In this document: piece after piece, positions 1 to 64,000 of the stretch
Position numbering within the stretch: the first letter of the stretch is position 1
Layout of the letters: each line of letters opens with the position of its first letter
Assembly: GCF_020085105.1 (NCBI RefSeq)
Contig: NC_058052.1
Coordinates: 7,797,733-7,861,732 of the forward strand
Reading direction: 5' to 3'
Source of the DNA: Siniperca chuatsi
Taxonomy: Eukaryota; Chordata; Actinopteri; Centrarchiformes; Sinipercidae
DNA length: 64,000 bases
The notes under the pieces: model-generated
What the model saw: the letters and a program-made list of their open reading frames with translations, nothing else
Databases searched by the model: none
Told to the model about the DNA's origin: nothing
Translations under genes and position numbers: made by a program

Positions 1-1352
1 CCCTTTGCTAACCCACCCACAGTTTCCCCTCATTCATTCCCACTGTTTAGACTTCCCTGAGGTTTGTTTTTCCATCTGTGATATTCACAGAAAGCACTAC
101 GGGAGGTTAACACCAGCCATTGTTAGCTGTAAATCAGATTGTAAGAGGGAGATATTTTCATCCTGTCTCTATTCGGCTCACGTTCTTTCAGTGCAAGCAG
201 TTGTTTTTGATGCAGCTGATGATTGACCATCATTTCTTGCCTGTCAATCATTTCATCTCTACTGGTATTTTTGAAAATAATGTGTGGTGATGAATTACTG
301 TCATTTAGATATAAAGGTTTACAAACCTGCTGCTGCTGAGTGTTCCCTTTGTTTCATGAGCAATTTATCACTTATCACGCAACTTGGTGCCAGTTGTCAA
401 ACTAACTGCCTGAAAGGAAGGAAGCTATTACAGAGATTGCTCTGATTACATTTTATAATACTCACCTACACTGTTGGTACCAGAGAAGGAGTGAGGGACT
501 GTGCAAATTTAGTGGAGGAGTAACACCTGATATTTTCAGGGATTGAGTTTTATGGGCTGTCTGTGGAGCGTTCATGTTCAACAATGATCTACTGTTTGTA
601 TTCAGCCAGCGGTTCTGTTTGAAAGGTCCTGTGATGACGCCAAAGCAATGCTACACCTGCAATTAGACGTTGCTCTGATGAATGGTGCGAGGCTGGAACA
701 TTACATGTTTGACCCAGGCTTCTCCTGGCCATTATCATCTTCTGCGAATAGTGTCACTGGAAAAATATCAGTGCACAGGGTACCTATGGTCATGGAAATA
801 CTGGAAAAGCCACAGTTGGGAAAGTGTGTTTTTCTGGCCTGGAATAGTTATGAAAAATGATACATAACCAAACCGGCAAGAAACGAATACCCACAAAATT
901 CATCCTATGTTTCCATTAACTGTTAAAGCACTTAATTTCACTGTTGGTTGCTCAGAGATGTAATTGCATTTAACAGACTAAAAGGAAAAATCTTCACATT
1001 AAATAAATATCTCAATAGATATAAATAGTTAAACATAGAATATTAATTGTAGAATTTTCACTTCATGTCATTGAAAAGTTCTGGAAACCCGAGGGAATGT
1101 TGACCCTTTTTGAAAATCTCGTTTTTGCTGACCTCCAGTGGTTTAACTTGTCACCTTGCTTCCGTGATGTACAGCTGGACTCCAGGATCACTGTGACATT
1201 CCTGTCACCACAACCACACCCAATCACACCCAGCATGTAAAACTTTGACCCAGAGAGGGCAGTGATACACTGCTTTTAAGCCTGGTGTTAAGTTGCTCTT
1301 AAACTAATATGCAGAATTGTTTTTTAACTTGAGGTGTTTCATTATTTTGCAG
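1..1352. other. intron of the rmdn2-like gene, no exon recognised
   Basis: This stretch precedes the first recognisable exon. I looked for the preceding RMDN exon, whose family usually carries a conserved Leu-Gly-Arg-Trp-Cys-Tyr-like segment just before the exon at 1353, and did not find it. Short ORFs near 5-226 and 648-867 show no codon structure or family resemblance. It is best read as intron sequence. Confidence 0.6.
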
Positions 1353-2885
1353 GTGGCTCAGTTATCATGGATTGAGAGGAAAGTTGCTGCAACATTATTT
1401 GGTGAGCCTCCAAGTGCCACAGTTGAAGACGCACTGAAGAATTTTCTTAAGGTACTGTAATTCATTCTGTAATCATTCCCCTCTGTACTTTTTACTCTAG
1501 GTTTGGCTCCTTAAGTCTGGCATATGCTAAAAACGAACTAGTTCTTAAAATGTGTCGCCCACGTCTGAATTAAAGTGTTTATAGCTGTTTCACCCCAAAT
1601 TAAAAACACGGTGTGAGATGCCTGCCATCATAGAGAGGGGTGAGACGCAATGACTCGTACACATGGGGATAACGGTGCGCACTTTGTTGCTTCCTGTAAT
1701 ACACACAAGTGATGGAAATAGTTGTGTGAAGAATAAAGCTTCAAATGCTGCCTATTTTCTCACCTCCACACACCTGGACTAACACTGCATAACGTGGGAG
1801 TGACTTTTAGTTTCAGAAACGTTTAGTTTCAGAAAGCTATGGGGGATGGGGTTTCAGATGTGGTTTGATGGTCCGATAAGCACTTTCTTTGAAGCATACT
1901 TACGCCTTTAGGAATGCTCAGTCTGTGTGCATTGTATATTAACGGAGTTAACTAGAAAATAATTACACAAAAATAGGGACTGATGGTTTCATTTCTTATG
2001 GACTATTGTTTTTATTTTCATACTGATAAATTGATTGCATGTTCTCCCCTGAGCTGCCCTGATTAATAAATGTAAAATGTCTAGCGTTCACTTGCAACTT
2101 GCCTCCAGTTCGCTCCAAATGTAATGGCTGTTGTTCCAGGTCTTTATAATGATACCGATTGAACTCTTGGCCATGCCTATGTGAAGATCAGTGTCTTCAT
2201 TTAAATCCAGACCATTGAAATCCTAATCTGATTAATGAATGTCTAATCAAGTTAAAAGAAATATTAAAATGAATATCAGCAGCTACTATACTAGTACAGC
2301 TTTACTGGGGAATTTTCTTGAATATGTTAAATATAAAATACTAGAGTAGTATTGTGATATATGCATTAACAGAGATAAATGGTCTTTAAAAGCTGAAAGA
2401 AAACTTTTTCTTTTTCATTCAGGTTGAGGAGATCAGTCCAGGATATTCCAAACTCAACTATGTGTTTCTAGCTAAGGTCAGTACCAGAGGCTTGAAAGGG
2501 AAATGTCATCGCCATTTTTTATTTTGGGACTACACTGTGCACTGTTCTGTGGGATCCTACTGAGACTAAACACTGCTCTGACAGTTTCTGTCCTTTTCTT
2601 TGGCAGTGCTACAAAGACCTGGGGCAGAGGGATAAGGCTAGGAAAATGTGTGAAGCTGCTTGTTCAAAGAATGCTGTGTCCAAGGAGGTAGTCCTCATCA
2701 CTGTCAATACTGTATTTACATCTATCTCACAAAATCATCAATCTCATAAAATGCATCATGAATCAGGCAAAATAATATACTGTTGAAATATTTTATTGTA
2801 TTTTAAATAATGTTGGGGTTTTTTTTCTCAGGATGAAGAGGCACAAAAGGAGCTGGACTTACTCTACCCAGCGCTTGGACTGTGA
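1353..2885 (+). CDS. rmdn2: regulator of microtubule dynamics protein 2-like, last four coding exons (5'-partial)
   Basis: Four exons with AG/GT borders, all in phase 0: 1353-1451, 2423-2476, 2607-2687 and 2832-2885, with stop TGA at 2883-2885. They encode 95 residues. The first exon begins [20 protein letters not shown] and continues with a conserved PSAT segment; later ones give the TPR-like stretch [18 protein letters not shown] and a Glu/Lys-rich tail with [10 protein letters not shown]. This is the C-terminus of the RMDN (FAM82) family, TPR-like proteins associated with microtubules, and for some members with mitochondrial or ER membranes. The choice of RMDN2 over RMDN1 or RMDN3 rests on the tail and on the neighbour: in human, RMDN2 lies tail-to-tail with CYP1B1, as here. 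The 5' part of the gene lies outside the window. The paralogue assignment is less certain than the family. Confidence 0.85.
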
Positions 2886-3355
2886 TGGCAGCAATCGCAC
2901 ATTCTTTTGGAAATGTATTTTCCATGTGCTACAGGTGTGTGTGGGGTGGATATAGTGTGTATTGAGAGGTCATTGTGTTAATTCACTCTGTGAGTGGAGG
3001 GAGGTGTGCTGTGGCATTATATCATCAGTGGGAGCAACAGGCTTCCACAGTCAGAACCATATGTAGTTTTTTTAATCATAAGTTCAAATATATATATATA
3101 TCCCAGTCGATGTACTGTATGTGTACAGCAGTAGCACACATTCTCTCTCAGAGGTCTGAGTGCACTGATAGCGAGAGTCACTCCAGTGTGTCTCAAAGGA
3201 TACCAAGTTTCCTTGGCAACAAAGACCTGTCGCTTTTTGGGAAAGTGACCCGCAGGACTTGCTGTTCTTTCCTGTTCCGTCCTGTTTTTTGGTGCGTCTC
3301 CCACCACATAGTTCAAGTGGCAATAACAAAAGCACATCAGACAATGGCGCACCCA

Positions 3356-3361
3356 AATAAA
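3356..3361 (+). promoter_or_regulatory. candidate polyadenylation signal of rmdn2
   Basis: AATAAA lies 471 nt after the rmdn2 stop codon. It is the first such hexamer on this strand after the gene. Another AATAAA near 5025 could serve a longer 3' UTR. Confidence 0.5.
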
Positions 3362-3457
3362 GATCTTGGAATGCTGTGACCACTGGACGACCTCTTGCCC
3401 TGAGCATGAGTGCTCACTGGTTACATTTGCATGCAGGCTTTGTAAAATTATTTGATA

Positions 3458-3489
3458 ATGCAGTTGTCACACATATGTGACAACTGCAT
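3458..3489. repeat. perfect 14-bp hairpin downstream of rmdn2
   Basis: The arm ATGCAGTTGTCACA at 3458-3471 and its exact reverse complement at 3476-3489 are separated by four bases (CATA). The hairpin lies about 100 bp beyond the candidate poly(A) signal, so it would be in the 3' UTR only if a distal site is used. Confidence 0.85.
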
Positions 3490-6400
3490 GTATGTCCAAA
3501 CTCCACTGAAGACTACGAATACGATACGAATATATCAGTTTAAGCGAGTTTCCTAACATTTTTTAACCCTGGGTTATTAACTGACCCTGGATATTTGATT
3601 TTCATAATTTCTGACTATACACCAGATGTCCTCAGATTAATGTGCTCTTTTGCATGTTTTTCCAGATCATTGACAACAAACCTCTAAGACAGGCTGAGCA
3701 AAGAACCCATAAGTGATTTCAAGGTTGCTTCTTTAAATCAAAGTCTCAGTACATAACCCCCCCGCACAGGTGTTTTTGAGCAAATCCAGGTTCCTCTGGG
3801 AACCTTTCAGGAAGGTTTCTCTTCCTGGAGGAGTTCCTAAATCCTTTTTTCCCACATGTTCCTTTTTGAACGTTTACATGGAGCTTTTGACTCCCTTACA
3901 TTTTCTTGGTCTTATATTGTTTAAATATTTGTAATCTACAGTCAGTTTTATTGAGGCATCTGTTTTATTATGAACTTTTGCAGTGTCAGAAAGTAAGCAC
4001 ACTACTCGTACTTGGTACGCCAAGTTAAAGGGTTTAATGTTTATAGAAGGCTCCTGTTACACTACATATACTGCATATACAACACCTAATTGTCCTGGTT
4101 ATGGTTCAGTTAAGGTTTTGCTCAGGTTTCAATTAATGTAAAAAACACCCCGTTAAGTCCACGTCCACAATTTTTCATACATATAGTGACAAAAGATCAT
4201 CATCATCATCATCATCATCAGGCCTCAGCAGTACACTGACAGACAAATAACATAGTAAGATGAAGGTGTTTAAAAAAAATGACCTTACTGGTGTGCGTGT
4301 AAATGGAGTCCTTGACGGGGAAACTGGAGAGCAGTTTTTTTGTCGCCTGTATTTCTCTCTGTAACAGAAAGGTTGGACCGATGGCTCTCTAATGACTAAA
4401 GCAGAGCATGATGTGATGGTGCATACGATTGCATTCCATGCTAGATAATGACACTAAAATGTGATCCGATCAGGCTGAAGCAATGTTTAAATGTTTAATT
4501 TTATTGCTGTCTTATGCATTCCTAATTATTTTACACTTGTTAATGTTTCTACTCAATCTTGTTAAGTGAAATGCATTTTAGACATGCATATTGTATGAAA
4601 CCACGAGGCTTTAGTTTTGTGTACTGTTGAGATTTGTTTTGGAGCGGCCTATGGGTTTAGAGTCTGATTCATTTAATTTCATGTTAAGACTACGTGAATT
4701 GTGAAAATTACAAGAAGAATTGTTTTTATGTCACTTTACAGATTTTTCTACGAGCACTCTGAATGTATTTGATTTTCTTCAAATGCCAAAGCAGATACAA
4801 TATTCCTCAAGGTTATATCAAATCTGATACACTACATAGAGATTATACTGTACAGTATCATAGGCATTGTGTGCACTAAATGATTAACGGTACTGGAGTC
4901 AATAATTAAATCTGTGCAATCCTGATATGAGTTGTCAGTTTGTCATTTGTCTTGCTTGTTTAAGTACCTGAGCATGTTTCTCTGCTTGTTAGTTTTATTG
5001 CTGTTTATGAGGAATACCCTCTCGCAATAAACTATGTAATCCGTAACTTATTATTAAAATGCTCAGTGATTTGATTTTGTCATAAACTATGTTGATTATA
5101 ATCCAAAAAAAACAAAATGTAACAAGCAGGCTCCTGCACGACTATAAATGATTGTGGAGTTTTAAGGCATCCCTTTCCTTTTCCCCAGACTGTACATTTT
5201 GTGCCAGGGCAATTGGGAATTTGTTACTGGATCAGATTCAGGCCAACCTCCCACCAGTCTAGTCATGTCTCAGCATTTGTTTCCCTTGGTAGAACCACAC
5301 TAAATGGTTGCCTCCCAAATGAGCACAGGTGTTTGTTTATACAGTCATGAAAACTTCACCTTTCCTTGACTGATTTTATAGCCTTCTGTGCACTTTATTT
5401 AAAAGTCTCGGTTGAGACAGCTGCAGAATTCACTTACGGCTGTTTTTTCTTAAATGTGAAGGAAATTTTTGATGTTTTCTATTTATTCACAGGCATCATA
5501 TAGTGTGTGATTGCATCTAATCTTGATGTCTGTACATGCTGGCATAAAAGACAGGATAAGAAATGTTGCATAGGAATTTAGAGGCTATGGAAACATATAC
5601 TGGACTATATTGAAATGATAATGTAAACTTGAAAATGTAATTCCACAATAGCATAATTTTCCACATATGTATGTGTTATCTGAGTAAAAACTTAAATGAA
5701 AATACAATAATCCAATTTTCATTTTCACATACTTATATGGCCGTTCTATGACTATATTAAAATGAAAAAGCTGTTTGACATTTAATTTTCAAAGTCAAAA
5801 GTGTTCCTTTAACCCTCGAAAAGGCCACAGGCCTTCTGACCCTCCAGTTTCTTCCACTTGTTCCCGCACATTATGTACATATTTGATAGTATTTGTAATT
5901 AGTTTGTGGTAACATCATTAACCACAAACTCTGGGTACATGTGTCATGTAAGCACAATATAAACTGAAATAATAAAGGGCCTTGAAACTAGATTTGAACT
6001 TCACAAGATCAAGATTATGTAATAATGCAGGTGTCACCTTTAGCCTTTCATGTCAGTTTGTATAGTGGTGCATGCTTACAGGATTGCCAATTGATCTTCA
6101 TTACTCAGTCTGCTCTGGTCTTGACCTGAACTCAAACCTCCATGCAGGGTTGTCTTCACCCCAAATGGCCTGGACCAGGTCTTGCTTCGGATTCAGCTTT
6201 GATAGTGTTGACTTAAGCCCCGCTGACATTTCAGTGCTATTGTTCATTCCTGAGCTCCTATCAGTGGGTCTCAACCTTCTCTCTGAACGTCACGGTCTGT
6301 ACGGTCTTGCTAACGTTCATTCAGATCTCCACATATCCCTCCATTCACAATCTAAGCTCAGCTATGTCTAAGTTACACAACTTACAGTCAACAGCAGAAG

Positions 6401-8944
6401 GATCTTGTTGTGTGTATGTGCTCCTCAGTCAAAGCAGAACACAAGCTTAAATAGAGAGATTCACGCTAATCTTGTTAATGCAGACTTGACAGGTCTAAGC
6501 TGTAATGACATAGGATGTGTCTTACCACTACTTTATGTGATATTTCATCTTTCTCAGCAGGCTTATTCCACCACAGCCCTTCTTGTGATGCGCATCCGCC
6601 AAACTCATACAAGGCACCTGCTTTACCACGCGAGACATTTCTCCTGTCATCTTAATTTTTAATCAGCAGGTACCTCAGGTGTTCATGTTTCCTTTGTGTT
6701 TCATTTCCATGATTTGCAGAATATCACAGTTCTGTGGTTGTACTGTATATTGCTCCCTTCTGCAGCTTGCTGTAATTCAAAGAGGGAAACACAGCAAAAG
6801 CAACAAGCCCTGAAGGCTGATATTGTCTGCAATTATACCTCAAGTCATTATCCCACTGATACGACCATATTAACCATGACACTGTCATCGTCTCTGTACT
6901 TTTCAGCTCATTTGTGTTTGATGATCTGTCGGCTCTGTTTGACCCCTTATTTTAGCAGAGAGGTGCAAACTCTGTGTTTTCCTTCCGACTCATAAGGATT
7001 ATGCTTGGAGCGTTGCCACACATGACTTCACTGGCACTATTTAGTCTTGAGATTTAATTTTGTACTTGTAAAAAGGGAGAACGGTGCACGGAGAGAGCCA
7101 TATCAGTAATCATCTACTGTAGTTTTATCTGAATTTGTCACGCACTCCGAAAGTTGGCTGGCCGCATGGCTGCGAGTACAGGATGTTCTGGCAGGGTGAG
7201 ATAAAACGCTGTGCAGGGAATGGGATCTCCCAAACACTTCCCTTTTGTTCCCACCTGACATGGCAAGATGCCAAGAGTTTATAGCATTTTTTTTTTTTTT
7301 TTTTCACAGTGAGACTGAATGAAATGTTGTTAATCAGCTCTGCCTGATCAGCAGATAGTACAGAGTCATACTGGTATCAAATCTTTTGAATGAAACAAAC
7401 TTACATGTATATATTGTTGCAAAGTTTTTTATTGGACGCTGCTTTCTCTGCTTAGGAATTGTAAGTGTAAATTGTAAAGGTGTCAATTACATTTTTAAAC
7501 CTTTTTTTTTTTAAACCTGATTAAGACTACATCAGTGACAAACAAAAGAATAGTTTAAGTGTCTGTTTATTATGTAACTGTGCAATATCATTCACAACAA
7601 CTTGCAGGCAAGCAGACTGAAAAAATACTAAAATAAGAGCAACATCACAGCTGCACTTACAGTATGTGTAGTCAAAAGCTTTATTAGTATTGCTACAGTG
7701 AGCATTAATTAATGTCTTTTGTTTCACTTATATAATTCGTATAGTTCTACAAAAGAAGCATCTGAGGTAAAGACAGTGTAAATGTTTGGATTTGAAGTAT
7801 TTCTTGACCCCCGTCATGTTGACTATATTACATACTAGCTGTTAGGAACAGATCAACTTTTTATTATTTGGTGACAAAGGCTATTTTGAAAAGATTTTCA
7901 GAGTTTTGATATATGCCTTTTATGTTCTTCTCCTGCACGGTACACAACAGTACTGTATGTAATACATGATATGCAGTATTTTATAACATGACTCAGAGGC
8001 CGTGACCCACGCCACCATTTCAAAAGATGTCATTTCAAACATATCATGACACAACCAGTATGTGGACCGGAACATTTTGTCATTTGAGTTTACTGAGGAA
8101 AAGGGAAGATGAGCAATGCAATGCTCTGACTTTACCAGTTGAACTATGCCATCAGTGGTACATTTTCACAAAGATTATGCTTTTACTTCTGCAAGATCAT
8201 CCTGGACCGTCATACTATAAGTCTTTTCGTTTGTCTTTAGTTAGCTGTACGTTAGGGTTGTTGTTTCACTGGGCTCCATTCAATGGATAGATTGATATTT
8301 ACTAAGACATACAAATAACTAATACCAGGTCTGTTAACATTTGCTTAAAGTCACCTGCTATTTCAAAGATGAATTACATTATTCCAGAATGATTTAGCAG
8401 GAAGCCAACAAATGCTCAAATCCAAGACTTCAGTGTAATAGTCTCCCATGCTGAGACAGCAATTAGATGAGTCTACAAAACATTTTAAAAAATGACCCCC
8501 AGTGTCCCAACCCTCATTTTGACAGCATGAATATTTCTGTAAATAAAACAACATGAAGAAGACATAATTTGGTTACTGGCATCTTGAGCGTGGAAATTAA
8601 AAGACGGGGTGAAAGGTTTTCCATAGAGCAGCATGCTACAACATTCAGACATAAACAAAACCTTTGAGTGAGTAACAAAAAAAGAGAAATAAATGACTAA
8701 ATAACACTGATCTAATATTTGTCTTTTCATACATGCATTGGATAGCAGTTCACAGACACATGCAGTGCTTGCAGCAGGTCTGTTTGGTGTACCCTTTACG
8801 CTCCTTTGCCTTGTCCTTTCAAACAGCATCTACAGTAGGTTTCAGAATATATTAGATGACTTTCAAAAGCATTCTAATTCAAATAAATGCCAAAAAATAT
8901 TATTCCTGAGTAACAGAGCTTTTACACTATATATCAACAACTAC
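3490..8944. other. intergenic region between rmdn2 and cyp1b1
   Basis: AT-rich sequence with no supportable coding exon on either strand. ORFs at 6072-6371, 6405-6662, 6696-6995 and 8485-8829 have no recognisable domain, no splice context and no homologue I know. An (ATC)n run sits at 4196-4220 and a T-run near 7288-7304. The distal part may be long rmdn2 3' UTR. Confidence 0.6.
4196..4220. repeat. (ATC)n microsatellite
   Basis: About eight tandem ATC units in 25 bp. Confidence 0.9.
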
Positions 8945-8960
8945 ACTTAGTACTGAACAT

Positions 8961-8971
8961 TTTATTTTATT
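8961..8971 (-). promoter_or_regulatory. candidate polyadenylation signals of cyp1b1
   Basis: On the minus strand two overlapping AATAAA hexamers occur (TTTATTTTATT on the plus strand). They lie about 970 nt past the cyp1b1 stop codon, giving a 3' UTR of roughly 1 kb. Confidence 0.5.
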
Positions 8972-9610
8972 AGACATTAGACTTAAGGGCTGATGCACTC
9001 CATGAGCTTATTCGCCTGTTCATGCAGAATCACTGCATCGGTCAGGAGTCTGACCTTAGATACATTACTTGTGTTACATAAAAATCTTGTAACTCCAGTT
9101 TTGATTGTTAACCTTCAACTATCACATATTTTTGTATCTTTTGATGAGTTTAGGATATTGCATTAGAAAGTTTTGGAACCCTTATTAAGAAAAACAACAT
9201 TAAATAAAATGACTAAGAATGGCCAAATTAAAGGGATTCCTGAAAAGCAGACGTTTTGGAGATACATTTTTGTCTTTTTTATCTGACGGCAAAAATGTTA
9301 ATAGACAGCATGACAACAGTATGATGTCCCTGTAAGCTTGATGGTTTCTACTAATAAATCCTTGCAGCAATGGCATTCACACTAAAATCACAGGGGTGTG
9401 TTACAGCAGCTATTCAAGCTTCAAACTCCTGTAACCACAATGTTGCCTGTGCTGAGATCTGGTTGAGGCTGATCTGCGGTGTCGATGTGCAGCTGACTGC
9501 ACTCCTCCACCTTGATGAATCAAAAGAAGATGCTAATTGCTAAGGGTATGTCAGATTGTGTTTGATGTTGTAAGAGACCAGATTCATCCCAGGTGAACTG
9601 CTGGTCGTGT

Positions 9611-9648
9611 GAGACGTGGCGTGTACGCACTGCACTACGCCATGTCTC
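9611..9648. repeat. imperfect hairpin containing a dioxin-response-like core, in the cyp1b1 3' UTR
   Basis: The arms 9611-9622 (GAGACGTGGCGT) and 9637-9648 are reverse complements at 11 of 12 positions, with a 14-base loop. The left arm runs into TGGCGTG at 9617-9623, which fits the TNGCGTG AhR/ARNT consensus. A further GCCACGTCT at about 9662-9670 is the exact reverse complement of AGACGTGGC in the left arm, so two alternative foldings are possible. Confidence 0.6.
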
Positions 9649-9938
9649 CTGTGAAACAGATGCCACGTCTGTTCCCGCCTGGCATTATAATACTTAAAAA
9701 TAAGTCAGCAATCGGTGATCACAACTATTCACTCCGTCTCAACTCATGTTGAGCATTTAAAACAATGTTTAAAGGATAAAAATTTAGCCTGAGATTTCAG
9801 CTTATAAATATAGTTTTCAGCCCACAAACATGAGCTATAGTTCATAAGTCTTTTTGTGTTTCAGCCTTCAGTTTGTTTGTTTGTTTGTTTTTTGTTTGTT
9901 TTGTTTTTTTTTGCTTATTACAGTTTTGATTTGTTTTT

Positions 9939-11986
9939 TTATGAGTCTGATGAGGGCTCGCCTTCGACCTCCTTAGTGAAGGCCTGCCTGGTAGCCGCAT
10001 CCAGCAGCCTCGGGTCTTCACGCAGCGACACTGCTATGGAGAAGGCATGAGGTTTCAGAGTCAGCCCATAGCTGTAGTCCAGTTTGGGCGGCCTGGCTGG
10101 GTCCGCAGTGATGTGGCACTGGTGGGCGATCAGGGCCGTGAAGAGGAACAGCTGCAGCTTGGACAGCTCCTCGCCGATGCACCGGCGCTTGCCCAGGGAG
10201 AAGATGAGCACGCTGCTGGTCAGGTCCTTGTTCAGCGCTCCGTTCTGGTCCAGGAAACGCTGGGGGTCAAAGGTCTCTGGATGGGACCACATGGCTGGGT
10301 CGTGGTTGATGGACCACTGGTTGATGAAGATGACTGTGTTCTTTGGGATGGTGTAGCCCATGATGGAGGTGTCCGTGGTGGTGGAGTGGGGGATGGTGAG
10401 TGGCACGAAGCTCGTGAAGCGCATCACCTCGTAGATGAAGGCCATGACGTAAGGCAGCTTCAGCTGGTCCTCGATGGAGGGGAGCTGGGTGCGGTCCACC
10501 ACCTTGTCCACCTCCTGCTGGAGACGTACCTGAATCTCAGGATACCTACATTCACAGATGAGACCTACGTCTTAGGTGACTACTCCACTCATTTATTTTT
10601 CACTTTTATTTAATGATAGAACATGTGAGCCACTGTCTGTGTAGAAAGCTGTGCCTGACATTAAGTGGCATTTAGAAAGTGCACCGTGTCATTTCATCTG
10701 AGGATATGATGCACATTTATTGTCCCCACATCACTTAACCATTAGAGCGCTTTACACACTGTTATAGAGAAGTACCACAGAAGTAAAATAACTATCTCTT
10801 TCTAAAAAAACATAGTGGCTCAAGGCCTTGTATGACATCAGTCTGCTGATCAAGTAAATGGCCTGTACTTGTTATCATCTAGTGTTATTTCCCATTATAA
10901 TTTATACCATCTAATGTCTGTGCATGTAAAAGGTCAGAACCTTAAAATGATCTCTGTAAAATGAGAGGAAACGTTGCTTACTTGACAAGTATGAGGATGA
11001 TCCACTGCAGCGCAGTTGACAGCGTGTCTTGACTTGCTCCAAATATATCCCCAACAGTGGGGGACACGTAGTCCTTCCCTGATAAAAGCCCTGTTTTATC
11101 TCTTAGTTGGTCCAGCGCCACTATCAAAGCATCTGTCATATCCCTGATGGTGCCTGACTGGATTGTTTTCCTGTGTTCAGTAACTTTATCTCGAATGAAC
11201 ACGCCAAACTCCATGTTGAGCTTCTTGAAGTTGTCAAATATGGTTTTGATGGGGTTTGGGAAGTACTGGAGCCAGGGCATCACGTCCACTATGCTCCCTG
11301 CCCCCACTGTTTTGGTGAACTGGTCGTTCCTGCCCACCACCTGCTGAAACTCCTCGTCCTCATATGAGTACATCTTCCCGAAGCACACCGCGCTCATTAT
11401 GTTGGCTGTGGACACCACGAGATATGTCATGGGCTGGAAATATTCGTGCGCCTTGGTTTTCCCCACAAAGAGCTGCAGCAGCTCTTTGACCTCGCAGAGA
11501 ATGTGGTGCTCAAATGTCTTTTTGGTGTGCGGGTTCCCGGTGGAAAACATCCGGACAGTGGATTGGGCCAGTCTGCGGTGCATTTTCCACCAGTCCGTGA
11601 TGGTGCTGAAGGCGACGCTGTCCCCGTTGGAGACGTACTTGAAGGAGGTGAAGTCCGGTCTGCCGGCAAATTCGGGTCCCTGCTTGACCAGCGCCTGTTT
11701 TATGGAGTCCCCATTCAGCACCACCACGGTCCGACAGCCAAGTTTAATCTGGAAGACGTTGCCGTATTTCTTCGCCATGCGCGTAAAATACAGGTGCGGT
11801 GCCTTGCCAACTTGCGCAGCGTTCCCGATGACCGGCCAGGCGAGCGGACCGGGCGGGCTGCGGATCGACCGCAGCCGGAGCCGCCGCCACAGGTGGAGGG
11901 AGAACAACACAGTCGCACATGTCAACAACAGAGCTCTTAACATCTCTGGTTTAACCCCCTCCATTGTAACATCCATGGTGGGGTGC
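9939..11986 (-). CDS. cyp1b1: cytochrome P450 1B1 (two coding exons, 533 codons)
   Basis: Exon 2 spans 10982-11986, with the start ATG at 11976-11974 and 10 nt of 5' UTR after the acceptor TTGCAG. Exon 3 spans 9939-10545, with stop TAA at 9941-9939. The intron follows GT-AG and splits a Lys codon (residue 332), the same position as in human CYP1B1; fish CYP1C genes are reported to be intronless, which favours 1B1. The protein is a microsomal haem monooxygenase oxidising steroids, retinoids and aromatic hydrocarbons. Visible are an N-terminal membrane anchor (about residues 11-30), the PPGP hinge (41-44), I-helix GASQDT (313-318), ExxR (Glu371, Arg374) and the haem loop FSLGKRRCIG with Cys454 as iron ligand. 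A longer reading to an ATG at 12027 is rejected because it crosses the splice acceptor. It lies convergent to rmdn2, as in mammals. All key residues are present, so the gene looks intact. Confidence 0.96.
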
Positions 11987-12384
11987 CTGCAAGGGGAATA
12001 TGATAATAATATCAATATCAAAGGCACATAGTTAAGGTTTAAAATATATGGTACAGTATAGGCTGTAGGCGTGTGAAATTAAATGTAAAAAAATAAATAT
12101 TGTTGAATCAGGAGGTGATTAAATACCTGCTTATGTCCTTGGTTCATCAAGAAAAATGCCAGCCTACGATTTATCCAAAAGATTTAATGCTATTTCTGTT
12201 TCAGATAACTTCAAATCCCACTTCAAATGTGTTTATCCATCAGCTGAGTGGACAGACTACATTTTAACCCTCAAAAATATGTTGTTGTTTTTTTTTGTCT
12301 AAAAAAAAAAAAGCTTCCCTAGACCTGATATAACAGTCATTCACAAATTGTGCAGCCTTTTGTGCATCCAGACAGTGTGTGAAA

Positions 12385-12387
<3 letters not shown>

Positions 12388-12422
<35 letters not shown>

Positions 12423-12462
12423 TGTATGAATGTGCGCGCGCGCGTGTGTGTATGTGCGCGCG
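12388..12462. repeat. (TG)n/(CG)n alternating purine-pyrimidine tract
   Basis: A TG run is followed by two short CG runs (around 12434-12444 and 12456-12462). The tract is nearly all alternating purine-pyrimidine, with a break around 12428-12430. It lies about 400 bp upstream of cyp1b1 exon 2, inside intron 1 or the promoter. Such sequence can adopt the Z form. Confidence 0.85.
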
Positions 12463-12684
12463 CTCCCTGCTCTCTGTCCGCGGGCTGCCCGTGCTTTGGA
12501 AGCCACAGCACCAAGTGGAGCCATTTATCCCCCAAACAGCGCAGCATCAGGGCCCGTCAGCGCCTGTGTGCGCCCTAGCTTTGTTACAGTGGGCAGGTTT
12601 GTTGCAAAGGGTGTCACCCCCACCCTCCCACCATCACCTCCTCCTCCTCCACCCACATCTCCCTCCCTCCTTTAGTGTAGGCCT

Positions 12685-12832
12685 GCTTACTCACAGGCGA
12701 CAGGCGTTATTGTCCGACTTGTAAATGGGAGCGTTCAAACTCAGCAGCAGTTGTGAAAGTTGAGAAAGATAAAATGAACTGAAGTGTTTGGATATTCTTT
12801 CTAATAGAATAATAGAGTAGGACTATGCACGC
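12685..12832 (-). promoter_or_regulatory. putative cyp1b1 non-coding exon 1 and promoter
   Basis: On the minus strand a GTAAGC donor candidate at 12690-12685 could end a non-coding first exon, as CYP1B1 genes carry a non-coding exon 1. Upstream of it, GCGTG dioxin-response cores occur on the minus strand at 12832-12828 and on the plus strand at 13093-13097. No unambiguous TATA box or initiator was seen. This is inference from position. Confidence 0.3.
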
Positions 12833-13569
12833 GCCGTTATACTTAGATTTGGCCATCTTAAATTACTTAAAATGTTTTATAATAACAATAAACGCTTTAA
12901 TAGTTAGTAAAAACGTCCTATTATTATTATTGCTCGTGGTGGTATATTGTAAGTATCTTGTTAAAATGGTTAAAACAAACATGTATAATAATAACAATAA
13001 TAATTCTAATTATTATTTTACATATAAATCATTCTTATACACCACATCACTTCTTCCTCAGCGCTGTTAGAAAACAAGGTGTGCTTGTAACAGCGTGCTT
13101 CGCTGCCTGAGGGGAGGTAATACCCGACACAAGTCAGCGGAGTTCAGACTTTTAAAAATAAATTCTACTGCTCAAATCCACTGTCAACATTCATTTATAG
13201 CTGCTGCTTTGACGTAGGTGTGACGACGCATTTTTTGTTCCATTTTTACGCAGCGCAATTTAGCCCAATCAGATGATTAAGATGCCACATTAAAAACATA
13301 ATGACACTTTTTAAACTAACTTTTTTTGTATACACATTTTGTGGCTTCACTGATTCGGCCTGTATGTGATTTTTGTTCCTCGAACTGTGTGATCACATTA
13401 TATAGACACCCGTTACTGAGTCCGTATGTATATTTGGGTTGTGTTGTTACAAATTGCAGAAATGAATCTACACTTCTTCTCCTCACAGCAGCATTTGGTT
13501 CGCTGTAATGAAAAGAGGGACGAGCCTAATTTCACAGTTTCACTCACATTATCGGCCTATTTGCTTGTC

Positions 13570-13613
13570 GGAATCAGAAATACTTTATTGATCACCGAGG
13601 GGAAACTCTTTGT
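13570..13613 (+). mobile_element. retroposon 3'-tail fragment (AATCAGAAATACTTTATTGA family)
   Basis: This is one of four copies in the window of a conserved block combining AATCAGAAATACTTTATTGA with a CCCCGAGGGGAAACTC palindromic core. Similar tails are frequent in fish genomes as ends of SINE/LINE copies. This copy has one change in the core. Confidence 0.65.
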
Positions 13614-15221
13614 ATAGTGTTTGCTGTGTTTCCTCTGCTGCCACAGTCTCAAGTTGTTTTAATGAAATTACAATTGAGGGTGCGCTTTCCCACCAAGCCA
13701 CCAGGAGGAGGCGAACCCCAGTTCTAATTCATTAATTCACCCTAATTAACAAACATGCAGAACATCAGACCTGTCCTGCAGGGCACTACAGCCTGTAAGC
13801 TCTATCTCAAGTACCTGTTCATACTGTATAACAACACTAAATGTGGGAGGCAGTTTGGAGATGCGCCACTAAAGCTTAATCAGGGCAGATAGTGATGAGT
13901 TTATATGGTCAAGGCTGGATGGTAATCATTACTGTTACCTGTCTCTCTTTGTTCACTCCGGCTGAGGCATGTAGCCTCCAAAGCCAGAGTCAGACCTGCC
14001 TCATCATTTATAGAACACTCATTTATGGGTTGTTTTTTTTTTTGTTTTGTTTTTTTGATTTTCTGTCTATTTGTTTGGATTAATTTTTAATTTTTATTTT
14101 TGTTGAGTCTGCAGATGATATTTGGGTCTCTGTCCTCTGTTCGGGCCCTCCTGCTCAGGTCTGGTCTGGTTATGATGGGATTCGGGGATCCTGCTTCAGC
14201 ACCGGGGACAGCGGCTCAGATAAGCCGGTGATGTCCTCTGACCCTCAGCTGCTCCTCTGAGCTGCAGCTCTAGCATCTTTTAGTTTGAACAGAAACTACG
14301 GCCGCACGTGATGCCACTGATTTTATGTTTTGGTTAAAAAAAAACCAAAAAAAAAACCCCAATAATAATAAGGAAAGAAAAAGAAAAAAAACATTAATTA
14401 AATGTATTCATTTAAAAAATAAATACAATTAAATAATAATCTCCAGAATATTTTGCAGCAGGCCTATCGTAATTTACTCAGAAAATACTGACCTTATTGC
14501 ACTTATATTTGGATTTCTGACTATCATCATAACCTATCGGTCTTGATATTTTCAAACAGTTTATTTTAGGGTTGCGGTAGTTCGAGTACAATTATGAAAA
14601 AATATTAAAATGTTAGACTATCCTGCATCTAGAAAACGAACGCATAGTTGGCCTTTAAAAGAATATTGGTAGCAGCAGATTATTAATAATACATATGATT
14701 AAAGTCTAAATATAACCATATTATCATAAATGATAAATTACAGAATTACAAATGAAGTTCTACCCTGTTTTAAATGCTAAATCAGATTACAAATATATTT
14801 AGGTAAAGTGAATGTAAAGCACACACTTACTGAGTCAGGACCCTCCGGTTGTCCTCCCTTCATGGACCTCTCACAAGGTGACAGTGTGTGAGCTTGCTTT
14901 ATTCCAGTAGTGAATGGATCCATGAGGGTGGAGACAAGCTAGTGAATGAACAACTGCTCCCAGCCTCCTTCACTGGCAGGTCGCAGTTATTAGGCCAAAC
15001 CCCAACAGGTCCCCCTGCTTTTATTCCACATGGTCCTTGGGTAAAAAGCATGCTGGATTTGCTCAAATCCTCTCATGTGACCTAATAATTACATTTTTGT
15101 AAACCTTGAATTACTGAAACTAATATTATCTATAACTGATAATACATTAATGATGTAAAATTGCAAATAAAATATTTTTATTTTCATTTATCTGGTCCAC
15201 ACACACTGTCTCTCTGTCTCT

Positions 15222-15253
15222 TGTGTGTGTGTGTGTGTGTGTGTGCGTGTGTG
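15222..15253. repeat. (TG)n microsatellite
   Basis: About 16 TG units with one CG interruption. Confidence 0.9.
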
Positions 15254-16909
15254 GTTAATGGTCAAACTAGTGATCCTGAACATCCCATGGTCATGAGGCC
15301 GACTTTTGTTACTCAGTAAGTCTTTGGTTTAACTCTGTTTTGTTAAAGGACCACATACTCTGTGCTTGAATGGCCATAATGAATTTACTCGACAGTTTAA
15401 TCCATATCAGCTCAAACTCTCTTCTTCTTATTAGTCCTGCAGGTTAATTCATTTCCCAAGACCTTAAATGTCTTAATATAGTTAAAAGACAAGATTGAGA
15501 AAACGCTGCTTTGAGTGATAAAAGTGGGATGACATCTTTATTATCATTCAAAAATTACCTGAAAAAATGATACTACAACTTCCTCCATTTGCAATCTTCA
15601 TTACATTCCCTTTTGAAACTTTTTTTCTACTTTTATAGTCTTTTTTTTCCACTATTTGTCAGCTGTACATCTGTACAGTGGAAGACGAACAATTAGATCA
15701 CTGTAGTGGACTAGGATCACACATGCTATATTTGCATGAGGCTGCATATCATTTGAAATAAATTTTGTTAGAACGCAAACATTAACATTTATAGATATCA
15801 GTGCAGCTTCATGCATAGAATCAATCACCAGTGAGCTCTGTTTCTGTGCAAGACTATAAATACGCTAAAGATAGTCCTTAGAACCACATTTGTTTGTGTT
15901 TGGATGCCGAGCCTTTTAGGTAATCCCTTCAAAGGTGGTGAGTTACCTGTAGGCTAGACGGGCCCACACAGTGGCCTCTGCCTTGGGCCCCCAAAGCTCC
16001 TCAGCGCTAGCAAGTTCAGTTTCAACACCAGTTTCCCTGCCCGCTTGACTGACAGCTCAATTGCTCATCGCGTGTGAGTGAGCATGGAGGTCAGGGAGGA
16101 GCTCAGGAAGGTGTGATGATTTGCTCAGACAGTAAAGGTACAGTTACATTGTAAAGTTCCAGCCTGGCAGGGCAGCGATCACGTCTGATTCCAACAACAT
16201 TTCTCACATTCAGAACATAGTTTCGTACAGGGGAAATCAGAAGCCATATCAGGAAGTTACGTCATCTGCAAACAGGAATGGTAAATGAAATGGGCCATTA
16301 TCATCACGCACAGAACCTCGGAAGAGCTGTGCACGTTTTACAGCACTTACCAAGCTTATCTTACTCTCTGAATCAATGCCGTGAACTTCTGGGGAAAACA
16401 GAGGAACAGAGGGGACTGCCCAAGGCTATTCTAAAGGTGCGGAGCAGTCACGCACATGTGCTTCATCATAGGGGTGACAACTATTCATGTAACAGGTTTA
16501 TAAAATTAACAATGATTTCTATTGCATTGCTTCAGGAGAAGCAAAAAAATGTAATATGTAGAACTGCACTGAATTATTTTATTAACAGCCTTAATAATAA
16601 TAGATAATACAGAAATTGGTAGCCTATTATTAAAGTGGCCAGTTTTCCAGTGACCAGACATTAGTGACTTTGAGAACTACAGGGAGTAGAAAACACAATA
16701 CAGCACTTCTTGGAAAATGATCATCTCTAAAGTAACTTAATTACAGGTAGAGACACTAGGAGAGTTGTTGGCTACAAAAAACGTCTGGCAGTCAAGGCTT
16801 TGATAAGAGTTTTCAGAGCAATAAGACGACTCTCAGGGCTCCAAAAGTGATAAACCATTTGCGTAAAACTGTAGGTGCATTGGTCAAGAAAAATGCTAAA
16901 TTATTTAAA

Positions 16910-17520
16910 GCTGCACCCATCAATAATTTGATATTAACAATGGATCAAATGACTACGTGTAATGTGAGACGGGTTACTTGTAATGAATTATCACCCAGCT
17001 CTGCAGTTACCCTCAGATCTACAAAGCATTTTAGCATCTTTCAGCTATATTTGTTTTGGTTTACAGCCTACTACTTGTTTTGGTTTTGTCTCACTGCTCA
17101 TATCAATTTCATATCCAGCTGCAGCAGGCAGCTGTTTTTTGCGAAAAGGCTCCAATAAACCATCTGTACTTTAGCTACCTAGCACCAAATGGCAGACAGA
17201 CAAAGTTAGCGCGAAGCTGGTGAACATAATGGAGCATTTAGCTGCTAATGAGCCAGATATTTACCTTAAAGAGTTGGTGAAGACCAAACCAGAGCTAAAA
17301 GGAAAGTGAATTTTGGACTTGTGAATGTTGTGTTTACAGACTGTACAGCTGTCCCCAAGTGGCCAAAATGAATCAATAGTGCTGCTTTAAAGTACGTAAA
17401 GTTCCCTGAACTAGCGAATGTTAGCATATCTTGCTATTACATCATCCTAGACAGCTAATGGCACAAGCGCTTCTTTGTTTTGCTGCCCCCAAGTGGCCAA
17501 AAGATCAATTAATGCTGCTT
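16910..17520 (+). mobile_element. dispersed repeat, copy A of a family with at least three copies here
   Basis: It shares with 24415-24800 a series of blocks in the same order: GATCAAATGA, a TGTAATGTGA block, GCAGCAGGCAGCTGTTTTT, an AGCTAAAAGGA-GTGAAT block and a GGACTT block. It ends near CCCCAAGTGGCCAAAA followed by a TGCTGCTTT motif, which appears twice (17350-17390 and 17485-17520). No coding capacity was seen. It is probably a non-autonomous element. Confidence 0.55.
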
Positions 17521-19671
17521 TAATATGTCAGACAACTTTGACGACATATCCCAAAAACAGATAAATTGAAGTTGAAATGAACCATCAGGATATTTGACAA
17601 GAACACTACATGTATGTATATAATGAGTTGACTCATGCTGCTGTCTGGCATTCAACCTAACATGACCCACCACTGTAGCAGTCTGTGCTTCAAGGATAAA
17701 GTCCTTTTTCATGAGGTGTTTACATAATTTTGTCTACCTCTTGTCCAGTTTTACCATCTGTAACAAGTGCATACACAGAAACACAGAGAGACACACACAG
17801 ACACACACATCAGAATTGTCCGTATGGCCCCGTCTTGTTAATTACTTTCCATTAGAGATGAATCAACCTACCGCCGTGTGATTGGTCTGACTACCACCAA
17901 ACCAAACTGTCATCTGGCTTGGCGATGAATCAGGGAGAGTTGAGCACTGGGGCAAACACTTTTACTTTGGTCCGACCGCGAGCGCCTCATTACGACTGAA
18001 TGACCCCGGTGACTCCAAATGTCAAACTGTCCCACAACAACAACCCCCCCCCCACATCCCAATATTTCCCAGAAGTCCACAAATCCTGTATTTTTCTTTT
18101 CTTTACTGCCGCTGAAAAAAAACAGCCCTCCATTTAAGTTCATGAGAATGATGCTAATGAGTTTTTCAAGTATCCTAATGACCTTGCAGCTTAACTGAGC
18201 GTTCATTGAGGTACCTATCTGTATGGTCTTTTTTTTTGTCTGGCCAAGTTCTACGGAGGCCCTTGCCAAAGCGTAGTCAGCAGCCCGTGAAGGCGTCTCC
18301 CGTCCATTCTCACACTAAATGGGCATTTTCCCCCTGAATTCTGAATCACCGTGCATGTCAGATTTTTTTGTGTTACTGGAGGGAAACCTTTTCAGGGGTT
18401 TGTGGAGTCCAGCTGAACTGTTGGTACTTCTCTGGAAAGAATGGGAGGCTTATTACGTGTTCAGCCGCATGACTGCGCATTTCAACTCCACTCCAACTAA
18501 AAAAGCCATGCCCGCTTCCATTCTTGTAACTGTTGTCATCAGTCATTGTTTTTATTGGCCTAATTGAAGAGACTGACAAGACGCCCATGGAAAATAACCA
18601 GTGAATGGAATATGAAGAGCTTTTAATGAAGGCAGAGGTGTTTTGTTTTTGCGGATTACTGAGTAAAAGGAATGAATCAAGGATTATGTGAAAATGAATG
18701 TTGATAAGTTTGATCAGGACCTCACATTTAAAAATTGGACCCATTTTTGCTCCTTGTGAGTTTTGTCCCAAACTGCATCTAGTAAATGCTGCTCCGATCA
18801 GTGGTGTGCTTATGAATGCTCACTTCCTAGAGGAAACTGTGAACCGAGTGACCTCTGAGGCACAATTCACATGTGATATTGGTGCATTCTGTGGATATGT
18901 AAATGAAAATTCCACCTCACACACAAAACACACATTTGTGCTCACACAGATGAATGCAGAGGAAAACAGAGCACCAGAGGCTGCCACTTCTCCTCCCCTT
19001 GCCTGATGAGGCCTAATCTTATCTAGTCTCTGCATGACGACAGTGTTGCTATTCTAACCCAAACCAGGTCTGTCATTAAAAGTAACTGAAGCTTAGTTGT
19101 CTCCCCCATCGTGTTTATCTCTGTCCCCCCTGTGAGAGGTCAAAGGTGAAGCAGCGCTCAAAGGGAAGCGAGGCCTCTCCTCGGCAACCCCCTCCCCGGG
19201 CCTGTCTTTGGTGTTTTTACAAGAAAGTAATGATGACGGACAGTCATGCACGATGGGTTGCGGCCTGCGGCCTGCAGCCTGCAGAGAGTGGAAGTCACGC
19301 GAGGTGCTTCGTCATGTCCCAGACAGAGCTCCTATCTACCAAATGAACCGAAACAGCAACGTTCGAAGAAATTCAAAGTTGAGAGCCGTGATGAGCAGTA
19401 ATTAGCCCAGCAGAGAGCTCAGGGGCAACACTTAAAAATGATCTCAGGATGGAGAACTCCCTACATTATACAACACGTCTGTCTTGCAACATGCAGTAAA
19501 AACACAGCCTTGTTCTCGGTTAAAAACGTCAGCAAAAACACCACCACCAACACCTGCTTTGAGGAGGTGCTTCAGCGATTTAGTTCCATAAAATTGCTGA
19601 ACTCACAAGAGACACATTTGAAAAAGAATGGTCTAAATCAAAGCAGCAGAGGATGAGATATCCACATTTTT

Positions 19672-19745
19672 AGTCCCTAGTATGGTTCAAGCTCCAAAAA
19701 CACAGAATCCTACATTTCCCATAATGCAACTCAATAGCATCTTTT
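19672..19745 (+). mobile_element. dispersed repeat carrying a ZNF143-like site, copy 1
   Basis: This segment matches the reverse complement of 37480-37565: GCTCCAAAAACAC, then TCCTACATTTCCCATAATGC, then an AGCATCTTT block. The central part resembles the ACTACAATTCCCA-type ZNF143/STAF motif. Confidence 0.55.
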
Positions 19746-21898
19746 CGTTATCTTTACGTCCCTGTTATACATATGTAGTATGCAAGCCAAATCAAATATT
19801 ACCCTGATGACATTATCAGTTGTTATTTTCTCAGCTTCCTCGAGAGCCACAGAAGACATTATGCAACTGTTTTCACAGGCTGAGTAATATTCCATGTGAC
19901 AAGTAAACTGGCAATGATGTGTGAAATCAGTGGATTTCCCCTTTAAGTTCAAATATAAACAACGCTAAAACTGGAGTTACAATGACAACGGCGATAATAG
20001 TAGTAGCAGATAGTAATAGTAGAATCTCTTTATATGAAAAAAACAGTACAAAAATAAAAAGGACATAGATGTCCCAGTTACACAAAAGCTCTCAGTCTTT
20101 GTATCACATTACAAATTGTTGTCTTGTGTTTGTGTCTTCATGGCTGGAAAAGCCCAAACAAATCCAGCATCAGTTCTCTGAAGCATTAAACTGTGACTTA
20201 TTTTGCCAGTCATGTGAAAACAAAGGGTGTATAAAATGCCCAGCCACAACTCCCAAGAAAGTGAATGTTGCAGGCGGTGTATTCGTTGACATGGAAATGG
20301 ACATGGACTGTTGTTTCCTTTTTACATTTTTTAGTGTTTGATGCTGCATCTCAAGGTCACAGAAACAGGAGCCGTGTTTTTGGAGGAAGATCATCATGAG
20401 GAGTGTAATCAGAGGGTCGACTCACAGGTCATCTGCTGTACTGGATTCTCAGTCTTGGCTCCATTCCTACCTCCAGAGATGCTCCTCACTTGTTTGCTTC
20501 ATTTGCCTTCAGCGGTTCTTCTGACTGCGTGCTTAATCTCACCTGAGGTTTCTTTCTGATGGTTCTTCTGCCAGACATCCTGGATAACATCACACCTCCA
20601 CAGAGTCATGATAAAGATACTGGAAATCATTACAGTAGATCACAAACATTAGCTGCTAATTGCTGTTATCTCACCTTTTCTGAGGATATCTGCTGTTCTA
20701 TTGATTATATGTTGGAATGAATAAACCAGCGATTGTACTGGAACACTCTGGACAAATGTCTGTTGGAAGTAAGACTGGATTTGACAAAGACTGTTTGATG
20801 CTGTTTGCTTGATTGCATTAGTTTCAGCTTCGTGATTTTTATTAGTAAATGAGCTGCTTGCCGTTGTTATGAGCCAGATCATATTTTTATCCTTGGATGG
20901 ATGTTGCATGTGTTTTTACATTGTACATTTCAATAATTTAAGCCAGTGATCAAAGAAAAATGAATTTGATTTGCTTCATTAGTGAAGCTTTTTAAAGGAC
21001 TTTCCCATGTTTTTTGCAAGTTTTAGCTTCTTAACTACAAATGATATATACTTGACCTTTTTGCTGACCATTTTCAAATTCGTGCTGTATAAGTTTAACT
21101 GTTCCAGACAGCCATTGGCTTCCATTCATTTCCATATGAAAATCTAATGGCAGACTCTTGAAAGTTGCATCAATGTTGCATAATAAAGCAGCGTAGACTT
21201 TTCAAGTTCTTCTGCAATTAAACTGCATTACCAAGTACAGATAATGTGACATGAGTCTGCTAATATATTTTCATATTGTATAGAGATGAATGGAAACAAA
21301 CGGATCCCTGGAATGGTAGAAAAAGTACATCCAAAAAATCTAAAACACACCAGCATGGCTTCCAAAATGGTTATCTTAATATTAATTTAAAATATTCCTG
21401 ATTTGCAGGAAATGGGGTAAAACATGCAAAACATTTAGAAAGGTCCAGTCAAAATCCAGGTGGTTATTTCCCATATTATTCTGTAATTTCTTTTTAAAAT
21501 CATCTCACAACAAATGCGGTTGTGTGCAGTTCATCGAGGGCATGGTGTGGCCATGAGTCTTGCAGTCGGAAGCCACATGAGATCCCTCGCCTATAGTCCC
21601 ATATGAGAGTCTATTCAGGCTCTGAACTGTATGTTCTTAGCTTATTGTTTCACAGGGGGATTGGTATTTCCTCTGGGCCTGAGGTTGTTGCTGATACAGC
21701 ATTCATAGTTCATCAGATGGTGTCATATGGAGGCAGATTAGGTCATGTAATAAGGCATTAACATCTTGTAAAAGCACTTTTGTCATTTTCGATTTCATTT
21801 CTCTTCTTTTCTCTGCTCTATTTATTTATTAATGGCTCAGAATGACAGGATCGACTGTGGGCTGAGAACAATTTGTGAAATCATGACTTACAAATAGC

Positions 21899-22110
21899 AT
21901 CAGAATCAGAATCAGAAATACTTTATTGATCCCCGAGGGGAAACTCTTTCGTTACAGCTGCTCACTATCACGTCAGTGCACACAGGAATAGAAGTACTAA
22001 TAGAATAGAAATAGAAATAATAATAGAATAGTCCGCAACAAGACCATTATTTCTAGTAAGAAATAAGAGATGTGCAAATCAAAATATAATACACTATAAT
22101 ACAGCTAAGA
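21899..22110 (+). mobile_element. retroposon 3' end, fuller copy
   Basis: It starts with repeated CAGAAT units, then TACTTTATTGATCCCCGAGG and GGAAACTC, and continues with GTTACAGCTGCTCAC and an A-rich stretch of AGAATAGAAATAG-like units. It is the longest copy of the family that also appears at 13570, 22261 and 37061. Confidence 0.65.
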
Positions 22111-22260
22111 TAAATTAATGAACTAAATTAATAAGCTAATGAACTAAATACAAATGTTTGGAGTTTGGAGATGATATTTTATTTGACATCATATTATTAT
22201 TATATGATTGTGCACAACTGAGTAATAGTAATGCCTTTCTCTGTGTTTTCCTTAATCATG

Positions 22261-22312
22261 ATCAGAATCAGAATCAGAAATACTTTATTGATCCCCGAGG
22301 GGAAACTCTTTT
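22261..22312 (+). mobile_element. retroposon 3'-tail fragment
   Basis: A second close copy of the CAGAATCAGAAATACTTTAT block and CCCCGAGGGGAAACTC core, 300 bp after the previous copy and in the same orientation. Confidence 0.65.
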
Positions 22313-24414
22313 ATTTTTATCTAATCATGTAATAATTACCAACCAATTTTTTAAAAGGTCGTCCATGCAGAGATACAGTATTCAGTACGTTCAACAACAA
22401 CAAATAAAGTAAGAAAACAGGTTAGGAAAAGTTAAAAAAGCTGATTAAACCCAGGCCGATCCCTTATCAGCTTGTACAGCGTGAGAACTTTCTGTGACCC
22501 TTTTCCTCATGAGACCGTTTCAATCTCAAACTTTTCTAAATAGTTTGGATTTTAAATATGTGAGCTTTCATCAGGGCATCACGCAGATATTACAGAGGCT
22601 CTGTAAATACAAAACATGATATGAACATTACATTGAGAAAAGGGCAAACAGCAAATGACACACCCTGTTGTGCAGGTATGTGTTTTTACTGTGCTGATAG
22701 ATAGGAATGGCTCCAACTGATAGTGCAGACAGTGTTTGGTAGAGATGAGTCAGTCTGTGAACAGCGAAAAGCAAGACAAAAAGAAAAATGTCCAGAATTT
22801 AAATATTTTTTGTTTCTATACAACTTTTAATACAAGAAATGATGCCATAATACTTACATATTCTAATTATTAATATAACTTTTGGAAAATGTATTAAATA
22901 TCTCAGTTAAGGCATCCTTCATTCTTAAATTGAAATGTGGTACATCTCAACCTCAGTATTTTTTTCAATGCAATTTTTCATAATCTTTCGTATGCTGTGT
23001 GTTTTAATCAGTGCGTGTAAAATACAGTCTGTACTGTAGATAGTCAAAAAAAAAATCAAAATTATTTTTAGAAATGATGGTCAATTGAGTAGAGTGAAGG
23101 AGAGAGATGGGTGGGCCTTTGTACTAAAAAAACAAACCACAAAGATAAATATATATCATCGTGTAATATGTTGCTATAACCTGAAGTGGAAACAAACTAC
23201 TTCCTCTCCACCCACATCCCCTTCCCCCCCTAAAAACCCCTCACAGAAATAAAGTCCCAGCGGATCTGATTCTATTGAGAGAAGGAAGGGTGGAGGAATA
23301 CAGAAAGAGCAACACAGAAAAACATACCTTATCATCTGAGTTAAAAACCAACCCCCTGTTCTGTTTTAATTTGCTTAATTTGATCACAAATTATTAAACA
23401 GACAGTACATGCTTTAATTTAATTAATTCAATCTATGCCTTTTTGACAAAAATCATTCACTTTAAATTCATCATTAAATATGAATTGAATATATTAGATC
23501 AAATTTAAAGTTAGAACTCAAAGTATCTTCCATTCAAGTGTAAAAACTCTTATGATCGTATTAAATTTAGCAACAAGCTGCTTCCTTCTAGAAATCCTAA
23601 AGTCTCTTTCAGTTCTTCACACCTCAGGATAAGATTCATCACTATCACTGGTTAGACTGGGGGTGTGCTGTATGATCAGGCTTTAGTCCAAAAGATCAGT
23701 GTGAAGCAACTGTGTCTATAAAATGTCCTTATTTTTTATCACGGACGTCATGCAAAAAGATGCATGTTTACTTAGGATGACACACTTTCTCTAATGAGTA
23801 GGGAAATATAATCACTAGCTCTTTTTTTAGTACTTGGTGGTAAAACCTGGCGACTGAGAAACAAATAATAATATATTAATAATTCAAGCTTCAGTCCTTC
23901 AAAATCCAATTTGATTTGGCATATTTGCATTAAAGCAGAGCTAAAGTGGGAGTTAATGTGATAATAGAATAGTGGTGATTTGGCCCCTATACATCAAAGG
24001 GACCCCTGCTAAATAAATAACCCATAAAGTGTGGCGGTCCCCTGTTGTGGTGGGAGGAAACGGTCTCACACACACAAAAAAAAAAGACTCCAAACTGACT
24101 GTGAGACAGTGGCGACAGAGCTCTCAAGCGTGACGTCCTCATCATGTTGCCACAACATTGTCAGAATGTCACAGCTCCTCAACATGTTGCAGATGAAGGG
24201 GGTCCGGGCACACTTGGACAATCAATCTGAAAAGCGGGGAAGGATTTGGGGGACATGGGAGAGTGAGCAGTGAACCATTTTGTCAAAGGTAGTGGTGTGG
24301 TGCAACAATGGTCGCCTTACAAAGTCTTTCTGCACTTTGAGGTTTCTTTAATATGAAATGAAAAAGAGAAATTTCCATGATTTAAACATTAAAGCAGCAC
24401 AAACATTTTTAAAA

Positions 24415-24800
24415 TAACAACTGATCAAATGATTACATGTAATGTGAAAAAAGTCGCTTGTAGTGACGAACCTGCAAAGAATAATAACCTGACTTTGCAG
24501 ATCCCCTCAATCCTACGAACTGTTTTAGGACCTTTCAGGACATTGTTTTGGTTTTACGGCCTGTTTCACTCTCACGCTCTCATCAGCTTTGTTTTCAGCA
24601 GCAGCAGGCAGCTGTTTTTAATGAAGAAGCTTTGATAAAACCCCATTTAGCAGCTAAACAGCTAGACATTTTTCTCACAAGCTGGCGGAGAACGCCAGAG
24701 AGCTAAAAGGAGAGTGAATATTGGACTTTTCAGGTGGCCAGAAACATGACGCCAAATGAATGCTAACATTGCTCTGTGTCTGCTGGATGTATACTGTACA
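24415..24800 (+). mobile_element. dispersed repeat, copy B
   Basis: It shares ordered blocks with 16910-17520 (GATCAAATGA, GCAGCAGGCAGCTGTTTTTA, AGCTAAAAGGAGAGTGAA, TTGGACTTTT). The two copies differ by many substitutions and indels, so the insertions are old. Confidence 0.55.
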
Positions 24801-25655
24801 GCGTTGTGCAAGTTAATCTGGAAATGAAAGTAATCAAGTTTCTTTTCTGATTAGTTTTTTTCAAAAGCAATTAGTTACATTACTAGTTACGTTACTCGCC
24901 CCCACCCAAAAAAAACCCAACAGAATAACCTTTTTGGCCCGCTTATGAGTGTGTGGGTATTTTCTCAATGATGCGGTGAAAGGAAGGTGAGTCCACAGTG
25001 GAAATAGGTAGCATATCATCCACGATAAACCTAGCGACGAGTTTGTTCAGTTCGTCTCCTCTTATGGTTGATGTTGGACAGGAGAAATCCAACTTCTGTT
25101 GTTTAGCTGGAGAAGGACATCCACTGGCACCGGACTCGACAGTAGAAGTTGATGCATTGGTCTCATCACTCGGTGCTTTCTTGATAAGTTTTACCGTGCT
25201 GTGCTGCACCTTTCAGGTGTTTTAATAAATTAGATGTGGTTTTCCCCCGCATAGTTCACAATGCACAATAATGTTCTTGCCTTTGACCGAAATAAACTCA
25301 AAATAATGACTGTATTTCCAGCTACAGAACGCAAACATTTCGCTCTCCATTAGATTGTTTTGATAGTAATCACCACTCAGGCGCTTACCAGTCAGTAGGT
25401 CTCAGGTAAATGACGTTGCGTGGGCAACAGACAGGGATGACGCCTGATGCTAAAAGCTATTTTTCTTTTTACAATCTAGATGATAAAACGCTGAATTCTG
25501 TCGGCAACGATATAACGCAGCTGTAACGCAAATTGACCTGGGCCTGTAACTATACTCTAATTACTATTTTCAAAATTATAATGCGTTAAATTACTCCGTT
25601 ACTAAAAAAGAAATCAAATTACAGTAATGCGTTAGCAAGAACAATGGTACTTTAC
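24797..25655 (-). mobile_element. hAT-type transposon relic with BED-finger/transposase N-terminal fragment
   Basis: The minus strand encodes a fragment around 25209-24943 with a BED-transposase-like segment: ELNKLVARFIVDDMLPISTV followed by DSPSFHRIIEKIP. Just upstream near 25250-25200, in another frame, is GKTTSNLLKHLKGAAQHG, like the end of a BED zinc finger; the frame change shows decay. Flanking arms (24870-24910, and 25545-25650 with ATTACTCCGTTACT-like motifs) resemble hAT ends. No catalytic core is left, so this is a dead element. Confidence 0.65.
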
Positions 25656-27085
25656 ATGGTAATCAATGTTGTGTTTGTTCTGCTGCCCCAAAGTGGCCAA
25701 CATTTTTTTATTAATACTGCTTTAACCAAATGTTCTGAATTAACTGTACAAATACCGTCTTCCACTTTTTCTGTTTTGTAACTGTTACTTTTTCAGAAAG
25801 AAAAATGTCCCATTCGAATTTTGATGATCAATTCCTGTATGATGGCACTTGGAATTTGAATACAAACTGAATTCTGTATTTCCAGGACTTAAGACACAAT
25901 TTCTCCCAAAAAAGCATCCTTTCCTCTCAAAAACCATTTTTACATCTTGGGCTAATTTAAAAAAATGCATGTGCATGACCTACGATACAAATGTTGACAG
26001 GTCTAATTGAGGTCAAACATATGTAGGTGCCTGTCCTCTGCCACTGTTTGGGTGTGTCTAACAGTCAATGGCACAAAGACAGACATGCTCTAATAACTCA
26101 GACTGAACTCTAATTAGATCCTAGCGTTGGTGGGTCTCCATTTGGTTAGACTGAGTCCCTCCCTCTTGTCTGGATTGACAGAAGGACCTCTAACTGCTCG
26201 CTTTTGGATCTCATGGCCCTGATGCATCATGGTCCATCCACTAAGAACTTTCATCTATTCTAGTTCCACTGAGGCCTTCAAACAGGACTGGCAACCCTCC
26301 ATTTACAGTATGATGCACACTATGATCAGTTGAGCTGACGTTCACAAACCACACTCCATCTTTTTGCAGTCATCTGCAGCTTTCCCATGCTGCCACGTTA
26401 CGTGTCCACTCCCAGTGTTAACGCCAGGCGCCCTGGTTGCCAAGGCGCTAACAAGGTGTACAAAGCACTGCTGCCAGGATCGTGTGGGATTGTTTTGTTT
26501 CTCTGACTTAAGATTGAAAGAAAAAGAAGTGCTGTCATGGCTTTGGTACTCTGGCAGAGAGGTGAGAGGCTGGCCTGTCACTCTGGATTACTTCTGTCTC
26601 AGCAGGGCTTTGATGTGCACTGACAGCCTCAGATAACGTTTACAAGTTGGAGGAACATACGCTTCCTCTCTATGTTTGGATTGGCTGCCATGGACAGGAC
26701 ACAGATTCAACTGGCAAGAGCATTTGCGAGCATTTCAACTTTTCCAGGAGGAAAAAACAACTATTGCGACTAAAGCTTATTGTCTGTGTGAGCTATGTAC
26801 ATGTTTTAGCTTGAGAGATGGAAGTGGCTATAAGAGCAACATTAAGTCCTTTTAACTCACAACATTGCAGTTTATTGTATTATTCCCTCTCTGCAGGCAG
26901 CCCAGACTCAGTTTGTTCAGGCACACATGATGCATGTACATTCAGATGGATTTATGAATGGTATGTGAGAAAGGCTTTTTCCATTCATAAAAGTCTCTGT
27001 GTCCTGCCCTGTGTGTCTGAGTGTCTTTTTTTTTTTTGCATCAACATTCTTTGCAGTTTGCATTCCTGTTTGTAACCAGGCAATG

Positions 27086-27087
<2 letters not shown>

Positions 27088-27167
<80 letters not shown>
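27088..27167. repeat. long perfect (TG)40 microsatellite
   Basis: Eighty bases of uninterrupted GT/TG. ORFs reading poly-Val/Cys or poly-His/Thr through it are artefacts. Confidence 0.95.
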
Positions 27168-27168
<1 letters not shown>

Positions 27169-28009
27169 AGGCTGAATGGAACACACCAAACTGGATAGAC
27201 AAGGTTGTAGCAGCAGAAGCACGCGATGCTCTGTAATCTTCAGACTCCTGCAGGCACACATGTATGCATGCAAACACACCTGCTGGGAGATTTGCTCTGC
27301 AGCCTCAAACACATTCAAATGCCTCAGAAATGTCCTCTGCGAGTGTGTAGATTTTTGGGTTGAATATTTTTAAAGATCAGCAATTAAAATGCATTTATGT
27401 TGCATTGATTTTTTGTCAATACTATGAGCTGACTGTTTTCCAACCATTCATAGACTATGTATGATTTATGAATAGAAGGACTTGGCCTTGGCTGCTCAGT
27501 AGATGGGAGAAGATGAGGGTGTTCAGAGGTAAGATGAGCTGTCGACGAGTTATTGTTGCAGCGCAACCATCACGTGTGGTGGCTCTGCCCTGACAACTCT
27601 CTGTTGCACCGTCTTCTCACGAAAAAAACGAGCGAGGGAGGGGAGGATTTGCAGCGCAGTGCAATATCTAATGAAGAATCTCTCAGAAGTAGCTATTAGA
27701 GTCTTTTACATCAGATAAACGGTGAGCTTGCGTGGATACCAAGAGTTTGCTGAAAGCCTTAGAAGAGCTCAACTCGGTGGGACAGAGCTGGAGGGGTGAC
27801 AGTACAACAGAAAAATGAGCTGAATGCTTACTGAGAGCATGTTTCAATGAGTCAAAGCAGCATCATATATCAAAGTGAATGTACAGTAGACAATGAATGA
27901 AACAAGGTTTGAAATGACACTCACCAGACAATAGCATCAATATTTGCAGATTTTTCAAAACCCCAAATTACATACGATGACAACGTTCTTACAGTCGATG
28001 AAAAGTCAA

Positions 28010-28270
28010 ATCAATTTTATTTATACAGCTTAAAGTCACAAGGGACCCTCGATAACAGGATGAGAAAAAACACTTTAATAATAAAAAAGGAAGAGCAACA
28101 GAAAAGGAATCTATCTTCCATGTGCAGAGTAGACAGAACAATATAACAATAGTGAAATGACAAGAAACTGAATGACAATATGAGGCAAATTTAAGTGCAA
28201 ACATGCAGTATATGAAGAACTTCCTCTCTACCACGTGGAAAGACAACAGACTACACATACACAAAAGTGG
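28010..28270. mobile_element. probable fish SINE-like repeat fragment
   Basis: The start TCAATTTTATTTATACAGC, followed closely by GTCACAAGGGACCCT, resembles a common teleost repeat whose other strand ends in a tail like the one near 59215-59345. Identification is from memory only. Confidence 0.35.
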
Positions 28271-30699
28271 CAAAACTCAATAAATAACTAGGCAAACACT
28301 AATTGTAGGCCTGTGACAAGACGAGAGCTCTGGTTTCTTGAAAGGAAGCCACACACCCATCCACCATTGAGCGATGCAGAACCGTCCAATATGAACGGAA
28401 TTACTATGGATACTGGGCTGACATGATAATGCCTTGTGTGTCATTAATGATTATTCCCAAAAATGTAGTTTTTGTTTAATTTTGCTGTTTCTAGTAGCTT
28501 GACTTCAAAAGTCGATGCCCCTGGGAGACAGAACCTGCTGTTACTAGTTTTCATGGGGAAAATATTTGTTGACTTCTTTTATTTCTCTGCTGGGTTTACA
28601 TCACTGTTAACCATAAGTTAACCACCAGCCTCATTTAATTTCCAATCTGTGCTTCATTGAGAGCCGCCACTTAAGTGTAATTTCTTTAATCAAGGCCTTT
28701 TCAGTGATACTTGAGCCAGGCCTCCTCCTACAGTATAGTACAACTGAAATAAGTGTAATTACCAGACTGCTGATTGTGGCATTGACAGCTTCTCATTGTG
28801 TTGTGTAAGCCCTGCCAGTCCTTCTTGGCGTTGACATGTGTGTGCTGAATTTAACACAGAACTTAGTGACAGACCTTTGTTTTCATATGTTTACTCGTTG
28901 CTAATTGATTGTCAACATCTACTACTTTCCTTCCTCCACCACAGGTAAAAATATAACACATAAGACCACATAAGAAAACATAGAACATGCAATAAAGTCA
29001 AAGGTCATATATGCAGAATTCATCAAAAAGCACAATGAAGTTAATTTTACATCAATACTCAATATGTACAGGACATTATTTTATTGCAAAACTCAATTAT
29101 CTTGTTAACCAATAGGTTCGAGTAGAGCTCACTTAAGCATAACGTGCCTCTACCTTCATACAACAATGTCATCACCATGGATTGTATGTTTTTACAAGCA
29201 TTTAGGTGTATTAAAGCAATCTCTGTCCCACCCTTGGAAATAAAGCAATGCATCTCAACTGGAACCTGGTGTGAAAGAAAAAGAAAGCTCCTGGGTAATG
29301 GTGGTAAAATAAAAAATCAATGTGTGTCACGGTCTGCATATCCACCCCCATGCAGCAGTTGACATATTTCCTAAAAAGTGATTGTCTACCTGTGCAGTAC
29401 GTGATATTGCCACATTTCTATTTTTAACACTTATGTGTTCGCTGGTGGCTGCCATTGTGTTTGCACAGTTGGCTCAGTTTTGTCGCTTTGATGTTTGGTT
29501 GGAAAATAACCGTCAGGCCAGGTACAGTAAACAACAATGTGGTGCCATTTTGTCTGTCTCTTTTTATCAAACCATTTACAGCTTCCTGGTTTTGGATTTA
29601 GGGGGAGGGGAAAAAAACCTTTTACCCTACCTTCTAAATGACTTTTTATATAATTTCCAATTCTGTTGAAGTCAAAAGCACCAAGGGAATGTGTGTGTTC
29701 ATCCGTATCCATGGGTGTATCAACACTGGTATTAGTAAAAGGCTGTATTTGACCAGAAAGAAGGCTGCAATATACAACAGGAGATACAGTGTGACCTAAT
29801 CAACCTAATCAGAGGCATTTAAAGATAAAAGATGCTAAGTCTTATTAGCTGCCAAAGAAACCTGCTGCCTAGGTCATTTTGACTAAAAGAGATCACCTGT
29901 GGTTTGTTGAGGACATTCATAAGACTGCAGGTGTAATAATGCAAGAAAGCCATGGTGACTCAACCTGATACAACATACATATTTACTGTATAACACACAG
30001 GCACAATGTCATGAGAAAGATAATCCAGTGGCAGGATTAGGCAATAAGACCCAACAATTATCTGTGCTACAAGCACGCTGTTCCCCCTGCAAGCAAGTTT
30101 GAGTCACTAACATCATTCCAGGAATGTAACCATAGTCTGGGTCATCATTAGCTTACTAGCACACCATACCAGCCTGTACAAACCCAAGTCCCAACACATC
30201 ATTACCAGCTTACTCACTATTCCTTAGTCATGGAAAATGAAGTCCTAAAATCATTTTCAACATGTACTTTATGTACCCTGAGGTTACACCACTCACACCA
30301 ACACAGGCAGGAATTGTCAGAAATCCCAGTCATTGCTAATGTCGATGCTGGCTGAATGGCAGTGTGTTACTCCACAGGTTGATTTCTTGTTCTTATACAC
30401 CTATTTCATAATTAGACTAAACTAGGTCACATGAAAAGAAAATGTTTTGTACAGAATTTTCTAAACTCAAAAAAGAAAGCGGAGGTGCTTGTGCTATCAC
30501 CTGTCAGGGATGATAAAATGTCACAGTTAGCGAGCTATGCTAACATTAGCTAACGACTAGGTTAATTTTACCTACTTACTTTTATTACACACTAAACTTG
30601 CTTTTATTTAAAGCAGTAATAACTGATATTTCTTTACCACTTGTGAGCAGAGGAAGAAACTGTACACAGAACATATTAAGTCCTGACATCACTCCCGGG

Positions 30700-31130
30700 C
30701 TAGTCTTGCATAGCCAGACCTATCTCCACACTTCATTTCAGCGTTGTGCCAGCGCTGGGGAAAGGTCTGGCTGAACCATGGATGTATAATAAGACCTGGA
30801 TATGGCGATCAGCCTTGCTCCCAATTTTTTCCGGAGGCCACTCACGGTATTGCAGTGAAAAATTCCCCTGTGGCCCAAAATGTATTTTCCCCATAGGCCA
30901 CCATTATAAAAGAGACGTCTGTTGACAGGACACCTAAAACTGTAAACAAGGTCAATTATGACTCTTTCTATTGTGAATTTTTGATCCATGGAGGTTTTAT
31001 ATTTGTAAAACTTTCCTCAAGCCGAGAAAAGTGATTAAAAAAAATCTGTGACGTCATCACAAGGTAAAGTCTATGGGTCGAAACACTACTGTGCATATTC
31101 AGTGGGCCTCATACCCCGGAAGTAAACCCG
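30700..31130 (+). mobile_element. MITE-like element, copy 1 (3'-truncated), next to another inverted repeat
   Basis: From about 30778 it matches 56465-56790 over more than 300 bp in the same orientation, with shared blocks CCAATTTTTTCC, TTTTCCCCATAGGCCACCAT, TATAAAAGAGACG and AAGGTCAATTATGACTCTTT. Immediately upstream, AGCCAGACC and GGTCTGGCT (about 30712 and 30765) form a separate short inverted repeat, so elements may be nested here. The ORF at 30738-30989 on the minus strand is repeat-derived. Confidence 0.7.
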
Positions 31131-31560
31131 GGCCTGGACCCGGTACCTGCCGGCGCCAGTGCTGGCCTGTTCCGCCACGCTGGTGAGCCGGCTGGAGCTC
31201 TGTCAAGTAACCAGTCTCATAGACAAGCGGCTTTTATTTCCCTGTTGATGGATGGTTTAAATATCACAACATAAATGTCACGTTATAAAATTAATAAAAT
31301 TAACCAGTGGTTATCTGCCTTGTTGTCTTGTGGGGTGTTTTGACAGTGATTCAAGTCTCTTTCCCACAGCGAAACAGCTGAGAGAAGCTCCCCAAACTGG
31401 CGCGACCGCAGGCGAGCTCACATTATTGTTCCCGCTTGTTGCATCTACTGGAACTAAGATAATGTGACGCCAAAGCAAAAGCTCTCAGCGGGGTCTGTGA
31501 GCGGGCTGGCCGTCTGGCAAAGCTAACATAGCGGTCAGTAACCAGAATGTTCTAAAACCT
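31130..31560. other. GC-rich patch in AT-rich surroundings
   Basis: The composition shifts to GC-rich with several CpGs (around 31131-31200 and 31375-31525), then returns to AT-rich. No ORF, splice structure or RNA fold was recognised. It may be the body of a further transposon or a small CpG island. Confidence 0.35.
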
Positions 31561-34233
31561 TTTGCCTCCTGACTGGACAGTTTGACATCGTCTGATTGGA
31601 TGGTTCAATGGGCAACTTGCTGATTGGCTAGTCAGCTCAGGTGTAAAAACAGGGTCATAATTCGTGCTTGTAACTCGTAGCTTGTAACTTCAGTGTCACA
31701 TACGCATGTAGGAAATTTGTGTGCCCATCTCTCAGACTTTGTGAAACCTCTCTGTTGAAAATATTCCTGCACAAATTTTAATTACACATACACAATCTAT
31801 TTCTACAGCTGCAAAACTTGTTTTTATTACACATTCACAAACTTGAATTTGTGAGAAAACGTTTTTTTCACATGCACACAAAAGGTGCTATACAACACCG
31901 GGCTGGCTGTGAAATCATTAGTCAACATCATTTCACAAGCTTAAAATATTAATGATCCTTATTTGCTTCCATAGTAATGCAATTTTCTGCAATCTTTTAA
32001 TTAATTAATTAATTAAATTTCTTTGAAACACACTAGACTTGACATCTACAGTGTTTTTTGAGTTTGCCACCCTGTCATATCTAATCTTTTTATTTTATTT
32101 CTATTATGTCCTATTTTTATCATCCCCCACTACTTTATGCATTCCTATAAGACTTGTTGCGCACTCTGCTTCAAGGACTACCTTCTGTAATAGTTTATTA
32201 TTGTTACCATCTTGTGATGTGCAAGCTCAGTGAGCCATAGCAGGGCTGATCATCTGATCTACCACAGCCATGTAACAGCAGATAAAAACTGCACCTCTAC
32301 CCACATCATGGACAGACTCTACAGAGACACAGGTGAACCTGTCCTCAGAGCACAGGTTACTGATGAGAAGAGGAGGTCTCCTTTTTGTCCATTGGTGCTG
32401 CCATGCCATGCTGATAACAAAGGTTCCCTTGAGCCTCTGCGGGCCAGGTCAGAGGTCCCGTTCCCCTCAGCCAGGTGAGATAAAAGACGAGTCCGGCTAT
32501 CAGTCTCCCTGGGGGCCGTCTGTCACCAGCCCTTATCAGCATCTTGGATCCTACTTTATGAAAGAGCCCAGAAAAAAGACCCCCCGTATGTTCAGTGTGG
32601 AATGTAATTCACCGGCACTGCCGAACCTCTTTGATTATTTCCACTGAGTCATTAGACGTAAAAGTATCCTTAAAATGTTTACTTGTCTTCCCTTTATGCG
32701 CTGTAGATCTAAATTTGATGTCATTCATACATTCTCACTCTATACTATGCAGTGTTTGCAGTGGTGTGTTAATGGGAACTGGTTAGTATAGTTTGGAGCA
32801 TGCTTGCTTCCATTGCCGTGGAAACAAAATCCTCTTGATCCAATTATGTAATGACATAAGTCACTGCTAAAAGAAGAAATCTTTGCAGACTTTTCCAACT
32901 CCCTGAGGCAAAGGATGCATGAGAAACACGACTCCATGCAAAGCACTCCAAATTACCACAACCATCATATTAGTAATGTGTGCCATTATGTAGTTTGTAT
33001 ACACATCTATGAACCCAAAATGTAAACATCATGAAACAAAACAAAGGCAAATGAATATTTTAAAAACAGAGATTGGATTTTCATGAATCAATCTCACAGC
33101 TTATATCAGTCTGATATAAACAACTAATAATATGGCGCTTTTATCTTCATTGAATTACATTGTATCGGTCTTCTGCTTGAGAATTTAATTTGTGTCTCAT
33201 TATTCATTACAACTACGATTTGTCCAATAAACCGTAAAGTCGTAAAGCTTATTATTATCTCACAAATTTAGTTCAATTTCATTAATAGAAGTGCGGGGAA
33301 GATTCATCCTTATGGGTTTACATCTCCCTCCAATACAAGAAACATGTGCATCTGTCATTAAATGCTCTTTCTATTGATCCATTAATCTGTTTTTGGAGGA
33401 GAATATTGCCAGTTGTGAGAATAGTAGCATGTACCACATTATGTCACAAATATCTAGCACCATGAACAGAAACTGAGCTGTTCATTAGATACAGGAAGTG
33501 TGTCAGCATGGGAACTACTACACATCTGTATCACCTTCTGTACCTGCAAAGATTTATGTAACTAAATGTGGGTCATAACAGTAAGCAGACATAGGGTATT
33601 TTTCTTCACTTCAGTTTGTTAAATGTATACAGAGAGAAGATACTGAGAAGCAAAATGGGCATTAACAGGAACAGATCACTGACTGTTCCTTTAAATTTCT
33701 GCTGTGAAGTACTCGTTCATACTAAGAAGTTTTCTTCTTCTTGACATTTATGCCAAAGTCATATGTTGGAGGTAATGATCTCACACTGAACCCATATACA
33801 AGGACGGGCAGAATGACACACAGAATCCATATGAAGTCACGTCTCCTCCACGTCAACACCAGACCCTCCATCTGGAAGCCTCTTTTAAAGCTCTGCAATT
33901 GACACTGGACATGTCATGTCATCAACACTCCTCCCTGATGAAGGAAAAAAACCTTCAAATGGAAAGTGTCAGCACCCGGTGCAGTCAGAGTCAAGCAGCT
34001 ACCATCTGTTCTCTCCACTCCCTGCATGTCTGCATCGCACATCATGATCCAATCAGGGAATGCAAGGAAAGGGGGACTTGATTGGTTTGTTTTCTCATCC
34101 TTGAGCAGAACCCTGCAGAAATATTCAGTGTAAACCAAGGGCAGATGGCAGGGTATAAACAAGGAAAGTAAGGTGCAAGAGAAGAAAAAGTGATGTATCA
34201 GTGTATTGCAGCTATTCATGTGGCCATCTAGAC

Positions 34234-35545
34234 CAGTGGTTCAAAACCCTTTTGGCTTGTGTCCCCTTAGAACACCCATTGTCACAGGTTTAATAGAATT
34301 GTATGTATTAAGCAAGTGATTTTTCCCTTCTCAGATTGTTAAATCTGAAATATTTCTTTTGGTAATACTCCATAAATTCCCAATAAGTTACTTTCATACG
34401 AAGTTTCCTGTAAAGAACCATAGAATGTGGCACTAATTATAAGTAAAATAGAGACATTTTTCAATTGGTACACTTCCAATTAATTAATTACAATTCTAAG
34501 AAGTTTGACATTTAGATGAGAAGATCGATACCACACCGCATCACATGTATGGTAAATATGCAGCTACAGCCAGCAGCTGGTTAGCTTAGCTTAGCATAAA
34601 GACTGGACATAGGGGGAAACAGCTAGCCTGGCTTGGTCCAGAGGTAAAAAAAAGAAGTATGAAAACAACACATTGGGGTGTTACGGGGTGTTCCTGGAGC
34701 CTCCGCTGACTGCCTGGCAACTTTGCAGTCACAACTGGTCCAGGAAGTTGCGACGCATGGCCAAGAAACCGTCCGGCACATTGTCAAGATCTCTCACAAA
34801 CAAGATATAATGTTTTAATTTGTGAGCTTAAGAGGTGCTGGTAGGAAGGATTTGTTTCTGTAGCTGTTTCCCCCGGTTACCAGTCTTTATGCTAAGGTAA
34901 GTTTTTGGGCTGCTGGTGGAGTGGTGTTGATCTTCTTATCTCAACTCTCTGCAATAAAGTGAATAAGCGTATTTCCCAAAATGTCAAACTATACCTTTGA
35001 TCGCTTAGCTAGCACAACACCTAAATTCTTTTAGTCAGCAAATCAGCTGAACATACAAAAAGTAGCAATTAGTAACAATTCAACATGTGAAAAATTATGT
35101 TTGCAATAATAACATATATTTATATAATGAAATATGAATAAATATTTACTTGGCTTGAAATGGAGAAGGTTCCTCTGGAAATCTTTTTTTAAACTCAACA
35201 AAACTACTGAGCTAACTAAAATAACAGCCTCAGAGCATGGTCTCTGTTTTCCTTGTAATCAATCCCAAATTACAAAATTCTTTTCAGGAAACTTGTAAGA
35301 AATTATTAAGAAATAATAGTCCCATAAAATAAAGCATTACCAAATTTTAGAGGCCTGAAGGGGTTAAACTATCCAGTACTTCACACAAAATTAGCACTAA
35401 TTACAGAAAGCCTGAAAAAAGAAACAGAATTTTGTATGGATGAACATATTTCCGGTTGCATCCTATCCCATTAATCATCTAGTGACCCCTCAGATTTGTC
35501 TTGCGACCCCTTTGGGGGTGCCGACCCCGAGGTTGGGAGCCACTG
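34234..35545. mobile_element. hAT-like non-autonomous element with a nested foldback element
   Basis: The left end starts CAGTGGTTCAAAACCC and the right end, read on the minus strand, CAGTGGCTCCCAACC, giving related inverted ends. The 8-base flanks do not match, so the target duplication is lost or the ends were trimmed. No transposase was seen. The foldback element at 34501-34990 lies inside it. Confidence 0.55.
34501..34990. mobile_element. foldback (inverted-repeat) element
   Basis: The left half reads AGTTTGACATTT, AGATGAGAAGATCGATACCA, then GCTTAGCATAAAGACTGG and GGGGGAAACAGCTAGCCTGG. The right half has the inverse order: GTTTCCCCCGG, CCAGTCTTTATGCTAAG, GTGGTGTTGATCTTCTTATC and AAATGTCAAACT. 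This arrangement is widespread in fish genomes. Confidence 0.7.
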
Positions 35546-37060
35546 GTCATGATTCTGTAATCTGAGACATTTTGTGAGTTTTTTTTTGAGGACAGATATG
35601 CTCTAACTTTTTATGAGTAATCATCTGACACTTGATGTTGTCAATTGGTTGAAACTTCTCCACTTTAAATGTCCCTCTAGGGTTTTTCCAAGGCAAATGT
35701 TGTGTACAAACCTATGATGTCAGAGTTTCAAAATCAAACAGGGAAGTAGCTGCAGATTTGTTTACAAAATTCAGATGACACTTGTTTTCCACAAAGTTGA
35801 CTGTGTTTCTGGTATTGAATTAAAATTCAGTACCTTTTCTTTCAGCCTCAAGTGAACTCACTGTGTGCTACAACAACGCAGGTCTTTTACAGTATTTTTG
35901 TAGTTTCAGCCATTATTTGTATTGATCAAAACTATAAAACAAGACCCAATACCTTTCCTTTAAGTGTACCTATAGGTGTCAATTTAACCATGCTGAATCT
36001 CAAAAACCTGATTACATTGCTTTTCACAGTCTACAGTATTGGTAACAGCAAGTTGTGTCTGTGTTGTGGTTTGCCTTGCGTGTGTCAGAGAGAAGCATCA
36101 AAGCCTCTGATACACCTTGTCCAGTCACCTGTCTCAGCCTGTCCCATCTTGTCCTCGTCCAGTCAGCCTGAAAATTGCACCTTTGGGATACAGTGACGTG
36201 ATGCAGAATGTGTAGTATAACTCCTCTGGTTTAGCAGAGCTTCATCACACACGCATACATACACTCATATTGATTTACTCCGGGCTACTCATATCTCATC
36301 GTGAGTCAGCTCGAAAAGAAAGTCATCCTCAAACAGTCTGTTCAATCCGTGTGTTTCGCTGATTCTCCTAGTTTCTTTATGAACTTTACAAAACGTATTA
36401 TCTCTGATTCCTTCCACTTCCACTCCTCCCAAACTGTATCCAAAATGTATCATCAAGCAATAAATAGAAAACGGGCAAAAAGTTGATAAATGTGTTGAGA
36501 TTCCTGGCTTTTAAAACTCACTTTAACAGACAATAGTGCTTTTTAAGCTATACAAGCAAAATCATTGTCATTGATGCAGTATTTTATATAATAATTTATT
36601 GTATCTTTAACAGACATTTCTGTCAGATCACACCACCTCTCTTGTAAAAATGTGACATTATAATTAGTGTCAGTGACATGCCAACAGAGGAGTGCCAAAG
36701 AACTGTTAAGGATGTTGCGACAGAAATTAGAGTCATGGAGTGCGTTTTCACATCCTGATGTCTTTATGTGATTTATTTCCCGCTAAAGCAGACACTGTAG
36801 TTACAATGAAGGGAGTAATCATTCAGGAGTGTCGGGAGTCAACAGCAGTTTTGTTTCAAGTGAAGCAGAGGGGTGTGATTCTTCAGAAATCTGTGATTTT
36901 TCTCATCTTTATTATTTATTTCATTTTTTTTTAGAATTTCCATTTAACAATGAATGGCAATAAATTACACAATGTGTACACAACTATTTAAATTTTATAG
37001 AAATAGCCATCCCTTTTACTTTGTAGAAATAGCATATTTAGGCTATTAAAGGCTATTTAA

Positions 37061-37096
37061 AGAGTTTCCCCTCAGGGATCAATAAAGTATTTCTGA
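37061..37096 (-). mobile_element. retroposon 3'-tail fragment, inverted
   Basis: GAGTTTCCCCTCAGGGATCA followed by ATAAAGTATTTCTGAT is the reverse complement of the tail block at 21899 and 22261. Confidence 0.6.
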
Positions 37097-37479
37097 TATA
37101 GTATGACATGGGAAATTAAGTAACTAGATTAAAAAATGAATGAAACAAATTCATTTCATTTTTACTTTTTTATCTGACTTTTTTTTAAATCGCCAAGACG
37201 CATATTCTATAGTGTTGAAAACTGAGAGAGGTTCTCTGCAAGTCTGTACCTCAAACATATTCAGCTTCTGTCTTATTGACACATTTGATGGTGTATTGTT
37301 CTCCCTCTTTGTTTAGGTTCATGTGTGTATTTTCATTTATCTCTCACACTAAGCTTTATGTCCAGTGGAGGCCACTCCAGTGGTTTTACTGCTCAGCCTG
37401 TGGGCTGTTCAGCAGAAAGCCTGTGTTACAAACTGGAGGTCTTGGGTTTGAAAGAAGTGGGTATTTAGGGGGCAGGAAG

Positions 37480-37565
37480 GGTCCAATGAAAGATGCTGTT
37501 GTGTTGCATTATGGAAATTGTAGGATCCAGTGTTTTTGGAGCTTCACCCATACTAGAGACTAAAA
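37480..37565 (-). mobile_element. dispersed repeat carrying a ZNF143-like site, copy 2
   Basis: The reverse complement matches 19672-19745, including TCCTACAATTTCCATAATGC and the GCTCCAAAAACAC block. Just upstream, a GGTCTTGGGTTTGAA segment near 37439 looks like a weak tRNA B-box, but no tRNA fold was found. Confidence 0.55.
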
Positions 37566-40500
37566 GTCAGGATATTTCAGCTGCTGCTGCTTTGGTTTTG
37601 ACCTTTTTTATGATTATTGTTTGGGGGATTTTGCCTTTATTGAGGCAGTAGAGCTTGACAGGAAACATGTGGATAGAGAGAGCAGGGGGATGACATGCAA
37701 TAAATGTCCCTTGCCTGAATTTGACAAATTAAATGATTAATTTGCAGTGGTGTTCACACTCACCATGTGCAAATGAACTTGTGTAGAAGACTGATGCCAC
37801 ACTAATTTTAACTCCAACCTCAACCTTAACCAAAAACCAAGTCTTAACCCTAAAATTTTCATCTCCAAATTAGAGACGGGACCCCAAAATGCATCTGTGT
37901 GAAAAGATTTTTGTACCCATAGTATGAGCAGTACAAGTTCACACACATTCCCCTCTGCTTATTGATTTTGCTGTGTCCTAGCCAGGACTGGATTGGGACT
38001 GAATGATCTTCCATGGTCCAGGCTCTCAGGGCTATACTCCAGTGACCACACATAGTTTGTCTCCCTCCCTGCTGCTGCGCTGGTTCAGTGGCCGGTCAGG
38101 AGAACTCAGGTGTATCAGCAGACGGGGGCTACTGGAAGCCCTGGCAACCTGCCAGACAACTATGGGAGGTCCTGTCTTTTCATAAGGAACACTCAGCGCA
38201 GCCCCACTTTGAATGATGCAAAATATATAATATTTGTGCACAAAAGCCCACTAAAAAAATGGCCAATTTATGTTGATGTACATTTTTTTCAGACTCAAAG
38301 AGTAGCCACCATTGACACAACTGCAGCACAAAAGCAGATGCAAAATGACTGATTGACAATTTGACAATGATACTGAAATCTATAGACAGGATGCTGCTGC
38401 TGCTGCCTAACACACAGTTTGCATAAACTTTGCAGAAAAGCATATCGCTCCTTGATCATGGAGCGTTGCATAACCACCTGAAGAGGCACCATCCTGCCCC
38501 AGATCATGTTGTTTTTGTTTGTGTGTACGTGCAGGTTGCCAGACTCCCCTTGTTACCATGACAAGTATCATTAGACACACCAGAGTTTCTCCATTTAGAC
38601 TGTACTTCATACATTCCCCTGGCCCCGATAAAATCTCACATCTATGTGTGTGTTTGTCTCAGATGCAAGGCTTGATGGGAGCACCTTGACAAAGAAGGGA
38701 CAGCTGAGTTCCAGTTATCGCTTTCCTTTCTATCGCAGCAGCATTGTAACCATATTTGATCCAAATCTTTCAGATCTGAAGAATGTTCAATATTTTGCTT
38801 AATTATTGTAGATAATGGATTTGGTGTCACCCGGTCAAGAGTGGCACCGATGAGCTGTATCTGTGTGAGATATGTGGGGTGTCATGAGCTCAGGACATGC
38901 TAATAAAACTGAGGGCTTCTCTTTAAATGACCTGCCATTTAGTAAAATCCAGGAGCAGAAATCTAAAAGAGCTTAAATCCTTTGAATCCCAGGTAACAAG
39001 CCTAAAGACTCACCTGTCCCTCTGGCTTACCATAGTCCTATCCAGGCCTGACCCAGAATTTGTCATGAAAGAGGAGCAGACCTATATAAACATATACACA
39101 CCCACAGAGGCACCCTCAGATCAGAAACCCCGCTGGCCCAGATGAAAGCCCCAGTTATAAAGAACCAAGGGAAGGTCACACGAACATAATCGGTGAAGTC
39201 TTTTAACTGAAGGAAAAACAGGGCAGATCAAATACTCAAATGTTATCTTCCTGCCCTGGAGAGGCTATCAGGTGTTTGGTGGAATAACACCCTTAATAAT
39301 TGGCCTTTGCGGGGGATTCGTGCCCAGCGAAGAGATTGCGTGTGACTATGTGCAGCCACAGCCACCCACACAGATAAAAGAGGAATGGTGTCGTGCAGAC
39401 AAAGACACCAGACCTCACCGGTCCTTCAGATGCCTCCACTTAGAGTCACACACAGCCTGTTAGGGAAGTCATTTGCTTCTTTTTATTCCTCCACATGAGA
39501 GGGGAAATTCCATCTTCACACTTGTAAGTTCGCTCTTCACGCATCCACTGTTTATGTTTCTCTTCTCTTTTTAAGGTTAAGGGTAATAAAAAGAAATGGT
39601 TCTGATTGCAGCTGATTTGCTGCATGTCTATCATTTAAACAAACATATTCCTCCTTCGCATGCAAGCGGCAGGTGCTGTTTGTTCTGATAGATAATAGCA
39701 GGTTAGTCCTCTCACACCATTTCGTGATTTATAGTTTATCTTTGGCATTTTTTTGTCCAAGGTAATTGAAATAATTAGGTCAGGTTTCTCTTAAAGACAC
39801 AAGCACCTGAGCTGCAATCATAATACTCTCAGGTAATGTGAGAAAGGATTGTTGTGATTTCTGATTGAGTTTGAGAGAGCAACAGGCCTGCACACTGTTG
39901 CGTGTGAACCTCTGGCCCATTGCCAGATGAGAAAGCGAGCTAAAGGACAGGTTGCATAAGAATTGAGGTATGTTTTGAGTGTGTGTCACGGAATATGTGT
40001 TTAAATTGGCAATATTCATGGTCAAGAGTCACGTAGGGCTTTTAATTAGACAAGTGATGACACTGATTGTTTCCCTCACATTTTGATATGATCACCTCTC
40101 TAAGAATTATTTTGCAGTGTCATACTATTTAAGCAGGCTCTGGCCACAGTTCAGTCACCACCAAATGGAAAACTTGTCTACAGTGGAAAATGGTGTGTGG
40201 TGTCTGAAACACAGTGTAATAATAATAAAGAGTCAAATAAGGCAAAATGCTCCATTTTGTCCATTTCTGCTAAATAAATAATTGCTTAGTCACAGTGTGT
40301 CATGTGCCTGTAGTCCTCTGTAAAAGTACAATACAATAATCTAAAATCTAAATAAATTTACAATCACTCATTATATGATATGGCCTATATAATCAATCAA
40401 TAACATGTGCTCTAGTGACTCTTCAGTAACCTTAGAATTTGGCGAGGTTTTGTATTTTAAAACAGTAACATTTGGACATCTGTAGTATCCTTTACTAATT

Positions 40501-40732
40501 CATTTGTAGTTTTTTGTAAGATTCTGCAGCATGCCCACATTTCATTTAAATGACACACAAAAGGTTTAAATCAAATGCATTTTAATGATTTATTATAATT
40601 GGAGCAGCTGAGATCAGTGCTAGGTCAGTGTGGAGAGCTCATTGAGAATCTTGTGAACTGCTGCAAACTCTATTTTTATTCATTGGCGTCCTCTAGCGGA
40701 TGAAACCTGCAAGTACTGGAACATGTTTCACA

Positions 40733-40773
40733 ACTACAACTCCTATCGTGCAATTCAGCCGGCAGCACTTCCG
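40733..40773 (+). promoter_or_regulatory. nanp promoter: ZNF143-like and ETS sites
   Basis: ACTACAACTCCTATCGTGCA at 40733-40752 resembles the ZNF143/THAP11 motif found at many housekeeping promoters. ACTTCCG at 40767-40773 is an ETS/GABP core. Both lie within 100 bp upstream of the nanp start codon. No TATA box is apparent, which fits a broadly expressed gene. Confidence 0.5.
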
Positions 40774-40830
40774 CAATTAAACGACGACGAGTATTTTGGT
40801 GTAAACGTGTATTAACAGTGTGCTCTGATA

Positions 40831-42888
40831 ATGGACGGTAAACGTGTTAAAGCAGTATTGTTTGACCTGGACAACACGCTCATTGAAACAAGTCGGGCAG
40901 GTGGAGTGGCGATGCTAAAGGTGATAAAGTGTGGATACTCCTCATGTAGCTAGCATTTAAGGTTCACTTCCATATTTGTAACGTCAGCCTAACGTAGCCC
41001 AAGTGTTAAATGAACTAAATTAAAAGGGTGTGGACTACTGGTGACAGTAAATGTCATGTAGTCTATTTAATTCAGGTTGTTTTAATGGCTATGTTAAGCG
41101 ATAATTGAGCTAAATTGGGTGTTTTGAACGGATTGGTTACAGCCGGCAGTTTCAGTTCTGATTGGCTGAGTCGCGTTCATAGGTGCTGGGAGGTAAAATA
41201 AATCCAGTTCAGCTAGCTAATTTAAAAACATTTTATTTCGCCTGAAAATATAATTTCACTGGCGTCCATTTATACGCTCTTACTTAAGACTTTCTTGGTT
41301 TTTATAATGGTGTGTTACTGTTGCCAGTGGTGGAAAGTAACTTAAGTACATTCACTCAAGTACTGTATTTCGCTACTTTTTTTGAGGTACTTGTACTTAA
41401 AGCCCACACGGTCCATCAACACCTCCTCCCAGTACTGTGTGGGCGGTTACACACTGTGATTGATTGACATAGCAGACGTTTGATGATTTGTGATAGCAGG
41501 AAAAGCACAGGTATTACTAATTAATTAACTAATTAATGATGGCTTCATTTTATTCAAGTGCCCCAGTCATGCAGTGATGGAAAGTGACGTGAAGTACAAT
41601 TACTCAAGGATTGTATTTGAGGTATTTGTAATTTACTTGAGAATTTCCATTTTCTGCTACTTTATTCATCTACTTTTCTACATTTCGAGCCAAATATTGT
41701 TTTACTCCACTGCATTTATCTGATAGCTATAGTTACTTTGCAAATTAACATTTTACATACAAACATATGATCAGTGCATAAAATATGCATTGTTACAGAT
41801 TAAACTGCTCAACAGTATATAAGATCATTAAAATTATACCCACCTCCACCAGCTACAGCATTAAAATTATTCTTACATGTTATGCATCAGTTATAATAAT
41901 CCAATAATATGATATATAATAATACATAACAGTATCTGCATAGTAAGTACTTTTACTTCTCATACTTTAAGTACATTTTGTTGATATAACTTCTAACATT
42001 GTTGTATTGCTACTTTAGTCTAGGATTGAAATACCACTGCAGCCGTGACAGTGGTCCAGCATGCACAACACCAGGACCCTGAAACTGAAGCAGCTAAATG
42101 GAATTCAGTCACTATAGGTTTTATTATTTACACCTGTGCTTTTCATACCGTGACATGTCAAAACGTCACGTGTGAATAAGGCCGATCCACCTCACTCACT
42201 CTCTTATTAGTTTTGTTTGCACCTGTTAGGGCAGGGCAACTCACACCTTTATGATTCATTTTAGTACGTGAGCTCGTATAATTCCCATCAGAGCTCTGCC
42301 CAACTTCAACATGAACAAAGGTGCAGTCAGCCAGGATAAATAAAAGCGCCTGTGTGTGCACGGCCTTTAAGTGTTTCCTTTTGATGCCACTTACGATCCC
42401 TGCTTTACCTCCCTAACAGTTCAGAGGGAAATGTTGAAACTTTTATTACACTACTTTTATTTGACACCCATTGTTTTTTTTTTTACCCAATAGTAAAGTA
42501 GCTGAATTTGCTTCCCACTGACAAATATTAATATTAAACATTAAAATGCTGCTCCAATCCAATAATATACTACTGTATTATAATATAACAACCTGAAAAG
42601 AGCCATCCTGCGTAATGAATTTTTACTTTTGATACTTTAATTATATTTTGTTGATAATACTTACACAGTATGACTTGAGTAAAATTATTAATGTTGGACT
42701 TTTACTTGTAGTGGAGTTTTTAGATTGTGGTATTGCTACTTTTAGTGGGAGATCTGAATAGCTCTCCTCAGGGCTGTAGTCAGGATTTCAGAGGAGGTCA
42801 TGCATCTTGGATGAGGTTTATATACTGTATATGAAAAGTACTTTTTGCCTGGTTTGGTTAGAAAAATGACTAACCAGCAGCCTTCTGG

Positions 42889-42948
<60 letters not shown>

Positions 42949-43996
42949 TTTTTAAGACACGTCTAAAAAAAAGTGAGTAAATGTCCTGTTTTTTTATTGC
43001 AAAACATGCAGGCATAGATATGAAGAAACTATGTGTATATGCTGATGTGTATACATTGTTAATTTTATTCTTTAATTAAATATGTGCCCGTTGTCTTTAA
43101 CAAGATCTGACATAGTGGAATTTATATTTAAGATTTATATTTACACATAGTAACAGGTTGCTAAAACCCCCACATCCACCAAAATAAGTCCTCAGCTGTG
43201 CCTACGACCGTGCTTCTCCTACCACTGACTGTTGTATTGCACTTAAGCATAACCCTCTGAAACAATCTCGACGTTGAGCTCTTATGGTTTATTGCTGAAT
43301 TAGATATTCATGTTTTAATTTTATGAGGTTGTCTGTTGTGCTTGAATCTTACAGACCAGTGAGCTTTTGAAGACCACACTGGCCCTTGATGACGTGACTG
43401 TCAGCAGCATTTGTGACAAGTTCAAGCAGAAGCTTTTCCATGAGAGTTTTGACCCCTCAGCTGGCAGATCCATTGACGAGGTCCGTGTGGGTCACTGGGA
43501 GGACAGCATCCAGGAGGCTGTGGGCGGTTGTTCCAAACCCTCTCTGGCAGCTCAGTGCTACTACCTGTGGAAAAATAGTCGCCTGGAGGTTCTCAGTCTG
43601 TCCCCTGAAATATGCAACCTCCTGAAACAGCTCCGCAGCAGATACAAGCTGCTGCTGCTGACCAACGGGGAAGCTCAGACCCAGAGAGAGAAAGTGGATG
43701 CAGTCAGATGTGAGGAGTTCTTCGATGCCATCGTGATTGGGGGAGAACATGCAGAGCAGAAACCATTCCTCTCCATCTTCACTTTGTGTTTCAACATGCT
43801 GGAGGTGGAGGCCCAGGACTGTGTCATGGTGGGAGACTCTCTGGACACAGATATTCAGGGGGGCTTTGATGCCGGAGTACGGGCTACAGTTTGGATCAGC
43901 AGTGCAGGAGGCGCTGTGCCAGATGCTTCAGTGAAACCAGACTACACTATCCCTACTGTGCTGGACCTGCCAGATATTCTGGCACAACTGAAATGA
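40831..43996 (+). CDS. nanp: N-acylneuraminate-9-phosphatase (two exons, 243 codons)
   Basis: Exon 1 is 40831-40920 (30 codons), exon 2 is 43355-43996 with stop TGA, joined in phase 0 by a GT-AG intron of about 2.4 kb. An in-frame TAA a few codons upstream fixes the start ATG. The enzyme is a cytosolic HAD-superfamily phosphatase that removes phosphate from N-acetylneuraminate 9-phosphate, the last step of free sialic acid synthesis. The motifs are complete: DLDNT with nucleophile Asp12 and acid/base Asp14, LLLLTNGE with Thr133, Lys166 in QKP, and GDSLDTD with Asp191 and Asp196. The length is close to the human protein (248). Stretches such as CVMVGDSLDTDIQGG are near-identical to human. Intron 1 contains several repeat copies and a long TA microsatellite. 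The gene converges with polr1b about 1 kb downstream. Confidence 0.96.
41328..42036. mobile_element. GTACTTTTACTT-type repeat in nanp intron 1
   Basis: The start CAGTGGTGGAAAGTAAC is followed by TCAAGTACTGTATTT, GAGGTACTTGTACTT, TTTACTCCACTGCATTTATC and ACTTTAAGTACATTTTGTTG. It looks like two overlapping or nested copies, since a second start-like block appears near 41570. Related copies lie at 42425-42765 and 44250-44680. This is a frequent teleost element with no coding capacity. Confidence 0.6.
42425..42765. mobile_element. second GTACTTTTACTT-type repeat copy in nanp intron 1
   Basis: It carries TTTTTACTTTTGATACTTTA, ATATTTTGTTGATAATACTT, GGACTTTTACTTGTAGTGGA and GGTATTGCTACTTTTAG. These match the distal half of the repeat described at 41328-42036. 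Confidence 0.55.
42890..42948. repeat. (TA)n microsatellite in nanp intron 1
   Basis: Nearly 60 bp of alternating A and T with one G interruption near 42935. Confidence 0.95.
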
Positions 43997-44249
43997 GGAC
44001 AACTGGTGATTGCAACCGTATGTGAAACAAGTGAATGAGGAGGACTGTCACTTCAAGTGAGATTTGGTGGGAATTTTTAATTATGGATATGTTAAAAGAT
44101 GAATTTCATGAGGGTACTTTTTTTTATGCATTCTGCTAGAAATTTTACACACTAACATGTTGTCATTTTCAAACTACGTGGAGTCCATAGTAAAGTTTGA
44201 TCAGGCCAAGTGTGGGTACTCAGTTATCACTATGTATTCACACAGTGTA

Positions 44250-44680
44250 AATATGTATATTTTGAATGTTTCCATTTTCTGCACTATACTTATACTCCAC
44301 TACATTCATCTGACAGCTATACTGTAGTTACTCTTCAGATTCAGACTTTACCTTAAAAATGATATTCTTATCAAATACAATAGATTTTTAAATAGTAAAC
44401 CAGCAGTTCCCAACTTTTTGAAACATACAACATAAGTTAAAACTATCTTCACGACCTCCCAGCTGCAACACTAAAACGCTACTTATGCCTTGATGCATCA
44501 ACAATTTAATAATGTATTATCAGTTGCAGGGGCCACTTTCCTGCAGAATGAGTACTTTTACTTTATTCAAATACATTTTGCTGATAATATTTTTGTTTAG
44601 AATTTAAAAGTAAGACTTTTATTTGCAATGGAGTACGGAGTCAGTACTTTAACTTGAGTAAAGGATCTGAATTCTTGGTG
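44250..44680. mobile_element. GTACTTTTACTT-type repeat copy between nanp and polr1b
   Basis: Blocks such as CTCCACTACATTCATCTGAC, GAGTACTTTTACTTTATTCA, TTTGCTGATAATATTTTTG and GTACTTTAACTTGAGTAAAG match the family seen in nanp intron 1. The copy lies in the predicted nanp 3' UTR. Confidence 0.55.
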
Positions 44681-44700
44681 CTGTGGTACAGCACTTTGTT

Positions 44701-44706
44701 TTTATT
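44701..44706 (-). promoter_or_regulatory. candidate polyadenylation signal of polr1b
   Basis: TTTATT on the plus strand reads AATAAA on the minus strand, 316 nt beyond the polr1b stop codon. Confidence 0.55.
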
Positions 44707-44811
44707 CAGCACTCAGAATGAGTTATTTGGGTTATTTTTACACACCTCAACAGATGTCAACACATTCATTCCATCATATGCTGCTACTTGGTTATTTTTT
44801 CAGTCTTAGCT

Positions 44812-44817
44812 AATAAA
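44812..44817 (+). promoter_or_regulatory. candidate polyadenylation signal of nanp
   Basis: First AATAAA on the plus strand after the nanp stop codon, 816 nt away. It lies past the polr1b signal, so the two 3' UTRs would overlap. Confidence 0.45.
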
Positions 44818-45021
44818 AACACTTTTTACAAAAGGAGATAAACTTCTCAAGCACCTGGCTATTCTGACACATCATGGCTTTACAGTTTGTTTGTTTTCTT
44901 TAGCATGGTTATTTCTAGCAGCTTCACAGGATATTTTCATACAACACAGAGCAGTTTCATAAAACACTTTCTTTTGCTGTCACATTTAAGGCATGCATCT
45001 TTACTGGCCGTCCTGCAAAAT

Positions 45022-48000
45022 TCATTTAACATCTAATTTGACTTTGATGTTCATTGCTGCCAGCTCGGCTACAAAGTAGCGGAAGACATAAGGAACAGAC
45101 ACTGAGTCAATAGAGTCACTTTTGCCACACAGAGCGCAGACAGTCTTACGGTGGCGCATGGCCGACCAGTAGGGTGGTGGTTTCTCTAACAGAGGGGAGA
45201 GCAGGCTGCCACAGTCAACACACACCTGAGCCACTGAACGGTCCGAGCAGTTGAAGAGGCGATCGTGAAGCAGGAATGACGAGCCGTGGGCCAGCAGGGC
45301 GTCTCGCTCCATCTCCCCAAAACGGATGCCTCCCTGGATGTTCCTCCCTCCCACTGGCTGGTTCGTCACCTTGTCTCGCGCTCCTGTGGTCCTCACCTGA
45401 AACTTGTCGGAGACCATGTGACGTAGCCGCTGGTAGTAGACGACTCCGATGAAGATGTCGGCCTCTAGCTCCTGACCGCTCAGTCCACTATATAGCCGCT
45501 CCGTGCCGTAGTAGTTGTAGCCACCAGCCCGAAGCATTTCACCAAAATATTCCAGCGCAGAGCTCTCTTCCGAGAAGGTGAAGGGTGTGGCGTCGTGGCT
45601 CAGGCCGTGCAGGGCGCCGGACTTGCCGGCCATGCTTTCAATCAGCATCCCGATGGTCATGCGGGAGGGGAAGCCGTGGGGGTTGAACAGGATATCGGGA
45701 CTCATGCCGCTCTCTGTGAAGGGCATGTCCTCGGCCGGCCACAGGCGGCTCAGGATGCCCTTCTGACCGTGGCGACTGGCAAACTTGTCACCAATGGTGG
45801 GGTTTCGTGGCACTCGTACAGTGATGCAGACACGTTTAAACCGGCCTGAGCCAGTGTCGTTGCTGCAGATCTTTATATTGTCGACAACACAGGGCTCTTG
45901 GCTCCTAGGAGAAAATAGGGAGATAACACATTACTGGTTGTAATTAGCATTGAATAATTTGTTTTTTATGTATGTAGATAATTGTGGAAGTAGAATCATT
46001 ATTTCATGATTTGATTGAAAATAACATTACTGCACAAATGTAGACACTTACTTGTAGAAGATGACGAAGGTCTGGCCAGTGTTGAGGTTGATATAGCTGT
46101 AGAAGGGGTCTCCATACTGAAGTGTTGATCCAATGTGTGGTAGTCCATCAGCATCCAGTTTTCCATTTAATTTAGGGTCACCTGGCTTGGTCCCAAACAC
46201 CACGCTGTCTTCTCCCCTCACCTTGTCTGCCAGGTCCACCAGCTCAGTCTTGTAGATACTTCCATGGGCTAAGCCTCTCTCCCAGGATGACTTGTTCACA
46301 ATCTAATAAGATCAAAGTGTGTCAGGATTTCACTCTACCAGGGAGCAAATTACAGTAACTATTGTGTTTTACTCACCATGGCATCTTCCATGTCATAGCC
46401 TGTGTAGGATATGACAGCCACGATGGCGTTGGTGCCGCTGGGGTAGTTGTCCAGGTTGTAGTGGTCGTACATGTAAGGCCTGACCAGCGGGCTCTGAGGG
46501 GTCTGGAGCCGGTACAGCTTGTTATCTGAGCGATCCATGAATGAGTGCAGGGGGAAACCCATAGTCTGTTTACCTGCAGAGAGTGCAGGTTTAGTATCTG
46601 ATAGAGCCACTTCATGACTCTACAAGGCAAATGCTTCACAGCAGCTCAAAATGGCAATGAAAGGATTGCAATATTTGAATCTAATCAGCCTGTACACCAT
46701 CCAGTGGTCTCAGACTTACTCATCTGACACTGGTACATGTTCCTAGGACTCTGGTTGTGGTCCGAGTAGGGGATGAAATTAGCCACCACGCTGAGCATAC
46801 TGTGAGGGAAGAGCTCCTGGTGTGTGGTCACGCCTGGCTTGATCTCATCCTCCAAGATGCCCACATTGATGTAAAGCTGGAGCAAGATAGGAAAAGATGA
46901 TTACATAAAAGCAACCAATATGCAAAACAAATCCACCTTTACAGTTCAGGTATTGGGCTGATACAACTACCACAGAATCTTTTAAATCCTAGTTTACACG
47001 TACTTGTTCAAAGGTGCCAATCAGCTCTTGCTTGCCAAGAGCTAAGTTACGTACGGGCCGCACCATACGACAGGGTGTTGTGAAGACGAACAGGCCTGGG
47101 TACATGCTGGCCTTGCCTGTTTTTGGAACCAGAACTATCTCAGTCCAGGGAGGGATCTTCTTCTCATTCAGCACCTGAAGGTATTTGTTTGAAATATCAG
47201 TTTTCTGCACAAATAATGTGCAAAGTACAGCCGGTTTTGTATCTAATACAATTGACATACCTTGAACCTGCGCAATGAGTCAACCACAACTTGGGCTAAT
47301 TCACTCTCCACCCAGCCTACGACAGCCCCATCAAGTACCACAGGGTAGCAGTCTGAAAAGGCTTGGCCAGGAGATCCGTCCACTGCAGTAACACCTTAGG
47401 CACCAGTGACAAAAAACATCTTGTACTATGCAATTCAGCCCACTGACATGAACTTTAAAATGTGTGTCAGAAAAAAGTTTAAGCACAGAAATCCCGTTTT
47501 ATCCATAATGTATTTGTAGAATTGTTGATTGAAGTGATCACTCACCAAGGGAACAGAGCAGAGCAGGCAGGGATATGGTGGGCAAGGATGGTGCCACAAT
47601 CTCACAGCTGGCCGTCATGTGGTTCATGAGTCCACAAGGCTCTCCATCTGGAGTGTGGACGGGACACAGGAAGCCCCAGGACTCCGGCAGCAGCTTACGA
47701 ACAGAAGTGGTCCTCATCTTGGCGAATGCTGCTCCTCTGTGGACACAGCGGAAGTGGGACAAGTAGCGGATGAAGTTGAGCTTGTCAGCTACCACACACA
47801 GACCTGTGTTCTGCAGCATGCCAAAACCTGTGGACAGAGGGGAAAACAAGATTTATTTAATCGATGAACTACATTTTTACACCGTACCATGCACTCATTC
47901 TCAACTCATATGACCATACCTGTTCGGGAGCTGAGGTTCCCAGTGGCCAGCAGGTATTCAAAGGGTTTGGTCAGGTCAGCGCACATGTTGAATATCTTGA

Positions 48001-50552
48001 TCATGTTTTCAGGGCTACATGCTCCACTCAGTCTGCTGCCTCTCTTGTCAAAGGACATCTTCACAGACGCCAACCAGGCAGCCAGTCTCTCCTGTTGAGG
48101 ATATTGTAGGGGTTAAATCCATAGCTCAAGATTTCTAAGAAAAAATAAAGGTTTCCTTTGGTGTACTACCAGTAATTTTCAGATGTTTGAACAGGAATGT
48201 GTTGTCTTAATTTAATATACAAGTATTTCCACTGAGATTTAAATTCTCAGTAAAAAAGGCAGCATGCTTACTTCTTGATACATTCTAACACGGTAAAAAA
48301 AACCAACTTATATTTCTATAGAGATTTGGTAAAACTGCTGATCAGTGCCAATGATTTACTGTTTACTTTGCCAAGTGCTAATATTTCTGGCTTTAAAGTC
48401 TTACTGTTAACACTCAGTTTTGAACACAATGGTGTGTAGACACTGCAGTTCCTTCCTTTCATCACCAGAGGCCAATAAAGGACATACATCACTCAGTACT
48501 CATTCAAATGATTTCATGACCTTACCTTCAGAAACATGAGGTAGAGCTGACCAGGAGTGAGCACTTCCTGACACATAATGCTGTCGGGGTTTTCCTCCAT
48601 GCACTCCTGCTTGGCAAACGTGAAAAGCTTCCTGGTCATCAGACACAGCAGGTAGAACTTCTCCACGTCTGACTTCAGGTGGATACAGATGCACTCCCTG
48701 GTCAAAACAGAGCACAACTCATTTTAATAGATGTATCAAAAAAAAAATAAAATAAACTGTGTTGTTTCTGTCATTAAAAACTTACTCTAGCAGGAAGTTG
48801 GCACACTGCTCATTTGTGTACCACTCAGGAAGGTTCAACTTAACCCTGAAGCGCTCTCCGAGGTAATTAAGCACTTTGCTACGGGTGGTGCAGCCCTCCT
48901 CCATGACAATGCGCAGCATCTCCGATGCACAGCTCTTGTAGAAGGAATTGTCCTCTCTGCCCTTGATCAGCTCCTGGTAGATCTGGAAGTCTGTGAAGTC
49001 CACCAGGGCCTGGAGGATAACACAGAGAAAATGAGCTGTAATAACAGATCATACGGCACCAAAGGAACTTATACCTCGTGTTTTATTATATTTTTCTAAG
49101 ATATTCTGTTCTATTTCCATCTCATCTCTCGTTTCACATAATAATGAATGCTGCAGAATTGTTCATTTCCAAAATAGATTAACCCTGATTACTACCTTGA
49201 GTGCAAAGCCTAGTGGGAGGAAGAAGAGCTCTTTCTGGTAGATGAAGTTCAGCATCACAGTCCCATTTTCCAGGTAATGTAGGTTCATGTTGATGGCTGT
49301 GTGCTCTTCCTTCACGCAACGCATAGAAATACCTGGGAGAAGAAAAAGATGATGAATTCCATTTTTGAAAGATCTACAGCTTTAATTGTAGAGCCTAAAC
49401 TATTATTACACTGCCACTTACACTGTGTTTTTGCACATTATCTAAAAGGTTATATTTACCATACTGAGTGTATCCCTGGCCCCTGCTCTTCCACTTAGGT
49501 CTTGACATGGCAATAGGATAGTTCCTCCTTGGCATTATCAGCATACGGATAACTTTCTCAATTCCATTCACAATGAAATAACCTCCCATTTCCTGTTAAT
49601 GTTAAAGAGGGAGTTTGTACTTTATTCATTAATAAGGATGCATGTAATGAATTTCTGTTCATCTTGCAAATCTTTAAAATGTGTGTCTTACCTCTGCTTC
49701 TTCATGGTGTTCAACAAGCTCTTTGGGGGACATGCCATGCAGGTTACACAGCTTGGACTTTACCATGATTGGCAGCTGACCCAGGGACTGCTTGATTATG
49801 CCTTTGGGAACTCCGTTGACTGACCAGCTGACATCTGCCTGAGATGATGCAAAACATAACCAATTATAGAACTGACCAAAGTGTTATCACGCCTCACACA
49901 CACACACATACACAGTTTAGATCCTTTATTGGCCAGTCCTTTAGTGTGGCACTTCCTTGTTGCACACATCTCAGACTTACCACTAGCTTTCCTTTGTATG
50001 AACATCTTCTTCCCCTGCACTCTGCTGGAAACACCTTCATTTCACTGCAGATGCTCCCTTTGGCGACCACTGGGTTGTAGATGATGGCTTCGACAAACAC
50101 AAGGCTGACCCTGTCATTTCTGAATGTGAACTCCAAGGGCGGGATGGACTGAGAAAGACATGTCACACCACAAAACAGTGAGAAACTTTGTACAAAAAGC
50201 TAACATTTACTGGACTTAGCTGGGTGTCATTTCAGCTGACGTTAACTTTGAAGACAAGCCGCTGTAGTTTCGATTTATTAAACGTTTTTCAGCTTCATAA
50301 GATGCTCAACTGACACGTGGTTTTAGTATATCTTAAAACAGTAATGTGTGAGACAAAGTTCAAAGTGAGACTGACCTGCACAACGCGATTGAGTCCGTCG
50401 GTGACAGCCTGGTCAAACGACTCGATGTGAGCTTTTGTCAAACCCTGAACAGCAGCATGTTGAGCCTCCTTCAGGACGCCAAATCCTCCCTCCGTCAGAT
50501 TCTTCAGACTCGGACCTTTGGGCAAATTATTCCACTTTTCTGAAAAGTCCAT
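45022..50552 (-). CDS. polr1b: DNA-directed RNA polymerase I subunit RPA2 (POLR1B), 15 exons, 1134 codons
   Basis: The coding exons in order are 50552-50376, 50148-49981, 49838-49692, 49592-49460, 49332-49196, 49009-48786, 48697-48526, 48091-47920, 47827-47546, 47394-47261, 47174-47004, 46876-46720, 46573-46377, 46302-46052 and 45904-45022. Every junction has GT and AG, all phases agree, and the sum is 3405 bp including TGA. The product is the second-largest subunit of RNA polymerase I, forming half of the active-site cleft that transcribes the rDNA in the nucleolus. It follows human POLR1B from end to end (human 1135 residues). Visible are [37 protein letters not shown], the RNA polymerase beta signature [13 protein letters not shown] (about 879-891) and a C-terminal zinc ribbon with Cys1059, Cys1062, Cys1087 and Cys1090. 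One small difference is a Ser where human has Gly at the exon 12/13 junction. No frameshift or stop was seen. It is convergent with nanp. Confidence 0.98.
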
Positions 50553-50984
50553 GCTTCCGCTCCCAGGGATACATATGCTTGTTTACCACATGTGCATGGT
50601 GACACAGGAGGTACATCCCTCTGGAACAGGAAGTCTTCTTCTTCTTCGCTTCTGTGGCAGACCGCATCTATGTTGTTGGACTACTGCCATCTTGTGGTGT
50701 CAGTTATCTCCTGCAATGTCCGGTTCTCTAGAAGGCTTTTTATTCCATCATGTGTCATCTCTGCCACATTACAGTTTCAAATTCTTGATATTGTTCCAAG
50801 AGGATACTTTCCCATTATTTGACATGTGCTGATGAGATTACTATTCAGTTTATATTTAGTGGGGTTTCCCATAGATGATTTCTTTCATCTGTTTTTCTGA
50901 AAAGCTGAAAAATACTGATACATCTGCAGCTGCACTTTGCATGAGGTTGTGTAACAAAAACTGAAGCTACATCATCACCTGCAC

Positions 50985-51730
50985 CTGAAGGCTGGAGGCC
51001 AAGAGTGGAGCTGCAGCTGGCATCTGAAGTTTGCAGGCAGAAGCAAAGGGTGGCTACCAAAGACCACAGGTGGAGGGTGGGACTGCAGCTGGCTGCCTCA
51101 AGCTGCAGGGTGAAAGCTGGGAACTCAGCTTGCTGTTGGAGGCTGGTGAATGTAAAGGCTGAGGCTGCATATCTCTGACAGAATCTACAGGTGGAGGCTG
51201 TGGGTGCAGGCACTGACAGTGGAAGGAGATGGCAACTGTAGGGTGGAGGCAGAGGCTAGATCTGGAGCTGGTTAAGAAAGGCTAGTGGAGGGTGGCAGAA
51301 GTTGCACGTGGAGAGGGGCTCTTCGCCTGGCTAGTGGAGGATGTAGGTGGAGGTTGGGGCTACAGTTGATGGCAGAGACTGGAGGCAAGTAGCTCCTTAG
51401 TCCTGTAGCTGTCTGCCACAATCTGCCGGTGGAGGTGGCAAACTGCAGGTCGCTGGCAGAGGCTGTAGGAAGTTGCTGGAACCGTAGAGGGCTACTCCAG
51501 GTTGGAAGCAGAGGTTGGATCTGTAGCTGGCTGGAAAACGGTCTAGGTGGCAGAGGCTGTAGGTGGAGGTTTGGGTCGCAGCTATCGGTGCCAATCTCCA
51601 GGTGGAGGCTTTGGCTGTACGTTGCTGGCAGAGGCTGTAGTGGTTGACAGAGGTTGCAGATAGAACAGGTTCTTCAGCTGTTAGAGCCGGTAGAGCTGGT
51701 GGAACTTGTCTGGAAGAGGTTTTAGGTGGA
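50985..51730. repeat. degenerate G-rich tandem repeat upstream of polr1b
   Basis: Variants of GGTGGAGGCTG, CAGAGGCTGTAGG and GCTGCAGCTGG recur many times over about 750 bp, all with the G-rich strand on plus. The units differ in length and sequence, so the array is old. Open frames on both strands here reflect the repeat, not a gene. It begins about 430 bp upstream of the polr1b start codon. Confidence 0.75.
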
Positions 51731-54300
51731 ACGAGGCTTCACAAGTACAGTAAAAGCAACAAACAACCCTGGATAATGTGAATTTCATTCCACAATTTCC
51801 TGCAAAAAATTCTACTTTCCCCTAGAAAATGACATTACTTTTCATGATTGTGTAGACCTATTAGACATGGAGTTTGTTGTCCCCTAAAATTTCCCCATAA
51901 AAGGTTCAGATTAACCTGCCAACGCCCCTCAAAGCTATGTCACTGGGCCCCTATTAAACCCTGATCCTCACACACTCTGTGCAGTGTCTACAGATTTTTG
52001 GTGCAGGAATATTATCTGGCATATATTATCAGCACAAAAATGAAATGATGGTCTTAGAATTTTGACACAGGAGCCTTCTTCAGGAACAGGGCCAAGATCA
52101 GGTAATAAAGCAGGACCCACCTTAAGGCCGTTAAATACACATATTAATGTATAAAAGCACATTTCTTCTTCGGACTTGTGGTAGTGTATTAGTTAATACT
52201 CTTCAATTTGTCAGATAATCCACAATCCTCTCTCTGACCTTTAAAACGAACTGAGGCAGATGTGAACCTACAGTAAATGTAATTACACACATTTGGTTGA
52301 CACTTACTTTTGCTTGCTTATACAATCATACATGATGGGAGATGTTAACTTAGAAATGAATACATTGATCGGAACAGTAGAAATCTCTACACTCTATGGC
52401 CTAATACCTCACTTAAAGGTGCTATCGATAACATTGATAACATCCAGCCACGAGATGACGCACTTCCCCCCCCCTTCCATTCCATTCCAGTGGTTGCCAG
52501 TTCATTGCACAACCTGCATATTTCATGGCCGAGTGGAGTGAGACTCAGTCATATCAAGTGATGAATCTTATGTGGTAAAGTAATTTTGCAACATATAGCT
52601 ATACCTTAGCTATAGCACATGACATGACATGAGACAGACAGCTACAGTAAAAGTTAACGTTAGCTAGCGGTAGTGTTAGCGTTGTGTTGACCTTACATTC
52701 TTGCTGAAAACAAATCTCACAGCAGATTGTAAAAAACAGCTTAGCGCCACACAGCAGCAATGGCTACAGCAAGACAGGACAACTGTATGACCATGTCAGT
52801 ATTTTCAGATTTTTATATTAATGTGAGTACCATAGTTGTTGAGCTCAATGCAGCTGGCTACATGGCTAGCTAGCCACAAGTACCTCATCAAAGTTATTGT
52901 TGTTCGGATGTTTAAGCTAAGATAGCTAATATGTGCTAATGTCAGTGTCCGTTTTTTCCACACTAACTGGCAGCTATACTACGTGATACCAACATCGTTA
53001 TACTATTGGCTCACAAGCCTTGTTAGAAGCAGGAACCAAACAGACATCTCACACAGAGATAAACAAAACATTCATTTTGGACCCGTCAAAATTTCTAAAA
53101 TGATTAATTCACAATCATAATTTTTTTTTAGGAAAAGTGATACTTTTATTCCGCACCTTTCTAAAAGCTCTGTGGATGTTTTTTGTTTTTTTTTTGTTAT
53201 TTGTAATATTTGTCTATATAAAAATATTATCAATTTGGCAAACTTGTTAGCAAACAGACAACATTAGCATTCATCTGAAGTACTCTGGTCACCTGGTAAA
53301 TGTAAGTCCAATATTCACTCTCCTTTGACTTCTGTTTTGCTCTCTAACATCTCGTAAGAAAAATATCTGGCTCTTTAGCTGCTGAATGCTCCACTATGTT
53401 CCCTTGCTAGTTACTAACTTTGTCTGTCTGTTGTTTGGTGCAGTATTTTCATTTCTCTAAAAATCCACTTCTGTATTTACCACAGAGAAAATGGTTTGAA
53501 ATAGTTTGGAATCATATTTGTCTCCTTTCGTCTCAAGTTCACAAGTGAGATAAGCTATCTCATTATCTCAGAATAGAAAGAAAGTGTTTTCTTGTGATAA
53601 CGGCTTAGTTATCAAAATTCTGTTTTCTCAAAATTAGAAGTCTTTTTCCAAGCAATTGCTTAAAAAAATATCTAATTTCTTGGAAATTGTAATTACAGTT
53701 ATGATTTTTGTTTTGTTTCTGTGATCTCTTTATTGCTTAAGTTGACTGTGGTTCGCCTGCCTACTGCAGGCTACATTACTGAAAATACTTGTAAAAAATG
53801 CCTTCTTTGGACAGGGTTGGTATGAAATAACCTCTTCAAATAATCAACAACCCTGGCTGATGCAGATGTGACATTTTAAATCTAATTACACACATTTGGT
53901 TCACACTTTTGTGTTTGCTACTAAGATCATATGGTACGATACTTAGAAGTTAACATTGATCAGTAGAAATCTCTAATCACTTAAAAATCATGTGTGCATT
54001 TATCTTAAACTTCAAAAACATGTACCACTTAGGTGATTTCTACAAGAGACAGCAAAGAGTTGACTCAGTTTTGTCAATTGGGCTTTTGGTTTGAAATGTT
54101 TCTGGTATGAAATCGAACCAAAACATTCATCTTTTAAATCAAAAGTCGGATATGTTTTTCTTTGAAGAAAGTTCATCATGTCACTCCAAAACATGTTACT
54201 GTAAGTGTAGTCCCAAAACAAATGGACTAATGTTTATTAATATATTTTACAAAAAGCACACGTAGAATCAAAACCATTTATATTGAGACAGAACAAGACG
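51731..54300. other. intergenic region with repeat fragments
   Basis: No gene recognised. The stretch 52415-53060 has features of an old repeat (GGTGCTATCGATAACATTGA, then a C-run), and 53255-53470 is an inverted copy of the family at 16910 and 24415. Confidence 0.5.
53255..53470 (-). mobile_element. dispersed repeat, copy C (inverted)
   Basis: The reverse complement carries the same blocks as copies A and B: AATGCTAATGTTG, AAAGGAGAGTGAATATTGGA, AGCATTCAGCAGCTAAAGAG and a CAGACAGACAAAGTTAG block shared with copy A. Confidence 0.5.
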
Positions 54301-54379
54301 GTGTAGTCCCTCATTCGTCCAGGAGTGTTCTATCTTAGAAAAGGTTTCAGTCGTAGTCATCTGGACACTGTTTTCAGAA

Positions 54380-54455
54380 TCAAGACGTTTCGGCTCCCAT
54401 CCGGAAGTCATTCACAATTGAGAATGACTTCCGGATGGGAGCCGAAACGTCTTGA
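54380..54455. repeat. perfect 34-bp inverted repeat (76-bp hairpin)
   Basis: The arm 54380-54413 (starting TCAAGACGTTTCGGCTCCCA, ending GTCATTC) and its exact reverse complement at 54422-54455 are separated by eight bases that contain the palindrome CAATTG. The hairpin lies about 150 bp upstream of the broken repeat-protein gene. The sequence resembles a foldback repeat seen in many fish genomes. Confidence 0.9.
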
Positions 54456-54611
54456 AGGATCAGCGGTCTGCCGCAGAGTTTCCAGAAGTGCTCACTGGGT
54501 CACAGTACAAGCGGGACATTAGATACATAGCTGATTCTGTATCCGTTGGATCAATGGACACAACTAGACTCAGGACTTTTTCTCTCACACATTGACATTT
54601 TATATAAAAGT

Positions 54612-55724
54612 GCACAGGTTAACCCTCCAGAGACTGCTAAACCTCAGCAGTCTGTCAAGGCCCCAACCCGTCAGGGTGTCAGCAAAAAGGGCCAGGCAGG
54701 GAAAGGGGACCTAAACTGCACACAGTCGGAGACAGTGCCCAACTATTGCATCCTCCAAAGGCAACCCAAAGATGCTCCACAGCAGGCTGCTACACCTGAG
54801 GGTGTACCACAACAAACAGGTGCACCTTCAGGTGCTCCACAGCAGACTGAACTGACAAGAGGCCCTGTCCAGAGGAAAAAGCTTTGGACACCACCACCAC
54901 CACCGTACCGTACCCTTTTGAAAGCACCTTCAGGTGAGGTTAAAGCCAATCATTTTAAAAGGGGTCCTGTCCAACAGCTTTGCACAGCACCACGCCACCG
55001 CACCCCTCAGTGTGCACCTGCCAAACCACAGCAGGCAGACAGGGTCAAGGCTTGTGATGGGGTTGAGGCTTTCCCCAACTCAGCTGCTAAAGCTGAGATG
55101 GAGCAGTTAAAGGAAACGCTCCAAAGAAACAACACTCTCCATGATGAGGTTATGCTGAAGAGGGTAAGCAAGATAATGGACCTGGAGCTTCAGCTTTTAG
55201 AGTAGAAGACCACTGAAGCTGAGTGTAGTAAAGATCCCTATATTCTTATATTTTGGTCTTTTCCTTTCTTCACCTACATCACTTCCTTTACCTCACTTCC
55301 TTTCCTTCCCTCATTTACCTGACTGAGTAGACCTGATCACTCCTTATTTAAAGACTGGTAGTTCTGGTAAGAGGCATTTATTTACTCTTTATTTCCTATT
55401 CTATGTCAATGTTAGTTTGACTGAGAATCTTAATTAATTATTATTACCTTAAGATTGACATGTGACTCTAACTTGAGTTATATTGTGTTAAGTTTACTCT
55501 TGTATTTGTTCTGTTTCAACAGCCCATGTGTGTTTGTCCTCCCTTTAAGCTCCTGAATGCGATTACTTTGAGTTTATAGAGAATATACATTTTGTTCAGC
55601 TGAATGAAGTTTCCTGGCTTTATTTCAAGCATTCTGATCAGATGCCCATGATGATAGTCTACATATCCTTTTGAACCTCCTACATAACACTGAGGCTCTC
55701 CAGAAGCTGCAGCAGATGGAGAAA
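54612..55724 (+). pseudogene. truncated copy of the repeat-protein gene at 57206, interrupted by a solo LTR
   Basis: Homology to 57354-58770 starts abruptly at TGCACAGGTTAACCC. This copy keeps the SVKAPTRQGVSKKGQAGKGD region, only three 10-residue units, one KLWTPPPPPYR motif and a shortened coiled-coil part. It lacks a usable ATG upstream in the same frame, has an internal deletion between the FP and AEMEQLKE segments, and meets TAG at 55203-55205 where the intact gene reads codons for Ala and Thr. Homology then runs to CTGAG at 55219-55223, is broken by the LTR, and resumes for about 30 bp at 55690. The copy is therefore a pseudogene or a decayed paralogue. Which disabling change came first cannot be told. 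Confidence 0.8.
55224..55689. mobile_element. solo LTR, 466 bp, with 5-bp target-site duplication
   Basis: The insertion begins TGTAGTAAAGATCCC and ends ACATAACA, the TG...CA ends typical of LTRs. CTGAG occurs directly before it (55219-55223) and directly after it (55690-55694), while the uninterrupted relative near 58732 has this sequence once. It has no ORF and no second LTR nearby, so recombination between two LTRs probably removed the interior. The superfamily is not determined; five-base duplications occur in several LTR groups. Confidence 0.85.
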
Positions 55725-55736
55725 TAAAATATGCTT

Positions 55737-56460
55737 TTTAATTGTAGAACATGTACTTATTAAAGTACAGACTTGGTCATACCATAGACTGTTTGGTCAT
55801 ACTCCCTCTCTCTCTTTATTTTGGTCTTTTTATAAACTTGTTGGGAAGTCGACAACATAACTTTGTCTTAACGTTGTTAAACATTATAAGAAACGTCCAC
55901 ATCTTGACCTAATATTGGTCCTAGAGTCATCCAGTATATATTTAGGCTACACAAGTTAGCAGCCTGAGGTCAGCATTGCAAACTCCACTGTAACATTTTG
56001 TAAACCATCTAAAAGTACTACTCCCAAAAAAAACAGGAATTTTTGGCACCTGAACCTATATGCTATAACAATGAAATCCTGAAAGTTTCGATAAAACTGA
56101 ATGAGATAAGCTGTGCTAGCAGCTCTGTGGGGCTGTACTCAGGCACAGCGGTGCTTTGAGCTAATGCACATGTTTACCATGTTCACCATCTTAATTTAGT
56201 GTGTTAGCATAAAATTTGCTAGTTATCACTGAACACATTGGCTGCAGTGGTCTGTGTGGCTGTGGGGCAAGAGGGGTCTGTGAGCGTGACTGGCCGGCTG
56301 GCTAGCTAGTTACCCACGCAGGCGCTTGTGGAGCTTCTCAGCTCCGAAAATGTTGGAGCACATTTTCAAAAACTAGTGTGGTGCTAGAACCATCTGCCTC
56401 GCAGTCCGCTATTGGACAAGCTGAAGAGACACAATGCATTTTGGGGTGGTTGAGAATGTG
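55737..56460. other. spacer between the broken and intact repeat-protein genes
   Basis: No coding or RNA feature seen. AT-rich, with one ATTGGTC and several short inverted motifs of no clear role. Confidence 0.5.
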
Positions 56461-56464
56461 CAGT

Positions 56465-56925
56465 AAGCTCACGGCCATGGACATATGATAAGAACTGGAT
56501 ATGGCGCCGCCGCTCAGCCTTGCAGCCAATTTTTTCCAGTGGCCACTCGCGGTATCACAAGGAAAAATCCCCCTGCGGCCCAAAAGGCATTTTCCCCATA
56601 GGCCACCATTATAAAAGAGACGACTGTAAAACTGTTGACAGGACACCACAAACTGCAAACAAGGTCAATTATGACTCTTTCTATTATGTAATTTGTGATG
56701 CATGGAGGCTTTATATTTGTAAAACGTTCCTCGAGTCATCATCATCACAATGTAAAGACTATGGGCCGAGTGGGAACTCGTGGGCGGGGCCAGCAGGAGA
56801 AATACTACTGCACATACTGGGTCGCATAACCTAGAAAACGTTGGCATATGCGCCAGGTGAGCAATTTTCATTGGAATGAATAGGCACCATTTTGGGGTCC
56901 GGTATCCAGTTCTCATACTCATTTT
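56465..56925 (+). mobile_element. MITE-like element, copy 2, with both inverted ends
   Basis: The left end ATAAGAACTGGATATGGCG and, on the minus strand from the right end, ATGAGAACTGGATACCGGA are similar inverted termini about 430 bp apart. The interior matches 30778-31090. The ORFs at 56338-56658 and 56520-56834 are derived from this element, not genes. Confidence 0.7.
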
Positions 56926-57205
56926 GATGTCATACCTAGTATGAATAGTACGTTAGTATGTGATTCTGAACACAGACTCTATTACATGATTCTCAGAGCA
57001 TATTGAAACACATGGTTGCCATGGTAAACATTTAAAAATACATAAAAAAACATAAAAGAGAAACATTCCATTCTATTTCCCATGATACATCATCAGAGAC
57101 ACATTCTAGAATCTTCAGTCTACAAGACTCCCACAAACTGTCAGACCAGTCACAAATACAAAGACACAGAGATCGACAGCAAACAGAAAGCGTCAAGTTT
57201 TCACG

Positions 57206-59089
57206 ATGGAGAAAACCAAAGACAAACAAAGAAAAAAAGGCAAGAACAAAGTGAAGGAAAACTTTATCCAGCCAGCAGAGGAGGTATCAATCACCTTTGG
57301 TTCCTGGAATAAAAGGATTTCCACTCTCCGCAGGCAGAACGAGGCAGCTATGTCTGCACAGGTTAACCCTCCAGAGACTGCTAAACATCAGCAGTCTGTC
57401 AAGGCCCCAACCCGTCAGGGTGTCAGCAAAAAGGGCCAGGCAGGGAAAGGGGACCTAAACTGCACACAGTCGGAGACAGTGCCCAAATTTTGCATCCTCC
57501 AAAGGCAACCTGAGGATGCTCCACAGCAGGCTGCTGCACCCGAAGATGTTCCACAGCAGGCTGCTACACCCACAGGTGCTCCACAGAAGGCTGCTGCACC
57601 AGAAGGTGCTCCACAGCAGGCTGCTACACCCACAGGTGCTCCACAGCAGGCTGCTGCACCAGAAGATGCTCCACAGCAGGCTGCTGCACCAGAAGATGTT
57701 CCACAGCAGGCTGCTACACCCAGAGGTGCTCCACAGAAGGCTGCTGCACCAGAAGGTGCTCCACAGCAGGCTGCTACACCCACAGGTGCTCCACAGCAGG
57801 CTGCTACACCAGAAGATGCTCCACAGCAGGCTGCTGCACCCACAGGTGCTCCACAGCAGGCTGCTACACCAGAAGATGCTCCACAGCAGGCTGCTACACC
57901 TGAGGGTGTACCACAACAAGCGGGTACACCTTCAGGTGCTACACAGCAGACTGAATTGACAAGGGGCCCTGTCCAGAGGAAAAAGCTTTGGACACCACCA
58001 CCACCCTACCGTACCCCTCTGAGAGAACATTCAGTTGAGGTTAAGGACACTGCTTTTAAAAGGGGCCCTGTCCAACAGAAAAAGCTTTGGACACCTCCAC
58101 CACCCTACCACACCCGGGTTAAAACCACTGATTTTAAAAGGGGTCCTGTCCAACAGAAAAAGCTTTGGACACCTCCACCACCCTACCGCACCCAGGTTAA
58201 AGCCAATAATTTTAAAAGGGGTCCTGTCCAACAGCTTTGCACAGCACCACGCCACCACACCCCTCAGTGTGCACCTGCCAAACCACAGCAGGCAGACAGG
58301 GTCAAGGCTTGTGATGGGGTTGAGGCTTTCCCCCAGCATGCCACGATTCACGTTCCTGAGCTCGAGCCACAGCAGCTCAGGAGTAGAGAGACGGAGCAGA
58401 CCACCGAGCTCGAGAGGGCAAACGAGGCTTTAGCAGCTCTGCTGGAGCAGTTACAAGAAACGCCGGCCAAGGCCTGTGATGGGGTAGAGGCTTCCCCCCA
58501 GGAGGCCAGAATTTACGTCTCTGAGCTCGAGCTTCAGCAGCTCAGAAACAGAAAGACAGAGCAGACCACCAAGCTCAAGAAGGAGAATGGAGCTTTAGCA
58601 GCTGAGATGGAGCAGTTAAAGGAAACGCTCCAAAGAAACAACGCTCTCCATGATGACATTATGCTGAAGAGGGTGAACAAGATCATGGACCTGGAGCTTC
58701 AGCTTTTAGCGACGAAGACCACTGAAGCTGAGGCTCTCCAGAAGCTGCAGCAGATGGAGAAACACCTTCAGAGGCAAAAGGAGAGCCGGAAAGAACTGGA
58801 CGTGTGCCTGGCCCAGCAAACAGAGGAAAACAACAGACTGACGGCTGCGCTGACCCTGACACAGAGAGAGCTGGAGAGTCAACAGCTGCAGTGGCAGGAG
58901 GAGCGGTCCCGTCTCCTCCAGTCCCTCAGCGACATCCACCACACCCTGCAGGAGGAGGAGAAAGCTCAGAAGACAAGATGGGATGGGATGACGGACAAGA
59001 TTGTCGACCTAGAACAGCAGATGAAAAAGATCGACAAAAAGCCTAAAAGACCCTCTCTGAGGAGAAGATTCCTCCAGTTATTCAAGTGA
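57206..59089 (+). CDS. uncharacterised repeat protein with PPPPY motifs and coiled coil (627 codons, intronless ORF)
   Basis: I do not recognise the family. The ORF starts at an ATG in fair context (CACGATGG) and ends TGA. The N-terminus is strongly basic (MEKTKDKQRKKGKNK). Residues 105-244 are fourteen tandem 10-residue units of the type APQQAATPEG. Three RGPVQ-KKLWTPPPPY blocks follow (PPPPY at about 264-268, 297-301 and 323-327); PPxY is the classic WW-domain ligand. A 55-residue segment beginning KACDGVEA occurs twice (about 367 and 422). The rest to about residue 605 is Glu/Gln/Leu/Lys-rich with heptad character, predicting a coiled coil, and the end KKPKRPSLRRRFLQLFK is basic and amphipathic. 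No signal peptide or membrane segment is seen. A broken copy lies 2.6 kb upstream. A second possible start is Met49, just where homology to that copy begins. An intracellular scaffold role is conceivable but unproven. Confidence 0.7.
   Translation: MEKTKDKQRKKGKNKVKENFIQPAEEVSITFGSWNKRISTLRRQNEAAMSAQVNPPETAKHQQSVKAPTRQGVSKKGQAGKGDLNCTQSETVPKFCILQRQPEDAPQQAAAPEDVPQQAATPTGAPQKAAAPEGAPQQAATPTGAPQQAAAPEDAPQQAAAPEDVPQQAATPRGAPQKAAAPEGAPQQAATPTGAPQQAATPEDAPQQAAAPTGAPQQAATPEDAPQQAATPEGVPQQAGTPSGATQQTELTRGPVQRKKLWTPPPPYRTPLREHSVEVKDTAFKRGPVQQKKLWTPPPPYHTRVKTTDFKRGPVQQKKLWTPPPPYRTQVKANNFKRGPVQQLCTAPRHHTPQCAPAKPQQADRVKACDGVEAFPQHATIHVPELEPQQLRSRETEQTTELERANEALAALLEQLQETPAKACDGVEASPQEARIYVSELELQQLRNRKTEQTTKLKKENGALAAEMEQLKETLQRNNALHDDIMLKRVNKIMDLELQLLATKTTEAEALQKLQQMEKHLQRQKESRKELDVCLAQQTEENNRLTAALTLTQRELESQQLQWQEERSRLLQSLSDIHHTLQEEEKAQKTRWDGMTDKIVDLEQQMKKIDKKPKRPSLRRRFLQLFK
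57518..57937. repeat. coding minisatellite, 14 x 30 bp in perfect register
   Basis: Units follow GCTCCACAGCAGGCTGCTRC then ACCnnnnGRT with no length change over 420 bp. Units 1-4 (57518-57637) recur as units 6-9 (57668-57787), a higher-order duplication of 150-bp period. The broken copy near 54768-54857 has only three units. Confidence 0.95.
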
Positions 59090-59214
59090 AGTGGAGGAGA
59101 ATTCATCCTACAGGCTAACCCCCAACTCCCACCACCTATCCCTAGCTCCCGCTACCCCATCCCTATTTTCCATCTCTTATTGCTCTTCCAGCCATCTGTG
59201 GAGAGGGGATCTCT

Positions 59215-59345
59215 CTTTGAATTGCCTCCCCCAAGGTTTCTTCCCTTTTGGGGAGTTTTCCTTGTCTTCTTAGAGAGCGTGGGCTGGACATACAATGTCT
59301 CAGAGGGCCTGTAGCCTTCTGAGACATTGTATGTAACTTTTGGGC
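59215..59345 (+). mobile_element. retroposon-like 3' tail after the repeat-protein gene
   Basis: CCCAAGGTTTCTTCCCTTTT and GGGGAGTTTTCCTTG, followed by a hairpin and TTTTGGGCAATA, resemble a very common teleost 3'-tail repeat that contains similar AAGGTTTCTTCC and TTGGGGAGTTTTTCCTT motifs. It begins about 125 bp after the stop codon and would be in the 3' UTR. Identification is from memory. Confidence 0.45.
59288..59334. repeat. 21-bp hairpin in the repeat-protein gene 3' region
   Basis: The arm ACATACAATGTCTCAGA (59288-59304) and its exact reverse complement (59318-59334) form 17 perfect pairs. Three more pairs and one G-T pair extend the stem, closing on the five-base loop CTGTA. Confidence 0.9.
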
Positions 59346-60535
59346 AATAACTTCTTTTAAATTTCCCTCATCCTCAAAAATCCTCAACCCTCCTTTCCTT
59401 CTGTTTATTGCAAAATATTAAATAATAAGAAAAATAATAATAATTGTATCTGAATCTGAATGCATTTTTCCATAGATATTTCTACGTTTCTCTACAGATA
59501 ACACTATATTTACAACATTGAACACAGCAGGACAGAGGAGAAAAGGTGTAAGAATTATATTATATTATACCTTTTCGTTTTTACAATGGCTTTCCATCTG
59601 TTGGTGTGGTTGTACAGTTTAAACATTGTTATAAATATTATGTTTTTCCTCGGTATTCATCATTTAAACTGATCTAACTTTGGAGTCAAATAATGACTTT
59701 GGATTATTATACTTTTAATTAAAATATTTCTTGTTATTTTTTCCATTAAATTGTTCACTTGTTTATCTTTTGTACGGTGGAAAATGGACCAAAACTTTGC
59801 CTTAAATTTGAAACATTTTAACGCCATTTTGCTTAAGAACCTGGGCTATATTTTTTAATATATTATATAATAATATATATATTATACATGGCAAAATATA
59901 TTTTATCCATATTTCTACATTGCTCAGCTCTGAGTGGGTGTGAGGGAAAACAATGAAGCTACCATGTATATTCTGCTGTGTGCTCGGTACTTGATGGGAA
60001 GTAGGTACATAAACATGCAGAGAGGTCAGGAGGTGGAGGTGACCATGACTGCATGGGCATGATACAATATAAGGAGCTAAATTGTATTTATCTGAGAGAA
60101 ATGGAGCATTCTGCCTACATCTATCCTTGTGTTGGTGACATTTCATCAGGTCATCATGCATACCTAACATGATGAATTATTTTACTGGACAGAAAAAAGA
60201 CAGAGAGACAGTGTTAAATGTTTGCAGTCCTGATGTTCTGTGTGTCTGATTATCATTCCTGGAGGAATTTCTTCTCCCGGTCAACTTAATTCAACCAGTG
60301 AAAGAAACCCCTGTGAGCTTCCTGTATCTGTGGCGCTGCATTGCCTGCTGTGATTGATGGTCATTGCTGCTCTCCTCCAGGTGGAGGCGCTGTAGGACAA
60401 ACAAACGCAAGTGGTTTGTGAAGGTTTTCAGGGCAACAAGAAAATAAAGCAGCAGCGATGAAGCAGTGGTAAGGTGTAAAGACACAGTTGTTGAGCGTGT
60501 GTGTCGTCACAGCGGTGGGCTGAACAGCAGTAGGA
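59346..60535. other. intergenic, AT-rich
   Basis: No gene recognised. Contains AT-rich palindromic runs (59855-59890) and a poor ORF at 59802-60170 on the minus strand that I reject as noise. Confidence 0.6.
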
Positions 60536-60540
60536 GTGTA

Positions 60541-60839
60541 AAAAGACTGGGTCCCGCTGTATTACTCAGGCTGCACTACAGCGTCTATTCACAGGCGCGA
60601 TCCCACTACTGAGCGGCACGGGGGCTTTGACCTGCTCCGTTTCCGACCTGGGCCGGTGCACCCCTCCTTAGACGACCTGGTGGTCCCGGGCTCCCCTAGG
60701 AGCACCATATCGATACCGAACTTAGTGCGGACACCCGATCGGCATAGTCCGCTGCAGCTCAGAGCTCCTGAGCTCAAACGATCCGCCAGCCTCAGCCTCC
60801 CGGTAGCTTGGATTACAGGCGCGCGCCACCGCACCCGGC
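60541..60839 (-). ncRNA. 7SL RNA (signal recognition particle RNA)
   Basis: The minus strand from 60839 begins GCCGGGTGCGGTGGCGCGCG and follows vertebrate 7SL RNA over the whole length, about 299 nt. The Alu domain is at the 5' end (GGGAGGCTGAGGCTGG). The S domain shows GCCGATCGGGTGTCCGCACT, then AAGTTCGG, GGACCACCAGGT, CTAAGGAGGGGTG and CCGGCCCAGGTCGGAAACGG. The SRP54-binding helix 8 region reads AGCAGGTCAAAG and then TCAGTAGTGGGATCGCG. GGAG of the helix 6 loop is present, though the sequence around it differs from human. A run of five T (60544-60540) ends the gene, as for RNA polymerase III. With SRP proteins this RNA targets ribosomes to the ER. Complete conserved elements plus an upstream ATF site argue for an active gene, not a pseudogene. 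The ORFs on both strands here are artefacts. Confidence 0.97.
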
Positions 60840-61499
60840 GACAGAGCTCTTCATTCACAGAGGTTTTGGGGTTTTACAAACGTGACGTCATCAGAGCACG
60901 CTCAGCGTGACTGACAAAAAGACTTGCAGCTGCAGTGTTGAAGGCTGATCAGTATTTGTACAATGTTCCTAAAGCTTCTTCTGTATTATATACTAACATC
61001 CACAAACCACTGTTCACTAATTTCTTACTTCTTACTCTTTCGGGTAAGTCAATAACAGGTACAGTTAAGTTCACAATATTCACCAACAGTCAAAGATAGC
61101 TTTAACGTTAATTTTAGTAGTTGGCACGAATCTGTAAGTGTTATTTGTATTCCCTTTCGACAATTTAATTCTATTAATATGAAATTGTACTAAAATTGAT
61201 AAGAAATTCACTTAAATGAACATTTTATGAATTCAAATGACACGTCGTTTACTTTATTATTTGTTCAAATCAATCCAACCTAAGTGCCCTTAAAGGAAAA
61301 ACATACATCCATAGTAATTATACATTAATGGCCATCATGTATTAAAGATGTTCCTGAACTTTCCCTTTCTTAAAATGTACATTTGATTCATGGTAGCCTA
61401 TTTGCTGTATAATTTGTTGTAGCCTATCAATTTCGGTGAACGTCAGAAACAGGCAATATTCAGGACACCAAAAGCACACTGTGTTGTGAAGGACCCGCG
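60840..61499. other. intergenic region between the divergent 7SL and snoRNA host genes
   Basis: About 660 bp with no ORF of interest. It must hold both promoters: the CRE is at the 7SL side and a TATA-like element at the host-gene side. Confidence 0.5.
60883..60890 (-). promoter_or_regulatory. ATF/CRE site of the 7SL gene
   Basis: TGACGTCA, a perfect palindromic CRE, sits at -44 to -51 relative to the 7SL 5' end. Human 7SL genes depend on an upstream ATF/CREB-type site at about the same distance. Confidence 0.8.
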
Positions 61500-61507
61500 T
61501 ATATAAG
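61500..61507 (+). promoter_or_regulatory. TATA-like element of the snoRNA host gene
   Basis: TATATAAG, about 25-40 bp before a GC-rich, C/T-containing stretch where transcription could start. The true start site cannot be fixed from sequence. Confidence 0.4.
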
Positions 61508-62477
61508 CCATGGGCGGACTGCTGTTCAGCCTCTGGTTGGCGGCTCTCTGCGCAGTTGGATGTAGTAAATGGCTTTTGGGTGGCTTCCTAAAGGGTGTTT
61601 TAGCCTTATGTAGTAGTCATTGGACTGAATGGACGAGCAGCAGCGTCCGCGGTGGTTCTTCCATGCTCCGCACGTGGTATGGCGATAAGGCCACTGTAAT
61701 GGAGGGAAAAGAACCTGACTTTAACCAGTGAGCTCGGTGCTCTCCCCACAGACTGTAGCATGAGTCTCCTCGTTGAGTCTGCCAAGTCGAAGACTGGTTG
61801 TCTAAGGAACTCCTGGAGAACCAAGTTTCCAGATGGATGAATAAGGTGAGTGGTTCTTTGACCAGGGGGTACCATAACACATTCGTTTATAATATTGATA
61901 TAAACAGAAGTAAATACAATTATATCAATATATAAATGCAAGTTTTTACACTAATTTTGTGTTAATCCCAAAACAAATAAAAGCATGCTGACACTGTACA
62001 GAACTACTTGAACTGACCACCTCCTTTTTTATTTGTTTACCTTTTGAAAATTCTCTAAATTAGATCTTCAGACTTCATGATGGCCTGAATGGTGTTGAAA
62101 TACAATTGGCTGGCTTTTAAATACATGTGAAATGTGTGTGGTTGGTAGCTACAGTTGTGAACATCTGCGTGCAATCAAAGTATTGATTACAGTGACTGTG
62201 ATCTTCCTGTGTGTTCATGAGACTTAAACAGAACAAACACACATTAAATATTTATAACAACATACAAAAATGAACTGTAAAGGAAAATGACCCACTTTAC
62301 TGTTTCAGGATCACACTAAAGATGGATGCAGCGGCCACCTCCAGGCTTCTCAGAGCACTGAAGGAACACAGTTTCAAAACAGGCTGAGTACTGTATTCCT
62401 ACCATGAGTCTGCAGCCATGAGCTGATGGTGAGTGTCAGGATGTGATGCCACAGAGTGATATTCTGTGAAAACCAAT

Positions 62478-62550
62478 ATGCTACTATGATGATTCACAAG
62501 ACTAGAGTCTCTGATTATGCCATGAAGCTCTTTCACAGTGCACTGAGCAT
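62478..62550 (+). ncRNA. C/D-box snoRNA 1, 28S rRNA 2'-O-methylation guide (SNORD52-like)
   Basis: C box ATGATGA at 62486-62492, D' box CTGA at 62511-62514, degenerate C' box near 62521-62527 and D box CTGA at 62543-62546. The short terminal stem ATGC/GCAT closes at 62478 and 62550. The guide before D', GACTAGAGTC, is complementary to the GACTCTAGTC segment of 28S rRNA; the fifth base before D' would direct methylation of a U. The arrangement recalls human SNORD52, though I name that from memory. Guided enzyme: fibrillarin, in the nucleolus. Confidence 0.8.
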
Positions 62551-62699
62551 GCATATTACTGATTCTCAATACAAGCTGCAAAGAGTAGAACTGGTTCTAA
62601 TACTGTTTTCTCTGTACTCACCAGGTGTATAGGGAGAGTAGATGGAGACTGCTCTTCTAGGTAAGTCTGGCATCTCAAAGCCTCTGTTCTGTAATACTG

Positions 62700-62778
62700 T
62701 TATGTGGAATGATGATTTCATAGACTAGAGTCTCTGAGAAAATCATGAAGTTGTTTTCACAGTGCACTGACCACATAA
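62700..62778 (+). ncRNA. C/D-box snoRNA 2, paralogue of snoRNA 1
   Basis: C box ATGATGA at 62709-62715, D' box CTGA at 62734-62737, degenerate C' box near 62744-62750 and D box CTGA at 62767-62770. The terminal stem TTATGTGG (62700-62707) with CCACATAA (62771-62778) is a perfect 8 bp, stronger than in snoRNA 1. It shares with snoRNA 1 the D' guide GACTAGAGTCTCTGA and the D-side segment TTTCACAGTGCACTGA, while the rest differs. Both guides are therefore under constraint after an intron-by-intron duplication. Confidence 0.87.
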
Positions 62779-64000
62779 TCACACCAGTGATATGGTATGT
62801 TTTAACCCATTTACTGCAAGTCATGTAGACATTATATTACAGGTAGACATTGTTCAAAGCATGCTGTGTAGTTTTTACTATCTCCAACCAGCTTTTCTTT
62901 TTAAATAAATTCCACATCACCATGAAAATCAATTTGGAGACACCTGAAACTTGCTTTAGTTGGTTAATCATTACATGTCTGACTGTTATTATTCTGCGGT
63001 GACACAAATATGGACCGATGGGCTTAAAGTTGGTGCTCCATACACTTAAGTGTAATTTTTATAGAATAGGCAGACATATTATTCATTGGATTACCTAACT
63101 CACAGGTGTCTCTACTAAATTACAAAAACTTTTTTCTTTTCTTTTTAACTTACCCTAGTATAATCAGACCTGCAGACAAGTTAGATATAATGTACTCTGG
63201 TTATAAGAAGTACAGCTTATTTCTGCTGCCACCTCAGTACAATGGAGGTGAATTAAGGTTTTTGAAGCATTGGTAAACTACTTTGAAGAACTAATCACCC
63301 AGTTATCTGGGACATTATTGGACAATTTTCATAGGGACTGTTTCTTTGTTTCTTAAAAGTACTTTTACCAGCAGTTTTTCAAAGCTTGAAGTGAGTGCAG
63401 TAAATAGGCTAAAACAGCCAAAGAACACTGGTGTGGTCCCTGAACCTGTCCTTGTTTTGGCATGCTGTGGTATTCATGATGTAAATTTGTCTTGTAGCTT
63501 GTCCACACATTGACAGAAAGGAGATTGGGTGACCGTTCCACAGCTGTAAGTACCAACTTCTCCAGAAGTAAAGCCCCATTAGGATGTGCAGCATGTGGCT
63601 CAGCAATGAGGTCTGGGTTTAAATCATGTGATCGCTGTCACCATTGGTCTTAGACAATCTTTGATTTCAAAAGGCTGTCTGGACAGGACTTAATTGTGGG
63701 AGGAGTCATGAGTGTGCCAAAAAAGTGGATCTGGGACTGTACTGGGCCAAAATCAAAGATAAACACGTAATATTGAATTTATCCAACCTTCTTGATGAAT
63801 CAAGACCATCCAAATGAGGCTTTTATCCCGTATTACTTGTGTCAACGAGTTTGGTCAATGATGATGCAGTTATTTGGTTCAACTGATCTTAACTGATGTC
63901 TACTCGCAGCGCACTGAGACACTCAGACAGTTGGAGTTTCTGTTGAAGAAATTGGTGATGCCAAACACTCTTGAAATCACTATTTCTATCTTGTCAGGTC

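Follow-up and report, generated by a model that had tools for sequence, protein, structure and literature searches.

We identified, at positions 57206–59089 of the window (the whole 64,000-nucleotide stretch of DNA analysed), a reading frame that is very probably a real, so far uncharacterised vertebrate (fish-like) gene. It had been called a gene in an earlier, sequence-only reading, and this is well supported by codon choice in its C-terminal tail and moderately by codon choice in residues 1–49. Our tentative reading, held with somewhat less than even confidence, is a modular coiled-coil docking gene whose product may present an arm with PPPPY motifs to WW-domain proteins.

Reading frame and repeat organization

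The frame proposed earlier (57206–59089, 627 residues) was confirmed as a single plus-strand open reading frame (ORF), unbroken from ATG to stop. Its start codon lies in the context TTCACGATGG, with A at −3 and G at +4. Upstream there are an in-frame stop at 57107 and a single out-of-frame ATG at 57082, and ATTAAA signals occur 3' of the ORF at 59417, 59718 and 59745. The longest ATG-initiated ORF across 60 order-2 Markov windows had no more than 256 residues, versus 627 observed, under a null that takes no account of repeats. Because the frame is continuous, the coding sequence appears to lie in one exon. A crude consensus scan of the window (19 donors and 193 acceptors, the latter listed up to 57400) allows an alternative splice between a donor at 56857 and an acceptor at 57334, by which the ATG would be lost. 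The parts of the gene are as follows.

57206..57511, plus strand: N-terminal basic, Lys-rich part (aa 1–102), net charge +12, short predicted helix at aa 31–53
57518..57967, plus strand: decapeptide array, 14 clear units and a degenerate 15th, predicted disordered
57962..58240, plus strand: RGPVQ(Q/R)KKLWTPPPPY blocks, three complete and a truncated fourth (RGPVQQLC)
57995..58009, plus strand: PPPPY motif 1 (aa 264–268)
58094..58108, plus strand: PPPPY motif 2 (aa 297–301)
58172..58186, plus strand: PPPPY motif 3 (aa 323–327)
58301..58465, plus strand: 165-bp (55-aa) duplication, first copy
58466..58630, plus strand: 165-bp (55-aa) duplication, second copy, continuing into a long predicted helix
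58631..59086, plus strand: non-repetitive C-terminal helical tail (aa 476–627), with a basic predicted helix at its end

Four layers of duplication had been claimed for this locus. Three of them, the decapeptides, the PPPPY blocks and the 55-residue repeat, were found, but the fourth, a whole-gene copy, was not. The 14 clear decapeptides span 57518–57937 and have mostly the consensus APQQAA(A/T)P(E/T)(D/G); Tandem Repeats Finder (TRF) reported a period of 30 with 14.6 copies. Inside the array there is also a higher-order repeat of 150 bp, or 5 decapeptides, with 90.5% identity across 296 bp. The KLWTPPPPY blocks had been described as about 30 residues long, a fair figure given spacings of 99 bp (block 1 to 2) and 78 bp, or 26 aa (block 2 to 3). 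The two copies of the 165-bp duplication are 81% identical over 164 nt.

Coding potential

Synonymous codon choice was scored with a table trained on four ORF pieces of the neighbouring P450, NANP-like and RPA2 genes, which come from this same window and may contain some non-coding bases at their ends. The tail (C-terminal 152 codons) scored 0.247. The four training pieces, scored on their own training data, gave 0.20–0.50, and background 300-nt stretches (n = 3000) averaged −0.23, with the 99th percentile at 0.06. The reading frame of the tail was the best scoring of its six frames and was stop-free; the other five carried 3 to 10 stops. Among 17772 control frames of 456 nt, which overlap in steps of 15 and may include exons that are not annotated, none reached the score of the tail and none was stop-free. 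Likewise, none of 5000 synonymous redraws of the tail protein, matched to local base composition, reached the observed score. The tail is clearly coding.

Residues 1–49 are probably coding, their codon score being matched by 21 of 3000 synonymous redraws. The same proportion (21/3000) was obtained for residues 346–475, where the reading frame scored 0.087 versus up to 0.198 in other frames. Residues 50–102 were indistinguishable from redraws (328/3000). In the array the reading frame scored −0.145 versus up to 0.62 elsewhere, and in the PPPPY blocks −0.115 versus up to 0.13; in the array, the blocks and residues 346–475 alike, the better-scoring frames contain stops. Variation among array units by codon position (19, 18 and 17) gave no signature, and pN was 0.17 versus a pS of 0.22; both counts include the degenerate 15th unit, and the pN/pS pairs are non-independent. 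The open frame of the array was rejected as a sign of coding. It proves nothing, because the 30-bp unit keeps frames open, antisense included, and a 154-aa antisense ORF is present within the array. The middle of the protein is repeat-grown, and codon choice cannot decide coding there.

A partial, decayed copy upstream

The reported whole-gene copy was rejected: the stretch (54611–55724) is a fragment that lacks both ends, contains a stop codon and is interrupted by 466 bp.

54611..55223, plus strand: partial decayed copy, first piece, with a stop codon at 55203–55205
55224..55689, no strand assigned: 466-bp insert, starting with TGT, ending with ACA, CTGAG on both sides
55690..55724, plus strand: partial decayed copy, second piece, 35/35 identical to 58728–58762

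The copy aligns with the gene solely between 57355 and 58762, so that approximately 49 codons are absent at its start and 108 at its end. It holds one PPPPY-type block (PPPPPY) versus three in the gene, and two clear decapeptides and a degenerate one versus 14 and a degenerate one. Neither 55-aa unit is complete in it. These units were probably lost from the copy, because they differ from each other by 19%, more than gene and copy do. The insert looks like a solo LTR, and blastn found no second match to it within the window.

Gene and copy are 96.4% identical (19 differences) over 528 compared nucleotides, taken from five segments that were chosen by hand, contain no gaps and were cut to whole codons. 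The comparison leaves out the 35-nt second piece, the deleted parts, a filler that sits at the 3' deletion, and the PPPPPY indel together with its flanking sequence. Of the differences, 4 are synonymous (119 sites) and 13 nonsynonymous (406 sites), a neutral proportion; the remaining two fall in the stop codon of the copy. Such divergence fits a dead copy but offers no hint that the gene is constrained. A 76-bp near-perfect palindrome (97.4%) is located at 54380–54455, ~155 bp upstream of the copy.

Signals of selection

In the reading frame of the 165-bp duplication, dS was 0.45 and dN 0.17 (Fisher p 0.028, from rounded counts), and one antisense frame had a ratio as low (0.42, with two stop-bearing codon pairs set aside). 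Differences per codon position were 9, 10 and 14, only a mild bias. The 18 amino-acid changes are not a low number, as 822 of 3000 random placements gave as many or fewer. Random placement created a stop in 1999/3000 cases; none was observed. Between PPPPY blocks 1 and 3 there were 4.5 synonymous and 1.5 nonsynonymous changes, between blocks 1 and 2 there were 3.5 and 2.5, and between blocks 2 and 3 one of each. Retention of PPxY in all three blocks, noted earlier, holds (3/3) and extends to the PPPPPY of the one block in the copy, but is weak evidence because the blocks are mutual duplicates with few differences per pair. Taken together, these tests are weak evidence that the gene is constrained.

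Predicted structure

A single-sequence, monomeric AlphaFold2 model (mean pLDDT 54.5) had pLDDT below 50 over almost all of residues 54–387 and at least 90 in 116 of 627 residues. Helices were predicted at 31–53, 388–418, 431–502, 507–610 and 616–626, with ten-residue mean pLDDT mostly 88–96 in helices 431–502 and 507–610. The coiled coil of the sequence-only reading was borne out in part: besides the predicted helices, residues 476–612 have a heptad-like hydrophobic period (reached by 18/3000 shuffles), but such a period was not seen in residues 376–475 (783/3000). It was also not significant in residues 1–102 (684/3000). On this model, a mostly floppy protein would bear three docking motifs and end in a long rod.

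A possible WW-docking arm and alternative readings

The three PPxY sites are three duplicates of one; none of 20000 composition shuffles had three or more (mean 0.038). The PPPPY motifs follow the PPxY rule for class I WW ligands, and the recruitment of WW proteins proposed earlier is a prediction from that motif. In the docking reading that we tentatively favour, the C-terminal ~180–240 residues would form a coiled-coil rod that oligomerises, and the disordered Q/A/P-rich arm before it would carry three spaced PPPPY motifs. These motifs could bind class I WW domains of NEDD4-family ligases or of YAP-type or WWC-type proteins, and oligomerisation would multiply the binding sites. The decapeptide array may serve as a spacer whose length varies as units of 30 bp and 150 bp are exchanged unequally. 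Should the WW reading hold, this locus would be a natural case of docking valency and spacer length varying by repeat copy number, with a partial copy of other repeat numbers adjoining the gene. Should only the gene reading hold, the locus is simply another uncharacterised coiled-coil gene rich in repeats.

An alternative is a structural coiled-coil gene, with a cytoskeletal or ciliary role for instance, whose two ends alone are functional and whose decapeptides and PPPPY blocks are repeat expansions tolerated in a disordered linker, with no WW partner. This is also quite possible. Such a gene would accommodate three observations: the coding signature peaks in the non-repetitive tail and is missing from array and blocks, repeat numbers differ between gene and copy (blocks, 3 versus 1; clear decapeptides, 14 versus 2), and the differences between the two look neutral. 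However, every one of the four blocks, three in the gene and one in the copy, has kept PPxY, duplicates though they are. A recently disabled or dying gene, its frame still open and its expression gone, as in the neighbouring copy, seems improbable: the adjoining copy is dead and their divergence is neutral, but the gene has 627 stop-free codons, a good start context, ATTAAA signals downstream and a tail that retains the codon signature. Proline runs can have other readers as well, since four-proline runs with basic flanks are recognized by several domain classes, and SH3, profilin or EVH1 partners might take the place of WW domains. We consider this quite improbable, as each of the three runs is closed by a Tyr and so matches PPxY exactly. 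Non-coding repeat DNA, open merely through its 30-bp unit, would be conceivable for the array by itself, where antisense is open too, but is scarcely credible for the locus and was rejected for the tail, which is non-repetitive, stop-free in this frame and of coding-type codon choice, with 0/17772 control frames reaching its score.

Relation to known proteins

A Pfam profile search at E up to 1 gave one sub-threshold, unrelated match (E 0.35) and nothing else, and no relative was found among PDB sequences or in NCBIfam (built for prokaryotes) at E up to 1. Pattern matches of the whole protein in viral contigs (25) and of residues 476–627 in prokaryote contigs (42) included no confirmed case. 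A literature search found nothing on a teleost PPPPY coiled-coil protein, on the block peptide or on orphan teleost repeat genes.

Arrestin-type and other PPxY adaptors of NEDD4-family ligases carry several PPxY motifs on a flexible arm. The 627-aa protein has several such motifs on a predicted flexible arm too, but the Pfam search showed no arrestin or other known domain in it, and it has long predicted helices instead.

In angiomotins, PPxY/LPxY motifs come before the coiled coil, and the same order, three PPPPY and then predicted helices, is found here. Pfam contains an angiomotin model; the angiomotin C-terminal domain was not detected in our protein at E up to 1. The protein ends in LQLFK, which does not resemble a PDZ ligand, so that it appears to lack a C-terminal PDZ-binding motif. 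Membership in the angiomotin family was rejected on these two grounds. In addition, unlike in angiomotins, the motifs are tandem copies of one PPPPY block that follows a decapeptide array.

The likeness that is left concerns architecture, a disordered arm with PPxY motifs and a rod next to it. AMOTL1 is described as a coiled-coil, Gln-rich protein with two PPxY motifs and one LPxY motif, in which changing both PPxY motifs strongly reduced NEDD4.2 binding and changing either alone did not (PMC3338797). For AMOT, three PPxY-type motifs are reported to bind NEDD4L WW domains, relatively independently of one another (PMC8368996). If that independence applies here, extra PPPPY blocks may add sites and not cooperative binding. 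A more specific version of the docking reading is a lineage-specific WW scaffold, of an origin separate from angiomotins, in which PPPPY valency and decapeptide reach vary rapidly by unequal exchange and the tail is constrained. The protein would then be a tunable, multivalent recruiter of ligases with WW domains or of YAP-type proteins. We regard this version as possible but unlikely.

Genomic surroundings

The neighbours of the gene are a CYP1B1-like P450, an N-acylneuraminate-9-phosphatase-like frame and the RNA polymerase I subunit RPA2. The source of the DNA is probably a vertebrate. By eye, 51000–51750 holds degenerate GGAGGCTG-type repeats, of which TRF and BLAST find pieces only. Between copy and gene lies an interspersed repeat (56475–56735) that is 83.5% identical to 30776–31021 over 261 columns; two more short matches lie close by (56270–56302 and 56742–56769). 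Just 3' of the gene there is a strong hairpin at 59288–59334 (85% inverted repeat; −41.7 kcal/mol for 59271–59360), and the sequence around it presumably resembles a recurrent fish 3' element. Further downstream, a metazoan SRP RNA was matched over its full length at 60541–60839 on the minus strand (276.6 bits, model 1–299 of 299). SNORD52 was found at 62705–62773 on the plus strand (58.3 bits), and a stretch at about 62450–62560 resembles it by eye, suggesting that a snoRNA host gene may run through this region.
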